Positions 1 through 64,000 of a stretch of 64,000 nucleotides of DNA are shown here, piece by piece; position 1 is the first letter of the stretch, and each line of letters starts with the position of its first letter. The position numbers and the translations under genes were made by a program. The notes beneath the pieces are model-generated. The model did not search any database. It saw nothing but the letters and a program-made list of their open reading frames with translations, and was not told the DNA's origin. The stretch comes from Bdellovibrionales bacterium (GTDB taxonomy: Bacteria > Bdellovibrionota > UBA1018 > CAIMNF01): the NCBI GenBank assembly GCA_947372355.1, contig CANBTI010000006.1:1-64000 (forward strand). The letters run 5' to 3'.

Positions 1-955
1 CATCACTCACATGAAGAACATGAGGAATTAAATGTGCAATAGTTTCTAGCCCCTCTTGAACAGCTTTGGGATTACCAGGCAAACAAACGATTAAGGTGTG
101 ATCGATCAAAACAGCCGTAGAACGACTCAACCAAGACATTTTTGTTTGATGAGCACCTTCAGTTCTCAATAATTCTCCAAACCCTGGAATTTCTTTGCCA
201 CCCAATTCTCGTGCTACTGAAAGGATTGCATCAGGCGTGTTGTCTCTGGGTGAAACACCGGTTCCACCAGAGGTGATCATTAACGCTGGTTTTTCATTTT
301 TTAAAATAGAGAATAATTCTTTTTCTAAATTTTTTTGATCGTCCGGTAATACTCGATTCAAAATTACATTTGCACCATGAGCGCTTAACCATGATTGAGC
401 GATTGGTCCCGAGCGATCTTCCGCTTCCCCCTTAGAACAACGATCACTCAAGATTAAAACAGCCGATCGGATACCCAGTAAAGATTTCTGTTCTTCCTTT
501 TGCACTACTTGGGTTGGAGAAGGATTTGCTGGGTGAATCCAAGTTCCTGATTTTCCACCTTCTTTAATCTCTAGTTTAATTTCTCCGATTCTCAAAACAG
601 GATCAATGCCTTTTGTGAGATCGTAAATGCACAATAGTGCTGCAGTTACCCCACCTAAGGCTTCCATTTCCACACCGGTTTTACCCACAGTTTTTGCTTC
701 ACAAAAAACTTGAATGTGATCATTCGCCATTTCATGCCAAACGCGAACTGAAGTTAATGAGAGAGGATGACAAAGAGGTAAAAGATCTGCAGTTTTTTTG
801 GCGCCTTGAATTCCAGCCACTTCACATAAAACCAACACATCCCCTTTAGGAAGTGTTCTTTCACGAATCCGTGCAATCGTTGATGTTTGTGCGTAAAAAT
901 AACCCGATGCAACTGCACGGCGCTCAGTATCTTTTTTTTCACCGATATCAATCAT
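1..955 (-). CDS. moaCB: Bifunctional molybdenum cofactor biosynthesis protein MoaC-MogA/MoaB fusion, partial (runs off window start)
   Basis: Manual minus-strand translation is open from ATG at 955: MIDIGEKKDTERRAVASGYFYAQTSTIARIRERTLPKGDVLVLCEVAGIQGAKKTADLLPLCHPLSLTSVRV... (MoaC), then ...SAVLILSDRCSKGEAEDRSGPIAQSWL...MITSGGTGVSPRDNTPDA...LPGNPKAVQEG (MogA/MoaB). Absent from ORF track because it is open at the edge. Confidence 0.9.
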   Translation of the reverse strand, partial: MIDIGEKKDTERRAVASGYFYAQTSTIARIRERTLPKGDVLVLCEVAGIQGAKKTADLLPLCHPLSLTSVRVWHEMANDHIQVFCEAKTVGKTGVEMEALGGVTAALLCIYDLTKGIDPVLRIGEIKLEIKEGGKSGTWIHPANPSPTQVVQKEEQKSLLGIRSAVLILSDRCSKGEAEDRSGPIAQSWLSAHGANVILNRVLPDDQKNLEKELFSILKNEKPALMITSGGTGVSPRDNTPDAILSVARELGGKEIPGFGELLRTEGAHQTKMSWLSRSTAVLIDHTLIVCLPGNPKAVQEGLETIAHLIPHVLHVSD

Positions 956-962
956 CTTAAAA

Positions 963-1940
963 TTAGCCGCCGATGCTGGAGAAGTTTGTGTTGATTCCAT
1001 ATTTCCCTTCATGAAGCTGATGGGCTTCGGGTTTTATTTTTATTAATTTTTGTATGCGATCTATCAATGCAGGTTTTGAATCGTCGTTTTGTAAAAATTC
1101 TCTTAACGATGTTTCACCTTCTCCGAATAAACAAAGACGAAGTGCGCCCCTAGATGAAACACGTAAACGATTGCAGGTTTCACAAAAATCAGAAGAATAA
1201 GGTGCAATAATCCCAATTGATCCTAAATATTGCGGATGATGATAAACCAGTGCTGGCCCGTCCAAAGATTGCCGAGAAACAGGCTTCCAACCTGCATTGT
1301 TAAGTGCAAACTGAACGGTTCCACCGGTCACATGTTTTTTCTTAAAATATTCAGCGTTGTTTCCAGTTTGCATGAGTTCTATGAACCTCACCGAAACAGG
1401 ACGAGTTTTCACCCATTCCATAAATTTTTCAATTTCTGATTCATGCGTGTCTTTAAAAAGAACTGCATTGAGTTTTACCGTTTCAAAACCTGCTAGAAAT
1501 GACTTCTCCACTCCTGCCATCACTTGCTGGTAACGATCCGTCCCGGTTGAATCATTAAATGATTTTTCATCTAAGCTATCCATGCTGATATTGATTGCAG
1601 TCACTCCTGCCAATCTCAAAGGCAAAGCTAAATCTTGAAGTTTGGAACCATTGGTAGTGATCGCTATTTTTTTAATCCCAGGGATTTCAGAAATGGTTTG
1701 TGCGATTTCTACAATGTCTCGTCTTACCGTGGGTTCCCCACCGGTGAGTCTTACTTTTGAAAAACCAAGTTGAGCGAATGCGGAAACTAATCTTTTGATT
1801 TCAAGAACTGATAATTCAGATTCATTCACACCCTCGGGTGCGATGTAGCCATTGGGTAAACAGTAAGAACAGCGAAAATTACATCGATCTGTAACCGATA
1901 GTCTTAAATATGAAAATTTTCTGCCAAAAGAATCGATCAT
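963..1940 (-). CDS. moaA: GTP 3',8-cyclase MoaA (radical SAM)
   Basis: CNFRCSYC radical SAM motif, LTGGEPTVRRD, C-terminal CETCNRLRVSSRGALRLCLF cluster motif; adjacent to moaC-mogA. Confidence 0.95.
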   Translation of the reverse strand: MIDSFGRKFSYLRLSVTDRCNFRCSYCLPNGYIAPEGVNESELSVLEIKRLVSAFAQLGFSKVRLTGGEPTVRRDIVEIAQTISEIPGIKKIAITTNGSKLQDLALPLRLAGVTAINISMDSLDEKSFNDSTGTDRYQQVMAGVEKSFLAGFETVKLNAVLFKDTHESEIEKFMEWVKTRPVSVRFIELMQTGNNAEYFKKKHVTGGTVQFALNNAGWKPVSRQSLDGPALVYHHPQYLGSIGIIAPYSSDFCETCNRLRVSSRGALRLCLFGEGETSLREFLQNDDSKPALIDRIQKLIKIKPEAHQLHEGKYGINTNFSSIGG

Positions 1941-2020
1941 AAAAGGTGTCTGACACCTTATTGATGCCAGGTGCGTTATATTTCAGTAAATATATCCTGA
2001 TTCGCAGAAAGATCTACCAA

Positions 2021-2332
2021 TTATTCGTGAATCACACTCACTACATATGCAATTGGTGCATCATGATAAGTAGGCGTGAGATCTTGAGCGATTTGAACCG
2101 TACAATCTCTTCCGGGTAAACCGCGGAAAAAACGCTGAAGTTTAAAAGTATGGAGATAATGTCCTTCGGAAACCTGAGTGGTTTGGACATTGTTCACATG
2201 AGAATTACATTCCGCTTTGATCTCGGTCATTTTAGCTGAATTATCAAACATGGCTTGAGTCAATAACTGACTATCATCAGCAAATACCGGCGCAGCAGCG
2301 AGAACACTTAAAAATATTATTTTCTTCATCAA
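2021..2332 (-). CDS. Small secreted hypothetical protein
   Basis: 103 aa ORF with N-terminal signal peptide (MMKKIIFLSVLAAAPVFA). Confidence 0.6.
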   Translation of the reverse strand: MMKKIIFLSVLAAAPVFADDSQLLTQAMFDNSAKMTEIKAECNSHVNNVQTTQVSEGHYLHTFKLQRFFRGLPGRDCTVQIAQDLTPTYHDAPIAYVVSVIHE

Positions 2333-2478
2333 TCACTCCCTTACAGATTTATTGATTAACACTAAACTGAAGGCTGTTGTAGTTTTATCCTACTAAAATC
2401 CAACTCTTTTTTTGTACAACTGAGTTGAAACCAAGGATGACGATTGACTCAATTTTGAACTTTTAGTAACTGATAAAC

Positions 2479-3075
2479 ATGCGCATTGTTAAATTTTGCA
2501 CCATTTTTCTTCTTTTCTCTGCTTTCCAAAACGCTGAGGCCAACTTAAACATTCCCGGAGAAAAAAAGATCTATCTCGGTGTGGGGGTAATCTCCCAAAA
2601 TGTGGGGCGACTCACTTCCTCTGATACTGGAAGCGCTTCTTTATTTACTTCAAATTTTACAGAAATTCATTTGGTCGCCGATTTTGATTTTTTGGGAAGT
2701 TGGCATCTTTCACCCATGGTTGGTTACACTCCGCTTGGTCTTAAATCAGCGGATACAAATGAAAAATCTTACTTGCTCCCCATTGCTGTACGACTCAGCA
2801 ATTCCTTGGGCTTATTCAATGTTTTTGCTGGCCCTGGTATTTTAATCTACAAAATTTCAGGCTCAGGGGGAACTGCAACTCTCAACAATGGAACAACCAC
2901 TGCTGTTTTTGGTTTACCTTCAGAGACCGTTTCCTCAAAACTCTTCATGCTTGATTTTGGAATTGATCGAAATTTTTCTAATTTTAAATTGGCTGCCGAA
3001 ACGATGCTCACTGGCCTTCTCACTAGTCGTCGTGCTTTTAATCTAATGCTGTCGATCAGCTATGGAGTTCTATAA
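2479..3075 (+). CDS. Predicted outer-membrane beta-barrel protein
   Basis: Signal peptide, alternating beta-strand pattern; stop overlaps start of next ORF (TAATG). Confidence 0.6.
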   Translation: MRIVKFCTIFLLFSAFQNAEANLNIPGEKKIYLGVGVISQNVGRLTSSDTGSASLFTSNFTEIHLVADFDFLGSWHLSPMVGYTPLGLKSADTNEKSYLLPIAVRLSNSLGLFNVFAGPGILIYKISGSGGTATLNNGTTTAVFGLPSETVSSKLFMLDFGIDRNFSNFKLAAETMLTGLLTSRRAFNLMLSISYGVL

Positions 3076-3908
3076 TGAAAAAAACATTTTTAAAAATCTC
3101 ATTCATCAGTCTCATTATTTTCGCTCAAACATCTCAAGCTTTTACTTTAAATTACGATTCTACGAATAAAAAAAATCTATCTGCGTGGACGAATTCAACT
3201 ATTACTTTTGATTATAATTTTACCAATTGTCCGGCCAGCGTATCGGTTTCAACTTTAACAGCTGCCGTTCAAACAGCTCTTGATGTTTGGAATGGAGTTC
3301 CCTCCTCTTCCCTGACTCTCACTTTAGGTACTGCAGTCACCACCACTGCCGCACAAGCAAAAGCAAAAACTACTGCAGGAAATCCTATCATCGTTTGTGA
3401 TACGGCCTACACTGCTGATACCGGGCTTGATGGAAATTACTCACCCGCGGCTGCTGCCGTCGGCTCAGTGGATGCAAATTGGCACATTGATTATGCTGTT
3501 TTGTATCTCAATGCGGAAGTCGGCAAGACAGACATCATTTCAAATGTTCCCACTTCGCTTTTGAGTATCATCATGGCTCATGAAATTGGCCACAGCATTG
3601 GATTAGGACATTCATCTGATACTCATGCGCTCATGTATTATGATGCTTCACTTAAAACTACATTAAATCTTTCTAAAGACGATGTGAATGGAGTGACCTA
3701 CCTCTATCCTCGCAATGAACTCAGTGGCTCAGGAGTTTTTGGTTGCGCTACTATTTCTGCAGCTGGAACTTCAGCAGGAAGCGGTTTCGGAAATTCTAAA
3801 AATAGCTCTTCTGATTCAAAAACTAAAAATCAGTTCGAATTTGCACTATTGCTCTTATCTTTTTGGGTAATATCGAAAGCAAAACTAGAAATTCCCAATT
3901 TAATGTAG
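3075..3908 (+). CDS. Matrixin-like zinc metalloprotease, secreted, with C-terminal sorting-like tail
   Basis: Signal peptide; HEIGHSIGLGHS zinc-binding motif (HExxHxxGxxH) followed by Met-turn-like ALMYYDA. Confidence 0.85.
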   Translation: MKKTFLKISFISLIIFAQTSQAFTLNYDSTNKKNLSAWTNSTITFDYNFTNCPASVSVSTLTAAVQTALDVWNGVPSSSLTLTLGTAVTTTAAQAKAKTTAGNPIIVCDTAYTADTGLDGNYSPAAAAVGSVDANWHIDYAVLYLNAEVGKTDIISNVPTSLLSIIMAHEIGHSIGLGHSSDTHALMYYDASLKTTLNLSKDDVNGVTYLYPRNELSGSGVFGCATISAAGTSAGSGFGNSKNSSSDSKTKNQFEFALLLLSFWVISKAKLEIPNLM

Positions 3909-3993
3909 GATTAAATGATCATTCTATTGCTCAAAAACACCGGATATATATCCCAATACATCAGATTGTCACAAATCTTGCTTTAACGCCGGC

Positions 3994-4425
3994 ATGAACA
4001 AAACAGTTAATCCAGTTTTTGAAGCGATCATTCACAATATTCGAGGCAAGAAAGTCATTCTCGATTACGATTTGGCGAAACTTTATGGAGTAGAAACCCG
4101 GATCATCAACCGTGCAGTAAAGAGAAATATTGAACGTTTCCCTTCAGACGGGATGTTCCAACTCAAAGAAATAGAATGGGAATCTCTAAGATCCCAAATT
4201 GGGATCTTAGACGTTTCACGGGGCCAATATACAAAATACCTGCCATTTGCATTTACAGAACTCGGTATTGCGATGCTTTCATCCGTACTGAGAAGTGAGA
4301 CTGCAATCCAAGTCAATCTTGCAATTATGCTTATGTTTATCGAACTACGGAATCATTTCCGTCAGGGAAAAGATCTAGGTTCAGAACTCACCGATCTCAA
4401 ACAAAACACGAATCAACTTTTTTAA
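3994..4425 (+). pseudogene. ORF6N-domain DNA-binding protein, truncated by in-frame stop
   Basis: GKKVILDYDLAKLYGVETRIINRAVKRNIERFPSDGMFQL...YTKYLPFAFTELGIAMLSSVL; homologous reading continues in the same frame after TAA at 4423-4425 (IVFERLDTLEKDDPIRSPDRRKIGIKT*). Confidence 0.75.
4185..4211. repeat. 27-nt perfect palindrome, 13-bp arms with 1-nt centre (TCTAAGATCCCAA-A-TTGGGATCTTAGA)
   Basis: Read directly; lies inside ORF6N gene over codons for SLRSQIGILD. Confidence 0.95.
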
Positions 4426-4514
4426 ATCGTTTTTGAAAGACTCGATACACTCGAAAAAGATGATCCAATTCGATCACCCGATCGAAGAAAAATTGGGATT
4501 AAGACTTAGACGCA

Positions 4515-4660
4515 ATCTTTGAAATTCCAAATTGGAATGTCAAAATTTTATGCTGATATAACGCTCAAAAATTGCAACCAAAGTTATATGAAATATGTCC
4601 CATACCATCTCGTTATTTACATAGAATGGCGGAATTAGAACATTTATGAACGATTGACGG
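4515..4660 (+). pseudogene. Decayed third ORF6N-domain remnant
   Basis: Frame reading SLKFQIGMSKFYADITLKNCNQSYMKYVPYHLVIYIEW aligns with ESLRFQFGTLNKGRGKHRKYLPYVFTEQGV of the intact copy. Confidence 0.5.
4518..4544. repeat. 27-nt imperfect palindrome (TTTGAAATTCCAA-A-TTGGAATGTCAAA; 12/13 paired)
   Basis: Read directly; same geometry and CCAA-N-TTGG core as the other two. Confidence 0.85.
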
Positions 4661-4672
4661 CTGTTTTACATA

Positions 4673-5161
4673 TTAACGACTTAATTTATCCATACTAAAA
4701 GAACCCGTAAGATCACTAGATTTGTACTTTCCAGAAACGGAACGTAAGTTTGAGGTCAGAGTTCCTTCAAATTCTGCAATGATGGGTATGGAGTCGTAGG
4801 TTTTCGTAAAAACCATTTTTTTATCAGTAATTTTTCCCTTAACTATTGCCCGACGAGTGGGATTCTTTGCTTGATCTTCGCCATAGTTTGGCTCAGTCAT
4901 CATTCCTTCAATTTTTTCGCCATCATTTGCTAAGGCCAATTGAAAGTAGATCTTTTTAGTATCCTCTACATCTTTGGATGAAAAACCCATAAAACCAGAG
5001 CGTTCTATAAACTTTCTCGATACTACGAAGTAGCCATTCCATTTGCCACCATATGAGGTCTCAGAAGATTGAGGTTTTTTTGTTTCTGCCTTCACTGTAC
5101 CCACGAGTAGGATATTCATTAGTAGGAGTAGCGAGGCTGTCTTCTTGTATGTTCTGGCCAT
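4673..5161 (-). CDS. Secreted hypothetical protein
   Basis: 162 aa, signal peptide, beta-rich. Confidence 0.6.
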   Translation of the reverse strand: MARTYKKTASLLLLMNILLVGTVKAETKKPQSSETSYGGKWNGYFVVSRKFIERSGFMGFSSKDVEDTKKIYFQLALANDGEKIEGMMTEPNYGEDQAKNPTRRAIVKGKITDKKMVFTKTYDSIPIIAEFEGTLTSNLRSVSGKYKSSDLTGSFSMDKLSR

Positions 5162-5330
5162 GGTTGATTTTCCTTAAACCTTGGAAAGATAGCAAGAGTA
5201 ATTGCAGGATAGTCATTCACGTTCAATAATGCACCAATTCATTTACAGGATTTATGTCCCAATACTCCCTACAAATTAAGTTCAGCATAATGATCGATTA
5301 GAAAGGCTCAGGATTTGCACTGGGCAAAGC

Positions 5331-5858
5331 ATGAATTCAGAATTATCAGTAAAAGAAATTGGGCAGAGAATCTACTTTATCCGCGGGCACAGAGTGATGT
5401 TGGATAGTGATTTGGCGGAGCTATATGAGGTTGAAACTAAAAATCTCAATAAAGCAGTTGACCGAAATCCGGGGCGATTTCCAATCGATTTTATGTTTCA
5501 ACTGAATGAAAAAGAGTATGAATCTTTAAGGTTCCAATTTGGAACCTTAAACAAAGGCCGCGGAAAACACCGAAAATATTTACCCTATGTCTTTACCGAA
5601 CAAGGAGTCGCCATGTTATCGGGTGTGCTTCATAGCGAACGGGCTATTCAAGTAAATGTGGCGATCATGCGGACGTTTGTTCAACTTCGTAGAATACTTG
5701 AATCAAATAACGAACTAGTAAAAAAACTCGAACAAATTGAACGCAAGCTTCTTCGGCACGACCATGATTTTAAGTACGTATTTGAGGCAATCAGACAGCT
5801 TATGGCCACAGGTTCTCCAGTCACTCAGAAAAAAATTAGACCGCTTGGTGAGAAGTGA
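5331..5858 (+). CDS. ORF6N-domain DNA-binding protein
   Basis: GQRIYFIRGHRVMLDSDLAELYEVETKNLNKAVDRNPGRFPIDFMFQLNEKEYESLRFQFGTL...YLPYVFTEQGVAMLSGVLHSERAIQVNVAIMRTFVQLR. Confidence 0.85.
   Translation: MNSELSVKEIGQRIYFIRGHRVMLDSDLAELYEVETKNLNKAVDRNPGRFPIDFMFQLNEKEYESLRFQFGTLNKGRGKHRKYLPYVFTEQGVAMLSGVLHSERAIQVNVAIMRTFVQLRRILESNNELVKKLEQIERKLLRHDHDFKYVFEAIRQLMATGSPVTQKKIRPLGEK
5525..5551. repeat. 27-nt perfect palindrome, 13-bp arms with 1-nt centre (TTTAAGGTTCCAA-T-TTGGAACCTTAAA)
   Basis: Read directly; homologous position to 4185-4211 within the ORF6N coding sequence. Confidence 0.95.
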
Positions 5859-5915
5859 ATTAACTTACTAAATCGAACAAGGCTGAACGAACGAGTTTTA
5901 AAAGAGAAGTGTGAA

Positions 5916-5992
5916 TGGCGAACCCGCCAGGACTCGAACCTGGGACCCCCTCATTAGAAATGAGGTGCTCTATCCAGCTGAGCTACGGGTTC
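5916..5992 (-). tRNA. tRNA-Arg (anticodon UCU)
   Basis: GAACCCG...CGGGTTC acceptor, anticodon arm CCTCA-TTTCTAA-TGAGG, T-arm CCAGGTTCGAGTCCTGG, encoded CCA. Confidence 0.93.
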
Positions 5993-6043
5993 ACGAATAG
6001 ATAGATAGAAGTCAGTGTAAACACAATGTGTGAGAAATTCAAT

Positions 6044-6397
6044 TTAATGATGACAATTTGTTGAAGATTCAGTTTTTAGTTCAGTGTTCAGAGTATCCAC
6101 ACAAGCGGTAACACTGGTCATTTTTTGCTGGTAAATCACAGACATATTCTCTTCAGAGCCATATTGATTGAGGACTTTATTAATAAAATCGTTCAAAAGC
6201 TCAACTCTTGTTTCACAAACTTTTTTGTAAATGCTGGTACAAACCGTAAGATCATTGTTATTTTTAAAGGAGATTCCTACCCTTGCTAACTCATTTTCAG
6301 CGTTTTTTAGCTGCTGGGCTGGAGTGAAAGAACTAGTCTTCCCCACATTTCCGCAGGCAGATAAAAATAATAGAAAAATCAAAAGACTGGCTTTCAT
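6044..6397 (-). CDS. Putative small lipoprotein
   Basis: Lipobox-like LFLSACGN at N-terminus. Confidence 0.55.
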   Translation of the reverse strand: MKASLLIFLLFLSACGNVGKTSSFTPAQQLKNAENELARVGISFKNNNDLTVCTSIYKKVCETRVELLNDFINKVLNQYGSEENMSVIYQQKMTSVTACVDTLNTELKTESSTNCHH

Positions 6398-6450
6398 GAA
6401 TATTTTTTACCACACATAACACGATTGGTCAAGTATTAGATATTTGACCA

Positions 6451-7287
6451 TTAAAGAAAGAATTGAACCTGAATTTCAGGGTGATACCAAATATCTTCAT
6501 AGTGTGCAAAACTCTCAGCAGATATCAGCGGGGATTTTTTATAAATACCCGAACTACGTGACTCACCTAATAGGATATAAAAAGTATCGGTGTGGTAAAA
6601 AAAAGAAAGCCCGATATGCGTAAAGGGACCTGAAGTAGTATTGTATGCAGTTCCGGAAGGTAACTGCTCAATGAACGTTTCAGATTTATAATTTAAACCT
6701 AACACTCCCACTTCAGCAAAAAATCCAAAATGTGAATTTAAGTTAAACTGATTCAAAGTAGAAATAGACAGAACATAAGTCTCATTCTTTGGATTTAAGG
6801 AATGCGGATTTTCAGCATTCCAAAAATATTGATGCCCATTACTCAAATACAAAGTATAAAAATCAGAAAATTTTCTGGAAGCAGTGATTCTCACAAAAGC
6901 AGTACTCTGGATGTAAAGATCGCGAGGTCCTAAATTCTGATACGGTAAAGATTTTAAATAAGAACCTTCAATGGTTAAATTGAATGATTCATCTTGAATC
7001 AGCGCATAACGTAAATCGATTGCGGCAGAGTTATACAGTATAAAAAAAAATGGACTCGTTGCCACCATCAATCGATCACTCAAGCCCAAACCAACGACAT
7101 AAGATCCTAAAGTCACCTGATTCTTTAAAAGCACATCGGTTGTCGGAGTTAAATTATGGCCAGCAAAAAAAACATGACTCGATTTCACCGGAACTTCTTT
7201 TATTTCTAAAATCGGCTCCTCTGCATACACTTGAGTAAAAAAAAATTGAAAAAGAATGAAAATCACTGAAAAGGAACTTCGCCCCAA
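6451..7287 (-). CDS. Predicted outer-membrane beta-barrel protein
   Basis: Signal peptide, amphipathic strand pattern, C-terminal aromatic (QVQFFL). Confidence 0.6.
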   Translation of the reverse strand: MGRSSFSVIFILFQFFFTQVYAEEPILEIKEVPVKSSHVFFAGHNLTPTTDVLLKNQVTLGSYVVGLGLSDRLMVATSPFFFILYNSAAIDLRYALIQDESFNLTIEGSYLKSLPYQNLGPRDLYIQSTAFVRITASRKFSDFYTLYLSNGHQYFWNAENPHSLNPKNETYVLSISTLNQFNLNSHFGFFAEVGVLGLNYKSETFIEQLPSGTAYNTTSGPFTHIGLSFFYHTDTFYILLGESRSSGIYKKSPLISAESFAHYEDIWYHPEIQVQFFL

Positions 7288-8153
7288 CTGCGCACCATTT
7301 TCACTTCCGGCACTAAAGAATTACGACCAGTGATCATTTCCACCATCGATGAAGGAGTATAATCACGATAACGATAAAAGATTCCCCACTTGAAATCTAA
7401 TTTACCCTCACGCTTGAGGCGCAATGGAAGGGTCAAATCTAAAGAAAATACGTCTCCGATGACTGCATCTGGTTTCAATTCCATCAATGCCTGTTCGTAA
7501 GTAGGACGATCCGTATCAGCAATCACATCCAGGTTTTTTTGACCGCTCGTGTCTTTAGATAAGAATAATGGTCTTGGATTCTTGCCCAAGCCAAATTTCT
7601 TAGCTCCACCGCGAACTTGTGGACGAGAATCGACTGAATAATGATTTTGATCCAAAAACTCTACGATCTTATCCGTTGAAGAATTCGAAACAATGATCAC
7701 TTCATGACCTTTTTGAATGGCATCTTCCACCCATTTTTTTGCACCCATGTCGGGTTGCTTTTTAAGTTTTAATTGATGAAACGACCATTCTGATAGCTCA
7801 CTAAAGCTGCTCAACTGATCTTTAGCCTTCAGTTGCTTCAAGATTGATTTTGCCTTTACATCGCCATTTGCGGCTAAATAATCGAGAAAATCTGCCATTC
7901 CTATATTTCTGATGAATGGATCCTCGAAAGTAAATGCGGATACGCGTCCTTCACTTCTCCATCCAAATGAATAGGGCTTCGCCGCTTGGCGCGCTCGCAA
8001 CTCACCCATCCAAGAATCTATTTTATCCATAGACTCAAGACCGACTTCTTTTAAATCAAAAGAGATAATTTTCTCTTGAAAGTACTTTGTGCAGGCTTCC
8101 CCTTCTTCAGTGGGATCAGTAAAAATACCATCAAAATCCATGACGATTCGCAT
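7263..8153 (-). CDS. HAD-like hydrolase family protein
   Basis: N-terminal MRIVMDFDGIFTD, VIIVSNSS motif II, later ADTDRPTYEQALMELKPDAVIGD. Confidence 0.65.
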   Translation of the reverse strand: MRIVMDFDGIFTDPTEEGEACTKYFQEKIISFDLKEVGLESMDKIDSWMGELRARQAAKPYSFGWRSEGRVSAFTFEDPFIRNIGMADFLDYLAANGDVKAKSILKQLKAKDQLSSFSELSEWSFHQLKLKKQPDMGAKKWVEDAIQKGHEVIIVSNSSTDKIVEFLDQNHYSVDSRPQVRGGAKKFGLGKNPRPLFLSKDTSGQKNLDVIADTDRPTYEQALMELKPDAVIGDVFSLDLTLPLRLKREGKLDFKWGIFYRYRDYTPSSMVEMITGRNSLVPEVKMVRSWGEVPFQ

Positions 8154-8217
8154 AATAATTCGATTCTAACTAAATAAGTCTTGCAGAGCAACGCTTTTAG
8201 CCAGAAAACTGTAGTCA

Positions 8218-8871
8218 ATGAAAGTTTACTTCCACGAAATCAAGGATCAAGACCTCCAATACACTTTCAACGAAACTACTCCTTGGGTAATGGAAGTCGT
8301 TGGACAGCTCGATGAAAGGATGGACCAAATCAAACGTCCTCCGAACTGGAAGCCACGCACGCGTCCAACTGAAGTGGAATTCACGCTTCGTAGAATCGAT
8401 GATCTGGTTCATGTGACCGGAAAAATTAAAACTCAATTGTTTTTGCTCTGTAGTTTATGTGCTGATTCTTTTTCTTTTCCCATCAACACTCAATTTCATT
8501 TATTACTAACCACCTCTGATATCTACGCCGATGTTCCTCGTGAAATCTCCAATAAATCCAGTATCGATATGGATGAATGGCTTGCCGATGAAGATGATGA
8601 GGAAGACGAAACACCAGCCATGAATCTCAACGCCTCTGATTATGAAGTGACCGTAGTCACTGAGCCCATGGCAGATTTACGCGAAATTTTAATGGAACAA
8701 ATCACCTTACTCATTCCAATGCAGCCGAAACCGGATGTAGATGAAAAGGATGACTGTTTAAAATGCGGACGCAATCAACTTTCATTTTTACCTCAGCAAG
8801 AAGAACTCCTAAAAGAAAATCCATTTGCAGTATTGAAAAACTTTAAAAAGAAACCAGGTTCTGATTCATGA
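8218..8871 (+). CDS. YceD/DUF177 family protein
   Basis: CSLCADSFSFPI...C-terminal DDCLKCGRN typical of YceD; not followed by rpmF here. Confidence 0.65.
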   Translation: MKVYFHEIKDQDLQYTFNETTPWVMEVVGQLDERMDQIKRPPNWKPRTRPTEVEFTLRRIDDLVHVTGKIKTQLFLLCSLCADSFSFPINTQFHLLLTTSDIYADVPREISNKSSIDMDEWLADEDDEEDETPAMNLNASDYEVTVVTEPMADLREILMEQITLLIPMQPKPDVDEKDDCLKCGRNQLSFLPQQEELLKENPFAVLKNFKKKPGSDS

Positions 8872-9662
8872 AATTAAAGATGAGGAATCTCATTTTTTTG
8901 ATTTCACTCTTATTGCCAAGCATTTCTTATGCTGGCTTTAGTATTTTAGATCCAACAAATTTAAATGGTTTGTTACCCAGTAATGTTGCTGATGCTGCAA
9001 TCAAAACATTTGGGATTGCATTTGTTCATCGTCCTTATGATGGCGCTACTTCCCTATTTCAAACTAATTCTTTAGATTTTAAAATTGAAGTGACGATGAT
9101 CAAGATTGGGGACGCCCTCAATAATGCACTGGTGGCCAATGGGATGAGCACCAATACCACGGCCAACACCATCGCATTGCCAATTGCAAAAATCCACTTG
9201 CGTAAAGCTTTTAGTCCTAACTTTGATGCAGGAGTTTCAGCGATTTACTACTCTGGCCAACATGCAATCGGCACTGATTTAAAAATTGTACTCAGCAATC
9301 CCGAAGAAGGAATCACCACCGCCATACGTATTGGCTATTCTTATGCAACTGCACCGTTTTTATATCTTAAAAGTTTAAGCGTAATTTCTCCCGAATTTGT
9401 GATGTCTCGAAAGTTGAGTTTTGCTGAGCCCTACTTAGGGGTTGGGGGTAGATACATCACCGGCACTATTGAAGTTCCATTTAAAATAGATCCACTCCCA
9501 GCCTTTTCATTAGAAAAAGCAGGATCAGGCATCACCGCCTATGCCTATACAGGAGTTAACTTTCAAATCCTTGGTGCAACCGGCTTCCGTTTAGGAATGG
9601 AAGGCACTTACGATATTTCCGGTTTTAGCTCACTAGGAACTGTTTTTGGAATTGGCTTCTAA
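8868..9662 (+). CDS. Predicted outer-membrane protein
   Basis: Signal peptide, beta-barrel-like, ATGA-type overlap with upstream ORF. Confidence 0.6.
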   Translation: MKLKMRNLIFLISLLLPSISYAGFSILDPTNLNGLLPSNVADAAIKTFGIAFVHRPYDGATSLFQTNSLDFKIEVTMIKIGDALNNALVANGMSTNTTANTIALPIAKIHLRKAFSPNFDAGVSAIYYSGQHAIGTDLKIVLSNPEEGITTAIRIGYSYATAPFLYLKSLSVISPEFVMSRKLSFAEPYLGVGGRYITGTIEVPFKIDPLPAFSLEKAGSGITAYAYTGVNFQILGATGFRLGMEGTYDISGFSSLGTVFGIGF

Positions 9663-12280
9663 AGAACGAGTTCAAGTACGGTATTTACCAATAAGATTGC
9701 TTCATTTCGTACATTCTTCACTAAGTGTAACTCCGTATAAGTTTGGCGATGAGCTGCAGGATTTCTAAGATCCTGAAGGGTCATTAATCTCTTAGCAATC
9801 GAAATGCATTTATCATTCATCGCCACCGCATCTAATTGAGTGCTCATCGGTAACAAAGGCGTTCCCTGAATTTGAGGAATTTTACGAGCAAAGATGAGAA
9901 AAATTACAGCCCATGCACGCAATCCATCAAACACCTTGAATCGATCCTGCATAATCTTCCCATTAAAAAAAGTAGCACACATGAGTTTTGCTTTATGGAG
10001 TGGAAATCCCTCAGGAGTCACTTTTCCCTTTAGTCCTAAAACAGTGAGTACTTTTTCGGCTGGAGGATAATCCTCAGAAAAACCAACATTGTGCCAAAGA
10101 GTTTGAAAATCATGCAATCGCTGATCTAAACGTGGAAATAAATACTTTTGTCCGAGATGTCGCTCTAAAATTAAATCCAGAGCCTTACAATATTCCAAAA
10201 CAGTGGGTGCTTTATCCACGGGAAGATTTTGGAGATCTTGGGATTGATGAAAAGGTTGTTCTGCCGCACGAAGTGCCGATTGAACGGTAGGATCTAATTT
10301 GCCAAAAAGTGGAATCACTTCTAAAAGTTTTTTATCCAGTTCCTTAAGTGCGTCTTGTCCGATCGTGTTCACCGCCTCTGCATTTGCTAAGGATTTAGTG
10401 TCTAAAATCAAACGATCCCGTAAACTCACTAATTTTTCCCATTGAGGATGATCAGGATTTTTTTCTAAGATATCTTCAATCGATTTAACAAAACCTTCCC
10501 CCCCTTTTTTGAGAGGATCAAAACAACGATAAATTTTATCTAAAATTTCTTCATTGAGTAGATTTTGTTTTAAATAATCAATCACAGCTTGTTTGGCTTT
10601 TAAATTCTGATGTGCGCAAAGTGCATCCAGAGCTCGGCCTCGTAAAATTTCAGACGGAGATTTGAGGAATGGGATGAGCGATTCACTAGTTTCCGGTGAT
10701 TGATCAAAATTCTTGAGCGCAATTATAGCATTGAGCACAACCGGTTCATGCTCATGGCTCAATTGTTTCACCAAATATGGCTCATTGAGTTTCACATGAC
10801 CAAGAATTCGAACCACACCCACTCTAAACTCTACATTGAAGTGTTCATAATAACTTTTTAAGATCGTTTCAAAATCCTTAACCCAGTACCCACCAGAAGC
10901 GTAAATATCAATGATCGATAACACTCTTTGCCCTAGTGTTTCGGATTCCTGTTGAGTGAGAGATAAAAGCGAACTCGCTAAAATAGCGGCTGGAACTCGT
11001 GCAGAATGTTTTTCAAGGTACAAAAGCAATGAACCACGAAGTGGAACTTTTTTGAAATCCATTTCAAAATTTTTGAGAATGGAAGGAACATCTACACCCA
11101 ATTCAGCACATGCACGAATCAAACGAGCATAAACTTGAGGTGAAATTCCCGCTTGAATCCAAGACTCTACTTTTTTAGAAATCTCATCCCGATTTGAATT
11201 GAGCAATCTCCCATTCAAATCATCATTCCACCCATTGATCCAACGAATGGCCATCTCATCACTAGAGTTTTTAAGATAAGATAATGCTTCTTTTTCAAAT
11301 GAACCGTTTACTTCTAACCACTTCAATCGAACTTCAGGCGAAAGCGTTGAAGGTTGAATTACTTTTTCTAATTTTTCGTGGAGTGAAGTTGAAATCCCTA
11401 GATCACGAAAAGCCTCAAACAAAATGTAGTAATTTTCGGCAATACCAGAATCTTTAACCGTTTGTGCAATTTCGAGTAAATACTGATCTCGACGTAAAAA
11501 AGAAACACCACGTAGAGCAAATAAAAACCTTTTCCAATCTTTAGAGGTAGAAAAAATACTAAGACCAAGAGCAACCTCTTCAGGATCAAAAGAATGTAAC
11601 TCTAGTGGCAAAACAGGATGAGGATCGGTAAGGGTAAAGATTTTATTTAAATAATCTTCTAACTTAAACTGACTTCGAATTTGAACTTGCGACAATGCAC
11701 TTTGATAAACTTGAGAAAGCAATCCGTCTTCTAATAATCTAGATTCGTAGCGCCCAATGGCCTGTTGAATCTCCTGTGGATAGCGAGATAATCTTCCTAA
11801 TGAAAATAAACCTGCAAATAGCAGATCATTACTCAATTTAATTTTGGAATGTTGAAATAAATCAATCAACTTGGGTAATGCAGAAAAAGCTTTCAGCTCC
11901 CCTAACGATAACAGGATATTTCTCAACCAAGACCAATCTTGTTTTAAGAATGCTTCATCCCAATCTTTAATCAATCGATCGGTGGAAGCAAGATCTTGAA
12001 CCACTCCTAAAGCGTGCGCTAAAGAAGATTTCAGTGTTTCAGGTGCGGTTGGATAGAAGTTCCTGAGAAAAGTTCGCGCAGAGATACTCTTTCTACGAGC
12101 TAATGCTGAAATTGCAAATTGTTGCTCAGCAAGATCTTCAGGATTTTGAACTATTTGAGTCAGAAAGTGAAAAGAACGAGCGTCCTGAAAATCCCCCATT
12201 TGGCGAAGGACTTCTAAGCGCGTAGTTCTCCACTCGCTTTCATGATATTGCCTGATAAACTCCCGCGGTTCGCGAGTCAT
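9659..12280 (-). CDS. Large HEAT-repeat-like protein
   Basis: 873 aa; repeated alpha-helical pairs resembling HEAT repeats. Confidence 0.6.
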   Translation of the reverse strand: MTREPREFIRQYHESEWRTTRLEVLRQMGDFQDARSFHFLTQIVQNPEDLAEQQFAISALARRKSISARTFLRNFYPTAPETLKSSLAHALGVVQDLASTDRLIKDWDEAFLKQDWSWLRNILLSLGELKAFSALPKLIDLFQHSKIKLSNDLLFAGLFSLGRLSRYPQEIQQAIGRYESRLLEDGLLSQVYQSALSQVQIRSQFKLEDYLNKIFTLTDPHPVLPLELHSFDPEEVALGLSIFSTSKDWKRFLFALRGVSFLRRDQYLLEIAQTVKDSGIAENYYILFEAFRDLGISTSLHEKLEKVIQPSTLSPEVRLKWLEVNGSFEKEALSYLKNSSDEMAIRWINGWNDDLNGRLLNSNRDEISKKVESWIQAGISPQVYARLIRACAELGVDVPSILKNFEMDFKKVPLRGSLLLYLEKHSARVPAAILASSLLSLTQQESETLGQRVLSIIDIYASGGYWVKDFETILKSYYEHFNVEFRVGVVRILGHVKLNEPYLVKQLSHEHEPVVLNAIIALKNFDQSPETSESLIPFLKSPSEILRGRALDALCAHQNLKAKQAVIDYLKQNLLNEEILDKIYRCFDPLKKGGEGFVKSIEDILEKNPDHPQWEKLVSLRDRLILDTKSLANAEAVNTIGQDALKELDKKLLEVIPLFGKLDPTVQSALRAAEQPFHQSQDLQNLPVDKAPTVLEYCKALDLILERHLGQKYLFPRLDQRLHDFQTLWHNVGFSEDYPPAEKVLTVLGLKGKVTPEGFPLHKAKLMCATFFNGKIMQDRFKVFDGLRAWAVIFLIFARKIPQIQGTPLLPMSTQLDAVAMNDKCISIAKRLMTLQDLRNPAAHRQTYTELHLVKNVRNEAILLVNTVLELVL

Positions 12281-12286
12281 TTAGGC

Positions 12287-12610
12287 CTAGGCTTTCTTTT
12301 GCTTAACAGAATAAGAACGACACCAGCCAGTTACTGCAACTTCACCTGATGGAATGAGTTGGCACTTGCCAGTTTTAGCTTTTGCGTCACCTTGAAAAAA
12401 TTGGCAGCTTCCGCAGTTCGCTTTAGCATCTTTACGATCTTTTGAATCTTTTGCATTTGCAACATAACCAAGGGCTTTTACCAATGGATCATCACCTTTT
12501 ACTGGTTCAGAAAAAGCAGATTGAATTTTAAGTACTGGAGCAACCAATAAAGCTGCTGCACTTAAGGCAAGAGTCTTCATAAAAAAACGACGAGAATTTG
12601 AATTTTTCAT
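12287..12610 (-). CDS. High-potential iron-sulfur protein (HiPIP), Tat-like signal
   Basis: SRRFFMKTLALSAAALL; CGSCQFFQGDAKAKTGKCQLIPSGEVAVTGWCRSY (CxxCxxF..GxCxL..GWC). Confidence 0.85.
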   Translation of the reverse strand: MKNSNSRRFFMKTLALSAAALLVAPVLKIQSAFSEPVKGDDPLVKALGYVANAKDSKDRKDAKANCGSCQFFQGDAKAKTGKCQLIPSGEVAVTGWCRSYSVKQKKA

Positions 12611-12696
12611 ACTTTCATTATCGAGTGTGGCGAGAAGAAAATCAATATAAAATACGCCATTGCTTTAGTCTCCAATGTCAGACACAATTATGGCGA

Positions 12697-15600
12697 ATGA
12701 AACTCCCCTCACTGCAAGAGCTTAAACGACTTGGCCAAGCTGCGTTAAAAAAAGGACTCGATCCATCTGCCCTAGAGCGCGGCTTACAATATTTGCGCGA
12801 TGGAGGCTTTGATAGTTTTGAATTAGCGACACTTGGAACTAAAGGTTATCTACTTGAGTTTAAACTCGACGAAGTCACAAAAACTAAAATTGAAATGAGT
12901 CATGCCGGACAACCTCTCTACTCAGAGTGTGATTGCTCTATGTCTGGTTACGGAATTTTTTGTAAACACCAAGCCTTAGCTACATGGGTGGTTACCATTC
13001 TGGCTTCACAAAAATATGATCTCACTCGTGTTCCAGAAGAAATTTATGAGAAAATTAAAACTTTTGGAGATGAATTTTCAAAACTAAAAAATGTAGTTGC
13101 CCCTGCTCCTGAATCACAAGGAGCAAGCGTTCATCACCACTCCTCAAATGAAAAGCCCCAACATTTCTTAGGCCATTTTGAAGCATTAATCTTTTGTTAC
13201 CCCCATCAACCAATCAGTGGTGACGAACTTGCCATTGAACCTAAATTTTCAATCACCTTAGAAAAAGCTCCATCCCATCAAGATTTTTTACTGCCTGATC
13301 TTGCCATTCCATTCTTACGTGAATCGGATTTACCGCATCCACTTTGGAGATCACCTAAATCATTCCGTGGAACCACGAACAACCTTTTTCAAAATCCTTA
13401 TGAAATTCTAAGGAAAAAAAGCATTTATTATCTTTTCTCCGATCACACACGCATTCCAGTCTCTGAAATTCTTTTTCATCCTTACTGCAATGCTGTTCCA
13501 TCCGAATTACTTCCCACATCAGCTCGTTTGGGAGATCAAGATGCAACCACTTTAATTCAACCCAGAAGACTTCGTTTTTTTCCTGCCTCTAAAGATTTAC
13601 CTGTTTGGGATCTTCATGCGGATCGAAAACTAGATGCGATTTTACTTGGAGTTACCGAAGAAGCGATTAAATTAAATAAACGCGGAAAATTAAAAATCTA
13701 TTTTTCTAATTCTGAAAAATTAGAATCTCAAGATTTAGCCGATGAGCTCACTACTTTTGAACTTCAACCCCCTGCTCACTTGAAATCCGGCTATTATTTC
13801 AAAATCATTCCTAACAATACTCAAGATTTTGAAGTGGAAGCATCCGTACACTTTCATCCTGATTGGATTTGGTATCCAACCTGTGCTTATAATCCAAAAA
13901 GTAATCAGGCCTTTTTGCATCCTTACCATCATTGGCTGGATCATTATCCAACCAAAGTAGTTCTCAGTAGTCATGGAGCATTTGAATCTTTATTTGAACG
14001 AATTCAATCTGAATTTCAAACTCAATTGAATGAAATCCACACAGATCCAAGATTTGAATTTTTGAAAAAAGAATCATTCACTCCTCATATCAGAGTGTTT
14101 TCAAATGGAACTTTTTCAGTTGAGCATGATTTTGATTTTGCAAAAGTAGATGGAATGCCCCTTCCTATACTCAAACAACTTCAGATCCTTTCTCTTGGGC
14201 TAAAGGCTTGGGATGAAAACCTGAGTGAAGAAATGTTTGTCATCAAAAAACAAGCCAAACGCGCCAATGATTTAAGATTACTCAGGCACATTGGTATTGC
14301 TGCAATGGTTTTTCAAGAATCCATTCGATATTTCATCAAAGCAGATAAACCTTTTCCACAATTCTTTGATCAAATTAAACTAAAAGTTGCCCATTTACTC
14401 AATAAGCTCGAAGGCGCTCCCAGCTCACAAAATATTACTCTTGAAATATTTTGTTCAAAACCGGCAATTGAATATTTAGAAACCTATATTCTTGATTTAA
14501 AAAAATTATCAGAGGAAAAACTTTTCCCACTTCTCACTGGTTCAGATACCGATCGAGAACCCCATAGCGCTCTCGTGAGTGGCGTTTACTCATTTTATCT
14601 TAAAATGATTTATGCTTGGATTTCGTTAGCACAATCTCAATCTCAAGGTGCGATCTTACTTAAAACCAAAGATGGCGTAATTCAAAATCCTGTTTTTGAA
14701 AATCCAACCAAGATTAAAGATCTTCAAATTCTTAAACCAACTGAAGAAGTTGCACTTCATCCATTAAAATGGATCTTTACTAAAAAAGAATCGAATGCGG
14801 AAACACTCATTCGCGCATTCTTACCCCTTCAAAATGAAGGTGCCATTCTATCTCTAGATGATCAGCCTATTGAAGAGCTTCATGATGAAGATTTCATTTC
14901 TGAATTTGTCTTGGAAGAAACTCCAGATCAACATGGTCGAATTGATTGGTTTGAGCTTCATCCAAAATTCTTTTTTAAAGGAACCGAAATTTCAGAAGAA
15001 GCAGCAAAAAAACTTTCTGATACGGGGATGATTACCTTTCAAGGTAAAATTTACCGTTTGAATCAAGGAACCATTCCATCCCTAGAAAAACTCACTCATT
15101 TCTGGGATCAATTGGCTGCTACTCAAGGATCTAAGCGTGGAAACAAAAAGCAAGATCGCATTTACCGTCTTTCTAAACATTACACTCTTGAACTTCTCGC
15201 ACTTCGCTCTACCGGCGTAAAAGTAAAAGGTGGCCCGATCTGGGATCAAATTTGCCAATTTTACGATGGATTAGGAAGCGAACGTGAACCACTTCCTATG
15301 CCAAAGAATTTTAAGGGAGATTTAAAGCCCTATCAAAGTCGAGGCGTACAATGGATCAATGATCTTTATCGTTTGGGAATGGGTGGAATTCTTGCCGATG
15401 ATATGGGTCTAGGTAAAACCGTACAAACTCTCGTTTTTATCGAAAGTTTACGAGATGCAAATGATCTAGGTCATGCTTTAATTGCTGTTCCCACTTCACT
15501 CACTTACAACTGGTTTAGTGAGGCGAAAAAATTTACACCTGATCTTCCCATTCATATTTTTAACTCAAAAGAAATCGCAGAAACTAAAGATTTCTTGGCC

Positions 15601-16740
15601 AAAAATCCTCATTGCATTTTAATCACTACCTACGGATTGATGGCTGAACATGAAGGGTTTTTCTCCGATGTTCGTTGGAATATGCACATTTATGATGAAG
15701 CACAAAATCTAAAAACGATCACTGCAAAGAGAACTACTGTTTCAAGAAAAATCCCAGCTCGTTTCAAACTTTGCCTCACCGGTACGCCATTAGAAAATCA
15801 CATGGGTGAATTTTATTCTTTGATGGATTTAGTGGTGCCTGGATCGCTAGGGCCTTTTGATCAATTCAGAAAAACTTACATGCAATCCTACGCGCCGGAT
15901 CCTGAACGAATCCAGTTTTTAAAATTAAAAACAAAACCGCTAGTTTTGCGTAGAACTAAATCTTCAATCTTAAAAGAACTTCCTCCTAAAACAGAAAGTA
16001 CGATTAAAATTCCATTTTCTGAGAAACAATTGGCTATTTATCGTGATATCGCGCTTTCTTGGAATTCAAGAGTTCGCCAAGCGATCACTGAAAATGGAGA
16101 AACCAAGAGCCAGTTGATCATGCTCACGGCGCTTCTTCGTTTACGCCAAGTGTGTTCAGCTCCTAGCGCGATTCCAAATGTGAACTACACAGAAATTCCA
16201 CCAAAAATTTCTCTCTTGGTAGATAACTTAAAGGGCATTGTTGAAACCGGTGAAAGCGCACTCGTATTCACTCAGTTCTTAGGAACCTTTGATCTACTCG
16301 CAAAAGAAATGAAAAAGGCCGGAATTCCATTTTTCTCTCTTCACGGTAAAGTGAGCCGTAAAGATCGTGAAGTGGCATTACAAAATTTCCAAGATCACAA
16401 AACTGGTGGCGTGATGCTCATGACCCTAAAAACCGGGGGTGTGGGTTTGAATCTAACGAAAGCAAGTTATGTGTTCCATCTTGAACCATGGTGGAATCCA
16501 GCGGTTGAAAATCAAGCAACAGATCGTACGCATCGAATCGGGCAAACTAAACCAGTTCAAGTGTATCGCTACATCATGAGTGAATCGGTGGAAGAAAAAA
16601 TCGAAGTGCTGAAGAGTCGTAAATCTTCACAGTTCAATGCTCTATTCTCTGAAGATGAAAGTGCGCTAGAAGCAAAAATTGCAGAAGCCGGCGGACCATC
16701 CCTCTCGCAGAAAGATTTTGAATACTTATTGGGAATTTAA
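12697..16740 (+). CDS. SNF2-family DEAD/DEAH helicase with N-terminal SWIM-like zinc finger
   Basis: ILADDMGLGKTVQTL, YDEAQNLK, LTGTPLENHMGEFYSLMDLV, TDRTHRIGQTKPVQVYR; CDCSMSGYGIFCKH SWIM. Start set to internal ATG because the tracked start overlaps the divergent HiPIP gene. Confidence 0.92.
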   Translation: MKLPSLQELKRLGQAALKKGLDPSALERGLQYLRDGGFDSFELATLGTKGYLLEFKLDEVTKTKIEMSHAGQPLYSECDCSMSGYGIFCKHQALATWVVTILASQKYDLTRVPEEIYEKIKTFGDEFSKLKNVVAPAPESQGASVHHHSSNEKPQHFLGHFEALIFCYPHQPISGDELAIEPKFSITLEKAPSHQDFLLPDLAIPFLRESDLPHPLWRSPKSFRGTTNNLFQNPYEILRKKSIYYLFSDHTRIPVSEILFHPYCNAVPSELLPTSARLGDQDATTLIQPRRLRFFPASKDLPVWDLHADRKLDAILLGVTEEAIKLNKRGKLKIYFSNSEKLESQDLADELTTFELQPPAHLKSGYYFKIIPNNTQDFEVEASVHFHPDWIWYPTCAYNPKSNQAFLHPYHHWLDHYPTKVVLSSHGAFESLFERIQSEFQTQLNEIHTDPRFEFLKKESFTPHIRVFSNGTFSVEHDFDFAKVDGMPLPILKQLQILSLGLKAWDENLSEEMFVIKKQAKRANDLRLLRHIGIAAMVFQESIRYFIKADKPFPQFFDQIKLKVAHLLNKLEGAPSSQNITLEIFCSKPAIEYLETYILDLKKLSEEKLFPLLTGSDTDREPHSALVSGVYSFYLKMIYAWISLAQSQSQGAILLKTKDGVIQNPVFENPTKIKDLQILKPTEEVALHPLKWIFTKKESNAETLIRAFLPLQNEGAILSLDDQPIEELHDEDFISEFVLEETPDQHGRIDWFELHPKFFFKGTEISEEAAKKLSDTGMITFQGKIYRLNQGTIPSLEKLTHFWDQLAATQGSKRGNKKQDRIYRLSKHYTLELLALRSTGVKVKGGPIWDQICQFYDGLGSEREPLPMPKNFKGDLKPYQSRGVQWINDLYRLGMGGILADDMGLGKTVQTLVFIESLRDANDLGHALIAVPTSLTYNWFSEAKKFTPDLPIHIFNSKEIAETKDFLAKNPHCILITTYGLMAEHEGFFSDVRWNMHIYDEAQNLKTITAKRTTVSRKIPARFKLCLTGTPLENHMGEFYSLMDLVVPGSLGPFDQFRKTYMQSYAPDPERIQFLKLKTKPLVLRRTKSSILKELPPKTESTIKIPFSEKQLAIYRDIALSWNSRVRQAITENGETKSQLIMLTALLRLRQVCSAPSAIPNVNYTEIPPKISLLVDNLKGIVETGESALVFTQFLGTFDLLAKEMKKAGIPFFSLHGKVSRKDREVALQNFQDHKTGGVMLMTLKTGGVGLNLTKASYVFHLEPWWNPAVENQATDRTHRIGQTKPVQVYRYIMSESVEEKIEVLKSRKSSQFNALFSEDESALEAKIAEAGGPSLSQKDFEYLLGI

Positions 16741-16746
16741 ACAAGC

Positions 16747-17700
16747 ATGAGTGAAACGATGAATGATCTTAAATTTTTTCTTGATCATCTCCGAGTTTCT
16801 AAAAATTCCTCTATTCATACCTTGTCTGCTTATGAGCGCGATTTAAAACAATTTGAAGTAGTTTTGATCTCGCGTAAAAAAAATCTCGTTTCGGCAAGTG
16901 AAAATGATATTCAGGCATATTTAAAAGATCTTCGTTCTAAAGAGCAAAAAACCACATCAATTGCCCGTAAAATTTCGGCTATTCGCCAGTTCTATAAGTT
17001 TCTCATTCAAGAAAATCGAATTGAAGAAGATCCTTCCTTATTTATTGAATCTCCATCTGCTTCTAAAAAACTACCCAAAGCGATCTCTCCAGAAATCATT
17101 GAAAAAATTTTAGCGGTAGTAGATCAAGGTTCTCAGTATTTAATGGATGGTTCTGAAAAAGATGAAATCAAGATTCAGGCGCTTCGCTTAAGAGATCGAG
17201 CGATGGTTTATTTTTTATACGCCACTGGAGTACGCGTTTCTGAACTGATCAATATCCCACTTCAACACATGGATCTTGAAGCAGGATATGCCCGTGTGAT
17301 GGGTAAACGAAAAAAAGAACGCGTGGTTCCTTTTGTTCCGATCGTCACCAAATATTTAAATGAATATTTAGAAACGGCTCGCCCGCATTTACTGGCAGCG
17401 AATCCAAATCAAAATTGTGAAACATTTTTTATAGGTCTCGGTGGTGAAGGACTCACCCGCCAAGGCTTTTGGAAAACGTTAAAAAAAATTGCCATCGCTG
17501 CCGGCTTAACTGAAAGCCTTCATCCCCACATGCTTCGGCATACCTTTGCTACTGATTTACTGAAATCGGGAATGGATCTCCGCTCACTTCAAATGTTACT
17601 GGGGCATGCCGATATGCAAACTACCCAGATTTACACCCACATTGCTCCTGATCATTTACAAAATGTGATTAAAAAATATCATCCGAGGGGTGGAAAGTGA
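16747..17700 (+). CDS. Tyrosine recombinase XerC/XerD
   Basis: LSAYERDLKQFE N-terminal core-binding; HMLRHTFATDLLKSGMDLRSLQMLLGHADMQTTQIYTH. Confidence 0.92.
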   Translation: MSETMNDLKFFLDHLRVSKNSSIHTLSAYERDLKQFEVVLISRKKNLVSASENDIQAYLKDLRSKEQKTTSIARKISAIRQFYKFLIQENRIEEDPSLFIESPSASKKLPKAISPEIIEKILAVVDQGSQYLMDGSEKDEIKIQALRLRDRAMVYFLYATGVRVSELINIPLQHMDLEAGYARVMGKRKKERVVPFVPIVTKYLNEYLETARPHLLAANPNQNCETFFIGLGGEGLTRQGFWKTLKKIAIAAGLTESLHPHMLRHTFATDLLKSGMDLRSLQMLLGHADMQTTQIYTHIAPDHLQNVIKKYHPRGGK

Positions 17701-17731
17701 TTACTTTAAAATCCATGATGAGCGCATTGAT

Positions 17732-18121
17732 CTAGGAAGTACGAAGCATTTCAATCTGCTGTAAAAGTGCACGTTTATATTGCAGAAATGACGGTGATTT
17801 CGATTCGTTCAGCAAAGTTTCTAACAAATTAGCAACGGCTAATTTGGATTGACCTTGATCAAGTTGAGTCAATGATAAGAAAACTGAAAATTCAGGAGAA
17901 TTAGGAAATTTTCTTTTAGCTTCATTTAGTGTACGAGCAGAATCCTCTAAACGTGAACACCATCTATAAGTACTTCCAAGTCCCAGTAAAAGGCCTTTTT
18001 GGTCGTCTAATGAAAGTGAATCAATCCCTTTCAAGGCTGACTCATATAATCCGAGTGCCTTCTCTTCATCCCCTGAGCTATCAGCACTTGATGCCTCATC
18101 GTATAGTTTTTTAGCGTTCAT
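17732..18121 (-). CDS. TPR-repeat protein
   Basis: TPR-like helical repeats (KALGLYESALKGID..., SARTLNEAKRKFPNSPEF). Confidence 0.65.
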   Translation of the reverse strand: MNAKKLYDEASSADSSGDEEKALGLYESALKGIDSLSLDDQKGLLLGLGSTYRWCSRLEDSARTLNEAKRKFPNSPEFSVFLSLTQLDQGQSKLAVANLLETLLNESKSPSFLQYKRALLQQIEMLRTS

Positions 18122-18153
18122 AAACCTAATTTTTCCTGCTCACGCTCTTGTCA

Positions 18154-18912
18154 CTATTTCTTCCGCTGAAAATACTTCTGATACTTCACCACAGGCGACA
18201 TGGAACTGAGTAAACACCACAAAAAACCGTAAAACCCGTCTAATACGCCTAGTTTTACATAAAATAATTTGATGAAAGTAAATGGAAACGCTACCCACAT
18301 TTTAAAACGACTGATGGGTTTTCCTCTGGCCATCAATTCATCTGCGGCCATGGAAGTGTAACGGTTGAATTTTCGAAAATAATCTTCCAGCGTTTGATAA
18401 CTGTAATGATCAAGAGCTCCGTAAATAGAAGAACACTCACCAGAAGTGAGAACCACTTGTTCATGAACTTTTGAAAAATTCACATTTCCGCGTCTACGAT
18501 CAAATAATCTTAAAACCCAATCATGTTGAGTGCCCGCGTATCCTAGGCGTTTCTTTAAAAAGAAAAGAGGTCGGTGAATTTTATACCCAGAATATTGAGA
18601 ATCTGCGGTGAGTTCTCCCTCACGCATCATCGCGGTAATTTCATCTTTCAGTTCTGGGGAAACCACTTCATCCGAATCCACGATGAAAACCCAATCGTAG
18701 GTTGCTTTTGAAACACCAAAATTTTTCTGTTCTCCAAAACCTTGATCTAAAGTTTTTTGAAAGATGCGAGCATCAAAACGTTCAGCAATGGCTAAAGTTG
18801 CATCTGTACTTCCTGAATCAAGAATTACAATTTCGGTACACCAAGTGAGCGAGTCTAAAACGCGCTCAAGCATATATTCTGAGTTATGGGTTAAAACCAC
18901 GGCGCTAATCAT
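18154..18912 (-). CDS. Glycosyltransferase family 2 (LPS core type)
   Basis: ISAVVLTHNSEYMLERVLDSL, ILDSGSTDAT, VFIVDSDEVVSPEL. Confidence 0.88.
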   Translation of the reverse strand: MISAVVLTHNSEYMLERVLDSLTWCTEIVILDSGSTDATLAIAERFDARIFQKTLDQGFGEQKNFGVSKATYDWVFIVDSDEVVSPELKDEITAMMREGELTADSQYSGYKIHRPLFFLKKRLGYAGTQHDWVLRLFDRRRGNVNFSKVHEQVVLTSGECSSIYGALDHYSYQTLEDYFRKFNRYTSMAADELMARGKPISRFKMWVAFPFTFIKLFYVKLGVLDGFYGFLWCLLSSMSPVVKYQKYFQRKK

Positions 18913-18983
18913 ATGTTTTCTATTCTATCATAATCAATCGCAAGGTTGATCATATAATGTAAATCATGATATCCATTTAAACT

Positions 18984-19655
18984 ATGGACGGATTACAAGA
19001 AGGCATTCAAAGATTAGGCTATCAATTTGTACCTTTTCTACTTGCTGTGGTGGGTCATGAATTTGGACACGGACTAATGGCCTATTATTGGGGCGATCAC
19101 ACCGCAAAAGAAAATGGACGACTCACTTTAAATCCAATTCCTCATCTAGATATGGTGGGAACGATTATATTTCCCATCATCAATATGTTGAGTGGAATCA
19201 GTTTTCTGATTGGTTGGGCAAAGCCAGTGCCTATTGATCCACGCCGTTTTAGAAAGTACCGCCCAGGTTTATTCTGGGTGGCGATCGCTGGCCCGATGGC
19301 TAATTTCATCATGGCATTTTTCTGTGCCTTATTTCTTTGCGTGATGGTTCGATTTGCTCAACCTGATTTTATTTTTTTTAAAGAATTCTCTGCCATGTTT
19401 CAAGTCGGAGTTTATCTTAATTTTGGGTTGGGAGTATTCAATCTCATCCCCCTTCCACCACTCGATGGAAGCAAAATCATTGAAAGTTTCTTGAGTTATT
19501 CCCAGATGCAGCAATATGAAAAATTAGGAAAATATAGTTTTTTCATTCTCATGGCACTCATGTTTTCGGGAGCATTAAAATATTTAAGTCCGCCGATTAT
19601 TTTTATGAGTAATTTAACTTTAAATTTAGCAGCAACCATCGTTGGAGTGAATTGA
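18984..19655 (+). CDS. Site-2 protease family (M50) intramembrane metalloprotease
   Basis: GHEFGHGLMAYYWGD; NLIPLPPLDGSKI. Confidence 0.88.
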   Translation: MDGLQEGIQRLGYQFVPFLLAVVGHEFGHGLMAYYWGDHTAKENGRLTLNPIPHLDMVGTIIFPIINMLSGISFLIGWAKPVPIDPRRFRKYRPGLFWVAIAGPMANFIMAFFCALFLCVMVRFAQPDFIFFKEFSAMFQVGVYLNFGLGVFNLIPLPPLDGSKIIESFLSYSQMQQYEKLGKYSFFILMALMFSGALKYLSPPIIFMSNLTLNLAATIVGVN

Positions 19656-19657
19656 GC

Positions 19658-20689
19658 ATGAATCACGGGAAAAAAGTGGTCCTTTCTGCTGTTCAGCCCA
19701 CCAATCAAATTCATATTGGAAATTATTTGGGCGCGATCAAAAACTGGGTTCAGTATCAAAATGATTATGATTGTTTGTTTTTCGCAGTAGATCTTCACTC
19801 AATCACCAGTGGAAAAGTTATTGATCCAAAAGAACTTCGCGAAAACACATATCGTGCGATTGCCACTTATGTTGCTTGTGGAATTGATCCAAACAAATCT
19901 ACTCTTTTTATTCAATCTCAAGTTCCTCAGCATGCTGAACTGGCTTGGGTGCTCACTTGCAATTCAAGCATGGGTGAACTTTCGCGCATGACCCAATACA
20001 AAGATAAATCTCAAAAAGCGGGCGCTCATATTCCTGCCGGACTATTTACTTATCCAGTGTTGATGGCTTCCGATATTCTTCTCTATAACACCCATCTCGT
20101 GCCAGTGGGCGAAGATCAAAAACAACATTTGGAACTCACCCGAGATATTGCCGAACGCATGAATTACAACTATCAGCTTGAGGGGGCTAAAACTGGTGAG
20201 AAGCCACTCTTCGTCGTTCCCGAGCCGATGATTCAAAAAACGGGCGCACGGATCATGAGCTTGCAAGATGGTGATGTGAAGATGTCTAAATCGGATCCCA
20301 CTGCCGGTGCCTGCGTATTCCTCAATGATTCGGATAAAGAGATCGAGAAAAAATTCAAACGCGCGGTCACCGATTCTGGAACAGAAGTGAAGGCCGAAGA
20401 GCAGTCCTCAGGCTTGCGCAACCTACTTCAAATTCAAGCCTGTATTTTAGGTGAAGAATACAACGCGGTGCTTTCACGTTACGTGGGAAAACAGTATGGT
20501 TACCTCAAGGTTGATACGGCGCACATTGTAATCAACGCAATCGGCCCAATTCGCGAAAAAACCGAAGAAATCCTAAAAGATCGCACGGAATTAGATCGGA
20601 TCTTGAAAGTTGGACGTGAAGCAGCCAGAGCACGTGCAGAAAAACAATTAAACGAGGTTTACAAACGGATCGGTTTCATTCGAGAATAA
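19658..20689 (+). CDS. trpS: Tryptophan--tRNA ligase
   Basis: VQPTNQIHIGNYLGAIKNWV (HIGH-like), KMSKSDP, PVGEDQKQHLELTRDIAERMN. Confidence 0.95.
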   Translation: MNHGKKVVLSAVQPTNQIHIGNYLGAIKNWVQYQNDYDCLFFAVDLHSITSGKVIDPKELRENTYRAIATYVACGIDPNKSTLFIQSQVPQHAELAWVLTCNSSMGELSRMTQYKDKSQKAGAHIPAGLFTYPVLMASDILLYNTHLVPVGEDQKQHLELTRDIAERMNYNYQLEGAKTGEKPLFVVPEPMIQKTGARIMSLQDGDVKMSKSDPTAGACVFLNDSDKEIEKKFKRAVTDSGTEVKAEEQSSGLRNLLQIQACILGEEYNAVLSRYVGKQYGYLKVDTAHIVINAIGPIREKTEEILKDRTELDRILKVGREAARARAEKQLNEVYKRIGFIRE

Positions 20690-20693
20690 CGTC

Positions 20694-21494
20694 ATGAGTA
20701 TGACACCAGTGACTACACGCTCTACTAGTTTCAAGATTCGTCTTGAACAATTTGAAGGTCCTTTAGATCTGATGCTCTATCTGATCCAAAGCCAAGAACT
20801 CGATGTTTCTACCGTATCGATTTCTCAAATCACCAACCAATATCTTCATGCCATTAAGCTCATGCAAGAACTTGATTTTGAAATCGCTTCAGAATTCTTA
20901 GTCATGGCAGCAACCCTAATCCTTTGGAAGAGTAAAGCACTCATGCCGAAGGAAGACGACGCTCTGGGTGCACAAGATGAAGTGACCATGCCACTCACTC
21001 AAGAAGAGCTCGTGAAACAATTGCTCTTACGCCAACGTTATCTCGAGGCGGCTGGCCGTTTAGCACAATACCCACTTTTAAATGATGATGTGTTCAATCG
21101 CCCTACTAAGCGCCCTCCAGTAGAAAAAATCTGGAAAGAAATGAACATGTCTCAATTGAGCACCACTTATCAGGATCTATTGATTCGTGAAAATAAACGC
21201 GCTCGAATTGTGATGAAGAAGGAAACCGTATCTCTTCAAGAAAAAATTCAAGAGTTTGGACGTCGATTAAAAATAAACGAACTCACTCCATTAGACACAC
21301 TCATTTCAGACAAAGCGATTCGTGGAGAATGGGTTGTTGGATTTTTGGCATCGTTAGAACTTTCACGCTTAAAACAAGTAAAAATCCACCAAGATAAAAA
21401 CTTTGATCCTATTTTTGTAGAGTTGCTACAAGAAATGATCAATTTCGATTCTAAACAAACGTCAGGTTTCGATTACGTCAGCAGCGAAGGTTAA
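20694..21494 (+). CDS. scpA: Segregation and condensation protein A
   Basis: FKIRLEQFEGPLDLMLYLIQSQELDVSTVSISQITNQYL. Confidence 0.93.
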   Translation: MSMTPVTTRSTSFKIRLEQFEGPLDLMLYLIQSQELDVSTVSISQITNQYLHAIKLMQELDFEIASEFLVMAATLILWKSKALMPKEDDALGAQDEVTMPLTQEELVKQLLLRQRYLEAAGRLAQYPLLNDDVFNRPTKRPPVEKIWKEMNMSQLSTTYQDLLIRENKRARIVMKKETVSLQEKIQEFGRRLKINELTPLDTLISDKAIRGEWVVGFLASLELSRLKQVKIHQDKNFDPIFVELLQEMINFDSKQTSGFDYVSSEG

Positions 21495-21515
21495 TTGCAT
21501 TAAGGGGAAAACATC

Positions 21516-23117
21516 ATGGGAAATAACAATAAAGATAACCACGACGAAGAACTAGTAACATTCATTCCAGGATCCAGTGCAATTGATATCGGTGAAATTC
21601 GCCGAGCTCAGCAAATGCAAGATGCCGATCTTTCTGAAGACGAAGAAAAAATTGATGAAGAATTATCGCTGAACGATGAAGCAAAACTCATCATGAGCGA
21701 ACTTGAAAACGATACTGAATTAAAAAAAGATGTTTTAGAAGGATACGAAGAATCAGAAAGTAACGATAATTTAGATCGTATTGCTGTAGGGGTTGCCGTT
21801 CAAACTGCACAAGACATCGCCGGCTATGAAAAACTTTCTATGGAAGTTTCCGATGAATTACACGCTCTCAATTTAGATCTCATTAAAGAAGACGTATTAC
21901 TCGAAAGCAGCATTGCTCAAGAATTGGCTGCAGAAGCTAAAGAAAAAGCCCCTAAAGCTAAGAAATCAAAAAAAGAAAAAATTGATGCTGAATCTGCTGA
22001 AATATTAGCCGCAGCAAATGCTGAAGAAGAAGGCGTTGAACTTGAAGAAATGAGCGAGCAAGATCTTGAATTAAAAGCCGCTCTTCCTCAACAAGATGAA
22101 AACGGCGAATATCTTCAAGAAGATTTACAATCTTGCATCAGTGCACTTTTGTTTTATTCAGAAAAACCAGTGAGTCTGAAAAAAATGAAAGACATGCTCG
22201 AGATGCCTGAAGCTGAAGATGAAATCATGCTTAAAGCAATCAATGCTCTTCGAGATGAATTCACTAAATCTACTCATGGTTTTGAAATTGCAGAAATTGC
22301 TGGTGGATATCAATACCGCACCAAAATCGCTCGTGCCCCACTCCTTCGTAAACTTGCAAAAATTCAAATCCAACGTTTATCTCGTGGAGCAATGGAATCC
22401 CTCACCATTGTTGCATTCAAACAACCTTGCACCAAAGACGACATTGATCAGGTTCGTGGAGTGGATTCATCCCATTTCATTCGTACCTTACTGGATCGTA
22501 ATTTAATTGAAGTGACAGGCCGTAGTGAAGCTGCGGGTCGCCCGATGATTTACAATACCACCAACACTTTCCTAGAAGTTTTCGGAATGATGGATCTCAC
22601 CGGTCTACCTTCTCTCCATGAGATTGAAGAAATGGTTCCACAATTAGTGGCTCAAGAAGAAGGCGCTGAAGATCCTCGTGTGATCCAAATGCGTAAAATG
22701 GTTCATCAAATGAAGGAAGATTCTAATCACTTGGATTATAACTCCAAAGAAGATGATGCGATTCTTCAAGATATCCGCGATCGTGTTAAATCCATTGATG
22801 TCACCACTCCATACCTTGCTCGTCAAAAAGCATTGGCTGCAGAAGGCATTCACGGAGCAGATGCTGAAGATATTTTAGCGCGTGAATTTGGATTTAGCCG
22901 TGATGCACATACTGGGCTAGCTCTTGAACCAACGATTCAGGCTGAACTTTCTTTAAAATCAGCAGATGAATCCAATCCTCATGTGGAACACTCCGATCTT
23001 GGTTTACTCACGATAGAAGAAACTTCTATTGAAACTTCCGCTGAATCGATTGAAATGAATCATGTTCGCCAAGCTTTAGAAAACATGGATCTTGATTCAG
23101 GTGAAGAACATCTATGA
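21516..23117 (+). CDS. scpB: Segregation and condensation protein B with long acidic N-terminal and C-terminal extensions
   Basis: Central ScpB core LQSCISALLFYSEKPVSLKKMKDML...SRGAMESLTIVAFKQPCTKDDIDQVRGVDSSHFIRTLLDRNLIEVTGRSEAAGRPMIYNTTNTFLEVFGM. Confidence 0.9.
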   Translation: MGNNNKDNHDEELVTFIPGSSAIDIGEIRRAQQMQDADLSEDEEKIDEELSLNDEAKLIMSELENDTELKKDVLEGYEESESNDNLDRIAVGVAVQTAQDIAGYEKLSMEVSDELHALNLDLIKEDVLLESSIAQELAAEAKEKAPKAKKSKKEKIDAESAEILAAANAEEEGVELEEMSEQDLELKAALPQQDENGEYLQEDLQSCISALLFYSEKPVSLKKMKDMLEMPEAEDEIMLKAINALRDEFTKSTHGFEIAEIAGGYQYRTKIARAPLLRKLAKIQIQRLSRGAMESLTIVAFKQPCTKDDIDQVRGVDSSHFIRTLLDRNLIEVTGRSEAAGRPMIYNTTNTFLEVFGMMDLTGLPSLHEIEEMVPQLVAQEEGAEDPRVIQMRKMVHQMKEDSNHLDYNSKEDDAILQDIRDRVKSIDVTTPYLARQKALAAEGIHGADAEDILAREFGFSRDAHTGLALEPTIQAELSLKSADESNPHVEHSDLGLLTIEETSIETSAESIEMNHVRQALENMDLDSGEEHL

Positions 23118-23773
23118 AATTTGTTTTAGCAATTCTTTTGCTTCTACAAACGAATGGTGCAATCGCAAAAGTGAGAACCGATTGTTCAAATTGGGAAAAA
23201 AACTTAAAAGATATAACTGAATTATCTGGTGAAAAACTAATCACCTTTAAAAAAGATAAAAGCCTGGAAGATCTTTTACTTTTGATCCAGAAATATCCCG
23301 ATGCCATTCCCTTCTCTGTAGAAACAAGAGGAAGTGAAACTCACAAACAAGCTGTGGATCGAGTTTACTCTACCGAATCTTGCTTGGATTTAACCTATTT
23401 CGATATTGTAAAACGTGTATTCAATGATCAAAAGATTAGTTCCTCTCAAAAGAAAAAGTTCTTAAATGAACTATTTTCAAGAATTGCCCGTGAAGATCAA
23501 ACCTCACTCATTTCAATTCTCACACGCACAAAATTAATCACGATGGCCATTGAAAACAAAATACTGAAACTGAGTAATGTTGAATATTTTGAAATTGGAT
23601 CTATCCTAAGTCAAATTCAAACCAGCATGAATCAAATTCGTGTGGAAAACGAAAGCTTAGATAAAAAACCTGATGCAGAAGCACTTTACAAAAACCTCAA
23701 TAGTGAAATTAAAAACAATACCATTTTAGATCAAAAACTAATCTGGTGGGTTAAACGAGTTCAGCAGTTATAA
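23114..23773 (+). CDS. Secreted hypothetical protein
   Basis: 219 aa ORF, signal peptide, ATGA overlap with scpB. Confidence 0.6.
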   Translation: MKFVLAILLLLQTNGAIAKVRTDCSNWEKNLKDITELSGEKLITFKKDKSLEDLLLLIQKYPDAIPFSVETRGSETHKQAVDRVYSTESCLDLTYFDIVKRVFNDQKISSSQKKKFLNELFSRIAREDQTSLISILTRTKLITMAIENKILKLSNVEYFEIGSILSQIQTSMNQIRVENESLDKKPDAEALYKNLNSEIKNNTILDQKLIWWVKRVQQL

Positions 23774-23781
23774 TTTTAATT

Positions 23782-24210
23782 TTATTTAACCGTCTTTTTT
23801 TTAGTATTTTTCTTTTTAGCTGTTTTCTTTTTATTCAATTTTTTAGGTTTCGGTATTCGACCAATTCTTGGATCACCCTTTTTAATCATTTTACAAAATT
23901 GTAATGCAAATGATTCAAACTCTTCTTCTGTTTCACGCAAACATTGCCAAGCTGAGTTTTCATTTTCAAAGAAGGTCACCCCTCTCAGTATTGGAAATTT
24001 AACTTTCATCTCCAATGTGTATTCATCAGGAATACAAACCCAGATCCCAGTATCGAGATCCATTTTTTCTTTTTTTCGCAAAACGAGAACGATCTTACTT
24101 CCCACGTAAATAGCCGTGCAGCCAAACATGGGTCTGGTATGAGTATCAAGACCTGATAATTCCTCTAAGATGAACTCATATGGCAATTGCTTCACTTTAG
24201 GTTTTTTCAT
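23782..24210 (-). CDS. TfoX-N-terminal-like protein
   Basis: ILEELSGLDTHTRPMFGCTAIYVGSKIVLVLRKKE; Lys-rich C-terminus. Confidence 0.45.
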   Translation of the reverse strand: MKKPKVKQLPYEFILEELSGLDTHTRPMFGCTAIYVGSKIVLVLRKKEKMDLDTGIWVCIPDEYTLEMKVKFPILRGVTFFENENSAWQCLRETEEEFESFALQFCKMIKKGDPRIGRIPKPKKLNKKKTAKKKNTKKKTVK

Positions 24211-24382
24211 ACCATTTCATCCTATCACCGACTCTAAAGCTGATAAAATGAAGAAAAAGCCGTAAAAAACATTATTCTTGTCAATAAGAGCAAGCCACGA
24301 TACAACACCGCATCACAAATCAATTGCGAATATCCGCGATTCGATAACCCTGTACTGCTGTTACAGCAGAGCGAGGAATCAT

Positions 24383-25852
24383 ATGTCTACATCTGAACGC
24401 ATTCAAAAAATCATAGCCCAAGCAGGTCTTGCATCTCGAAGAGAAGCCGAAACACTCATTGCAGAAGGCCAAGTGACCGTTAACGGAAAAACAGCAAAAT
24501 TGGGCGACAAAGCCACTCTTGGAGAAGATGCCATCAAGGTAAAAGGTAAACTCATCCACAATGCTGAGAACAAAGTTTACTATCTATTTTATAAACCAAA
24601 AAATGTAATCGCCATGGTGAACGAAGATGAAGAAGGACGCGACACCATTAAAAATTTCGTACGTGGAATCAATGAACGTGTGTTCACGGTTGGTCGTATG
24701 GATTTTTCTGGTGAAGGCGCAATCTTGCTTACCAATGATGGTGAGATGGCTCAAAAACTGACTAAATCAAATGATCTCATTCGTCGTTACCATGTAAAAG
24801 TAGATCGTCATCCAACTCAAGATGATCTTGATCGTTTAGGACGTGGTGGCCGTATTGAAAAAGTATCCATGAATCCGCATCACATTCGTGTGGTTCAAGA
24901 ATATGCAAAGAACGCTTTGATTGAAATTTCATTCCAAGGTTCTGGCGTAACAGAAATCCGTAAATATTTTGAAAACAAAGGATTTTTCCCTGAAAAAGTG
25001 ATCCGTGTAGGAATTGGTCATTTAAAAGCAGATAAGATGAAACCAGGTGAAGTGAAAAAAGTAGATGCTACTTCTATTCAAGCACTACTCATTCAACCTG
25101 AACTCACGACAAAATTAATTGAAAATATTGTTAAAACAAAAACTAAACGCAATGAGCATGCTGAAGAGAGATCCACTCCAGATAGTAGAGCATCAGCAGG
25201 CAGAAAAACATTCTCAGAAGTAGATAGTGAAGATCGTCCTTCACGTCGTCCGCCACGTGGTCGTCCACTTCCTGCAGAACGTGCAGCTGGTATCAAGCGT
25301 GCTCCTCGTGGTGATCTACCTACTCCACGTTTTAAAAAATCAGAAACCTCTGGAGATCGCGCTCGTGGTGATCGTCCGATGAGAAGTGATCGCCCAAGTT
25401 TTGGTGGAGATCGTAAACCTTCATTCGGAAGAGGCGCTCCTCGCGGCGGCGGAGATCGTCCTGCATTCGGAGATCGCAAACCATTCAGTGATCGAGCTCC
25501 TCGTGGATCTGTTCGTGGTGGCGGAGATCGCCCATCATTTGGTGATCGTAAGCCTTCATTCGGCAGAGGTGCTCCTCGCGGTGGTGATCGCCCAAGTTTT
25601 GGTGATCGTCCAGCACGCGGCGGCGGAGATCGTCCATCATTTGGTGATCGTAAACCTTCATTTGGTAGAGGTGCTCCTCGCGGCGGTGATCGCCCAAGTT
25701 TTGGTGATCGCGCTCCTCGTGGTGGCGGAGATCGTCCATCATTTGGTGATCGTAAGCCTTCATTTGGCAGAGGTGCTCCTCGCGGAGGTGGAAGTGATAG
25801 ACCAGCCCGCGCAGGTGGTAGAGCTGGATTTCAGCCTCGTTTTAAACGATAA
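24383..25852 (+). CDS. Pseudouridine synthase (RsuA/RluB family) with RGG/GDRPSFG-repeat tail
   Basis: S4 domain SERIQKIIAQAGLASRREAETLIAEGQVTVNGK; VFTVGRMDFSGEGAILLTNDGE; C-terminal tandem GDRPSFGDRKPSFGRGAPRGG. Start set to ATG preceded by GAGG. Confidence 0.92.
   Translation: MSTSERIQKIIAQAGLASRREAETLIAEGQVTVNGKTAKLGDKATLGEDAIKVKGKLIHNAENKVYYLFYKPKNVIAMVNEDEEGRDTIKNFVRGINERVFTVGRMDFSGEGAILLTNDGEMAQKLTKSNDLIRRYHVKVDRHPTQDDLDRLGRGGRIEKVSMNPHHIRVVQEYAKNALIEISFQGSGVTEIRKYFENKGFFPEKVIRVGIGHLKADKMKPGEVKKVDATSIQALLIQPELTTKLIENIVKTKTKRNEHAEERSTPDSRASAGRKTFSEVDSEDRPSRRPPRGRPLPAERAAGIKRAPRGDLPTPRFKKSETSGDRARGDRPMRSDRPSFGGDRKPSFGRGAPRGGGDRPAFGDRKPFSDRAPRGSVRGGGDRPSFGDRKPSFGRGAPRGGDRPSFGDRPARGGGDRPSFGDRKPSFGRGAPRGGDRPSFGDRAPRGGGDRPSFGDRKPSFGRGAPRGGGSDRPARAGGRAGFQPRFKR
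25384..25800 (+). repeat. Tandem coding repeat (units of about 63 nt encoding GDRPSFGDRKPSFGRGAPRGG plus shorter variants)
   Basis: Repeated nucleotide units visible in sequence and translation. Confidence 0.85.
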
Positions 25853-25870
25853 TCTTGTTAGATTAAAAAT

Positions 25871-25913
25871 AAAAAAAACGGCTAATAACTTAAATGTATT
25901 AGCCGTTTTTTTT
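25871..25913 (+). terminator. Rho-independent terminator of pseudouridine synthase gene
   Basis: AAAAAAAACGGCTAATA-ACTTAAATG-TATTAGCCGTTTTTTTT. Confidence 0.9.
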
Positions 25914-25941
25914 GATTTTCTTTTGTTCAAATACAAAAAAC

Positions 25942-25977
25942 AAAAAAACCTGAATGTGATACACATCCAGGTTTTTT
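25942..25977. terminator. Bidirectional terminator in convergent intergenic region
   Basis: AAAAAACCTG-A-ATGTG-ATA-CACAT-CCAGGTTTTTT. Confidence 0.8.
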
Positions 25978-26034
25978 CTTTCAGCAAATTTCTTGCGAAA
26001 ATGCCATAAATTTTATTAGTAGAGGGGTCGGATA

Positions 26035-26493
26035 TTATCCGCCGTATCCACCTCCACCGCCGCCGCGTCCACCGCGTCCGCCGCCGTCACCACGACCGCC
26101 ACCGCCGCGACCACCACGACCACCGCCACCGCCGCCGTATCCACCGCGACCGCCGCCGTCACCACGACCGCCACCGCCGCCGTATCCACCGCGTCCGCCA
26201 CCGCCGCCGCCGTATCCACCGCGTCCGCCGCCACCTTCACGTGGTTGCATTTCGCGAGCTTCATTCACAGTGATGGTACGACCTTCGTACTCAGCACCAT
26301 TTAATTTATCAATAGCAGCTTGTGCTTCTGTATCGTTAGACATTTCAACGAATCCGAAGCCTTTTGAGCGACCAGACATACGATCTGTAATCACTTTTGC
26401 AGATTCAACTGTTCCGTACTGTGCGAATGTTTCTTGAAGAACTTGATCTGTTGCAGAGAACGGAAGGTTTCCTACAAAAATACGTTTACCCAT
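26035..26493 (-). CDS. RRM-domain RNA-binding protein with glycine-rich (GGYGG) tail
   Basis: KRIFVGNLPFSATDQVLQETFAQYGTV (RNP2), RSKGFGFVEM (RNP1), Gly/Arg/Tyr tail. Confidence 0.95.
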   Translation of the reverse strand: MGKRIFVGNLPFSATDQVLQETFAQYGTVESAKVITDRMSGRSKGFGFVEMSNDTEAQAAIDKLNGAEYEGRTITVNEAREMQPREGGGGRGGYGGGGGGRGGYGGGGGRGDGGGRGGYGGGGGGRGGRGGGGRGDGGGRGGRGGGGGGYGG

Positions 26494-26968
26494 TTTTTTT
26501 ACTTAATCCATATATGAGCACAGGCTTTACCCATACTCGGTTTTTAGTTAACCAGGACTCAAATTTCACGGAGTAACGTAACAGGTCTTTACGAACTAGA
26601 ACACGGACACTCTCGGAACTGAATACTGAAGACACAGACAGTTTCGCATAAACAAGCGCAACGCGCAATCATTGATTTAGGCTCTGAACTTGCAGTTTTA
26701 ATCATCAAAAAGTGATGAAATGAAAATCAAAAAAATGGAAAAATTAGGATTTTATTTCTATAGAACTTTAGAACGCTGAGTGATTAATTTTAACGAAGTA
26801 CACATAGTTCCCGTACTTTTAAACCAATATTCTTCTTTAATTACGTGCATTTACAACGCTTCGTATTGGACGTTTTTTGAATTGAATTCAAGTCTAATCA
26901 TTCTTTAACATTGACAAAAAAATAGAACCGAGAGACCATTCATTCACAATTTTAATTACGTGGTTTAT

Positions 26969-27045
<77 letters not shown>

Positions 27046-27050
27046 ATTCG

Positions 27051-27092
27051 AAAAAACCCCCCTGACGATTCAATTCGTTAGGGGGGTTTTTT
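27051..27092 (+). terminator. Rho-independent terminator after tRNA-fMet
   Basis: AAAAAACCCCCCTGACGATTCAATTCGTTAGGGGGGTTTTTT. Confidence 0.9.
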
Positions 27093-27116
27093 ATGAACCA
27101 TGGTTCCGTTCGTTCA

Positions 27117-27953
27117 TTAATCAATTGGAAAAATTTTATCTAGAACTCTAGCAACACAGGAACGAACAGCAGTTTGGCCATAACCAAACCTTTTCGAAAT
27201 ATATTTTTGATTATCAAACTGCTGCTTCGGGAAAATCTTATTTAAACTTTTAATAAAATCCTGATCTTTTTCTAATGGCTGCCTAATATATTTATATGAA
27301 AAATCAAGATATCGAACTCGGTTTGTATGAACAAATTTAGTCTCTAAAGGATTATAATAGCCAAACTCTGCATAACCATGAAATGCCGATCTCTCCATTA
27401 GTTGTGCAAGTTCATTTGTTCCTAAATCTTTTACGCCCCAGCCTTTTAATATCAGCTCTTTTGCTAATTGATCATTTGCTTCGACAATTGCATAAGGTTT
27501 TAGTGAGTTTATTAATCCCTCTGATTTTAAATAAACTTCCGTTTGATTCACAGTTTCATTGAATGATTTTCCTGAGGTGGTCATGTCAATGAGTAAAATT
27601 TTTCTTCCTGCCAATAATTTTTTAGAAGGGAAATATTTACGAAAGTGTTGAAATAATTTCTTCTGAACTTTTTCCTGATTGTTCGAATTAAAATTTCCCA
27701 TACTACTGAGTGGTACCGTTGAAGCAATGTCAGGATGAATTTCTTGGAAAAGCGCAATGATTGGTACTGGACTACGCCCTACTCCTAAGTAGAAATATTC
27801 GTTAGGAGGATACTTTTCTAAAATTTCAAGATTGATTTCTTTCACCGACTGCAACCATTGAGGAAGGTCACTAGCATGACCAACGCTTAGATCTAAAAAA
27901 GAACTCAGTAAAAAAACTAAAACAAATGCATTTCGAAAAATTCCGGTATTCAC
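27117..27953 (-). CDS. Secreted protein with phosphoribosyltransferase-like motif
   Basis: Signal peptide; KILLIDMTTSGKSF resembles PRPP loop; YFYLGVGRSPVPIIALF. Confidence 0.45.
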   Translation of the reverse strand: MNTGIFRNAFVLVFLLSSFLDLSVGHASDLPQWLQSVKEINLEILEKYPPNEYFYLGVGRSPVPIIALFQEIHPDIASTVPLSSMGNFNSNNQEKVQKKLFQHFRKYFPSKKLLAGRKILLIDMTTSGKSFNETVNQTEVYLKSEGLINSLKPYAIVEANDQLAKELILKGWGVKDLGTNELAQLMERSAFHGYAEFGYYNPLETKFVHTNRVRYLDFSYKYIRQPLEKDQDFIKSLNKIFPKQQFDNQKYISKRFGYGQTAVRSCVARVLDKIFPID

Positions 27954-28033
27954 TCCTCTACTATTCGGAATAATTAGCTAATTCATTAAAATTCAATGAT
28001 TCCGTCAATTTATTAACTCATTTTAATTTTGAA

Positions 28034-28498
28034 CTACTTTTTCAATGCCACACTCGCGATAAAAATATCCTTTGTTGCTTTACTGAGACGATCAAACAAC
28101 ACACGAGAAAGATGTCTATAAAATGTAGCAACGGCATAGGGATACTTTTTCATGAAATCTTCAAAATCATTTGCCGAAAGCGAAAGACATTCACATCGAG
28201 TGTAAGCCACCACATTTGCACTTCTTGCAAAATACCCAAAAAGAACACTTTCTCCAAAATATGGATTTGAACTAGCATCAGTTCTGGCAATCACTATATT
28301 TTGTCCTTGATCATCTTTTTTGTTCACTTCTACTTGACCACTCAAAAGAAAAAACATCCTCGGATCACTTTCTTTTTCATTAATGATAAAGTCACGAACT
28401 TGATAAGCTTCTTTCTTCATTAAGTTCGATAAAGCCTGAAGTGCTTCCGGTTCCTTTTCTAAGCCGCTAAAAAGTTCAAATTTAGTAATGTTATTCAT
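28034..28498 (-). CDS. Cyclic nucleotide-binding domain protein
   Basis: From internal Met: MNNITKFELFSGLEKEPEALQALS...FFLLSGQVEVNKKD...NPYFGESVLFGYFARSANVVAYTRCECLSL. Confidence 0.75.
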   Translation of the reverse strand: MNNITKFELFSGLEKEPEALQALSNLMKKEAYQVRDFIINEKESDPRMFFLLSGQVEVNKKDDQGQNIVIARTDASSNPYFGESVLFGYFARSANVVAYTRCECLSLSANDFEDFMKKYPYAVATFYRHLSRVLFDRLSKATKDIFIASVALKK

Positions 28499-28853
28499 GA
28501 GACCAAATCCCAAAAAGATTTTTATCATGATCACGTAGCAATTGAAAACATCCCATTCCATCTGGGATATCCACTCTTTTACCAATCAAGGTTGCACCTA
28601 ACTTTTTTGCGATAACAGTTGAAAGTGAAAGTTTTGGAACTGCAAAATACATCACAGGAGTTTCACCCATTACCGCTTTGCCTTCTCTTATTCTTAATCC
28701 TCCAATTAACTCTTTTCCAGCTTTGATCATCAAATATTCTTCACCCATAGGCTGAAACTTCCAACCCAACAACTTTGAATAAAAATTCTTTGATTTTATT
28801 AAATTTTTAACTGGAATATCAAACCAAACAAACTCACCCTTGATCAACTTCAT
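28491..28853 (-). CDS. VOC (glyoxalase/bleomycin resistance) family protein
   Basis: FVWFDIPVKNLIKSKNFYSKLLGWKFQPM...MYFAVPKLSLSTVIAKKLGATLIGKRVDIPDGMGCFQLLRDHDKNLFGIW. Confidence 0.85.
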   Translation of the reverse strand: MKLIKGEFVWFDIPVKNLIKSKNFYSKLLGWKFQPMGEEYLMIKAGKELIGGLRIREGKAVMGETPVMYFAVPKLSLSTVIAKKLGATLIGKRVDIPDGMGCFQLLRDHDKNLFGIWSHE

Positions 28854-28919
28854 CTAAACTCTCCATTCATTCACTGTTGCAAAAGCAACTTTATTGACGC
28901 TTCAAAAATTATAAATATA

Positions 28920-29240
28920 GTGTATTCTATTATAGTGAAGCTTTTACATTTTGAAACTTTATTTATCATGATCCTCAGCATTCATCCCACTCTTGCTCAA
29001 GAGCAAAAAGTGAGCCCACTAGAGCAACCTAAGGGCAAAATCGAAAGAAAAGCTACACTGGATCCTATGACGAAAACAAAAATAATCTTTGGTAGATCCA
29101 TTAGAAAAAAAATCGAACATTGCACATCTGATATTGCAGTACTAGATGAAAAATCAAATTCTAACCTTGAAACCTTATTGCGTTTCCATGATGAAAAACA
29201 TAAATCTAATTCAAGCCAATTGGATGATTCAAATATCTAG
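28920..29240 (+). CDS. Small secreted hypothetical protein
   Basis: 106 aa ORF with hydrophobic N-terminus ending TLAQEQ. Confidence 0.4.
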   Translation: MYSIIVKLLHFETLFIMILSIHPTLAQEQKVSPLEQPKGKIERKATLDPMTKTKIIFGRSIRKKIEHCTSDIAVLDEKSNSNLETLLRFHDEKHKSNSSQLDDSNI

Positions 29241-29261
29241 AAGCCTTAAGGCAAATTAATT

Positions 29262-29741
29262 TTACTGAATAGTTACTTGAAGCCCGTTAGTAAAATCAAT
29301 AAATTGTTTAAGCTTATTAGATAGCTCTACCCGATCCCCAGATTTTACCTTATTGATCACCATTGGATTATCAGTATTGCAAAATCCAGAAATTTCACCA
29401 ATCCATTGTTCATATTGTGAGGAGATATTTTGAGCGCGTAACAAATGACTTAAAGTATCAGCCGTGCACTCATCATTTGAGTTTTGATACACAACAAGAT
29501 TAAAAATTTGAAGATCTGAAATTAGCCCACCTAAATAATAGCAAATGCGTACGTCGTCATCATGAGCAGTACCTGAGCTCATTCGTATATTAATTAATTC
29601 AGAAAGCATGCGACTATGCCTAATACTTTGAGAAATCATTCGTTTTGCATTTTCAGGGGTGGTGAAACAATCGTTTGCATTTGCTTGAACAAATCCTTGG
29701 GAAATAAAAAATAATAAAAACATTAAAAAGAATCGATTCAT
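29262..29741 (-). CDS. Secreted hypothetical protein
   Basis: 159 aa, signal peptide MNRFFLMFLLFFISQGFVQA. Confidence 0.55.
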   Translation of the reverse strand: MNRFFLMFLLFFISQGFVQANANDCFTTPENAKRMISQSIRHSRMLSELINIRMSSGTAHDDDVRICYYLGGLISDLQIFNLVVYQNSNDECTADTLSHLLRAQNISSQYEQWIGEISGFCNTDNPMVINKVKSGDRVELSNKLKQFIDFTNGLQVTIQ

Positions 29742-29866
29742 CCCTACTCCTCTTACTAGAATAATTTAAAGCATATATAGCTCTAATTGAAACTTTAATC
29801 AAGATATCGATAAATTCCCCAAAGCTATTGATAGAATTCGTTCCATGTCATAGAGTCATATACAAT

Positions 29867-30361
29867 ATGAGCTTAAATAAATTTCCTGAACTATCTAAAT
29901 TCTTTACCACCTATTTTTCTGAGGCCGATGCCGAACAGGATTTGGAATCTACTAAATCTTTTCTTTCTACCGCTTCAACGAATGAGCAACAAAAAGTTTT
30001 GCTTCAAGCTAAAGAATTGATCAATGAATCTCATTCGATCGTTGAGGATTTAGGAATGCAGGCAAACCGTTGGTTTGGAGATGCCGAAGAAGCGCAAGCT
30101 TGGGTTAAAACCATCATTGGTTTTATGGATAACAATCAAAGTTCTGATTCTGTGATCGTTAAAGATTCAAATGGAGCAACATTAGCCGACGGAGACGCAG
30201 TTACTGTAATCAAGGATCTAAAGGTTAAAGGCGGAACTAGTGATCTAAAACGCGGAACCCTAGTTAAAAAAATTCGCCTCATCGGAGATCCAGAAAACAT
30301 TGAGTGCAATGTGAATGGAAGCACTCTCGTTTTAAAAACATGTTTTCTAAAGAAGGCTTAA
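29867..30361 (+). CDS. PhnA/YjdM-domain protein
   Basis: VKDSNGATLADGDAVTVIKDLKVKGGTSDLKRGTLVKKIRLIGDPENIECNVNGSTLVLKTCFLKK. Confidence 0.85.
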   Translation: MSLNKFPELSKFFTTYFSEADAEQDLESTKSFLSTASTNEQQKVLLQAKELINESHSIVEDLGMQANRWFGDAEEAQAWVKTIIGFMDNNQSSDSVIVKDSNGATLADGDAVTVIKDLKVKGGTSDLKRGTLVKKIRLIGDPENIECNVNGSTLVLKTCFLKKA

Positions 30362-30366
30362 AATCA

Positions 30367-31326
30367 CTAAGGGTTTTTAAACCAAGGTAAATCATTCCAC
30401 AAAAGTGCGGAAAGCTCATCTTGTCCTTTAGCATTAGGATGAAAGCAATCTTTGGCTAATCCCTCAATTTTAATCTCTCTTTTGAAAAGAGAATGACTAA
30501 ATATAAAATCAAATTGAGGATAAGTTTTAGAAAGTTCAAGAGTGATCGACTCAAGAAATTTATTTTTATTCTCAATCACCTGAACACTCGCAGCATATTG
30601 CTCAGGCGTATTCCAGGTTACTAAAGGTAAACAATATTTATCTTTTTCTTTAATACGATATTCACAAGTTGTATCTTTACTCAAAGGGTAATCTAAAATT
30701 TCTCTTTTTCCTAAATCAGGAATTTTTGGAAGTGAAGATACTAAAACTCGAATGGGTTGATCTTGCTTAATCACCGAAATGATTTTAAAAAATTCACGAA
30801 TTGAAGCAGCCATCTCCACTTCAGGAGTACCCCCCGGATTCCAATCAATGCATGCATCATTGGAACCAATCAAAAAAGTAAGGTACAATACTTTTTGAAA
30901 TTCACCGGTTTTCCAAATATTAATGATATCTTTTGCCTGACCGGGAAGATCAGCAGCAACAGCCCCAGCCATTGCAAAATTTCTACTTTCTAATTCTAAT
31001 TCTGGTTCAGCAATTTTAAGATAATCCTTCAATCGAACATAATGAGATTGAATATTGCTACCAGTACCAAATGATAAAGTAGATTTATTATTTAAGAGTT
31101 GGGCAAGCCGCACTTTCCATTCAGGAATATTATGAGGTGGATGAGGTGGAGAAGTAATTTTATTTTCTGAAGCTAAAATAACTGCACTGGTGTTGGCAAG
31201 AAAACCTGCGCTAATTGAATCACCCACTGTAATCATCAGAGCTTTTGATTTTTGTTCAGCAGCATGAGAGTTTGTCATCGAAGTAAATAACAATAAATTC
31301 AGCAGTATGATGCTAAAGAATCTCAT
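30367..31326 (-). CDS. Secreted SGNH/GDSL hydrolase
   Basis: VGDSISAGFL (block I), GSNDACID (block III), DCFHPNAKGQ (block V). Confidence 0.85.
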   Translation of the reverse strand: MRFFSIILLNLLLFTSMTNSHAAEQKSKALMITVGDSISAGFLANTSAVILASENKITSPPHPPHNIPEWKVRLAQLLNNKSTLSFGTGSNIQSHYVRLKDYLKIAEPELELESRNFAMAGAVAADLPGQAKDIINIWKTGEFQKVLYLTFLIGSNDACIDWNPGGTPEVEMAASIREFFKIISVIKQDQPIRVLVSSLPKIPDLGKREILDYPLSKDTTCEYRIKEKDKYCLPLVTWNTPEQYAASVQVIENKNKFLESITLELSKTYPQFDFIFSHSLFKREIKIEGLAKDCFHPNAKGQDELSALLWNDLPWFKNP

Positions 31327-31352
31327 AGATATATTCTAACAGTACTTCACGA

Positions 31353-31712
31353 CTAAAGCACTTTTAATTTCATCATCAAAACATTCACTAAAGTGAGTGA
31401 GAATAATCCCGTCAAAAACTTAGCCAAAAAGCTCCATTCCTGAAGTGGACTGATCACAAATGGAAGAAAAAAGATCAGAGAAATTGGAACAAAAATTAAG
31501 GTGCTTTTTGCATAAGAAGAAAGCTCACCCACTGATGTGCCTTGATAACCCATGAAAGCAAACGCAATAACGCTTGTCAAAGGTAGAGCCAAAATCAATC
31601 CTCCTAGACTTGGATTTCTTTTGGCAATCTCAGTACTCACAGCAATCACTAAAGATGAAACTAAAACTTTTATAAAAAATGGCATCTGTAACAAAGTGAT
31701 TACACCAATCAA
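31353..31712 (-). CDS. DUF3147-like membrane protein
   Basis: Four-helix small membrane protein; AKRNPSLGGLILALPLTSVIAFAFMG. Confidence 0.6.
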   Translation of the reverse strand: MIGVITLLQMPFFIKVLVSSLVIAVSTEIAKRNPSLGGLILALPLTSVIAFAFMGYQGTSVGELSSYAKSTLIFVPISLIFFLPFVISPLQEWSFLAKFLTGLFSLTLVNVLMMKLKVL

Positions 31713-31736
31713 TTGTATTTAGACAAGAAACTTCTT

Positions 31737-32351
31737 TTAGCTTTTGTATTCCAGATGGATCGGAGGTGGTTCATGTTTTCCCCATTTTCCAACCCGTTCT
31801 ACACTACTCGCTTGAGGACCATTCTCCCCCATTTCTTCCACAAACCGAACTTCATCTCCTAAGTTCAGAAAATCAAAACCTCTACCCAGAACACTATTTT
31901 TGTTAAAATAAACTTCTCTACCCGTTGATGTTTTTAAAAAGCCACCATCGTTTTCAAGCAATATCTTAATCACGATTCCTTGAAGGGGTTTTTCATGGTG
32001 CCTCTTTTTTTCTCGGGAATTTAATTTTGAATAATCTTCCAATTGACGTCTAGCGGCTCTAAATGCATCCCTGACAGCTAAATAAGGATCCTCATGAGGT
32101 TGATGCAAAGGCGGATTTCGATCTACTAAAATCTCATTTCCGGGCAAAGTTAAATCAATCCGTACATGATAGAGATTTCCTTGCTGTTTTCTTTTTTCTG
32201 ATAGTCCAACCACCACTCTTGCTGAAATTAAATAAGGAAAAATGTTATCGAGTTGTTCCATTTTATCTTTAATGATCGATTCAAGCGCGTTAGAATGATC
32301 TAAATGAACAAATGAAATTTGTAACGGTACTTGCATAAAATATGTCTCCAC
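31737..32351 (-). CDS. HPF/RaiA ribosome-associated domain fused to C-terminal cold-shock-like domain
   Basis: VPLQISFVHLDHSNALESIIKDKMEQLDNIFP (HPF); GIVIKILLENDGGFLKTSTGREVYFNKNSVL...GDEVRFVEEMGENGPQASSV (CSD-like). Confidence 0.85.
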   Translation of the reverse strand: METYFMQVPLQISFVHLDHSNALESIIKDKMEQLDNIFPYLISARVVVGLSEKRKQQGNLYHVRIDLTLPGNEILVDRNPPLHQPHEDPYLAVRDAFRAARRQLEDYSKLNSREKKRHHEKPLQGIVIKILLENDGGFLKTSTGREVYFNKNSVLGRGFDFLNLGDEVRFVEEMGENGPQASSVERVGKWGKHEPPPIHLEYKS

Positions 32352-32366
32352 ATTTATTGATGCATT

Positions 32367-33380
32367 TTAAGTGCCAATTAATTCTTTAAAACCAAATTCG
32401 ATCCAAAACCTTCCAGCATCTGTTTTAATTGGAACAGTAATCGTATTTTTTTCTTTACCGCAGCTATTGGATTGAATGGACTCACCACGAATTAAACTTG
32501 GTAGTGCCATACGGATTGCATGACCTTGTTGATTTAAAACTTGTTTGGCAACCCCGAAACAAACATTGGTAATTTCAGAAGCACCATCTTGTACCTCATC
32601 ATCAACCTCGGTATAATTTTCTCCCAACATCTTATTGATTAAGGATAAAAAAGTAGCTTTTTCATAATACATTCCGAAAAAACCAGAAAAATTCTGATCG
32701 GTGACACCAATAATGCTACCTACATCGAAAGTAAAAAAGTTTTTTGGAGATTTTAAAAATGGAGCCCCAATTTCAATTTGTGTTCCAAATTGAGTTTCTA
32801 ATGTTTTTCTTCCTGCTTTCACAAATTCTAACAATACTTCTGCTCCCCAGTTTTTATTAAATACTTTGGTAACTGAGGGTGGCTGAACATCTTCATTTTT
32901 TTGATTGATGTGAAACACCTGATAAAAAGGACCAAACTCCGTTAGATAGGCTAATGTTTGAACCGTTTGTCCTCCTGAGGAACCTGCCTTTTGGATATTT
33001 ACACCTGACAATAAGGAAGGGAGAGCAACTTGTAATCCCATTCCTTTTTTATTGAGTTCTGCTTTTGCAACTCCAAAAATAATATTGGTAAATTCAGCAG
33101 CTCCATCTTCTATATCAGAGCTCATTTCTGTAAAATCAGTTTCAAGCATTCTATTAATAATGCCCAAAAACACCTTTTTACTGAACTGCATTGAAACCGA
33201 ACCTTGTAGCGTAGGTGAAGTGATTCCAATTAATCCAGCAACGGTACTGATTCCAGGAGGAGTTTTTCCTCTTTCAAGAAGCTTCACCGAATGAATCGTT
33301 GTTTTGCAAAGATCAAGAATGGTCTTTTGAGTTCCCTCTTGAAACTCATGTAAAATTTCATCAAAACTAAAGTTAGACAT
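32367..33380 (-). CDS. Tandem CheX-like (CheC/CheX/FliY family) protein
   Basis: Two homologous halves, each with ExxN motif: EDGAAEFTNIIFGVAKAELN and QDGASEITNVCFGVAKQVLN. Confidence 0.8.
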   Translation of the reverse strand: MSNFSFDEILHEFQEGTQKTILDLCKTTIHSVKLLERGKTPPGISTVAGLIGITSPTLQGSVSMQFSKKVFLGIINRMLETDFTEMSSDIEDGAAEFTNIIFGVAKAELNKKGMGLQVALPSLLSGVNIQKAGSSGGQTVQTLAYLTEFGPFYQVFHINQKNEDVQPPSVTKVFNKNWGAEVLLEFVKAGRKTLETQFGTQIEIGAPFLKSPKNFFTFDVGSIIGVTDQNFSGFFGMYYEKATFLSLINKMLGENYTEVDDEVQDGASEITNVCFGVAKQVLNQQGHAIRMALPSLIRGESIQSNSCGKEKNTITVPIKTDAGRFWIEFGFKELIGT

Positions 33381-33461
33381 CCTTTAATGCTGCTAAAATA
33401 GTGAGAATTTTACAATCAGGATATTTGTGTGGTGTTTTTTTGACGCAAAAAATATCAAACA

Positions 33462-33707
33462 CTATTTCAATCGATGAACCAACGCTTCTAATCCGTTTAA
33501 TTTGATTTCGTACAATAGCCCCAGAAGTTCACCTAACTTACCGGGAGGTAACCCCTTAGAATGGTACCAAACCACATAAGGTTCAGGTAAATCAATCAGG
33601 AGTACATCCTTATACTTTCCAAATGGCATTTTCATCGTTGCCAGTGTTTTTAAATCATTTTGGCTCATGCCAACTAAAGTATCATAAAAATTTAAAAACC
33701 CTGCCAA
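33462..33707 (-). CDS. DUF3820 family protein
   Basis: MKMPFGKYKDVLLIDLPEPYVVWYHSKGLPPGKLGELLGLLYEIK. Confidence 0.8.
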   Translation of the reverse strand: MAGFLNFYDTLVGMSQNDLKTLATMKMPFGKYKDVLLIDLPEPYVVWYHSKGLPPGKLGELLGLLYEIKLNGLEALVHRLK

Positions 33708-34519
33708 TAAGCAGCATCCACTTCACTTTTTATAAATTCAGTTTTTTCAAACCCTGTTCTTTCTAACGTATCAATATCTTGTGGCTGCCAAAAATACATG
33801 GATTTTTTAATGAGATAACAATAACTTTCTTGTTGATGTTGTTCATAATCAGAATACTTTAAAACGGTCGGACATACAGTTTTTGGAACAATAAAATAAT
33901 TAGTCCATTGATGCATCTTTGTAGGCCCATTCATGAAAGTATAATCAATCACATTTTCAGTAATTTCATTCCCTTCATTCACTAATACATAAGGTGAAAC
34001 ATGAAACCACCAATAGTAATTATAATCCCAAATATATTTTGAAGTAAAAAAGAGAAATACTTTCATTAAATTTATATTCCGCTTCTTGTTTTCTTCATAA
34101 ACCCAAACATGAGCTTTATTATAACATTGAGCACGAGATCGAAAATTCGGATTTAACTCCCTAAATATTACATTCGCATCACCCATACTGGGCAAAACGG
34201 TTGGAACATATTCAAATAGTGAGGGAAGTAAGAAATCATGCATTCCTGATGCACTGGCTCCAATCACTTTTACATTGCTGATGATACGGTCATCATTTAA
34301 TTCAATTTCAAAAACTAAGTGTTTTTTTGTCCCTTCAGTGAGCATAGTTAACATTTTAATTTGATCAATCGGCAACTTACCCACTACCCCATCTTTCATT
34401 AAAAATATTAAATGAGGATCCGTTTCGTTTCTGGCTAAATGAACTGAAGCAATCTCAGTTTGAATGGTTGATGCAAAGCTAGCTGTGGATAAATATAACA
34501 ATAGTGCAATCTTAAACAT
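33692..34519 (-). CDS. Secreted hypothetical protein
   Basis: Signal peptide from internal Met (MFKIALLLYLSTASFAS). Confidence 0.6.
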   Translation of the reverse strand: MFKIALLLYLSTASFASTIQTEIASVHLARNETDPHLIFLMKDGVVGKLPIDQIKMLTMLTEGTKKHLVFEIELNDDRIISNVKVIGASASGMHDFLLPSLFEYVPTVLPSMGDANVIFRELNPNFRSRAQCYNKAHVWVYEENKKRNINLMKVFLFFTSKYIWDYNYYWWFHVSPYVLVNEGNEITENVIDYTFMNGPTKMHQWTNYFIVPKTVCPTVLKYSDYEQHQQESYCYLIKKSMYFWQPQDIDTLERTGFEKTEFIKSEVDAAYWQGF

Positions 34520-34640
34520 ATCATTTAAAAAGCATGAAATATGCCAAATAAAAATTAAATTGTCACATTGATGCTCGATCATGGTTCTAATCAATTATCA
34601 ATAATTTTATAATGGCACTATCATTGCAAAAGATGAATCC

Positions 34641-36017
34641 ATGAATAATACAAATATTAATATGGGTTTTAACATTGATCGATCACTTCATGCTCTGGTT
34701 GCTTTTATCTCATTTACGGCTGTTGGAATGGCAATAGAAAGCTGTTCCACCATTCCTAAAGCTGAAATTGCTTCCGATGCAAACCCCACCGCTGAAGTAT
34801 TAAGCTTAAATAAATCTATACAAGAAGGTTATGCAAACCAATATGATATTCTTGCAAATGATGATTTTACGAAAGCAGTGGAATATGACGAAGATGCTAA
34901 AAATAATCTAAATAAAGGTAAATCAAATGAGAATATTTTAGATCTGGTGTCTTCCGGTAAAGGATATTTTATTGAAGCTAAAAATAAATCTAATTCAAGA
35001 AGGCCGTCGGTAGAAAGGATCTTGAAAGCTCGAAGTGCTGCATTAGCAGCTGGTATCAGAAATGCGGAACAAGAAGAAAAGCTTAAGGAAGTGGATCAAC
35101 AATTGAGATCAAATTCCGATAATTTTAATACAAAATTAAGTGAAAATGAATTTTTAAAATTTGAGAATGATTATTATAGTCTTGAATTATTAAGCATACA
35201 AAATCGTGAACTCAATTCGATTCGTAATTTAATATCAAGTGCGAAAAATAAAAATGCTGTTAAATATGCACCAAAAACATATCTACAAGCAGAAACTGAT
35301 TTTAAAAACGCTGAAAATGCTATTAAAAATGCCCCCTATGACAGAGCGACTTATCAATCCTCAGTTGATAAAGCTCAAGCAAGTGCAAACTATCTCTTTT
35401 CCATTACCTCTAGAATCAATACTTCAAATCCCAGAATGAATGAAGAAACTGCACTTCAAGTAGTGAAACAAGATAAGGAACCTAGTTATCTTCAGACAGC
35501 TTTAAACACTGAAGAGGCTTCGAAAAGAAACCTTGAAAAAACACTGACTGAAAAAGAAATCGTCCTTTCACAACTTCAAAGTAAACAACAAAGACAAGAA
35601 GCAATTGCATCCGCTCAAAATGAGTTCACAGAAGATGAGGCTGAAGTTTTTCAACAAGGTGATAAAGTTTTAATTCGCTTGAAAAAAATAAACTTTCCAT
35701 CTGGAAGTGCCAAAATCCCTAGCGCATCAGATGCCCTACTTTCTAAGGTAATGAGCACGATTGATCGACTCAATCCTGATGAGATTAAGGTTGAAGGACA
35801 CACTGACACTACCGGAAGCCCTCGAAAAAATATTGAGCTCTCACAATTAAGAGCAATGGAAATTGCCAACTATTTGAAAAACGATCCTAAATCGACAGCA
35901 AAGATTGAAGCTGTCGGACGAGGATATGAAAAACCAATTGCTACGAACAAAACGGCAATAGGGCGTGCTCAAAATAGACGAGTAGATATTATCATCACGC
36001 CCAAATCATCAATTTAG
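34641..36017 (+). CDS. OmpA-family protein with DUF4398-like helical region
   Basis: INFPSGSAKIPSAS...IKVEGHTDTTGSPRKNIELSQLRAMEIANYL...VGRGYEKPIATNKTAIGRAQNRRVDI. Confidence 0.9.
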   Translation: MNNTNINMGFNIDRSLHALVAFISFTAVGMAIESCSTIPKAEIASDANPTAEVLSLNKSIQEGYANQYDILANDDFTKAVEYDEDAKNNLNKGKSNENILDLVSSGKGYFIEAKNKSNSRRPSVERILKARSAALAAGIRNAEQEEKLKEVDQQLRSNSDNFNTKLSENEFLKFENDYYSLELLSIQNRELNSIRNLISSAKNKNAVKYAPKTYLQAETDFKNAENAIKNAPYDRATYQSSVDKAQASANYLFSITSRINTSNPRMNEETALQVVKQDKEPSYLQTALNTEEASKRNLEKTLTEKEIVLSQLQSKQQRQEAIASAQNEFTEDEAEVFQQGDKVLIRLKKINFPSGSAKIPSASDALLSKVMSTIDRLNPDEIKVEGHTDTTGSPRKNIELSQLRAMEIANYLKNDPKSTAKIEAVGRGYEKPIATNKTAIGRAQNRRVDIIITPKSSI

Positions 36018-36043
36018 CTGATATCGGCTAAATCCTGTCACCT

Positions 36044-36076
36044 AAGCGCTCCTGGAATTTTATTCAGGGGCGCTTT
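36044..36076 (+). terminator. Rho-independent terminator after OmpA-family gene
   Basis: AAGCGCTCCTGGAATTTTATTCAGGGGCGCTTTCCTTATTTT stem-loop plus T-rich tract. Confidence 0.65.
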
Positions 36077-36078
36077 CC

Positions 36079-36696
36079 TTATTTTATAGAATTCAGTAAA
36101 TTTAAAACATCAGTATTCTGATTGTAACTTGCCATATCTTTTGATGAAGCAAGACACTTCGCACTTGGAGAAACCTTCGCTTCTTTTATCATCAGTTGAA
36201 CCATTTGCAGATATCCTTGGCGAGAAGCAACTGCGAGAGGACAAAGTTTTCCACGAGCATTCACATCTATATCTGTTTTAGTGAGTAAAATACGAGCCAC
36301 TTCGATTGAATCATTGAGTGCTGCTACATGAAGTGGATTTCTACCCATTAAAGTTGTCACATTCACATCCGCTGATCGAGCGAGCAATAACTCCACCGAT
36401 TCAGTTTTTTCATACTTAGCTGCAACCATGAGGGGTGTGTATTGAGAAATAGGTTGAGCTAAATTAGGATTTGCACCTTGCTCTAAAAGTGCCGCCACCA
36501 TTTCATTTGAATCAAGTTTGATGGCGTAAGTGAGTGGAGTTTCTGTATCGGTAACCGAATCAACGGAAACTCCAGCTTTAATTTGAGCCACTACCCCAGG
36601 AACATCATCATTGATCAGGGCATCCCAAAATAAATCGTAAGGTTTTTCTTCGGCCATTGCAGATGGGGTAAATAATAGAAAAATAAGCGATAACAT
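36079..36696 (-). CDS. Secreted ankyrin-repeat protein
   Basis: ETPLTYAIKLDSNEMVAALLEQGANPN..YTPLMVAAKYEKTESVELLLARSADVN..RNPLHVAALNDSIEVARILL. Confidence 0.9.
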   Translation of the reverse strand: MLSLIFLLFTPSAMAEEKPYDLFWDALINDDVPGVVAQIKAGVSVDSVTDTETPLTYAIKLDSNEMVAALLEQGANPNLAQPISQYTPLMVAAKYEKTESVELLLARSADVNVTTLMGRNPLHVAALNDSIEVARILLTKTDIDVNARGKLCPLAVASRQGYLQMVQLMIKEAKVSPSAKCLASSKDMASYNQNTDVLNLLNSIK

Positions 36697-36727
36697 GAAG
36701 AGGTATTATCAATTACAACGCGCTAGG

Positions 36728-37687
36728 TCAATCTGCATTATCTTCTTCTGGGAATGATTCAATCATCTGATCTCTAATATGTTCGAGTTCACGAAGTCTT
36801 TTACGTAAACGGATGTGGATTCCCAAAGTACTCAAAATGGGGAGGAGCCTCTCAGCTGCCTTCTCCTCTTTCACAATAAAAAATAGTGGGATGCGCTTTT
36901 GTTTTTCAATCGAACCAATGAGAGCTTCAGCCAGCTCATGTTCTGGATCAGCATGCGCTTCAAGTGTCACTAGTCCTAGTAATCCTGCTTGGGGTTCAGC
37001 GATCCCAGCACATTGCACGAACACTTCCTGATCCCCTTGAAAGCGAGTAGCGGGCAGATAAAAGGAAGACGCTTCCCAAACACCATCTCTCAGTAACCCT
37101 GCTGCCTGAATTCGTTTTAGTCGTGCTTCTTGGATTTCGATCGCATCGTATTTTTTAAATTGTTCATCTGGAAACTCACTCACTTCAGCGCGCCAACTTT
37201 TACTCACCTTCCATAAGTGATAGCAAAAATCTTCCGTTTCCCCGAGCATAGGTAATTTTTCTTCATCCACCATCGTTACCGCTGTATTGATGGCATCTAA
37301 TACTTCATAGAGGATTTTCTTTTCATCCGTACGAAGTGGTTCTGGAGGCTGTCCAGGTTTACAAGATTCATCCGAATCAATGTCATCTTCAGTGATTCCC
37401 ACTTTGATTGCATCAGTAGTGGCAAAATCTAATCCAAACTCAGGTATCCATTCACCACTTCTATATTGCAAATAGCGGTAACAAGGATCATGTCCACGCA
37501 AAATGAGAAGTTTGAAATCAGACGCCTGATCTTCTCCAAAAAATGCACAAACAGTTTGCGTTTCTTCTGCATTCGATGGATCAGTGACTTCAATAAAAAT
37601 ACCAGTCCATTCATCAAAACGTGTCCATGGAGCAAGCTCTAAAAAACGTTCGATAATTTGGTCAGGAGCTGGTGATTGTGGATTCAT
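36728..37687 (-). CDS. Hypothetical protein
   Basis: 319 aa intact ORF with clean codon usage; no family recognised. Confidence 0.65.
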   Translation of the reverse strand: MNPQSPAPDQIIERFLELAPWTRFDEWTGIFIEVTDPSNAEETQTVCAFFGEDQASDFKLLILRGHDPCYRYLQYRSGEWIPEFGLDFATTDAIKVGITEDDIDSDESCKPGQPPEPLRTDEKKILYEVLDAINTAVTMVDEEKLPMLGETEDFCYHLWKVSKSWRAEVSEFPDEQFKKYDAIEIQEARLKRIQAAGLLRDGVWEASSFYLPATRFQGDQEVFVQCAGIAEPQAGLLGLVTLEAHADPEHELAEALIGSIEKQKRIPLFFIVKEEKAAERLLPILSTLGIHIRLRKRLRELEHIRDQMIESFPEEDNAD

Positions 37688-37704
37688 TAACTATTGTTTT
37701 ACTA

Positions 37705-38496
37705 TTATTTTACGGTATCAGAGTAGAAAATTCGGTACGCGACTGGAACCTGATAGTAATCTTTAGGTTCATAAAACTTCATCGTGCGACTATCTTGAAG
37801 TTTTTTAGTCATTTCTTCTCCTGCCATAGCTCTACGCCATACATAAGGAGTCACTAAACAAGAATCGCGGTGCATGCCCAAACCTTCTTGATCCGCTTTT
37901 ACATAAGCCATTTGATAGGCATCACAATGTAATTTATTTGGATAAATACAATAGTTTACTGCATATCCACGACGAACCTGCTCAAAGTTAAGATTGGCAT
38001 TTCCTTTATAAACATGGCCAAGAATTCTGCCGTAGCGATCGCATCTCACTTGATCCAGTTCCAATGTAATTTGATCTCCAGATTGAACCATGGATAACAA
38101 AGATTGCTTTGCTAAAACACCCCATTTTGGTTGAGCCAAAGCCTTGAAATGAAGCTCAGGAGTATCCATGCCGAGCATACGAATCGCGAGTAATTTATTG
38201 TTAGCATAAAAGTGAATGGTATCTCCATCCACTACTCGATAAACTTTACCCGTTAGGGTTTTAATCCCTTTATATTCCCATTCATTACAGTAATCCGTTT
38301 TTTGGTATGGACCGTCTGAATCCTTCCCTAATCGCTCTACTAATCCACAAGAATTAGGAAGATTTACATTCATTTGTGTTTTTAAAAACATTCTCACATC
38401 CGCTTCGGTGCGAGGCGCAGTTTGAGTTTGCGCAATAGAATTAAGGGATGAAAGTAAAGTGAACGCTAGAGCAACCAAAATAGGAGTTAGATTCAT
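37705..38496 (-). CDS. Thermonuclease-family (SNase-like) secreted nuclease
   Basis: VYRVVDGDTIHFYANNKLLAIRMLGMDTPEL...CDRYGRILGHVYKGNANLNFEQVRRGYAV. Confidence 0.88.
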   Translation of the reverse strand: MNLTPILVALAFTLLSSLNSIAQTQTAPRTEADVRMFLKTQMNVNLPNSCGLVERLGKDSDGPYQKTDYCNEWEYKGIKTLTGKVYRVVDGDTIHFYANNKLLAIRMLGMDTPELHFKALAQPKWGVLAKQSLLSMVQSGDQITLELDQVRCDRYGRILGHVYKGNANLNFEQVRRGYAVNYCIYPNKLHCDAYQMAYVKADQEGLGMHRDSCLVTPYVWRRAMAGEEMTKKLQDSRTMKFYEPKDYYQVPVAYRIFYSDTVK

Positions 38497-38567
38497 AGGG
38501 CACACCCTAGTCTCGTCGGTTTTTCCTGTCAATTCGAGAATGGTTGAGCTAAAGAGTTCAACTACTC

Positions 38568-39176
38568 ATGAGCAAAATCACGCTACCCATCCCTATATTG
38601 GTTCTCCAGCATCCTCAGGAGCCTTCCAGAAAAGATCACGCAGTGAGTTCAGTTTCTGTATTAGAAGAAAATCTTTTTCCTTGCCAGGTCAACGTAGGAC
38701 TCTCTTGGCGTAATCTCGAAGCCGCACTCAAAAAATTTGAGGCCGTTCAGGGCATTCCAGAATTTAAAAAAGCCAGTAATTGGGGAACCCTCTATTTAGG
38801 AACTCAAAAGCAAACCCAAAATAAAGATGAAATTAAATTTTCAAGTGAACCCGGATTGTACTTCATGGATAAAAAAGAAGATGCAATATGTGGAATTATT
38901 TTACTCGATGGAACTTGGTCTCAAGCGAAAACACTTTGGTGGAGGAATGCCTGGTTATTAAAAACTAGACGCATGCACTTGATCCCTAAACAAAAATCTC
39001 TCTACGGTAATATAAGAAAAGAGCCGCGACCTGAATGTGTATCCACACTCGAAGCCGCAGCTGAAACATTAAGTTTTTTAGGGGTAGAACCTAGCGTGGA
39101 ATCAACTCTAAAAGAAAAATTCTCCGAACAACTCAAGGCTTTTAAAGCCTCAAGAGTGACGATTAAATCTAAATAG
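38568..39176 (+). CDS. DTW-domain protein (tRNA aminocarboxypropyltransferase family)
   Basis: LQHPQEPSRKDHAV; IILLDGTWSQAKTLWWRN; EPRPECVSTLEAAAETL. Confidence 0.85.
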   Translation: MSKITLPIPILVLQHPQEPSRKDHAVSSVSVLEENLFPCQVNVGLSWRNLEAALKKFEAVQGIPEFKKASNWGTLYLGTQKQTQNKDEIKFSSEPGLYFMDKKEDAICGIILLDGTWSQAKTLWWRNAWLLKTRRMHLIPKQKSLYGNIRKEPRPECVSTLEAAAETLSFLGVEPSVESTLKEKFSEQLKAFKASRVTIKSK

Positions 39177-39177
39177 A

Positions 39178-39507
39178 CTAGCGCTTTTGATTTTTTTGCA
39201 TTTGAGCGAGCATGTCCATCGCTTTTTTCATTTGCGCTTGCATGTTAGGATTATTCATTTGTCCCATGAGTGCACTCATATCTGGCATTCCTTGGGGAGC
39301 TCTACCTTGGCCAGGTTTTCCACCCATCATGCCTTGCATTTGGCTCATCATCGCATTCATATCAGGCATTCCGTTTTTGCCACCCATTTGCTTCATCATT
39401 TTGATGGAAGGATAAATAACTTTAAAGAAAAGAAATACATTGATCGCAGTTAAAATCGCTACAAAAATCCAACTCACTAATATCCAGTTCATATCATCTC
39501 CAATCAC
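39178..39507 (-). CDS. Small membrane protein with Met/Gly/Gln-rich tail
   Basis: N-terminal TM helix then MMKQMGGKNGMPDMNAMMSQMQGMMGG. Confidence 0.55.
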   Translation of the reverse strand: MIGDDMNWILVSWIFVAILTAINVFLFFKVIYPSIKMMKQMGGKNGMPDMNAMMSQMQGMMGGKPGQGRAPQGMPDMSALMGQMNNPNMQAQMKKAMDMLAQMQKNQKR

Positions 39508-39548
39508 AAAGTTTGTCTTTGAAGACTAGCGAAGCGTGAGGTGTAACG

Positions 39549-40292
39549 TCAAGGCCAAAAAACCGGCTTCAATTTGCGGTTAAACTTTTCATCAAAATGT
39601 GCGTCATTCTTGAAACAAACTCTGCAAACCGATTCTGGAACGGGTGTAGCCAATAGACGGCCATCCGCTTTTTCATCACTTTTTAAAATAGTAAAGGTAG
39701 TCACCATGAGCCATAGGGATAAATCGTGAGAATTCATTAATGGCCGACTTAATGGAAATGGAAGAACAATTTTTTTCTTCAAAAATCCGGTTGGTGTCGA
39801 CATCATTTCATTTGTTTTGACACTAAAGCTGGATGAATAACACCCCATGGAATCATCATCAAAGGTTTGTCCTATTGGTTTAGCCAAATAATAAATTTCA
39901 CGTGGTAATGGTATTTTTGTTAAGGAAGTTTTCAAACACTTCGGGTTTGTTTCTTCTTCTTGATCCAGTTCCAAATAAGGTTGAATCGCTGGCACATAAA
40001 AGTATGTAGCCTGACCCTTTTCAATAGAGTTTACACATTCCCTGATCGAACTTCCGTTTTTAACAGCATCATTCCACAGTTCCTCTGGATGTTGGCAACT
40101 TAACACTCGATCTTTCACTTTAAAATCATCATGCTCTGTTGGGGCATAATCGGGGCGATGATAAGCAACCGCAAGAACGTTCACTCTCTCTATTTGAACT
40201 TTGGTGCTTTCTGATTTTACCATGTAAGAACGAGTGCAAGAAAGATTCATGATGAGTGGTAATAGAAAAAGGGTGCTGATCAATTTGTTCAT
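39549..40292 (-). CDS. Putative lipoprotein
   Basis: Lipobox LIMNLSCTR. Confidence 0.6.
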   Translation of the reverse strand: MNKLISTLFLLPLIMNLSCTRSYMVKSESTKVQIERVNVLAVAYHRPDYAPTEHDDFKVKDRVLSCQHPEELWNDAVKNGSSIRECVNSIEKGQATYFYVPAIQPYLELDQEEETNPKCLKTSLTKIPLPREIYYLAKPIGQTFDDDSMGCYSSSFSVKTNEMMSTPTGFLKKKIVLPFPLSRPLMNSHDLSLWLMVTTFTILKSDEKADGRLLATPVPESVCRVCFKNDAHFDEKFNRKLKPVFWP

Positions 40293-40296
40293 AGAT

Positions 40297-41049
40297 TTAT
40301 TTAGTGTTTCTCACTTGCTCATTTAGTTTGTTTAATTCGAGTTGCATTAACTCTCTCACTCGCTCTATGAATACGCCCATCTCGCTCTTAGGAACATCTT
40401 TGGTTTCGATTGGATCTAAAACCTTCACAATCACCTTACCACCCGACAACTCAAAACGCTCCAAAACTGCAATACCTTTTAAACTTGAGCAAACCACTGG
40501 AATGATGGGAAGGCCTTTAGAAAAGGCAATGTGAAAAGCACCTTTTTTAAATGGCAATAAAACTTCATTTGATTTTTTATTTCTTGTTCCCTCAGGAAAA
40601 ATGGATGCGGCTAAATTTTTCTTCACCAAGATATCAGCTAAATGATCCATCTGAGTATGGGAATCAAATTTATTGGAACGATCGATGAATAAATTTCCAG
40701 CTGCTTTGAAATACCAACCAATGATCGGGATATAAACAACTTCTTTTTTAGCTACCACTACAGAATTTTTTGGAGAAAATGCACCAATTAAAGCTAAATC
40801 TAATGCAGATTGATGATTGCCGACATAAACTACCGGGCGATTGATGTAGGCCTTCTCTTTATCGATGACTTCGATTTTAATCCCCACCACGAAGCAAACA
40901 AATCTGGTGAACATTTGAATGAAAACCCAGTTCAGAACCGGATTTCCCCACCATGGCATTCCAAAAACAACGACCAAGATAGAGATGATCAGCATCCCCA
41001 CCATTACCGTGAATGCTTTTAAATAATTAAGAATCTTCATGAATCCCAC
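40297..41049 (-). CDS. plsC: 1-acyl-sn-glycerol-3-phosphate acyltransferase
   Basis: GNHQSALDLALIG (NHxxxxD), FPEGTRNKK, IIPVV. Confidence 0.9.
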   Translation of the reverse strand: MGFMKILNYLKAFTVMVGMLIISILVVVFGMPWWGNPVLNWVFIQMFTRFVCFVVGIKIEVIDKEKAYINRPVVYVGNHQSALDLALIGAFSPKNSVVVAKKEVVYIPIIGWYFKAAGNLFIDRSNKFDSHTQMDHLADILVKKNLAASIFPEGTRNKKSNEVLLPFKKGAFHIAFSKGLPIIPVVCSSLKGIAVLERFELSGGKVIVKVLDPIETKDVPKSEMGVFIERVRELMQLELNKLNEQVRNTK

Positions 41050-41963
41050 ACCGTATTTTTAGTGCAATTGGCGATGAATGCCTGAAGTGCTTTACTGGTA
41101 AATGTTTTATCTTTCATGCGACGAGAAAGTTCCATCCCCGTTTCACAAATCTTTTGATAATTAATTTCAGTATCCACACCCATTTCTTTCAACAGATAAA
41201 GTAAATCTTCTGTGGCTAAATTTCCAGCAGCTCCGGGCGCAAACGGACATCCGCCTAAACCACCAATAGAGGAATCAAACACGGTGATCCCTAATTCAAA
41301 AGCCCTCAATGCATTGGCGAGCGCTGTTCCACGGGTATCATGAAAATGAACGGCCAACAGATCTTTTGCTCGGGACGAATAATTTTGAAGAAGTGGTTTA
41401 ATAATCGTTTCAACAGAAACTGGATTTGCCACCCCAATGGTATCTCCAATGGAGAGTTGATCTACCTCCAGTGCAATCATTTGATCCAAAACCGCTAAAG
41501 ATTGTGCAGGTTTTATTTTACCTTCAAACGGACATCCCCATACAGTGGAAACATAACCCCGAACTTTAATATCACCCAAAGACTTCACTCGGGCCATCAT
41601 CTGTTTCATTTCAGTAAAGGAATCACTCACACTCATTCCAATATTATTTTGATTGAAAGTTTCACTCACTGCCGTGAAGAGCGCGATGTTTTTTACATTT
41701 TTAGAAAGTGCTCTCTCTAAGCCCTTCCTATTGGGAACCAAGTACCAAAAGTTTACATCCTGATGCGGAGAGAGTTTTGTTTGTAACTCTTCGCTATCGG
41801 CCATTTGAGGAACGCGATCGGCACGCACGAATGCTCCAGCTTCAATATCTTTTAAGCCGGTTTTAGCTAACGATTCCACTAACCAAACTTTATCGGCTAA
41901 ACTCAGAATTGTTTTTTCGTTTTGAAGACCATCACGGGGTCCAACTTCAAAAATTTTGATCAT
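41037..41963 (-). CDS. Hydroxymethylglutaryl-CoA lyase
   Basis: EVGPRDGLQNEK; HFHDTRGTALANAL; GGLGGCPFAPGAAGNLATEDLLYLL. Confidence 0.92.
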   Translation of the reverse strand: MIKIFEVGPRDGLQNEKTILSLADKVWLVESLAKTGLKDIEAGAFVRADRVPQMADSEELQTKLSPHQDVNFWYLVPNRKGLERALSKNVKNIALFTAVSETFNQNNIGMSVSDSFTEMKQMMARVKSLGDIKVRGYVSTVWGCPFEGKIKPAQSLAVLDQMIALEVDQLSIGDTIGVANPVSVETIIKPLLQNYSSRAKDLLAVHFHDTRGTALANALRAFELGITVFDSSIGGLGGCPFAPGAAGNLATEDLLYLLKEMGVDTEINYQKICETGMELSRRMKDKTFTSKALQAFIANCTKNTVWDS

Positions 41964-42448
41964 AGTTTAAAATCCAAAAGTTTTTGTCCTGGGGTGAGCT
42001 GTTGGCCTTCGCTCACTAATATCTTCACTACGATTCCCGCTTCGCTTGATTTGATTGCAAACTCCATTTTCATCGCTTCAATCATGAGTAAAGGAGTATC
42101 TGCTTCTACTTTTTGCCCATCCGCAACCATCACCTTACGAACCTTACCCGGAAACTGAGCAGTGAAATCAGAGGCAGAATCATTTTTAGATCCAGCGCGA
42201 GCAACATTCAATCGTTCCCCGTAAAAATCTAAACCCGAAGTTACAGAACTCTTGGGCAATTTTGCCCAAATATGCCCCTTCACCCGATGATAAGAAAAAC
42301 GCACGCGCTCTTCAGTTCCATCTGCCTTAGTATGAGTTCCAATCACCCATCCACCAGGGCGTTTTTCAAATTTCCATTCTTTGATCATTTCTGGAGTGGC
42401 ATCATTCCAGGGCAGTTTTTTACCAAAAACTTTTGCTTGATGTTTCAT
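41960..42448 (-). CDS. Biotin carboxyl carrier (biotinyl-domain) protein
   Basis: LLMIEAMKMEFAIKSSEAGIVVKILVSEGQQLTPGQKLLDF. Confidence 0.9.
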   Translation of the reverse strand: MKHQAKVFGKKLPWNDATPEMIKEWKFEKRPGGWVIGTHTKADGTEERVRFSYHRVKGHIWAKLPKSSVTSGLDFYGERLNVARAGSKNDSASDFTAQFPGKVRKVMVADGQKVEADTPLLMIEAMKMEFAIKSSEAGIVVKILVSEGQQLTPGQKLLDFKL

Positions 42449-43920
42449 GATAAATCTCCCTTAAAATGCGACCACAGAGCGCCTGCATCCGCAGTTTTAG
42501 AAACTCCAGGCGCATGAGCATGTTCTGAAATAGAATGTGCTTTTTCATAAGCAGATAAAAATTCCAAGTCAAGTTCTGAGGGCTGAGGATTGAATTTAAA
42601 TTCTTGATCTAAAAAATGCGTGGTTACTTTTCCATCTACTACTTTTGGATGATGCGCAATTTCGGTGAGGTACTCAAGATTGGTTCCGATTCCACTCACC
42701 GCTGTTTCCCGTAAAACAAACTGCATTTTTTTTATCGCTAGATCTCGAGTCGGAGCAAATACAATCATTTTTGCAAGCAAGGAATCAAAACTCACTCCCA
42801 TTTCTTGTCCTACTTCTACTCCACGATCCACTCGAATGCCCGGGCCACTTGGCCAAATCAAATGATTCACCTTACCCGTGCAAGGAATGAATCCTTGTGA
42901 TGGATCTTCAGCATAAACGCGAACTTCTAATGAATGACCACGTGGTTCTTTTATTTCTGGTAAAGCATATTTTGAACCCTGCATGCCGAGTTTTAATTGC
43001 TCATGAACCAAATCAATTCCAGTTATGGATTCCGTTACTGGATGCTCCACTTGCAAACGCGTGTTCATCTCAATGAAAAAATAATCACCCGATTGATCCA
43101 CTAAAAACTCAATCGTTCCTGCACTCCGGTATTTTGTATATTCAATTAACTTTAATGAACTTTCGTGAAGTCCTTTACGGGTTTTTTCTAAAAGATGAGG
43201 AGCAGGAGCTTCTTCCCAAACTTTTTGATGCCGACGCTGAAGTGTGCATTCACGTTCATACAAATGAACTCCTTGGCCTATTCCATTTCCAAAACATTGA
43301 ACTTCAATATGGCGTGGACTCAGCACAAACCGTTCAAAAAATAGTGTTCCATCACCAAAAGCATTCAAAGCTTCACGAGCAGCACTCTCCGCTTGTTCTT
43401 TTAAATCTTCAATGCGATTCACTCTTCGCATTCCTTTACCACCACCACCCGCATGCGCTTTGATCAAAATGGGGAAACCAATGCGATCTGCCTCTTTTTT
43501 TAAATCAGCATCACTCGTAGTGGATAAGTCTAATTTTGCCCAAGGAACCGTTGGAACTCCGATTTTTTCAGCAATCTCTTTTGCTGCAATCTTTCCACCC
43601 ATTTGCTCCATCGTGGAAGCAAGGGGTCCGAGGAGTGTTAAACCCGCCTCTTCGATTGCTTTTGCAAAATGAGGTCGCTCGGATAAAAATCCATATCCAG
43701 GATGAATGAGAGTGACTCCTAATTTTTTACAAACTTTAATAATGGCATCTACATCGAGATAGGCGGGCACTTGGGCCACTTCATCGGCCATGGTTACATG
43801 GCGAGCGTCTTCATCACCAGGAGCATAAATCGCTACTGTGGGAATTCCCATTTCATAAGCACCTTGAAAAATTCGGCACGCAATTTCAGAGCGATTGGCC
43901 ACTAAAAGTTTATGCTTCAT
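42445..43920 (-). CDS. Acyl-CoA carboxylase biotin carboxylase subunit
   Basis: LLVANRSEIACRI; HPGYGFLSE; KAHAGGGGKGMRRV; FIEMNTRLQVEHPVTE. Confidence 0.94.
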   Translation of the reverse strand: MKHKLLVANRSEIACRIFQGAYEMGIPTVAIYAPGDEDARHVTMADEVAQVPAYLDVDAIIKVCKKLGVTLIHPGYGFLSERPHFAKAIEEAGLTLLGPLASTMEQMGGKIAAKEIAEKIGVPTVPWAKLDLSTTSDADLKKEADRIGFPILIKAHAGGGGKGMRRVNRIEDLKEQAESAAREALNAFGDGTLFFERFVLSPRHIEVQCFGNGIGQGVHLYERECTLQRRHQKVWEEAPAPHLLEKTRKGLHESSLKLIEYTKYRSAGTIEFLVDQSGDYFFIEMNTRLQVEHPVTESITGIDLVHEQLKLGMQGSKYALPEIKEPRGHSLEVRVYAEDPSQGFIPCTGKVNHLIWPSGPGIRVDRGVEVGQEMGVSFDSLLAKMIVFAPTRDLAIKKMQFVLRETAVSGIGTNLEYLTEIAHHPKVVDGKVTTHFLDQEFKFNPQPSELDLEFLSAYEKAHSISEHAHAPGVSKTADAGALWSHFKGDLS

Positions 43921-44759
43921 GATTTAGCTCCGCCGATCCAACTCGGTTTACGTTTTTGCAAAAATGCAGTGATGCCTTCTTGAGCTTCTGGTCCGACGCG
44001 AAGTTCGGCAAGCGTTTGAGCCACATACTGAATCGGATCAGACATGCGATCACGTTTTTCAGGCCAAGTGAGATCAAGAACCAAACGTTTAGCTACCGTC
44101 ATTGCCTTTGGTCCACATTCCAGTAAATTTTTAGTGAGTGTACCTAAATATTGATCCAGCTCTGCACGAGTGCCAAACACTTCATGCACTAGTCCCACTT
44201 CTTTTGCTTTATCCGCTTTAAAGCGTTCAGCGCTAACGAAAAGTGCACGAGCATGAGACGCGCCAATTTTAGCCACTACAAACGGACCAATGCATGCAGG
44301 AACAATTCCCAATCGCACTTCGCTTAAACTGAAAACAGTATCTTTTGTAGAGAGAACCACATCACAAATAGAAACGAGTCCGACACCTCCGCCAATCGCT
44401 GCCCCTTCCACTACACCGATCACTGGTTTTGGGCATTCATTCAAAGTGGCAAACATCTCGGTGAGTACAGTGGTGTCTTTTAAATTTTCTTCGTAGGTGA
44501 GTTCGATCGATCGTTTCATCCAATTGAGATCACCACCGGCGCAAAACATTCCACTACCATCTTTCAAGTTGCTCCCTTGAAACACCACTACTTTTACTTC
44601 AGGCGAAATCACTTCATGAGTGAACACACGCCCAAGCTCTTCAATCATTTTTGCATTGAATGCATTTCTAATATCCGGGCGATTCAGCGAAAGAGTGAGA
44701 ATCCCATTTGGATTCAAATCGAGCGCAAGAGTTTCATAGATGTAAGATTGAGTTTGCAT
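43917..44759 (-). CDS. Enoyl-CoA hydratase/isomerase family (probable methylglutaconyl-CoA hydratase by context)
   Basis: SLNRPDIRNAFNAKMIEEL; FCAGGDLNWM; VVEGAAIGGGVGLVSICDVVLS. Confidence 0.88.
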   Translation of the reverse strand: MQTQSYIYETLALDLNPNGILTLSLNRPDIRNAFNAKMIEELGRVFTHEVISPEVKVVVFQGSNLKDGSGMFCAGGDLNWMKRSIELTYEENLKDTTVLTEMFATLNECPKPVIGVVEGAAIGGGVGLVSICDVVLSTKDTVFSLSEVRLGIVPACIGPFVVAKIGASHARALFVSAERFKADKAKEVGLVHEVFGTRAELDQYLGTLTKNLLECGPKAMTVAKRLVLDLTWPEKRDRMSDPIQYVAQTLAELRVGPEAQEGITAFLQKRKPSWIGGAKS

Positions 44760-44823
44760 GCATTAATTTTGTCAGATGCATGAAAAAAGTGCGAGTTTTT
44801 AAGTGTTGTGCGGTGCAAAATTA

Positions 44824-45690
44824 TTAACGTTCAAACCGTTGCTGAAAAGCTAAATTTGCTGTTCGTGCCAAGGTGGTGTTGATTGCTGGTCCGAAAAGAG
44901 TTTGATCTGAATATCCCAAAATCAACGAGGAATTAGCCCCCACCAAATACGTCACGGTAGCCCCTGTGTTCCAAACCAATTTTTGAGACGTGAAAGCATC
45001 CATCACTTTCATTGGAGACTGATATTGGGTATCTAAACTCATTCCCACTCTCCACAAATCAGCGAAAGAATAACCGCCCCCCAGGGAAGCACTCAATAAG
45101 GTGCTCGCGTAACTCAATTCTTTTCCCAGTTTTAATACTAAGTTCGTGTCCCAATTGCTCCAACGTTTGATCGCGACCGCTCCAAGATGAATTTGATGAA
45201 AACCTAATCCACTGACATCGCTGGCAAGAGCTGATTGTGAGTGAGCCATTTCTCTACCCGTAGGAACCACCCATTGAGCGAAAGTGTACACTCTGGGCTT
45301 CCATTCAGAATATTCCCATTCTGGAATTGTTTCATAACCGATTGTGAATGAAACATCCCCTAACTGAGTATTGGTTTCTTGACGTGAAATCGAGGTGATT
45401 TTATTTTGGATCACCGGAATCGAAGTTCCCCATTGCCAGCGATCGCTAATCAAGGAAGCAAAATTGATTGAAATATTTCTACGGTATTCTTGATTGGATT
45501 CAGAATCTCTGAATACGGGCAACCCCTTACCCGCTCCTGCCGCATCTCCCACTACCGTGCCAGTGGAAACAGAGAGTGAAATAAATTTAGACTCATCCCC
45601 CGTGATCAAGGAAGGCAATGCACTGGAGCCCGCACAACAAGGCGCTGCATGAGAAGAATGAAGATAAAATGAAATGAATAAAAAAAGCAT
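44824..45690 (-). CDS. Predicted outer-membrane protein
   Basis: Signal peptide from MLFLFISFYLHSSHA; beta-barrel-like; TAATG overlap with upstream ORF. Confidence 0.6.
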   Translation of the reverse strand: MLFLFISFYLHSSHAAPCCAGSSALPSLITGDESKFISLSVSTGTVVGDAAGAGKGLPVFRDSESNQEYRRNISINFASLISDRWQWGTSIPVIQNKITSISRQETNTQLGDVSFTIGYETIPEWEYSEWKPRVYTFAQWVVPTGREMAHSQSALASDVSGLGFHQIHLGAVAIKRWSNWDTNLVLKLGKELSYASTLLSASLGGGYSFADLWRVGMSLDTQYQSPMKVMDAFTSQKLVWNTGATVTYLVGANSSLILGYSDQTLFGPAINTTLARTANLAFQQRFER

Positions 45691-46202
45691 TAATGAGCGT
45701 GGTATGGAAGTTTTTGCACTTCTAGAATATTTCCAGAAAGATCCTTCAATTGAAATTGAATTTCCCAATTTCCACCCATCACAAACATCACTTCAGTGGC
45801 ATCATAAACGCCGGGCAAGGTTTGTCCGTTTGCATCTTTAGATTCAGATAATTTTACTTTTTGTGAGCCATGCCCCATATCCGGCATCCACAGTTTCACT
45901 CCTGGTTGAATATTTTCTAAAGCAGTGAAAACACCTGGCTGATCTTTATGCCAAAAATATATTTTCATTGAACCTTCATCACTACCACGAGGTTCCTTCA
46001 ACCAAATAAAATCAGCGCAAATGGTGTGAGATTGGAATTCCATTTTACAAGTGAGTGCGTTTTCATTTTCAATCGCAACCCCTTCAGGAATACGCACAGG
46101 ATCCGTATGATTAAAAATGGGTGAATAACCGCAAGCCGCAGCTGATAATAAACAAACGCTAATAATTGAATTCATGATAATTCTCCTTTGATTGATCTTC
46201 AT
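45690..46202 (-). CDS. Putative FixH/YtkA-like lipoprotein
   Basis: Lipobox LLSAAACGYSP; MGGNWEIQFQLKDLSGN. Confidence 0.5.
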   Translation of the reverse strand: MKINQRRIIMNSIISVCLLSAAACGYSPIFNHTDPVRIPEGVAIENENALTCKMEFQSHTICADFIWLKEPRGSDEGSMKIYFWHKDQPGVFTALENIQPGVKLWMPDMGHGSQKVKLSESKDANGQTLPGVYDATEVMFVMGGNWEIQFQLKDLSGNILEVQKLPYHAH

Positions 46203-46213
46203 TAATGACTAAT

Positions 46214-46729
46214 TTATCTCTTAATTTGGCATCCTAGAGCACGCGTTTTGGAAACAGTAATGGGTTTATTTTCAGATAATTCTTTAAGCGCATTGGCAAG
46301 GTATGGAATTTTTGCTTCTGCTGCATCGGCACTATCATCTACTCCACCCTCATAAACGATTTTATCTTTTTCAATAATATAAACGTGAGGAGTCTTGAGT
46401 GCTTTTAGTTGATTGGATATTTTTGAACCATGATCTTCAATGATTGGAAAAGTAATTCCTGATTCTTTAAAGTGAGATTTTGCAACTTCTACTGATTCAT
46501 TTTGATTGGAGTGAACCCCGATAAATTCAAAACCATTTTTTGAATATTTTTCTGCCAACTCGCTGATTGTTTTTTCATGGCTCGCCGAACATGGACATTT
46601 TGCGGATAGAAAAACCACCACACTTGCCTTGGCGTCTTTTTTGGGAAAATGAATTTCTTTATTTTGAAAAAGATCAGAACCGGTAAAAAGAAGTGCAAAT
46701 ACCATTGAACGCGATGCGAGATGCTTCAT
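46214..46729 (-). CDS. Redoxin/peroxiredoxin-like (thioredoxin-fold) protein
   Basis: VVFLSAKCPCSASHEKTISELAEKYSKNGFEFIGVHSNQNESVEVA...LKALKTPHVYIIEKDKIVYEGGVDD. Confidence 0.85.
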   Translation of the reverse strand: MKHLASRSMVFALLFTGSDLFQNKEIHFPKKDAKASVVVFLSAKCPCSASHEKTISELAEKYSKNGFEFIGVHSNQNESVEVAKSHFKESGITFPIIEDHGSKISNQLKALKTPHVYIIEKDKIVYEGGVDDSADAAEAKIPYLANALKELSENKPITVSKTRALGCQIKR

Positions 46730-46808
46730 GGGGGTAACTTATGATAAACTTTCTTTTGTCGCAATAGGTGTCTAACATCTTTGTGATGTTCGATGCGTTA
46801 TTTTTAAA

Positions 46809-46884
46809 GGACCCATAGTTAAAATGGATATAACAGATCTTTCCTAAAGATCAGTTCCAGGTTCAATTCCTGGTGGGGCCGCCA
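46809..46884 (+). tRNA. tRNA-Arg (anticodon CCU), attB-side tRNA for the integrative element; one acceptor mismatch
   Basis: GGACCCA..GTTA..TAAC..GATCT-TTCCTAA-AGATC..CCAGG-TTCAATT-CCTGG-TGGGGCC-G-CCA; A3:G70 mismatch. Confidence 0.9.
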
Positions 46885-46887
46885 TTT
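46877..46887. repeat. att-like direct repeat, tRNA side (GGCCGCCATTT)
   Basis: Identical to 55878-55888. Confidence 0.75.
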
Positions 46888-46988
46888 TCCGACCTTGGTT
46901 TTCGATTCAAAAAGTTAACCCATGAACAACAAACAAGAGTTCTTCTATTGTTTTGTTCGAGATCGCAGATTCCATATTTCTTGAATTG

Positions 46989-47044
46989 CCCCGAACTGTC
47001 TTGATTTGGCTAAAGCCAGACTAAGACTTGGCTAAGGGGTTTTT
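46989..47044 (+). terminator. Nested stem-loop followed by T5 (terminator or structured RNA)
   Basis: CCCC/GGGG, GTCTT/AAGAC and TGGC-TAAA-GCCA nested pairs, then TTTTT. Confidence 0.65.
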
Positions 47045-47134
47045 CTAGAACTGAAGTTATCCAACCAAATTGTCATTGATCCTAACAACAGTTCACCGGC
47101 CCTGCTGGAATCGAACTACGAAAGGAACGAGGCT

Positions 47135-47299
47135 ATGAAAGCGATAGACTTGAAGGATTTAATTAGTGGATTGATCACAGTGATCATCATTGCCATTTCA
47201 GTTGGGCAATATGGGAAGTTGAGAGATTTTGCGAAAAAGGAGTTTGTGAGGTCGATGGGAAATTGTCCCGCCGAGTATCGGAAGGGGTATGCGAGATAA
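47135..47299 (+). CDS. Small single-TM protein (54 aa)
   Basis: MKAIDLKDLISGLITVIIIAISVGQYGKLRDFAKKEFVRSMGNCPAEYRKGYAR*, preceded by AGGAACGAGG; below the ORF-track length cutoff. Confidence 0.5.
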   Translation: MKAIDLKDLISGLITVIIIAISVGQYGKLRDFAKKEFVRSMGNCPAEYRKGYAR

Positions 47300-47400
47300 A
47301 TGCCAAACCTCAATTTCAACATTATCCATGCTCCCAAACGTTGACTTATCCTATTATAATCATTAAAATTTTCCACATACACGAAGATAAAAGAGGTATT

Positions 47401-50385
47401 ATGGTAGCAGGCAGAGATGAAGCTAAGGATAAGATCCAGCAACTTGTCATTCAATTTAGAGATCATATTGGCGAATACAAGAAAGCTTCATATAACGAAG
47501 CTAGTTTAAGAATCGATTTTTTGAATAAGTTCTTTAAAATTTTAGGTTGGGACGTTGAAAATAACGAAGGCTTAACTCCTTCTTTTCGAGAAGTTATTAC
47601 AGAAGATAGAGTTACTGTTGAAGGAAGAACGAAATCACCCGATTACTCATTTAGACTTAAAAATGGTACTCGGCAATTTTTCGTAGAAGCAAAAAAACCG
47701 GAAGTAAATATATCAAGTCATGCGCCTTCAGCTTTTCAGGTTCGTCGATATGGGTGGAACGCTGACGTAGGAATTAGCATTTTAACAAGTTTTGAATATC
47801 TTTCAGTATATGACTGTTCATCAAAGCCGACAGAGTCACAGGGCGCCAATTATTCACTACTTAAAATTTTTCATTTTGAAGATTACGTAAAAAATTTCGA
47901 TTACATCTGGGACACGTTCTCAAAGGAAGCCGTATATAAGGGTAGTTTAATTAATTTTAAGCTCACTAAAAACAAGAAGGGCTCATCTTCAGTAGACAAT
48001 GCGTTCCTTGAGTCTTTGGACGAATGGAGAGTGAGTCTCGCTAAGAGTATTTTTAAGAATAATGATATTGATGATGAAAATTTAAATTATGTTGTGCAAA
48101 AACTGATCGATCAAATAATTTTTTTACGAATTGCCGAGGATAGAGACATTGAAGAATACGGAAGCTTAAAGAAGATTTCAGAATCAAATGATGTTTTCAA
48201 AGATTTTTTAAAAATCTGTCACAAATCTAATGAAAAATACAATTCAGGGCTATTTGCTGAAGACAATATAATAAAGACGTTGAAAGTTGAGAGCAAGGAA
48301 TTCTCAAATATTATTAGAGACCTTTATTTCCCTATCTCACCATACGAATTTTCCGTAATGCCTCTTGATATCTTGGGAAAAGCATACGAACAGTTTCTCG
48401 GTAAAGTAATTGTGATTGATAAGAAAGGGAGATTATCAGTAACCGAAAAGCCGGAAGTTAAGAAGGCTGGAGGGGTTTTTTATACTCCAAAATATATTGT
48501 TGAAAGCATTGTGGAAGATACTGTCGGAAAACTGCTTGAAAATAAAACACCAGAAGCAGTAGCAAAGTTAAAAATATTAGACCCAGCATGCGGGAGCGGA
48601 ACATTTCTTCTTACTGCCTTTGAGCACTTACTAAATTGGCATAAAGCATATTTTGAAATTAATAAAAGCAAGCTTACAAAAAAAGCGCGAGAAGATGTCC
48701 TTACCCCTGATGGTGAGTTAACTACAAAATTTAAAGGGAAAATTCTTTTAAATAATATTTACGGTATTGATATTGATCGAAATGCGGTAGAAGTCACGAA
48801 ACTCAGCCTACTCTTAAAATGTTTAGAGGGTGAAAGTAAAGATACTCTAAAAGCCCAAATGTCTTTATTCCAAGAGCGGGTTTTACCGACATTAGACAAG
48901 AATATAGTGAGTGGCAACTCACTTGTGGACTTCGATATTTATGGTCTTTCTCCCAGTCTTGAGTCCGATCTAGGGGTTAAAAGAAAAATTAATGCATTCA
49001 ATTGGGAAACATCTTTTAAGGATGTATTTAAGGAAGGTGGCGGTTTTCAAGCAGTGATCGGAAATCCGCCATACGTAAGACAAGAACTTTTTTCTGAGTT
49101 GAAACCATATTTGGAGGAAAAATTTGAAGTTTATAATGGAGTAGCAGATTTATACACGTACTTTTTTGAACAGTCATATCGGCTTATGGCGCCAAATGGT
49201 TTGTTTTCAATAATTGTAGCAAATAAATGGTTTCGCGCGAGTTATGGTGAACAATTAAGAAAATGGTTAAAAACCGTTTGCTTGGAAAGTATCAAAGATT
49301 TTGGTGATCTTCCGGTCTTTGAAAACGCAACAACATACCCTTGTATCGTTAAAATCAAAAAATCAAAGCCGGCAAAGAAATTTTTGTTTTCTGATTTATT
49401 GAAACTTGGAATTCGAAATCCTAGGGAGCATAACACAGCTGAGTTTATTGATGTTGAGCTTTCTCGCCTAACAGATAAGGGCTGGGTTTTGGCGGATGAG
49501 AAAAGCCTAGATGTCCTTGATCAAATGAAGAAGATTGGGAAACCATTTCTCACGTATGTGAATAAAAATGTTTATCGAGGAGTTGTCACAGGAAAAAACG
49601 AAGCTTTTGTTATTTCAGAAGAACAGAAGAACGAATTAATTAAAAAAGATAAATCTAGTGCAGATTTAATTAAGGCTTTTGTTGAAGGTAAAGACGTAAA
49701 GGCCTTTTCTAAGATTAAGCCAAAGCACTATCTGATATTCACTCGGCGTGGCACTAATATTGCAAACTATCCAGCAATTGAAGAGCACTTGGAATCATTC
49801 AAATTAAAATTGATGCCTAAGCCAAAAAACTGGAAGCCGAAAAATGATGAAAAATGGCCGGGCCGCAAACCTGGGGAATACAAATGGTATGAGATTCAAG
49901 ACAGTATTGAATATTATAAAGAATTCGATAAAGACAAAATCATCTATCCTAGTATTTGTAAACAGCCAGAATTTACTTTAGACAATGAATCACTTTATAC
50001 AAATGATAAATGCTTCATTATTCCATTAAGTGATTTGTATTTATTGGGCGTTTTAAATTCTGAGTTGACATATTTTTGGTGTGAAATGCATTTGCCGAGA
50101 TTAAGAGGAGGTTTTTTTGAAACTAAAATTCCAATTTTTAAAAATCTACCGATTTGTCAAATAGACAGTAAAAAAAAGGACATGGTACAGGAAAAAGATA
50201 AAATTGTGCAGTGCGTAAAGAAGATTTTGGCTTTGGCTAGTAATAGTAAGGATAAGGGCAAAGAGTCTAAGACCGAATGCAATTATTACAGAAATGAGAT
50301 AAACAAGTCCGTGTATAAGATTTACGGCATTAAGCAAGTGGACAGTAAACATATTTCGGAGATTATTGAAAATGTTAAAAGATGA
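47401..50385 (+). CDS. Type IIG-like (Eco57I-type) fused restriction endonuclease/N6-adenine methyltransferase
   Basis: N-terminal nuclease-like SPDYSFRLKNGTRQFFVEAKKP; LDPACGSGTFLL (motif I), VIGNPPYVRQE (motif IV NPPY), C-terminal specificity region. Start set to ATG at 47401. Confidence 0.9.
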   Translation: MVAGRDEAKDKIQQLVIQFRDHIGEYKKASYNEASLRIDFLNKFFKILGWDVENNEGLTPSFREVITEDRVTVEGRTKSPDYSFRLKNGTRQFFVEAKKPEVNISSHAPSAFQVRRYGWNADVGISILTSFEYLSVYDCSSKPTESQGANYSLLKIFHFEDYVKNFDYIWDTFSKEAVYKGSLINFKLTKNKKGSSSVDNAFLESLDEWRVSLAKSIFKNNDIDDENLNYVVQKLIDQIIFLRIAEDRDIEEYGSLKKISESNDVFKDFLKICHKSNEKYNSGLFAEDNIIKTLKVESKEFSNIIRDLYFPISPYEFSVMPLDILGKAYEQFLGKVIVIDKKGRLSVTEKPEVKKAGGVFYTPKYIVESIVEDTVGKLLENKTPEAVAKLKILDPACGSGTFLLTAFEHLLNWHKAYFEINKSKLTKKAREDVLTPDGELTTKFKGKILLNNIYGIDIDRNAVEVTKLSLLLKCLEGESKDTLKAQMSLFQERVLPTLDKNIVSGNSLVDFDIYGLSPSLESDLGVKRKINAFNWETSFKDVFKEGGGFQAVIGNPPYVRQELFSELKPYLEEKFEVYNGVADLYTYFFEQSYRLMAPNGLFSIIVANKWFRASYGEQLRKWLKTVCLESIKDFGDLPVFENATTYPCIVKIKKSKPAKKFLFSDLLKLGIRNPREHNTAEFIDVELSRLTDKGWVLADEKSLDVLDQMKKIGKPFLTYVNKNVYRGVVTGKNEAFVISEEQKNELIKKDKSSADLIKAFVEGKDVKAFSKIKPKHYLIFTRRGTNIANYPAIEEHLESFKLKLMPKPKNWKPKNDEKWPGRKPGEYKWYEIQDSIEYYKEFDKDKIIYPSICKQPEFTLDNESLYTNDKCFIIPLSDLYLLGVLNSELTYFWCEMHLPRLRGGFFETKIPIFKNLPICQIDSKKKDMVQEKDKIVQCVKKILALASNSKDKGKESKTECNYYRNEINKSVYKIYGIKQVDSKHISEIIENVKR

Positions 50386-50632
50386 TCAGGTTTTAGCTCA
50401 ACTTATGTTCGATAAAGATTTAAATGTTACTGCTGCTTCAAAATGGAGTGACGAAGATATTCAAGAGATGATGACAACCTATCTCAAGACAAAACTTATC
50501 GCTTCAGAAACTAAAAACAATTCCTTGTATTTGATTATTAACGAAAAAATTTCGCAATTAAATTTGGCAATCAAACTTAAAACTAAAGCCAATTCCCATA
50601 ACCAAGCGTCATACGAACAACCTTCAATTTAA
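50366..50632 (+). CDS. Hypothetical protein overlapping RM gene end
   Basis: 88 aa ORF translationally overlapping the RM gene by 20 nt. Confidence 0.55.
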   Translation: MKMLKDDQVLAQLMFDKDLNVTAASKWSDEDIQEMMTTYLKTKLIASETKNNSLYLIINEKISQLNLAIKLKTKANSHNQASYEQPSI

Positions 50633-50679
50633 TTCTTTCTATTTTTTCCTATCTCTACTTTGGAGATTCTAGTCGACAT

Positions 50680-51066
50680 CTAGCTTGAAGAGACATAAAC
50701 CCAGCCAGATTTTTCTTTCAAACGACGCAATATTTTTTGTCTAACTAATCTTACCAAAGGCGTTGAAATCATATTTACTGAATAAATGTGGCCATTTTTT
50801 TCAAGCTCTTCCCTAGTTTCTCCAATTGTGCGTCTCGTTTTGAAGTATCCCGCGTTCGTTAACGCTATGACGTAGCCAGTGGGCCCACTAGATGTTCTTT
50901 TTGTTTTGGTCTTTGTTGGCGATGCTTTAAGCACATGTGCTTTAACGGCTGCTTTACCTTCCGAATCAAATTGAGCGATAGCTTTTGTCATTTGAATTAC
51001 TTCATCTGGAGTGCCTTCCATTGTAACAAGGAGACCTGAAGGTAATGTTAATTGAGTTTTTGCCAT
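50680..51066 (-). CDS. Unassigned protein, C-terminal winged-helix-like (operon gene 3)
   Basis: GYVIALTNAGYFKTRRTIGETREELEKNGHIYSVNMISTPLVRLVRQKILRRLKEKSGWVYVSSS. Confidence 0.65.
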   Translation of the reverse strand: MAKTQLTLPSGLLVTMEGTPDEVIQMTKAIAQFDSEGKAAVKAHVLKASPTKTKTKRTSSGPTGYVIALTNAGYFKTRRTIGETREELEKNGHIYSVNMISTPLVRLVRQKILRRLKEKSGWVYVSSS

Positions 51067-51083
51067 AATACTTTTTCCTTTTT

Positions 51084-51869
51084 TTAGTTGTTCGCCGAAT
51101 GGGCCTTGATAACAATTTGAGCTTCCTGAAAGCCTTGCTGCGTAAGCTTATAAAGCCCTTCCGCATTTTTATTTAAAAGTTTTTTGTTCCATAGTCTTTT
51201 CATCACGCTTGAAACCGAAGATTGAGCTCTTCGATCCATACTACCGCGAACCTGAGAAAAGCTTGCGTTTTCAGGGTAATAGCTATGCAACAATACAAGT
51301 GCCTCTTCTTCGGTCGATAAGTCACCAAAGACGATTTTTCTGGTGTCAAAATCTTCTACCATCGCCTCAACAGGCAACTGAATAAAAGCGACAAGCTTAC
51401 CTGCTTCTTGCATAGTGGACGAAGTCACACTACGAACCAATTCAGTTAAAATCCATTGCGCCGAGGAATAGCACCATCTCTGATCATAAATGTTTGGATC
51501 AACATCGCCTTTATGAAGAATGTTCCTTTTGTTTCGGAATGTGTACATTCCTCGCGCAACACGAGCGACACAAATTTTTAATCCATCGTGAAGATTAGCC
51601 TGTTGTGATTCCAAAGTTTTGAGATACTCATCAATATTTGGTTTATTTTCAAATTTTCCGATATCCAGAAATTGCAATGCTTGAACGATAGATTCCACAA
51701 ATTTACCAACAGATGATTTACCCAAAGTTCCCGTGACTGTATCCACACGGATATTCATAAACTCATTAACCAAATCGGTAGCAAGTTGAGGGTCGATCTT
51801 TGAAGTTAAAATAGTAATTACGTCTTTAGATTTCAAGTTGTAATCCTTTTGGCAGACATTTCGGTTCAT
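51084..51869 (-). CDS. HEPN-like protein with C-terminal winged-helix-like region (operon gene 2)
   Basis: RGMYTFRNKRNILHKGDVDPNIYDQRWCYSSAQWILTELVRSV (RN-x5-H); C-terminal SVSSVMKRLWNKKLLNKNAEGLYKLTQQGFQEAQ. Confidence 0.65.
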   Translation of the reverse strand: MNRNVCQKDYNLKSKDVITILTSKIDPQLATDLVNEFMNIRVDTVTGTLGKSSVGKFVESIVQALQFLDIGKFENKPNIDEYLKTLESQQANLHDGLKICVARVARGMYTFRNKRNILHKGDVDPNIYDQRWCYSSAQWILTELVRSVTSSTMQEAGKLVAFIQLPVEAMVEDFDTRKIVFGDLSTEEEALVLLHSYYPENASFSQVRGSMDRRAQSSVSSVMKRLWNKKLLNKNAEGLYKLTQQGFQEAQIVIKAHSANN

Positions 51870-51952
51870 TCATAAAAATATTTCAAGATTGTGAAACAGG
51901 TAACGTAGGGACGAGAATATTCAAAAGAGGCCCCAAACGTTACTCAGTCATA

Positions 51953-52555
51953 TTACTTTTCTCTTCTTACAAGCCCCCAATTTGCGGCATTCCAGCTCTC
52001 AGATGAGATGTCATTACAATAAGGCAAAAGAAACATTCCCAAACGATTCAATTCTGCACTTGTGAGACCTTCAAAAGGAATTTCAACTTTAACTTCGAAG
52101 CCTGTAGAAACTGGAAAAGAAAGCTTTCTCGAAGGCTTCCCCTGAGGACTTTCTTCTTGCTCCTGAGCTTTATTTTGATTGCGAGACTTACCTGTAGAAA
52201 CATTTTCGTCTTTAGCCTTCGATGTCGATTGCTTAGTTCGACTGATTACAGAACGTTCCCAAGCGGCCTTATCTTTTGACCATGCAGTGAAGTCATCTAA
52301 AGTATTTTTCACTCGAGACTTATAAACTTCAATAGTCTGACCAGTGAATTTATCTTTATTTTTAATGCTGAAACGATGAACTACTGAGTCGAGATTCTTT
52401 GTAATATACTCAACACACTTTTGGTCATCATCAAGAACGTTAAAAAGATTGTTACAAGCTGTTTTTCTTGAACCAGCAGTATTGGTGTTTAGGAAATTCT
52501 TATTTACCGTATAGTCTAAAAAATTGAAAACCTCTGAAATTGGCGTATGCATCAT
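51953..52555 (-). CDS. Unassigned protein (operon gene 1)
   Basis: 200 aa; helical N-terminus with FTGQTIEVYKSRVKNTLDDFTAWSKD, charged linker, beta-rich C-terminus (FPVSTGFEVKVEIPFEGLTSAELNRLGMFLLPYCND). Confidence 0.6.
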   Translation of the reverse strand: MMHTPISEVFNFLDYTVNKNFLNTNTAGSRKTACNNLFNVLDDDQKCVEYITKNLDSVVHRFSIKNKDKFTGQTIEVYKSRVKNTLDDFTAWSKDKAAWERSVISRTKQSTSKAKDENVSTGKSRNQNKAQEQEESPQGKPSRKLSFPVSTGFEVKVEIPFEGLTSAELNRLGMFLLPYCNDISSESWNAANWGLVRREK

Positions 52556-52616
52556 GTAATTCCTCCTGCAGTTAGTAATGTTTCACCAATGAAAAATCTC
52601 ACTGGCTAACTTCACT

Positions 52617-52654
52617 ATATTAACGCTTTCTTATTTTTGTCAACTCGTTAATAT
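52617..52654. promoter_or_regulatory. Candidate operator: 9-bp inverted repeat ATATTAACG-N20-CGTTAATAT
   Basis: Located between the minus-strand operon start and a plus-strand promoter. Confidence 0.5.
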
Positions 52655-52670
52655 GAAAGTTAACGATATT

Positions 52671-52699
52671 TTGACAATAATCAAGACACTCTGCATAAT
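52671..52699 (+). promoter_or_regulatory. Candidate sigma70-type promoter TTGACA-N17-CATAAT
   Basis: Consensus -35 (52671-52676), 17-nt spacer, -10-like CATAAT (52694-52699). Confidence 0.6.
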
Positions 52700-52705
52700 A
52701 GATTG

Positions 52706-52806
52706 GCAGTTAATCAGTAATTATTAATTTGGGCTCTATGAGGAAAACCAGTTCCTAAAATTCCAACTTTAGTTCGGGGTACAGTGAGTACCCCGGCTCT
52801 TTATTT
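52706..52806 (+). ncRNA. Candidate small RNA of about 100 nt between promoter and terminator
   Basis: No convincing ORF; promoter upstream; hairpin CGGGGTAC-AGTGA-GTACCCCG (52775-52795) followed by T-rich tract. Confidence 0.45.
52775..52806 (+). terminator. Terminator-like hairpin
   Basis: CGGGGTAC-AGTGA-GTACCCCG then GCTCTTTATTTT. Confidence 0.65.
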
Positions 52807-53280
52807 TGCATTCAAAAACTTCTTACAGTAATTGATGCGTGGGATTTTCGCCTGAACACATCTAAACTACCACCAAAGTCTACGTCAAAGTCCACGCTAC
52901 ATAGACTTTCAAAAAATTTCTGACCAACGTTTAAGAAATCTCTCAACAATATCCCTTACTTAATTTTTTCACGAATTGGCATGTAATCCGCACTACATCT
53001 CAACAAGGAGAATGGAAATGAACTACTTTGATTTTTCACTGCAGAACTTTTGCAGGAGTTTCGCACGAAACCCCTGCATGAAATGCAGCGGTTAATTCGG
53101 TCAAAACTAGGGAAAGTGGCCAATTTAGCACTACTTGGTTTTGTTCGAAAAAATCTAAGTCACTAACATTAAAGGTGTTCGTCGCAATTCTCTCCAAACT
53201 CAAATATGGGCACGTAATTGCTATTAAGCAATCAGTGAAAACCCATCGTGGATCATGAATCCACAGAAAAAGGAAAATCT

Positions 53281-53349
53281 ATGTCCTGCTTTAAACAATT
53301 ACAATCAGCTCTTCATTTTCAAACCAGAGGGCACTTGAATGAAAAGTAA
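53281..53349 (+). CDS. Possible 22-aa leader peptide coupled to downstream gene
   Basis: AAAAGGAAAATCT-ATG; MSCFKQLQSALHFQTRGHLNEK* overlaps the start codon of the 53339 ORF. Confidence 0.35.
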   Translation: MSCFKQLQSALHFQTRGHLNEK

Positions 53350-54286
53350 CCATCTCTTCTTAGCCCACCAAATCGCCCGCTTTGGAGCGATGTCGATTCA
53401 ACAGATGCAGTTCGCCTGTACTGGCAAATGCCATCGAGCAACCCTCTATCGAATGCTGAACGATCTCATTAAAAAAAGATTAGTGAAGCGCATCTCCCAT
53501 TACGGAAAATCCTCATTCCTATACTCACCCACCACCGATCTCTATGAACTGATCTACGGCGATGATTTGAAAAGAAACACCGGCCTAAATGGTGCGAACC
53601 TCCTTCATGCAGAAGCTGTGGCCGACGCACTTTTAAACTTGAGCCGGTATTCATTTGTCACCGGGATCGCATCTGAATTTGAGATTCACTCCAGTGACGT
53701 GGAAGCATTCTGTAGTAACAGAACACCCGACGGCATTATCCAACTCACAAACGATACTGGTTCATTCGTGCTCGCGGTGGAAGTGGAAAGAACCAGAAGG
53801 TCGAATGCAAGAATCAATGACGTGCTCAATAAATATAAGAAAACGTTTGCAAACAAGAGTATGCAATGTGCTGGACTGATCATCGTAGCCGGCGACAATA
53901 CTCTGCGCGATGTGTACCAAACGAAAATTGAAAAATATCATCCAGAGCTTGGCAAAGAAACCCTTGTCGTTACGATGGAGGAGCTTTCTACCTTGAAGGA
54001 AAAGCACTTTGGCGAATACCAAGGTGGCCCTGGAAAATGTTTAGAGAACATTGCGATGTGGTCTAATGGTGCACCAACCTTTTCTCCAATCATTTCAACA
54101 AATCGACATTTTAAAAACACCTCAATAGACCCATATGTAGATGGGCAGACAGCCACAGAAAACGAAACTGCAAAAACGGATGAAATGAATACAAATGACG
54201 ATGATGATCAGAATGAAAATCACATGTTCTCTGCTCACGTTTTACCACAGGAAGTGCTTAAGCGAGTGTTTGCGGATACAGACTGA
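53339..54286 (+). CDS. Replication-relaxation-like (MobC-type) protein
   Basis: N-terminal wHTH (SIQQMQFACTGKCHRATLYRMLNDLIKKRLVKRI) plus nuclease-like TPDGIIQL...FVLAVEVERTRRSNARINDVLNKYKKTF. Confidence 0.6.
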   Translation: MKSNHLFLAHQIARFGAMSIQQMQFACTGKCHRATLYRMLNDLIKKRLVKRISHYGKSSFLYSPTTDLYELIYGDDLKRNTGLNGANLLHAEAVADALLNLSRYSFVTGIASEFEIHSSDVEAFCSNRTPDGIIQLTNDTGSFVLAVEVERTRRSNARINDVLNKYKKTFANKSMQCAGLIIVAGDNTLRDVYQTKIEKYHPELGKETLVVTMEELSTLKEKHFGEYQGGPGKCLENIAMWSNGAPTFSPIISTNRHFKNTSIDPYVDGQTATENETAKTDEMNTNDDDDQNENHMFSAHVLPQEVLKRVFADTD

Positions 54287-54436
54287 ATGTTCGCGCGATA
54301 TTTTTTTTCGATTCGGATTGAGAAATAAAAACACAAAAATAAATTTACAAAAATCAGCATATTCACGCGTATTTTTGCTGATTTTTACAGAAAGAAGTAG
54401 TATGATTTTAGTTGTAAATACTGAGGTAACTCAGTA

Positions 54437-54628
54437 ATGATCTTTGATAATTTGGCTTGGATGACTTCAGCGGAAGCTGCAACTTATATCCGAAAATCAG
54501 TAGGCGCTCTTCACACAGCGGTTTGTCGTGGACAACTCCCCTGTCATAAATGGAGGCGCAGACTTTATTTTCGGAAAAATGACCTCGATAAAATATTAGA
54601 ACACTCCCAACAAATCGGAGGCATCTAA
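54437..54628 (+). CDS. Excisionase-like helix-turn-helix protein
   Basis: MTSAEAATYIRKSVGALHTAVCRGQLPCHKWRRRLYFRKNDLDKIL; directly upstream of and overlapping integrase. Confidence 0.75.
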   Translation: MIFDNLAWMTSAEAATYIRKSVGALHTAVCRGQLPCHKWRRRLYFRKNDLDKILEHSQQIGGI

Positions 54629-55779
54629 TGGCAGTATCTAGTTATGAAAAAAATGGGAAAACTTTGTGGAAGGTTTATTTTAACCTTCGAGACAAAGAGA
54701 ATAAATCCATCCGGGAACAAAAATTGGTTCTCGGTTTTGAAACAAAAGAAGCAGCACTCGCTGGAGAGAAAAAACTCGTAAGAGAAGTAACAGAGAGATT
54801 AGTTAAACGAGCAGCCCAGGGTTACAGTTGGGAAGCCGTGATTGATAAATGGGAATTGGCCATGAGGAACAACCCAACTATCTATCACTACCAACCTGAC
54901 ACGATCTTGAATCACGTTCGGCTGATCCGACGATCCACGGAAATTTGGTTAAATAAACCAGCATCACTACTTACTATTGGCGATGCTCGTGAGGTTTTTA
55001 ACAAATTAGAAATGGAAACTCGGAGCCATAAGTACCTGAGCAACATTAAGTTTGCGATTAACGTCGTTTACAAATGGGGAATGGAACAAAAGTTTATTCC
55101 CCATGTGCATGTTACTCCGGTTCAGGGCTTAGTTTTGAAGCGAACCCAAGAAGAGAAAGTTCCCGATATCCTCACGATTGATGAGATTCGGACTCTTCTT
55201 TATAACGCGAAAAAACTTGAACACCCTTGGTATCCGGTGTGGTCGATGGCTCTTTTGACAGGAATGCGTAATGGCGAACTTCACAGCCTTTTGTGGACAG
55301 ACGTAGATCTGGAAAACCACAAAATCACGGTGAACAAGTCTTACCATTCTAAGAGAAAGATCATCAAGAGCACGAAGAGTGGCAATTGGAGAACGGTTCC
55401 CATATCCGACGATCTGAACGAACTGCTAGTTTTTCTCAAAAGCAAAACAGGAGCGACACAAAATGTGCTCCCCCGCTTTTGGGAATGGAATAGTGGTCGA
55501 CAGGCTGAGGTATTGAGAGCGTTCTGTATAGGCATTGGAATCCGCCCTGTTTGCTTTCACGCTCTCAGGGCATGCTTTGCAACTCAACTGCTCGCTCTTG
55601 ATATTGCACCAGCTAGGATCATGAAAATCTGCGGCTGGCGCGATTTAAAGACCATGCAGGTTTATACTCGCCTAGCGGGTGTAGATGAGAAAAATGCGAC
55701 TCAAGGACTTCGGATTTTACCGAATGATTCGGATGCGGCGCAAGAATTTGCAAATCTTCTCAAGTTTAAACGTAAGTAA
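54628..55779 (+). CDS. Tyrosine recombinase/integrase
   Basis: LLTGMRNGELHSLLWTDVDLE; FHALRACFATQLLALDIAPARIMKICGWRDLKTMQVYTR. Confidence 0.92.
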   Translation: MAVSSYEKNGKTLWKVYFNLRDKENKSIREQKLVLGFETKEAALAGEKKLVREVTERLVKRAAQGYSWEAVIDKWELAMRNNPTIYHYQPDTILNHVRLIRRSTEIWLNKPASLLTIGDAREVFNKLEMETRSHKYLSNIKFAINVVYKWGMEQKFIPHVHVTPVQGLVLKRTQEEKVPDILTIDEIRTLLYNAKKLEHPWYPVWSMALLTGMRNGELHSLLWTDVDLENHKITVNKSYHSKRKIIKSTKSGNWRTVPISDDLNELLVFLKSKTGATQNVLPRFWEWNSGRQAEVLRAFCIGIGIRPVCFHALRACFATQLLALDIAPARIMKICGWRDLKTMQVYTRLAGVDEKNATQGLRILPNDSDAAQEFANLLKFKRK

Positions 55780-55793
55780 TGTGAAGAATAGTC

Positions 55794-55822
55794 GAGACAG
55801 GAAGGGATTCTCTTCCTGTCTC
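55794..55822 (+). terminator. Stem-loop after integrase
   Basis: GAGACAGGAAG-GGATTCT-CTTCCTGTCTC, perfect 11-bp stem. Confidence 0.8.
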
Positions 55823-55877
55823 ACTTAAAAAACCTATCAAATGAGTTAACGAAGCGAATTCAAATCAAAGTCGGAGT

Positions 55878-55888
55878 GGCCGCCATTT
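55878..55888. repeat. att-like direct repeat, distal side (GGCCGCCATTT)
   Basis: Identical to 46877-46887; overlaps stop codon of the phospholipase A gene. Confidence 0.75.
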
Positions 55889-56685
55889 AAAGACCAATTC
55901 CCGCCCTAAATCCCCAAACGCTTTGATCATACTCTAAAAGATTTTCGCCATAGCCTTGAAAAATTTGAAAAACAGTCTTCACTAAAAAAGCACTACTTTT
56001 ACCTTTGATCCGAAGGGTGAGCTCTCGTCCTCCTTGGAGTGGATTCAGATGCGTGGCTCCACCGGGAAAAAATTTTAGAGTTAGATCATTGGAATTGAAG
56101 TATCCATTCATAAAGCCCTCGATACTGGGTGAGGTTAGAGTTCTCAGCATCAAAATTAAATGGAACCCAAGCATGAGTGTTCCAAGTTAGTTTCACATCA
56201 TTTTTGAAGAAAAAAGATTTTTGAAACTTCACCCCAAAGCGATCCCACGAACGGGTGGTTCGATCGCCCATTCCATTTGATTCATGCTCATAACCCACTA
56301 AATCAATTATGGCTTCAGATGGATCATCAAGATGGATGCGATAAAAAAGAGATGGATTATAATCCACATCCCTAAAAGGACTCGATTTTTTAAATAGGTC
56401 CCAAAAAACTTTCTGAGTATAAGCGACATAAAAATCGGTATGGGTAAATATCTTAGCTTTGAAACTTATTTGTGCTTTCACCTCAGGTGCACCCACCAGA
56501 AAATACATGGGTTGATCGTGAGAAAGTTGAATTAAATCTTGATCGATGACTCCAGATTCAGCTGCTGAGCTATTTTGAGAGATCAAAACTAAAAATAAAA
56601 TGGAGAAGATCAAATGACCAAAATGTCCCAGAGGTTTTGAGCAGAAAATACTCAAACCCAACCCATTACCTGTTTGTTTGCACAT
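55887..56685 (-). pseudogene. Outer-membrane phospholipase A (OMPLA), apparently frameshifted
   Basis: NPSLFYR..GYEHESNGMGDRTTRSWDRFGVKFQKSF in ORF 56086-56685; C-terminal LQGGRELTLRIKG..KTVFQIFQGYGENLLEYDQSVWGFRAGIGL in a different frame (55887-56174). Confidence 0.8.
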
Positions 56686-56723
56686 GTTCTAAGATGAGCA
56701 ATAATGATGCCGATGATAGCCTT

Positions 56724-57968
56724 TTACTCCGCAGTACCGATCGATTCAGCTAATAATAATTGAGCAAATTTAAAATCACGACGGTATTGAAGATCTCGTA
56801 ATTTCGTATCAAACAACTTCTCAGTAGCGCTTGCCACATCCAATGAGTTTTTAATCCCACGTTTATACTCTGCTGTGGTGATTTCATAATAACGTTTTGA
56901 ACGATCTAAATTCTTTTCTTCAAGATCAGCTCTAGATCCAATTGTTTTTAGTTTTGAAAAGGCCATCTCGACTTGAACTTTCATTTGTTGCTCTACACGC
57001 TTCATTGTAACTTCAGCTCGATCCATTTCATGAGCTTTACTCACCCGTTCATAATAACTATCAAAACCCGAAAATAAAGGTAATGAAACTTTTAGAAGAA
57101 TTCCAAGAGTCGGTGTTTCTGTTAAAATCCGATCTGCACGCGGTAGATTTCCATAATTTGCCTCAAAATCAGCCTTAGGGAACCAAGATCCTAAGGTTGC
57201 AGAATGAGCAAAGGTTGCGATACTTAGATTTTTTTTAGCTTCAATTAAATCTTCACGTTCATTTTGAGCTTGTGAAATGAGTTCCGATAATTCTTTATTG
57301 ACTGGAACACGATTCAACGCGCCACTAACTTCGATATTAGTATTAGTTTCATCACGGCCTAAAATTCTCAAAAACTCACGCATAGAACTAAGTTTTTCTT
57401 GTTCTAAAAGTAAAAGATCAGAATGCAAAGTGGCTTCTCTCAATTCAAATTCCAAAACGTCAGAATCAGAAGTAATGCCTGCAGCTTTTCGTTTTTCAGC
57501 CATCTTTAATTGAGATTGATTGATTTCGAGTGCCTGAATTTTCAATTTATTCGCTTCTTGAATAAATAATAGATCGTAAAACTGATGAGCCACTTCTCTT
57601 TGAACTCGAACTTTTGTTTTCGCTAAATGAAAATCAGCAAACTCTTGTTCTTTTGATTGAGTTTTAAAAGCGTTAAAATCTTTGCCACCATTGTATAAAT
57701 TATAACGCCCATAAGCGAATGCAAATCCATTTGAAGCATTCGTTTGAGAAGAATGATAAGATTCTGCACCCCCTTCAATACCAATTTCGGGATAATAAAA
57801 GGATCTTGTCTTACCTTTTAATGCAGTTGCTGATTCTAATTTTAAATTCGCCTCCATCACTTCTTTATTGTGAATCATTGCTTCATTTAAAAAATCGGCC
57901 AGAGTAATACTATCGCTTGCCTGAGCAATCATAGAACTGAAAATTAAAATGAATGGTATCTTCCTCAT
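56724..57968 (-). CDS. TolC-family outer-membrane efflux protein
   Basis: SITLADFLNEAMIHNKEVMEANLKLESATALKGKTRSFYYPEIGIEGG; EYKRGIKNSLDVASATEKLFDTKLRDLQYRRDFKFAQLLL. Confidence 0.9.
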   Translation of the reverse strand: MRKIPFILIFSSMIAQASDSITLADFLNEAMIHNKEVMEANLKLESATALKGKTRSFYYPEIGIEGGAESYHSSQTNASNGFAFAYGRYNLYNGGKDFNAFKTQSKEQEFADFHLAKTKVRVQREVAHQFYDLLFIQEANKLKIQALEINQSQLKMAEKRKAAGITSDSDVLEFELREATLHSDLLLLEQEKLSSMREFLRILGRDETNTNIEVSGALNRVPVNKELSELISQAQNEREDLIEAKKNLSIATFAHSATLGSWFPKADFEANYGNLPRADRILTETPTLGILLKVSLPLFSGFDSYYERVSKAHEMDRAEVTMKRVEQQMKVQVEMAFSKLKTIGSRADLEEKNLDRSKRYYEITTAEYKRGIKNSLDVASATEKLFDTKLRDLQYRRDFKFAQLLLAESIGTAE

Positions 57969-57987
57969 GCCGTTCGCCTTTAAACTC

Positions 57988-58389
57988 TTAGTTTTGCGGT
58001 TCTACTTGAAATAAAACTTTTTCGGTCTTACTTTTGTATGAAACTTCTAAAGAAAATGAATAGTGATAAGCGCCTTTAGCATCTACGATTGCTTCATAAT
58101 GATCCCCCACTTGAGATAATTTTACATTTTCTTTCTTTTTCTTCGGAACTTGTGAACTCGCAACCAATTTTACATCATTGGTGGAAATTGCAGTGAGATC
58201 ATGAGTGAGTGGGTATAGTTTAATACCTGAAGCATCACTCACCAGTTCAATATAAAGCTGATTAGTTCCTTTAATCACTCCACCATGAGGCGCTGCAATT
58301 GAACCCGGTGTTTTGTTATGACCTTCGTGTGCAAATGCAGTACCAATAAACGCCAAACTCATTACCAACATCATTATTTTTTGTTTCAT
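57988..58389 (-). CDS. Small periplasmic protein of metal-efflux operon (HGG motif)
   Basis: Signal peptide; AHEGHNK...APHGGVIKGTNQLYIELV. Confidence 0.7.
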   Translation of the reverse strand: MKQKIMMLVMSLAFIGTAFAHEGHNKTPGSIAAPHGGVIKGTNQLYIELVSDASGIKLYPLTHDLTAISTNDVKLVASSQVPKKKKENVKLSQVGDHYEAIVDAKGAYHYSFSLEVSYKSKTEKVLFQVEPQN

Positions 58390-58391
58390 AC

Positions 58392-61300
58392 TTAATGACC
58401 TCCATCATGTGATTGTTTTAATATTACCTTTGTAGATTGAATTGCTTTTTCCGCTGAATTTTTACCAAAATAGAAAAATAAAGAGGGAGTAACCACCATA
58501 TCCAGGAGTGTTGAACTAAATAAGCCTCCCACGATCACTACCGCCATAGGATGAAGAATCTCTTTCCCCGGTTGTCCTTTAGACAAAACTAATGGAATCA
58601 ATGCAAGAGAAGCAGTTAACGCGGTCATGAGTACAGGAACTAGCCGCTCCAATGATCCACGAATCACCATCTCTTTTGAAAACTTTTCACCTTCATTTTT
58701 CATCAAATGCAGATAATGACTAATCATCATGATTCCATTACGACTAGAAATTCCACAAAGAGTGATAAACGCAACTAGAGTGGCAACTGAAAAAATTCGA
58801 TCCGATAAGAATATCGCAATTAAACTTCCAATGAGTGCCATTGGAATATTAAGCATGATTTGAAAGGCAATAAAGTTAGATTTAAAATGAGCATACAAAA
58901 CCAGGAAAATTCCCAACAGTGAAAACATTCCTAAAAGAAGAATTAATCGAGAAGCTTTTTGTTGACTCTCAAATTGCCCACCGATTTCAATAAAATATCC
59001 ATTGGGAAGTCTAACATTAGCACTCAGATTGGCTTTTATTTCTTCTACTAGGCTATTTAAATCTCTTCCAGAAGCGTTTGCTTGTACCACTATTCTTCTT
59101 TGAACATTTTCATGATTAATAATGTTCTGACCAGTCGATTCGTAAACGTCAGCAATTTTTTCTAGTGAAATCTTACTGCCATCTGGCATGATCTTCATTG
59201 TCGTTTTCTTCATTAATTCAATATTGGAACGAGACTGATCATCAAAACGCATGAACACGTTGAAAATTCTTTGGTTTTCTAAAACCTGAGCTACCACTTC
59301 CCCTTTAAGAGCCATTTCTAAAGTTGAAGCAAGATCCCCTAAAACAATTCCATATTTAGCTGCTTCTTCTCTCAACAATTGAATTTTAATTTGTGGAACC
59401 AGCACTTGCTGTTCAGATTGTAGATCCACTAACCCCTTTGTTCCCTGAATAGCATGTTGAATTTCAGCCGCTTTTAATCGTAATACAGCTAGATCTGGTC
59501 CAAATAACTTGATGGCGATTTGTGCTCTGACTCCTGATAAAAGATGATCCAATCGATGAGAAATTGGCTGGCCAATATTCACAAATACACCTGGGATGGA
59601 TTCAAGTTTTTTACGCATTTCATCTAAAACTACATCTCTCGTTCTTTGAGAAGTTTTAAAATCAACATCAATTTCTGAAGAATGAACGCCTTCTGCATGT
59701 TCATCTAATTCAGCTCTTCCGGTTCTTCTCGCTACCGATTTTACTTCAGGCACACTGAGCATTAACTGCTCAGCCTTGGTCCCCAATTCATTTGATGCTT
59801 CCAGAGAGATACCCGGTGCTGCAAGTAAACTCACCGTAGCAGTACCTTCGTTAAATTTTGGTAAGAAATCTTTACCAATGAACGGGATTAAAGCTAAAGA
59901 ACAAAAGAAAATCACTGTAGCGATCACCATGATCATTTTTGGATGATCGAGTGCCCTCATTAAAACTTTTCGATCCCAATGTTTCAACCATTTTACTAAT
60001 CTGCTATCTTCATGTTGAAAAATCTTTTGCTTGGAAAAAAGATAAGAACAAAGCACAGGAGTAACAGTGAGTGAAACCAGAAGCGACGCCAATAACGAAA
60101 TAATATAGGCTATTCCAAGAGGAATAAATAAGCGACCTTCGATACCACTGAGATAAAAAAGTGGAATAAAAACTAAAACAACAATGATGGTTGCAAAAAC
60201 AATTGAATTTCTCACCTCAGATGAAGCGTTATAAATTACCTGTAAAGTGGATTGAGGTTTTTCCTTTTTTTGATTTTCTCGTAATCTACGATAAATGTTT
60301 TCAACATCCACTACAGCATCATCCACCAACTCTCCAATGGCAACAGCAAGGCCCCCCAGAGTCATGGTATTTACTGAGATTCCAAAATATTTCATCACGA
60401 TGGCAGTGAGAACAAATGATAATGGTATTGCGGTTAAAGTGACTGCAGTAGTTCTAAAATTCAACAGAAAAATAAATAAAACAATCATCACAAGTACAGC
60501 ACCATCACGGAGTGCTTCTTTTACATTGGCGATTGCTGATTCAATAAAGTTTGCCTGCTTGAACAACTCCCTTTCAAGAACCACTCCTTTGGTGAAACTT
60601 TTAGAAATATCATTTAAAACTCGATCAATTTCTTTGGTGAGCTCAACCGTATTTGCACCCGGTTGTTTTTGAATACTCACGATCACCGCAGGAGCTCCAT
60701 TCACGGAAGCATCCCCCCGTTTAATTTGGGCTCCAATTTTTACTTCAGCTACTTCTTTTACCAAAACAGGTCTGCCGAGATGATAACCCACTACAGAATT
60801 ACGGATATCCTCTTCTGATCGAACCGTTCCAATATTTCGAATCAAAAATTCTTTTTGATCCACATCGATAAATCCACCCGTCGTGTTTTGACTCAAGTGA
60901 GTTAAACTATGTTGCACATCTTCTAAAGAGAGACGAAACTGTTGAAGTTTTTCAGCAGAAAGTAAAAGCTGAAATTGCTTTACCCCTCCACCAATTGAAA
61001 TCACTTGGGCCACTCCAGGAACACTGAGTAATCGAGGTCTGATCACCCAATCAGCGATCGTTCTGAGTTGAATGGGATCAATATTTTTATCCGTGGATGA
61101 AAGGCCCAAGAGTTGGATCTCACCCATAATGGATGCAATCGGTCCCATTACTGGAGTAATTTCTTTAGGTAACTTTTCTTTTGCTATAGAAAGCTTCTCC
61201 GCAACTAATTGTCGATTGCGATAAATATCGGTTCCCCAAGCAAATTCTAAATAGATTACAGAAAGACCAATTCCCGATGAAGAGCGCACTCTCTCCACAC

Positions 61301-61532
61301 CTGGCAAACCATTGAGTACGGTTTCAAGTGGCAAGGTCACTAATGTTTCCACTTCTTCAGGAGCCATGCCTGAAGCTTCGGTCATAATATTCACAGTGGG
61401 GCGATTGAGATCCGGGAAAACATCAACAGGAAGATTCACGATCACGTAACCACCATAAGCAGTTAAAAAAGCCGTCATCACAACGACTAAGAGCCTATGA
61501 GTTAATGAAAATCGAATCACTCGATCAAGCAT
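58392..61532 (-). CDS. CusA/CzcA-family heavy-metal RND efflux pump
   Basis: 1046 aa; LPVDVFPDLNRPTVNIMTEASGMAPEEVETLVTLPLE; GGLAVAIGELVDDAVVDVENIYRRL; TLCGISSRNGIMMISHY. Confidence 0.94.
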   Translation of the reverse strand: MLDRVIRFSLTHRLLVVVMTAFLTAYGGYVIVNLPVDVFPDLNRPTVNIMTEASGMAPEEVETLVTLPLETVLNGLPGVERVRSSSGIGLSVIYLEFAWGTDIYRNRQLVAEKLSIAKEKLPKEITPVMGPIASIMGEIQLLGLSSTDKNIDPIQLRTIADWVIRPRLLSVPGVAQVISIGGGVKQFQLLLSAEKLQQFRLSLEDVQHSLTHLSQNTTGGFIDVDQKEFLIRNIGTVRSEEDIRNSVVGYHLGRPVLVKEVAEVKIGAQIKRGDASVNGAPAVIVSIQKQPGANTVELTKEIDRVLNDISKSFTKGVVLERELFKQANFIESAIANVKEALRDGAVLVMIVLFIFLLNFRTTAVTLTAIPLSFVLTAIVMKYFGISVNTMTLGGLAVAIGELVDDAVVDVENIYRRLRENQKKEKPQSTLQVIYNASSEVRNSIVFATIIVVLVFIPLFYLSGIEGRLFIPLGIAYIISLLASLLVSLTVTPVLCSYLFSKQKIFQHEDSRLVKWLKHWDRKVLMRALDHPKMIMVIATVIFFCSLALIPFIGKDFLPKFNEGTATVSLLAAPGISLEASNELGTKAEQLMLSVPEVKSVARRTGRAELDEHAEGVHSSEIDVDFKTSQRTRDVVLDEMRKKLESIPGVFVNIGQPISHRLDHLLSGVRAQIAIKLFGPDLAVLRLKAAEIQHAIQGTKGLVDLQSEQQVLVPQIKIQLLREEAAKYGIVLGDLASTLEMALKGEVVAQVLENQRIFNVFMRFDDQSRSNIELMKKTTMKIMPDGSKISLEKIADVYESTGQNIINHENVQRRIVVQANASGRDLNSLVEEIKANLSANVRLPNGYFIEIGGQFESQQKASRLILLLGMFSLLGIFLVLYAHFKSNFIAFQIMLNIPMALIGSLIAIFLSDRIFSVATLVAFITLCGISSRNGIMMISHYLHLMKNEGEKFSKEMVIRGSLERLVPVLMTALTASLALIPLVLSKGQPGKEILHPMAVVIVGGLFSSTLLDMVVTPSLFFYFGKNSAEKAIQSTKVILKQSHDGGH

Positions 61533-61542
61533 GTTAGATATC

Positions 61543-61941
61543 CTATTTTTTAAGCATCAAAGGCAATTCATACACAGCGTCTTCACCTTTATTTTTTAAT
61601 CGGTGAGCAGTAATTTTAATGGTTCCACTTTCGCCAAAAACAGTATTGGGTGCACTACACTCAAAGTGTCCTTGTATGGGTTTACAATTTAGATCAATCG
61701 TTTTGCCTTGATTGATAAATTTAACTTTTACGCCTGAATTTTTAACCATTGGATTTTTCCAATTGATATCGAGCAAATAAATACTCAAGGTAGTTGGGGT
61801 TTTTAATACTAATTCTGTATGAAAGGCGCCCGGCATTCTAATAAATCCACCATGAGGCCCCGCGATATCCTCGCCATGAGCGAAGGCATTGGAAGAAAAT
61901 GTGGTTAAAACCATAAATAAAAAAAGAATTATTTTATCCAT
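61543..61941 (-). CDS. Small periplasmic protein of metal-efflux operon (HGG motif)
   Basis: Signal peptide; AHGEDIAGPHGGFIRMPGAFHTELVLKTPTTLSIYLLD. Confidence 0.7.
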   Translation of the reverse strand: MDKIILFLFMVLTTFSSNAFAHGEDIAGPHGGFIRMPGAFHTELVLKTPTTLSIYLLDINWKNPMVKNSGVKVKFINQGKTIDLNCKPIQGHFECSAPNTVFGESGTIKITAHRLKNKGEDAVYELPLMLKK

Positions 61942-62000
61942 TTATTAAGTTTAGCACCTAATTCTGTGCTAACAAAAAATAATTAAGCTGCACAATCTCT

Positions 62001-62022
62001 ATCTATGATCTAGATCATAGAT
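62001..62022. promoter_or_regulatory. 22-bp perfect palindrome ATCTATGATCTAGATCATAGAT containing TGA-N6-TCA (Crp/Fnr-type site)
   Basis: Read directly, in the divergent intergenic region upstream of the Crp/Fnr gene. Confidence 0.75.
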
Positions 62023-62034
62023 ATGTTATAAATA

Positions 62035-62778
62035 TTGGAATATATTAATAAAATGACTCTAGCCGTTCCTGCCGAAATACTCGCAATTCTAAAAGAAGAT
62101 CAATCTTTTTCACAAATGAATGAAAAAACAATTCGGGCATTAGCTTCATGTGCGGTGATTGGGAAATACAAGCATAATCAATATTTATGGAAGTATGGCG
62201 ATCAAGGAGATCACTGCACTTTGGTTACTTCAGGCTTAATTGAAGTGACCAGACCCACTGGTGATGAAGAAGATACCTGCATGGGTATTTTTGGAAAAGG
62301 CGATGTGATTGGATTATCTGCATTTTTGCATAAAATAAATTTTCCAGGCAGCGCTAAAGCTTTAGATGATTCAAAAACCATAAAATTTTATCTCAGCGCA
62401 CTCAACGATATACCAGACAATAAAATCATTCTTCAAGATCTCTCTTCCTGGATGAGAGAAAGAATCCTTGCTCATGAACATATACTTCGTGAAAAAATCG
62501 ATATCATCACAGCTGGTACAATTGAAAATCGTTTACGCGAATTATTCAAACACCTGCTCAGACGTTTTGGAAATATTAAAAGTGGATTCAAGTACGAAAT
62601 AAAAATTAAACTGACAAAAAGCAAAGCAGCAAAAATAATGGGAATTCGGAACGAAACTGCTATTCGATTAATCAATGATTGGCAAAAACGAAATCTGATC
62701 AAGTGGGAAGAGGATAAAATCATCATTCATAATTTAGAAATGATTGATCGGCTCATTATGCAAAAACGCTCTAAATAA
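62035..62778 (+). CDS. Crp/Fnr-family transcriptional regulator
   Basis: cNMP domain YLWKYGDQGDHCTLVTSGLIEVTR...GKGDVIGLSAFL; C-terminal HTH SKAAKIMGIRNETAIRLINDWQKRNLI. Start may be TTG 62035 or ATG 62053. Confidence 0.88.
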   Translation: MEYINKMTLAVPAEILAILKEDQSFSQMNEKTIRALASCAVIGKYKHNQYLWKYGDQGDHCTLVTSGLIEVTRPTGDEEDTCMGIFGKGDVIGLSAFLHKINFPGSAKALDDSKTIKFYLSALNDIPDNKIILQDLSSWMRERILAHEHILREKIDIITAGTIENRLRELFKHLLRRFGNIKSGFKYEIKIKLTKSKAAKIMGIRNETAIRLINDWQKRNLIKWEEDKIIIHNLEMIDRLIMQKRSK

Positions 62779-62831
62779 AAAAAGGGCTCTAGGCTTTCGC
62801 CAAGAACCCTTCCGTTACAACAACCACAATC

Positions 62832-64000
62832 TTACAAATTAACTTCCATTTGAGCATAATAAAATGTTGGATTTACGCTACCAAACTGATCTTTAAAGTA
62901 TGCACCAGAGTTAAACAAGGAAACTCCTCCAGTAAACTTAAGTTCTTTTGATGCTTGATAAACCATCGTTAAATCAAATTCTGAGCCCACTTCGCTGGAA
63001 GCAGAAGAAGATGTCCATGCACTACCGCCCGCTTTAATCAAATTAGCTCCGGTATCAACACGAGTGAAACTATGAAAATCAAGTTTAGCCTTAAGACGAT
63101 CAGAAACTTGTGCTTCAGTGTGAATGACAAAACCAGAAATATTTTTTCTGCCTAAAAGATCAGCATAACCCAACCATTTATGAACAGTTGGATAAAGTTG
63201 ATTATATGTTTTTCCAGCAGTAAAATACTCGAAGGCTAAACGTGGTTTAATCGAATGTTCGAAAGTATAACCAGCTTCAGCATCAACTTGATAATTCGTT
63301 GTTTCAGTGAATGCGTTACCAAATTCTTTAGTGTATTCCCCGCGATAATCAAAACCACTGAATTTAGATGCTGCTCTGATACCGGCTGCACCTAATTGAG
63401 TTGGCAATGCACCAGTTGCATCACTTTGATAAAGAACATAAAGATCTAAATTATTTAAATAATTACCAAAATTCAAGTTATTATATAAGCCGTAAAAATT
63501 TACATCACCTGCAACAGGAGCTGTCGCTGTAGATGAATTATTTTCTGTTATTTTACTTGCAAATATATCTGTCCAGCCAATACCGGTTATAAAACGGGTA
63601 TAGAAAGCATCAAAACTTCTACCAGTATTATTCCAATCTAGAGCACCCACTACCAATTCATCACCGTAAGAAACGATCATTCTTCCAGCTTTAAAACTAA
63701 ACCAATCATTTGGATGATAGTTTGCATAGGCTTCATGCACATTAAATGTAGGATCAGTAGTTGTTCCACTAGTTCCTGTTTTCGTATTCGCAGCAGCACC
63801 AGATGTTACAAAATTCGCCTCACCCAATACTTTAGAAAATTGTGGAGTGAAGATCACTTCTAACGAGGGATCACGTGTAAATTTAATCTGAGGTCTTACT
63901 CTCAAGCTGGTATAATCTCGATCGGTAAACATATCCGTTTTATTATCACCTTCTGCACGAACTCTAAAATTTCCGCTTACAGAAATACTCTGATCATCAG
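62832..64000 (-). CDS. Porin/outer-membrane beta-barrel protein, partial (open to window end)
   Basis: RVRPQIKFTRDPSLEVIFTPQFSKVLGEANF...GRMIVSYGDELVVGALDWNNTGRSFDAFYTRF; frame remains open from 63932 to 64000 (DDQSISVSGNFRVRAEGDNKTD). Confidence 0.75.
   Translation of the reverse strand, partial: DDQSISVSGNFRVRAEGDNKTDMFTDRDYTSLRVRPQIKFTRDPSLEVIFTPQFSKVLGEANFVTSGAAANTKTGTSGTTTDPTFNVHEAYANYHPNDWFSFKAGRMIVSYGDELVVGALDWNNTGRSFDAFYTRFITGIGWTDIFASKITENNSSTATAPVAGDVNFYGLYNNLNFGNYLNNLDLYVLYQSDATGALPTQLGAAGIRAASKFSGFDYRGEYTKEFGNAFTETTNYQVDAEAGYTFEHSIKPRLAFEYFTAGKTYNQLYPTVHKWLGYADLLGRKNISGFVIHTEAQVSDRLKAKLDFHSFTRVDTGANLIKAGGSAWTSSSASSEVGSEFDLTMVYQASKELKFTGGVSLFNSGAYFKDQFGSVNPTFYYAQMEVNL

Follow-up and report, generated by a model that had tools for sequence, protein, structure and literature searches.

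A HEPN RNase is the shared lethal component of many prokaryotic immune and toxin systems. In the HEPN-MNT (HepT-MntA) type II toxin–antitoxin systems, a neutralising small partner is encoded next to a HEPN RNase-like protein. The anticodon nucleases PrrC and RloC are HEPN RNases found in or beside restriction-modification (R-M) loci, including type I hsd operons (PMC3710099, PMC3874165); PrrC lies within a type I R-M operon, whose enzyme keeps it sequestered (PMC3874165). The Abi HEPN families (AbiF/AbiD, AbiJ, AbiU2 and the C-terminal domain of AbiA) are often located near R-M genes, and HEPN proteins of the EC042_2821 / DUF3644 type, which also carry a winged helix, are found in R-M operons (PMC3710099). 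Here we analyse a locus in a 64,000-nucleotide stretch of DNA (the window, to which all coordinates refer unless a locus is named), where a gene termed B and its probable partner C form what looks like an undescribed toxin or phage-defence module.

The putative mobile element and its small genes

B and C lie in an interval of about 9 kb, whose cargo consists of a type IIG R-M gene, C, B, A, a MobC/replication-relaxation-like gene and an integrase. The initial annotation had described three same-strand genes (200, 261 and 128 aa) between R-M and mobility modules, and both the three reading frames and this setting are borne out: all three are on the minus strand, with the type IIG R-M enzyme (47263–50385, plus strand; PADLOC 4.9e-209) on one side and, on the other, a protein weakly resembling MobC/replication-relaxation proteins (53339–54286, plus strand; E 1.5e-4, far below the family cut-off) and the tyrosine integrase of the element (54628–55779, plus strand; Pfam 7e-18). 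An attachment-like repeat on the left (46872–46894, plus strand) overlaps the 3' end of a tRNA-Arg(CCT) gene (46809–46884) and recurs about 95 bp past the integrase (55873–55895, plus strand), with 18 of 23 bases identical and the core GGCCGCCATTT; in 40 Markov-resampled sequences of 12 kb the best score was 15 identical bases of 23, so that 18 was never attained. Given this repeat at a tRNA 3' end, its recurrence and the adjoining integrase, the interval looks like a tRNA-Arg-integrated mobile element. In G007, the closest relative that was examined, unrelated genes and not the element follow the identical tRNA, the right flank being non-syntenic on a short contig. An 88-aa reading frame (50366–50632) overlaps the end of the type IIG R-M gene and has a weak TiaS_TCKD match (5e-5, below cut-off), and directly to the right of the element there is an efflux cluster (56724–61532) with a TolC-like protein and an RND pump, both named by eye.

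Gene A (51953–52555, minus strand; 200 aa) is separated from B (51084–51869, minus strand; 261 aa), the core of the module, by a gap of 83 bp, and B from C (50680–51066, minus strand; 128 aa) by one of 17 bp. A sigma-70-like promoter 5' of A (52614–52643, minus strand; TTGACA-18-TATAGT, 11 of 12 matches) possibly drives A, B and C, such sites occurring in this region in a chance number, and the promoter scan of the region listed no promoter-like site in the A–B gap. Common strand, short gap and promoter position all favour a three-gene system that requires A; yet relatives of A were found in six other loci, all within the window's phylum and all without B, and none was found at the 33 loci with B relatives. 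A was therefore rejected as a member of the module on the grounds of these disjoint loci, and an obligate role for it appears barely tenable. Accordingly, 'three-gene operon' was too strong a term, since A is not a regular companion of B and C: the three reading frames are real, but the conserved unit is B plus its partner. A is better regarded as a gene of the element in its own right, which may be co-transcribed with B and C in the window. Its sole match across Pfam, NCBIfam, PADLOC and PHROGs is the unnamed phrog_2602 (E 7.5e-5), and it has an existence outside mobile elements, because several relatives share one syntenic and ordinary context: those in L044, L045, L046 and L047 occupy the same place, next to a HAD-like phosphatase, a PilZ-like protein and a sugar-nucleotide enzyme (by eye).

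The B family and its winged-helix partner

The HEPN-like core that had been proposed for the 261-aa protein gains support from its motif as well as from its predicted fold. The motif FRNKRNILHKGDVDP, i.e. RN-x5-H or R-x6-H (51513–51536, minus strand), extends from R112 to H119 when Met1 is counted and from R111 to H118 in the numbering of our family alignment, which omits Met1 and is used for residues of the alignment. All 30 aligned members have its R and H, so the motif is not there by chance; R114 (also 30 of 30), N125, D128, W138, E142 and R145 are likewise invariant. HEPN domains are recognized by R-x4-6-H at the end of helix 3, a polar residue after the R, an acidic residue within helix 2 and an insert that separates this helix from helix 3 (PMC3710099), and B has all four features: R111-x6-H118 is found in every row, the residue following the motif R is N112 in 28 rows and S in the other two, the acidic residue of helix 2 is E58 in all 29 rows having a residue at this position, and the insert is present. 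At position +4 from E58, typically K or R in HEPN proteins (E-x3-[KR]), 20 rows have R and window B has Q (E-x3-Q). In the model of the domain, the motif R is placed in the last turn of helix 86–104 and the H in the loop after it.

AlphaFold2 models the helical bundle (about residues 27–161; 51387–51791, minus strand) with a pLDDT of 90 and a pTM of 0.86. The full-length model (pLDDT 87) has an all-alpha N-terminal part and, as anticipated in the initial annotation, a winged helix at the C-terminus (about residues 186–260; 51090–51314, minus strand), and it is mainly this winged helix that was matched when the whole model was used in Foldseek (MarR, IdeR and HxlR; probability about 1, E above 0.1). 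With the model of the N-terminal domain, the first seven PDB matches included 1ufb, 2hsb, 4nqf (twice) and sacsin 3o10 (twice), with Csm6 (6tug) in eighth place; these matches have probabilities of 0.51–0.97, TM scores of 0.38–0.54 by query length and E values of 0.2–1, and a single non-HEPN entry, the GIT1 bundle 6iuh, is among the first eight. The entries 2hsb, 4nqf and 3o10 are named HEPN; 1ufb (TT1696) we take to be a HEPN protein as well, and the 6tug match is presumably to the HEPN part of Csm6. Because E values of 0.2–1 make the fold match weak by itself, it counts jointly with the motif, and together they point to B as a probable HEPN RNase-like protein with a C-terminal winged helix.

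Two distant relatives of B from searches of the window's phylum were the basis of a first alignment, with which a scan of the genome collection found 29 loci, both starting relatives among them; L038, L039 and L041 were added from whole-genome searches, and L004 is the Natronomonas plasmid PL131. In total, B relatives are present in 33 other genomes or records, i.e. in nine bacterial phyla and on this one haloarchaeal plasmid. The distribution is rare and patchy: about 1% of the sampled genomes carry the family, with whole-genome searches finding it in 3 of 365 genomes of the window's own phylum (the window's genome counted in) and in 3 of 298 and 2 of 399 genomes of two other phyla (each including the genome used as the centre). 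The closest relative found of window B is that of G403 (L039), with 40% identity over 245 columns (41% by BLASTP); in the tree the two form a group (support 100/100) on a long branch of their own, and the remaining rows, from nine bacterial phyla, show mixing between phyla. Horizontal transfer of the family is likely, the tree alone being no proof of it.

The initial annotation had left the gene set without assignment to a known defence system, and this stands, with no known defence or housekeeping family matched. Neither B nor C has a convincing match in Pfam, NCBIfam, PADLOC or PHROGs, no system model of PADLOC-DB 2.0.0 matched B significantly, and sequence profiles matched no HEPN family. 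A search for Abi_C (PF14355) as a parent family found nothing, its control likewise being without a match; BFVD gave no meaningful structural match, and the phage search (with L003's B, A and C as queries) no match, while PL131 was the only match among plasmids. In the open literature, to which our search was confined, no description of the B–partner pair was found.

What does accompany B is a winged-helix partner. With leave-one-out profiles, a partner gene was detected just upstream of B and on the same strand in 31 of the 33 relative loci (E 4e-54 to 4e-5), the two genes recurring together across phyla; what is conserved is therefore a pair of genes and not a triad. The two loci without an upstream partner are the haloarchaeal plasmid (L004) and L024, whose B looks truncated. 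Partners have roughly 155–255 aa and begin with a short N-terminal domain, which is helical in some cases and in others beta-rich and marked by an 'EGS' signature; a linker then leads to a C-terminus resembling a winged helix. None has a Pfam match to a nucleotidyltransferase. In many loci the reading frames of partner and B overlap by a few bases, which suggests that they are translationally coupled.

In the window, the gene that probably corresponds to this partner is C, located downstream of B. Like the partners, it has an N-terminal domain ('LPSG..V.MEGTPDEVIQM'), a linker and a winged-helix-like C-terminus, the last of these, already noted in the initial annotation, being probable as judged from sequence. 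Partner-family profiles did not detect C. Its N-terminus matches the downstream partner of L006 with an E value of 3e-4 in a comparison with over 1,000 decoys, shuffled as well as real, the next best value being 0.65, and in the reversed test the three best matches of C were true partners, ahead of all shuffles. C is thus probably, if not certainly, a downstream version of the partner, the pairwise match being weak but above the decoys. Weak matches of C in G207 and G258 were discarded as a BlaI-like and a Fis-like region, respectively.

Genomic context and possible modes of action

Apart from the partner, the neighbours of B are not conserved. R-M genes adjoin B in 4 of 34 loci, each time of a different kind: type IIG in the window, type I in G403, XamI-type II in G612 and a type II methylase in L019 (7e-176). 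In G403, the pair lies on the opposite strand, flanked by hsdS and hsdR (Methylase_S 5e-33, HSDR_N 2e-39, N6_Mtase 8e-89); it is found at 10940–12215 of L068, where the hsdR-like protein has a weak C-terminal Peptidase_S24 match. In G612, it comes after a XamI endonuclease (1.7e-103) and an Eco57I-type methylase, and B is followed by a 203-aa reading frame (L038 2387–2998, L069 8047–8658) with the sequence RDLRNMLIHAY (an RNxxxH motif) and without a Pfam or PADLOC match, possibly a second HEPN protein. A SIR2-like gene in L011 (6761–7942; PADLOC SIR2 1.5e-20) starts 14 bp after B. About 430 bp after B in L018, two reading frames of 96 and 100 aa (7167–7762) resemble a small toxin–antitoxin pair, the second having a helix-turn-helix look. 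The genes downstream of B in L014, L030, L031 and L038 match no family, and most other neighbourhoods consist of ordinary genes rather than defence islands; an enrichment of R-M and defence genes near B is an impression.

We consider it just about probable that B and C constitute a two-component module of the toxin–antitoxin or abortive-infection kind, in which a HEPN RNase is held latent by a winged-helix partner. The model is borrowed from the HEPN-MNT toxin–antitoxin pairs and from PrrC. The two genes would be cargo of the tRNA-Arg-integrated element of about 9 kb, beside its type IIG R-M enzyme, and B would be a HEPN ribonuclease fused to a winged helix. The N-terminal domain of the partner may serve in oligomerisation or binding, with the linker providing flexibility. 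We envisage B and the partner as joined in a complex, probably located on DNA, which would keep the RNase latent and at the same time repress the operon. An infecting phage could disturb this complex, as could the disappearance of the partner or of the R-M enzyme next to it, and the released B would then cleave RNA, either tRNA or mRNA, and arrest growth in the way PrrC does next to its type I R-M enzyme. The observations themselves comprise the anatomy, the invariant motif, the predicted fold, the recurring gene pair, its patchy occurrence, the location on an element and the R-M genes next to four loci; that B is an RNase, that it is kept latent and neutralised by the partner, what triggers it and that it acts against phages are what we infer, as we do the label 'defence module'.

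Several other readings have to be weighed against this one. The adjacent R-M enzyme itself might silence B, and a phage disabling this enzyme would release it, as with PrrC and EcoprrI; in favour of this are the R-M genes adjoining B in the window (within the same element), G403, G612 and L019, and PrrC, sequestered by the type I R-M enzyme in whose operon it is embedded (PMC3874165), provides the precedent. The G403 copy between hsdS and hsdR offers, besides PrrC, another natural setting for asking whether an RNase is guarded by an R-M enzyme. However, this adjacency occurs in four of the 34 loci only, with the type of R-M system changing each time, and the constant neighbour is the winged-helix partner and not an R-M gene; we consider such a guard quite unlikely. 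A non-toxic regulator, in which HEPN domain and winged helix bind RNA or DNA, a role suggested for HEPN proteins that have lost catalysis such as MtlR, would agree with winged helices throughout and with the mostly ordinary genes in the neighbourhoods scanned; but the catalytic R and H show no variation across nine phyla, neighbours other than the partner are not conserved and the family is rare and patchy, and we regard this reading as quite unlikely, too.

Another idea is that B and one to three paralogous winged-helix subunits form a complex on particular, e.g. invading, DNA, which switches the RNase on. Every component has a winged helix, and that of the partner aligns to that of B in hhalign (probability 60, E 9e-5), although this supports a shared origin of the winged helices only weakly. 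The reading stays alive because some loci have several partners: two to three partner genes are found in L006, L014, L018 and L026—with the weaker of the two matches adjoining B in L014—and L032 has a partner-like reading frame on the opposite strand. For such loci, a simple antitoxin is no better an explanation than a complex of several subunits; most loci, however, have a single partner, and the DNA-sensing complex in this form seems unlikely. A bolder reading, an unnamed immune module found across phyla in which one to three winged-helix subunits sensing DNA or its state control a winged-helix HEPN RNase, with a tie to R-M in the window–G403 branch as a fallback, is a possibility that we hold to be rather doubtful. 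Should the pair act in defence or as a toxin–antitoxin, it would add a new principle of control, directly testable with two small genes.

Comparison with known systems

The significance of the B family lies in its spread over nine phyla with a constant partner, while Pfam, NCBIfam and PADLOC 2.0.0 do not model it. To our knowledge, a winged-helix partner of this type is not known from other HEPN systems. With PrrC and RloC, B shares the location of a HEPN RNase in or beside R-M loci, type I hsd operons included; in contrast to these, B, with its 261 aa, lacks an ABC ATPase domain but combines a winged helix with a partner gene of its own, and its link to R-M exists in a minority of loci. The G403 pair also resembles DarTG2, a toxin–antitoxin pair nested in a type I R-M locus (PMC12255303), but DarT is an ADP-ribosyltransferase and not a HEPN protein, and no homology is claimed.

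The Abi HEPN families are similar to B in having a family-specific HEPN domain with a conserved R-x4-6-H, whereas no member of the B-family set A3 matches an Abi HEPN model of PADLOC or Pfam, the weak AbiEi match in this set being confined to the winged helix. Proteins of the EC042_2821 / DUF3644 type share with B the combination of HEPN domain and winged helix and an occurrence in R-M operons (PMC3710099), but they also have restriction endonuclease and Zn-ribbon domains, whereas B consists of the HEPN domain and the C-terminal winged helix only. In its two-gene layout, i.e. an R-x4-6-H HEPN RNase-like protein with a small partner gene, the B module is like HEPN-MNT; yet its partner is a protein with a linker and a winged helix and not a nucleotidyltransferase, is usually encoded upstream and is joined by a B with a winged helix of its own. 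HEPN toxins with small partners are already known; the B family and its winged-helix partner add a new form to these.
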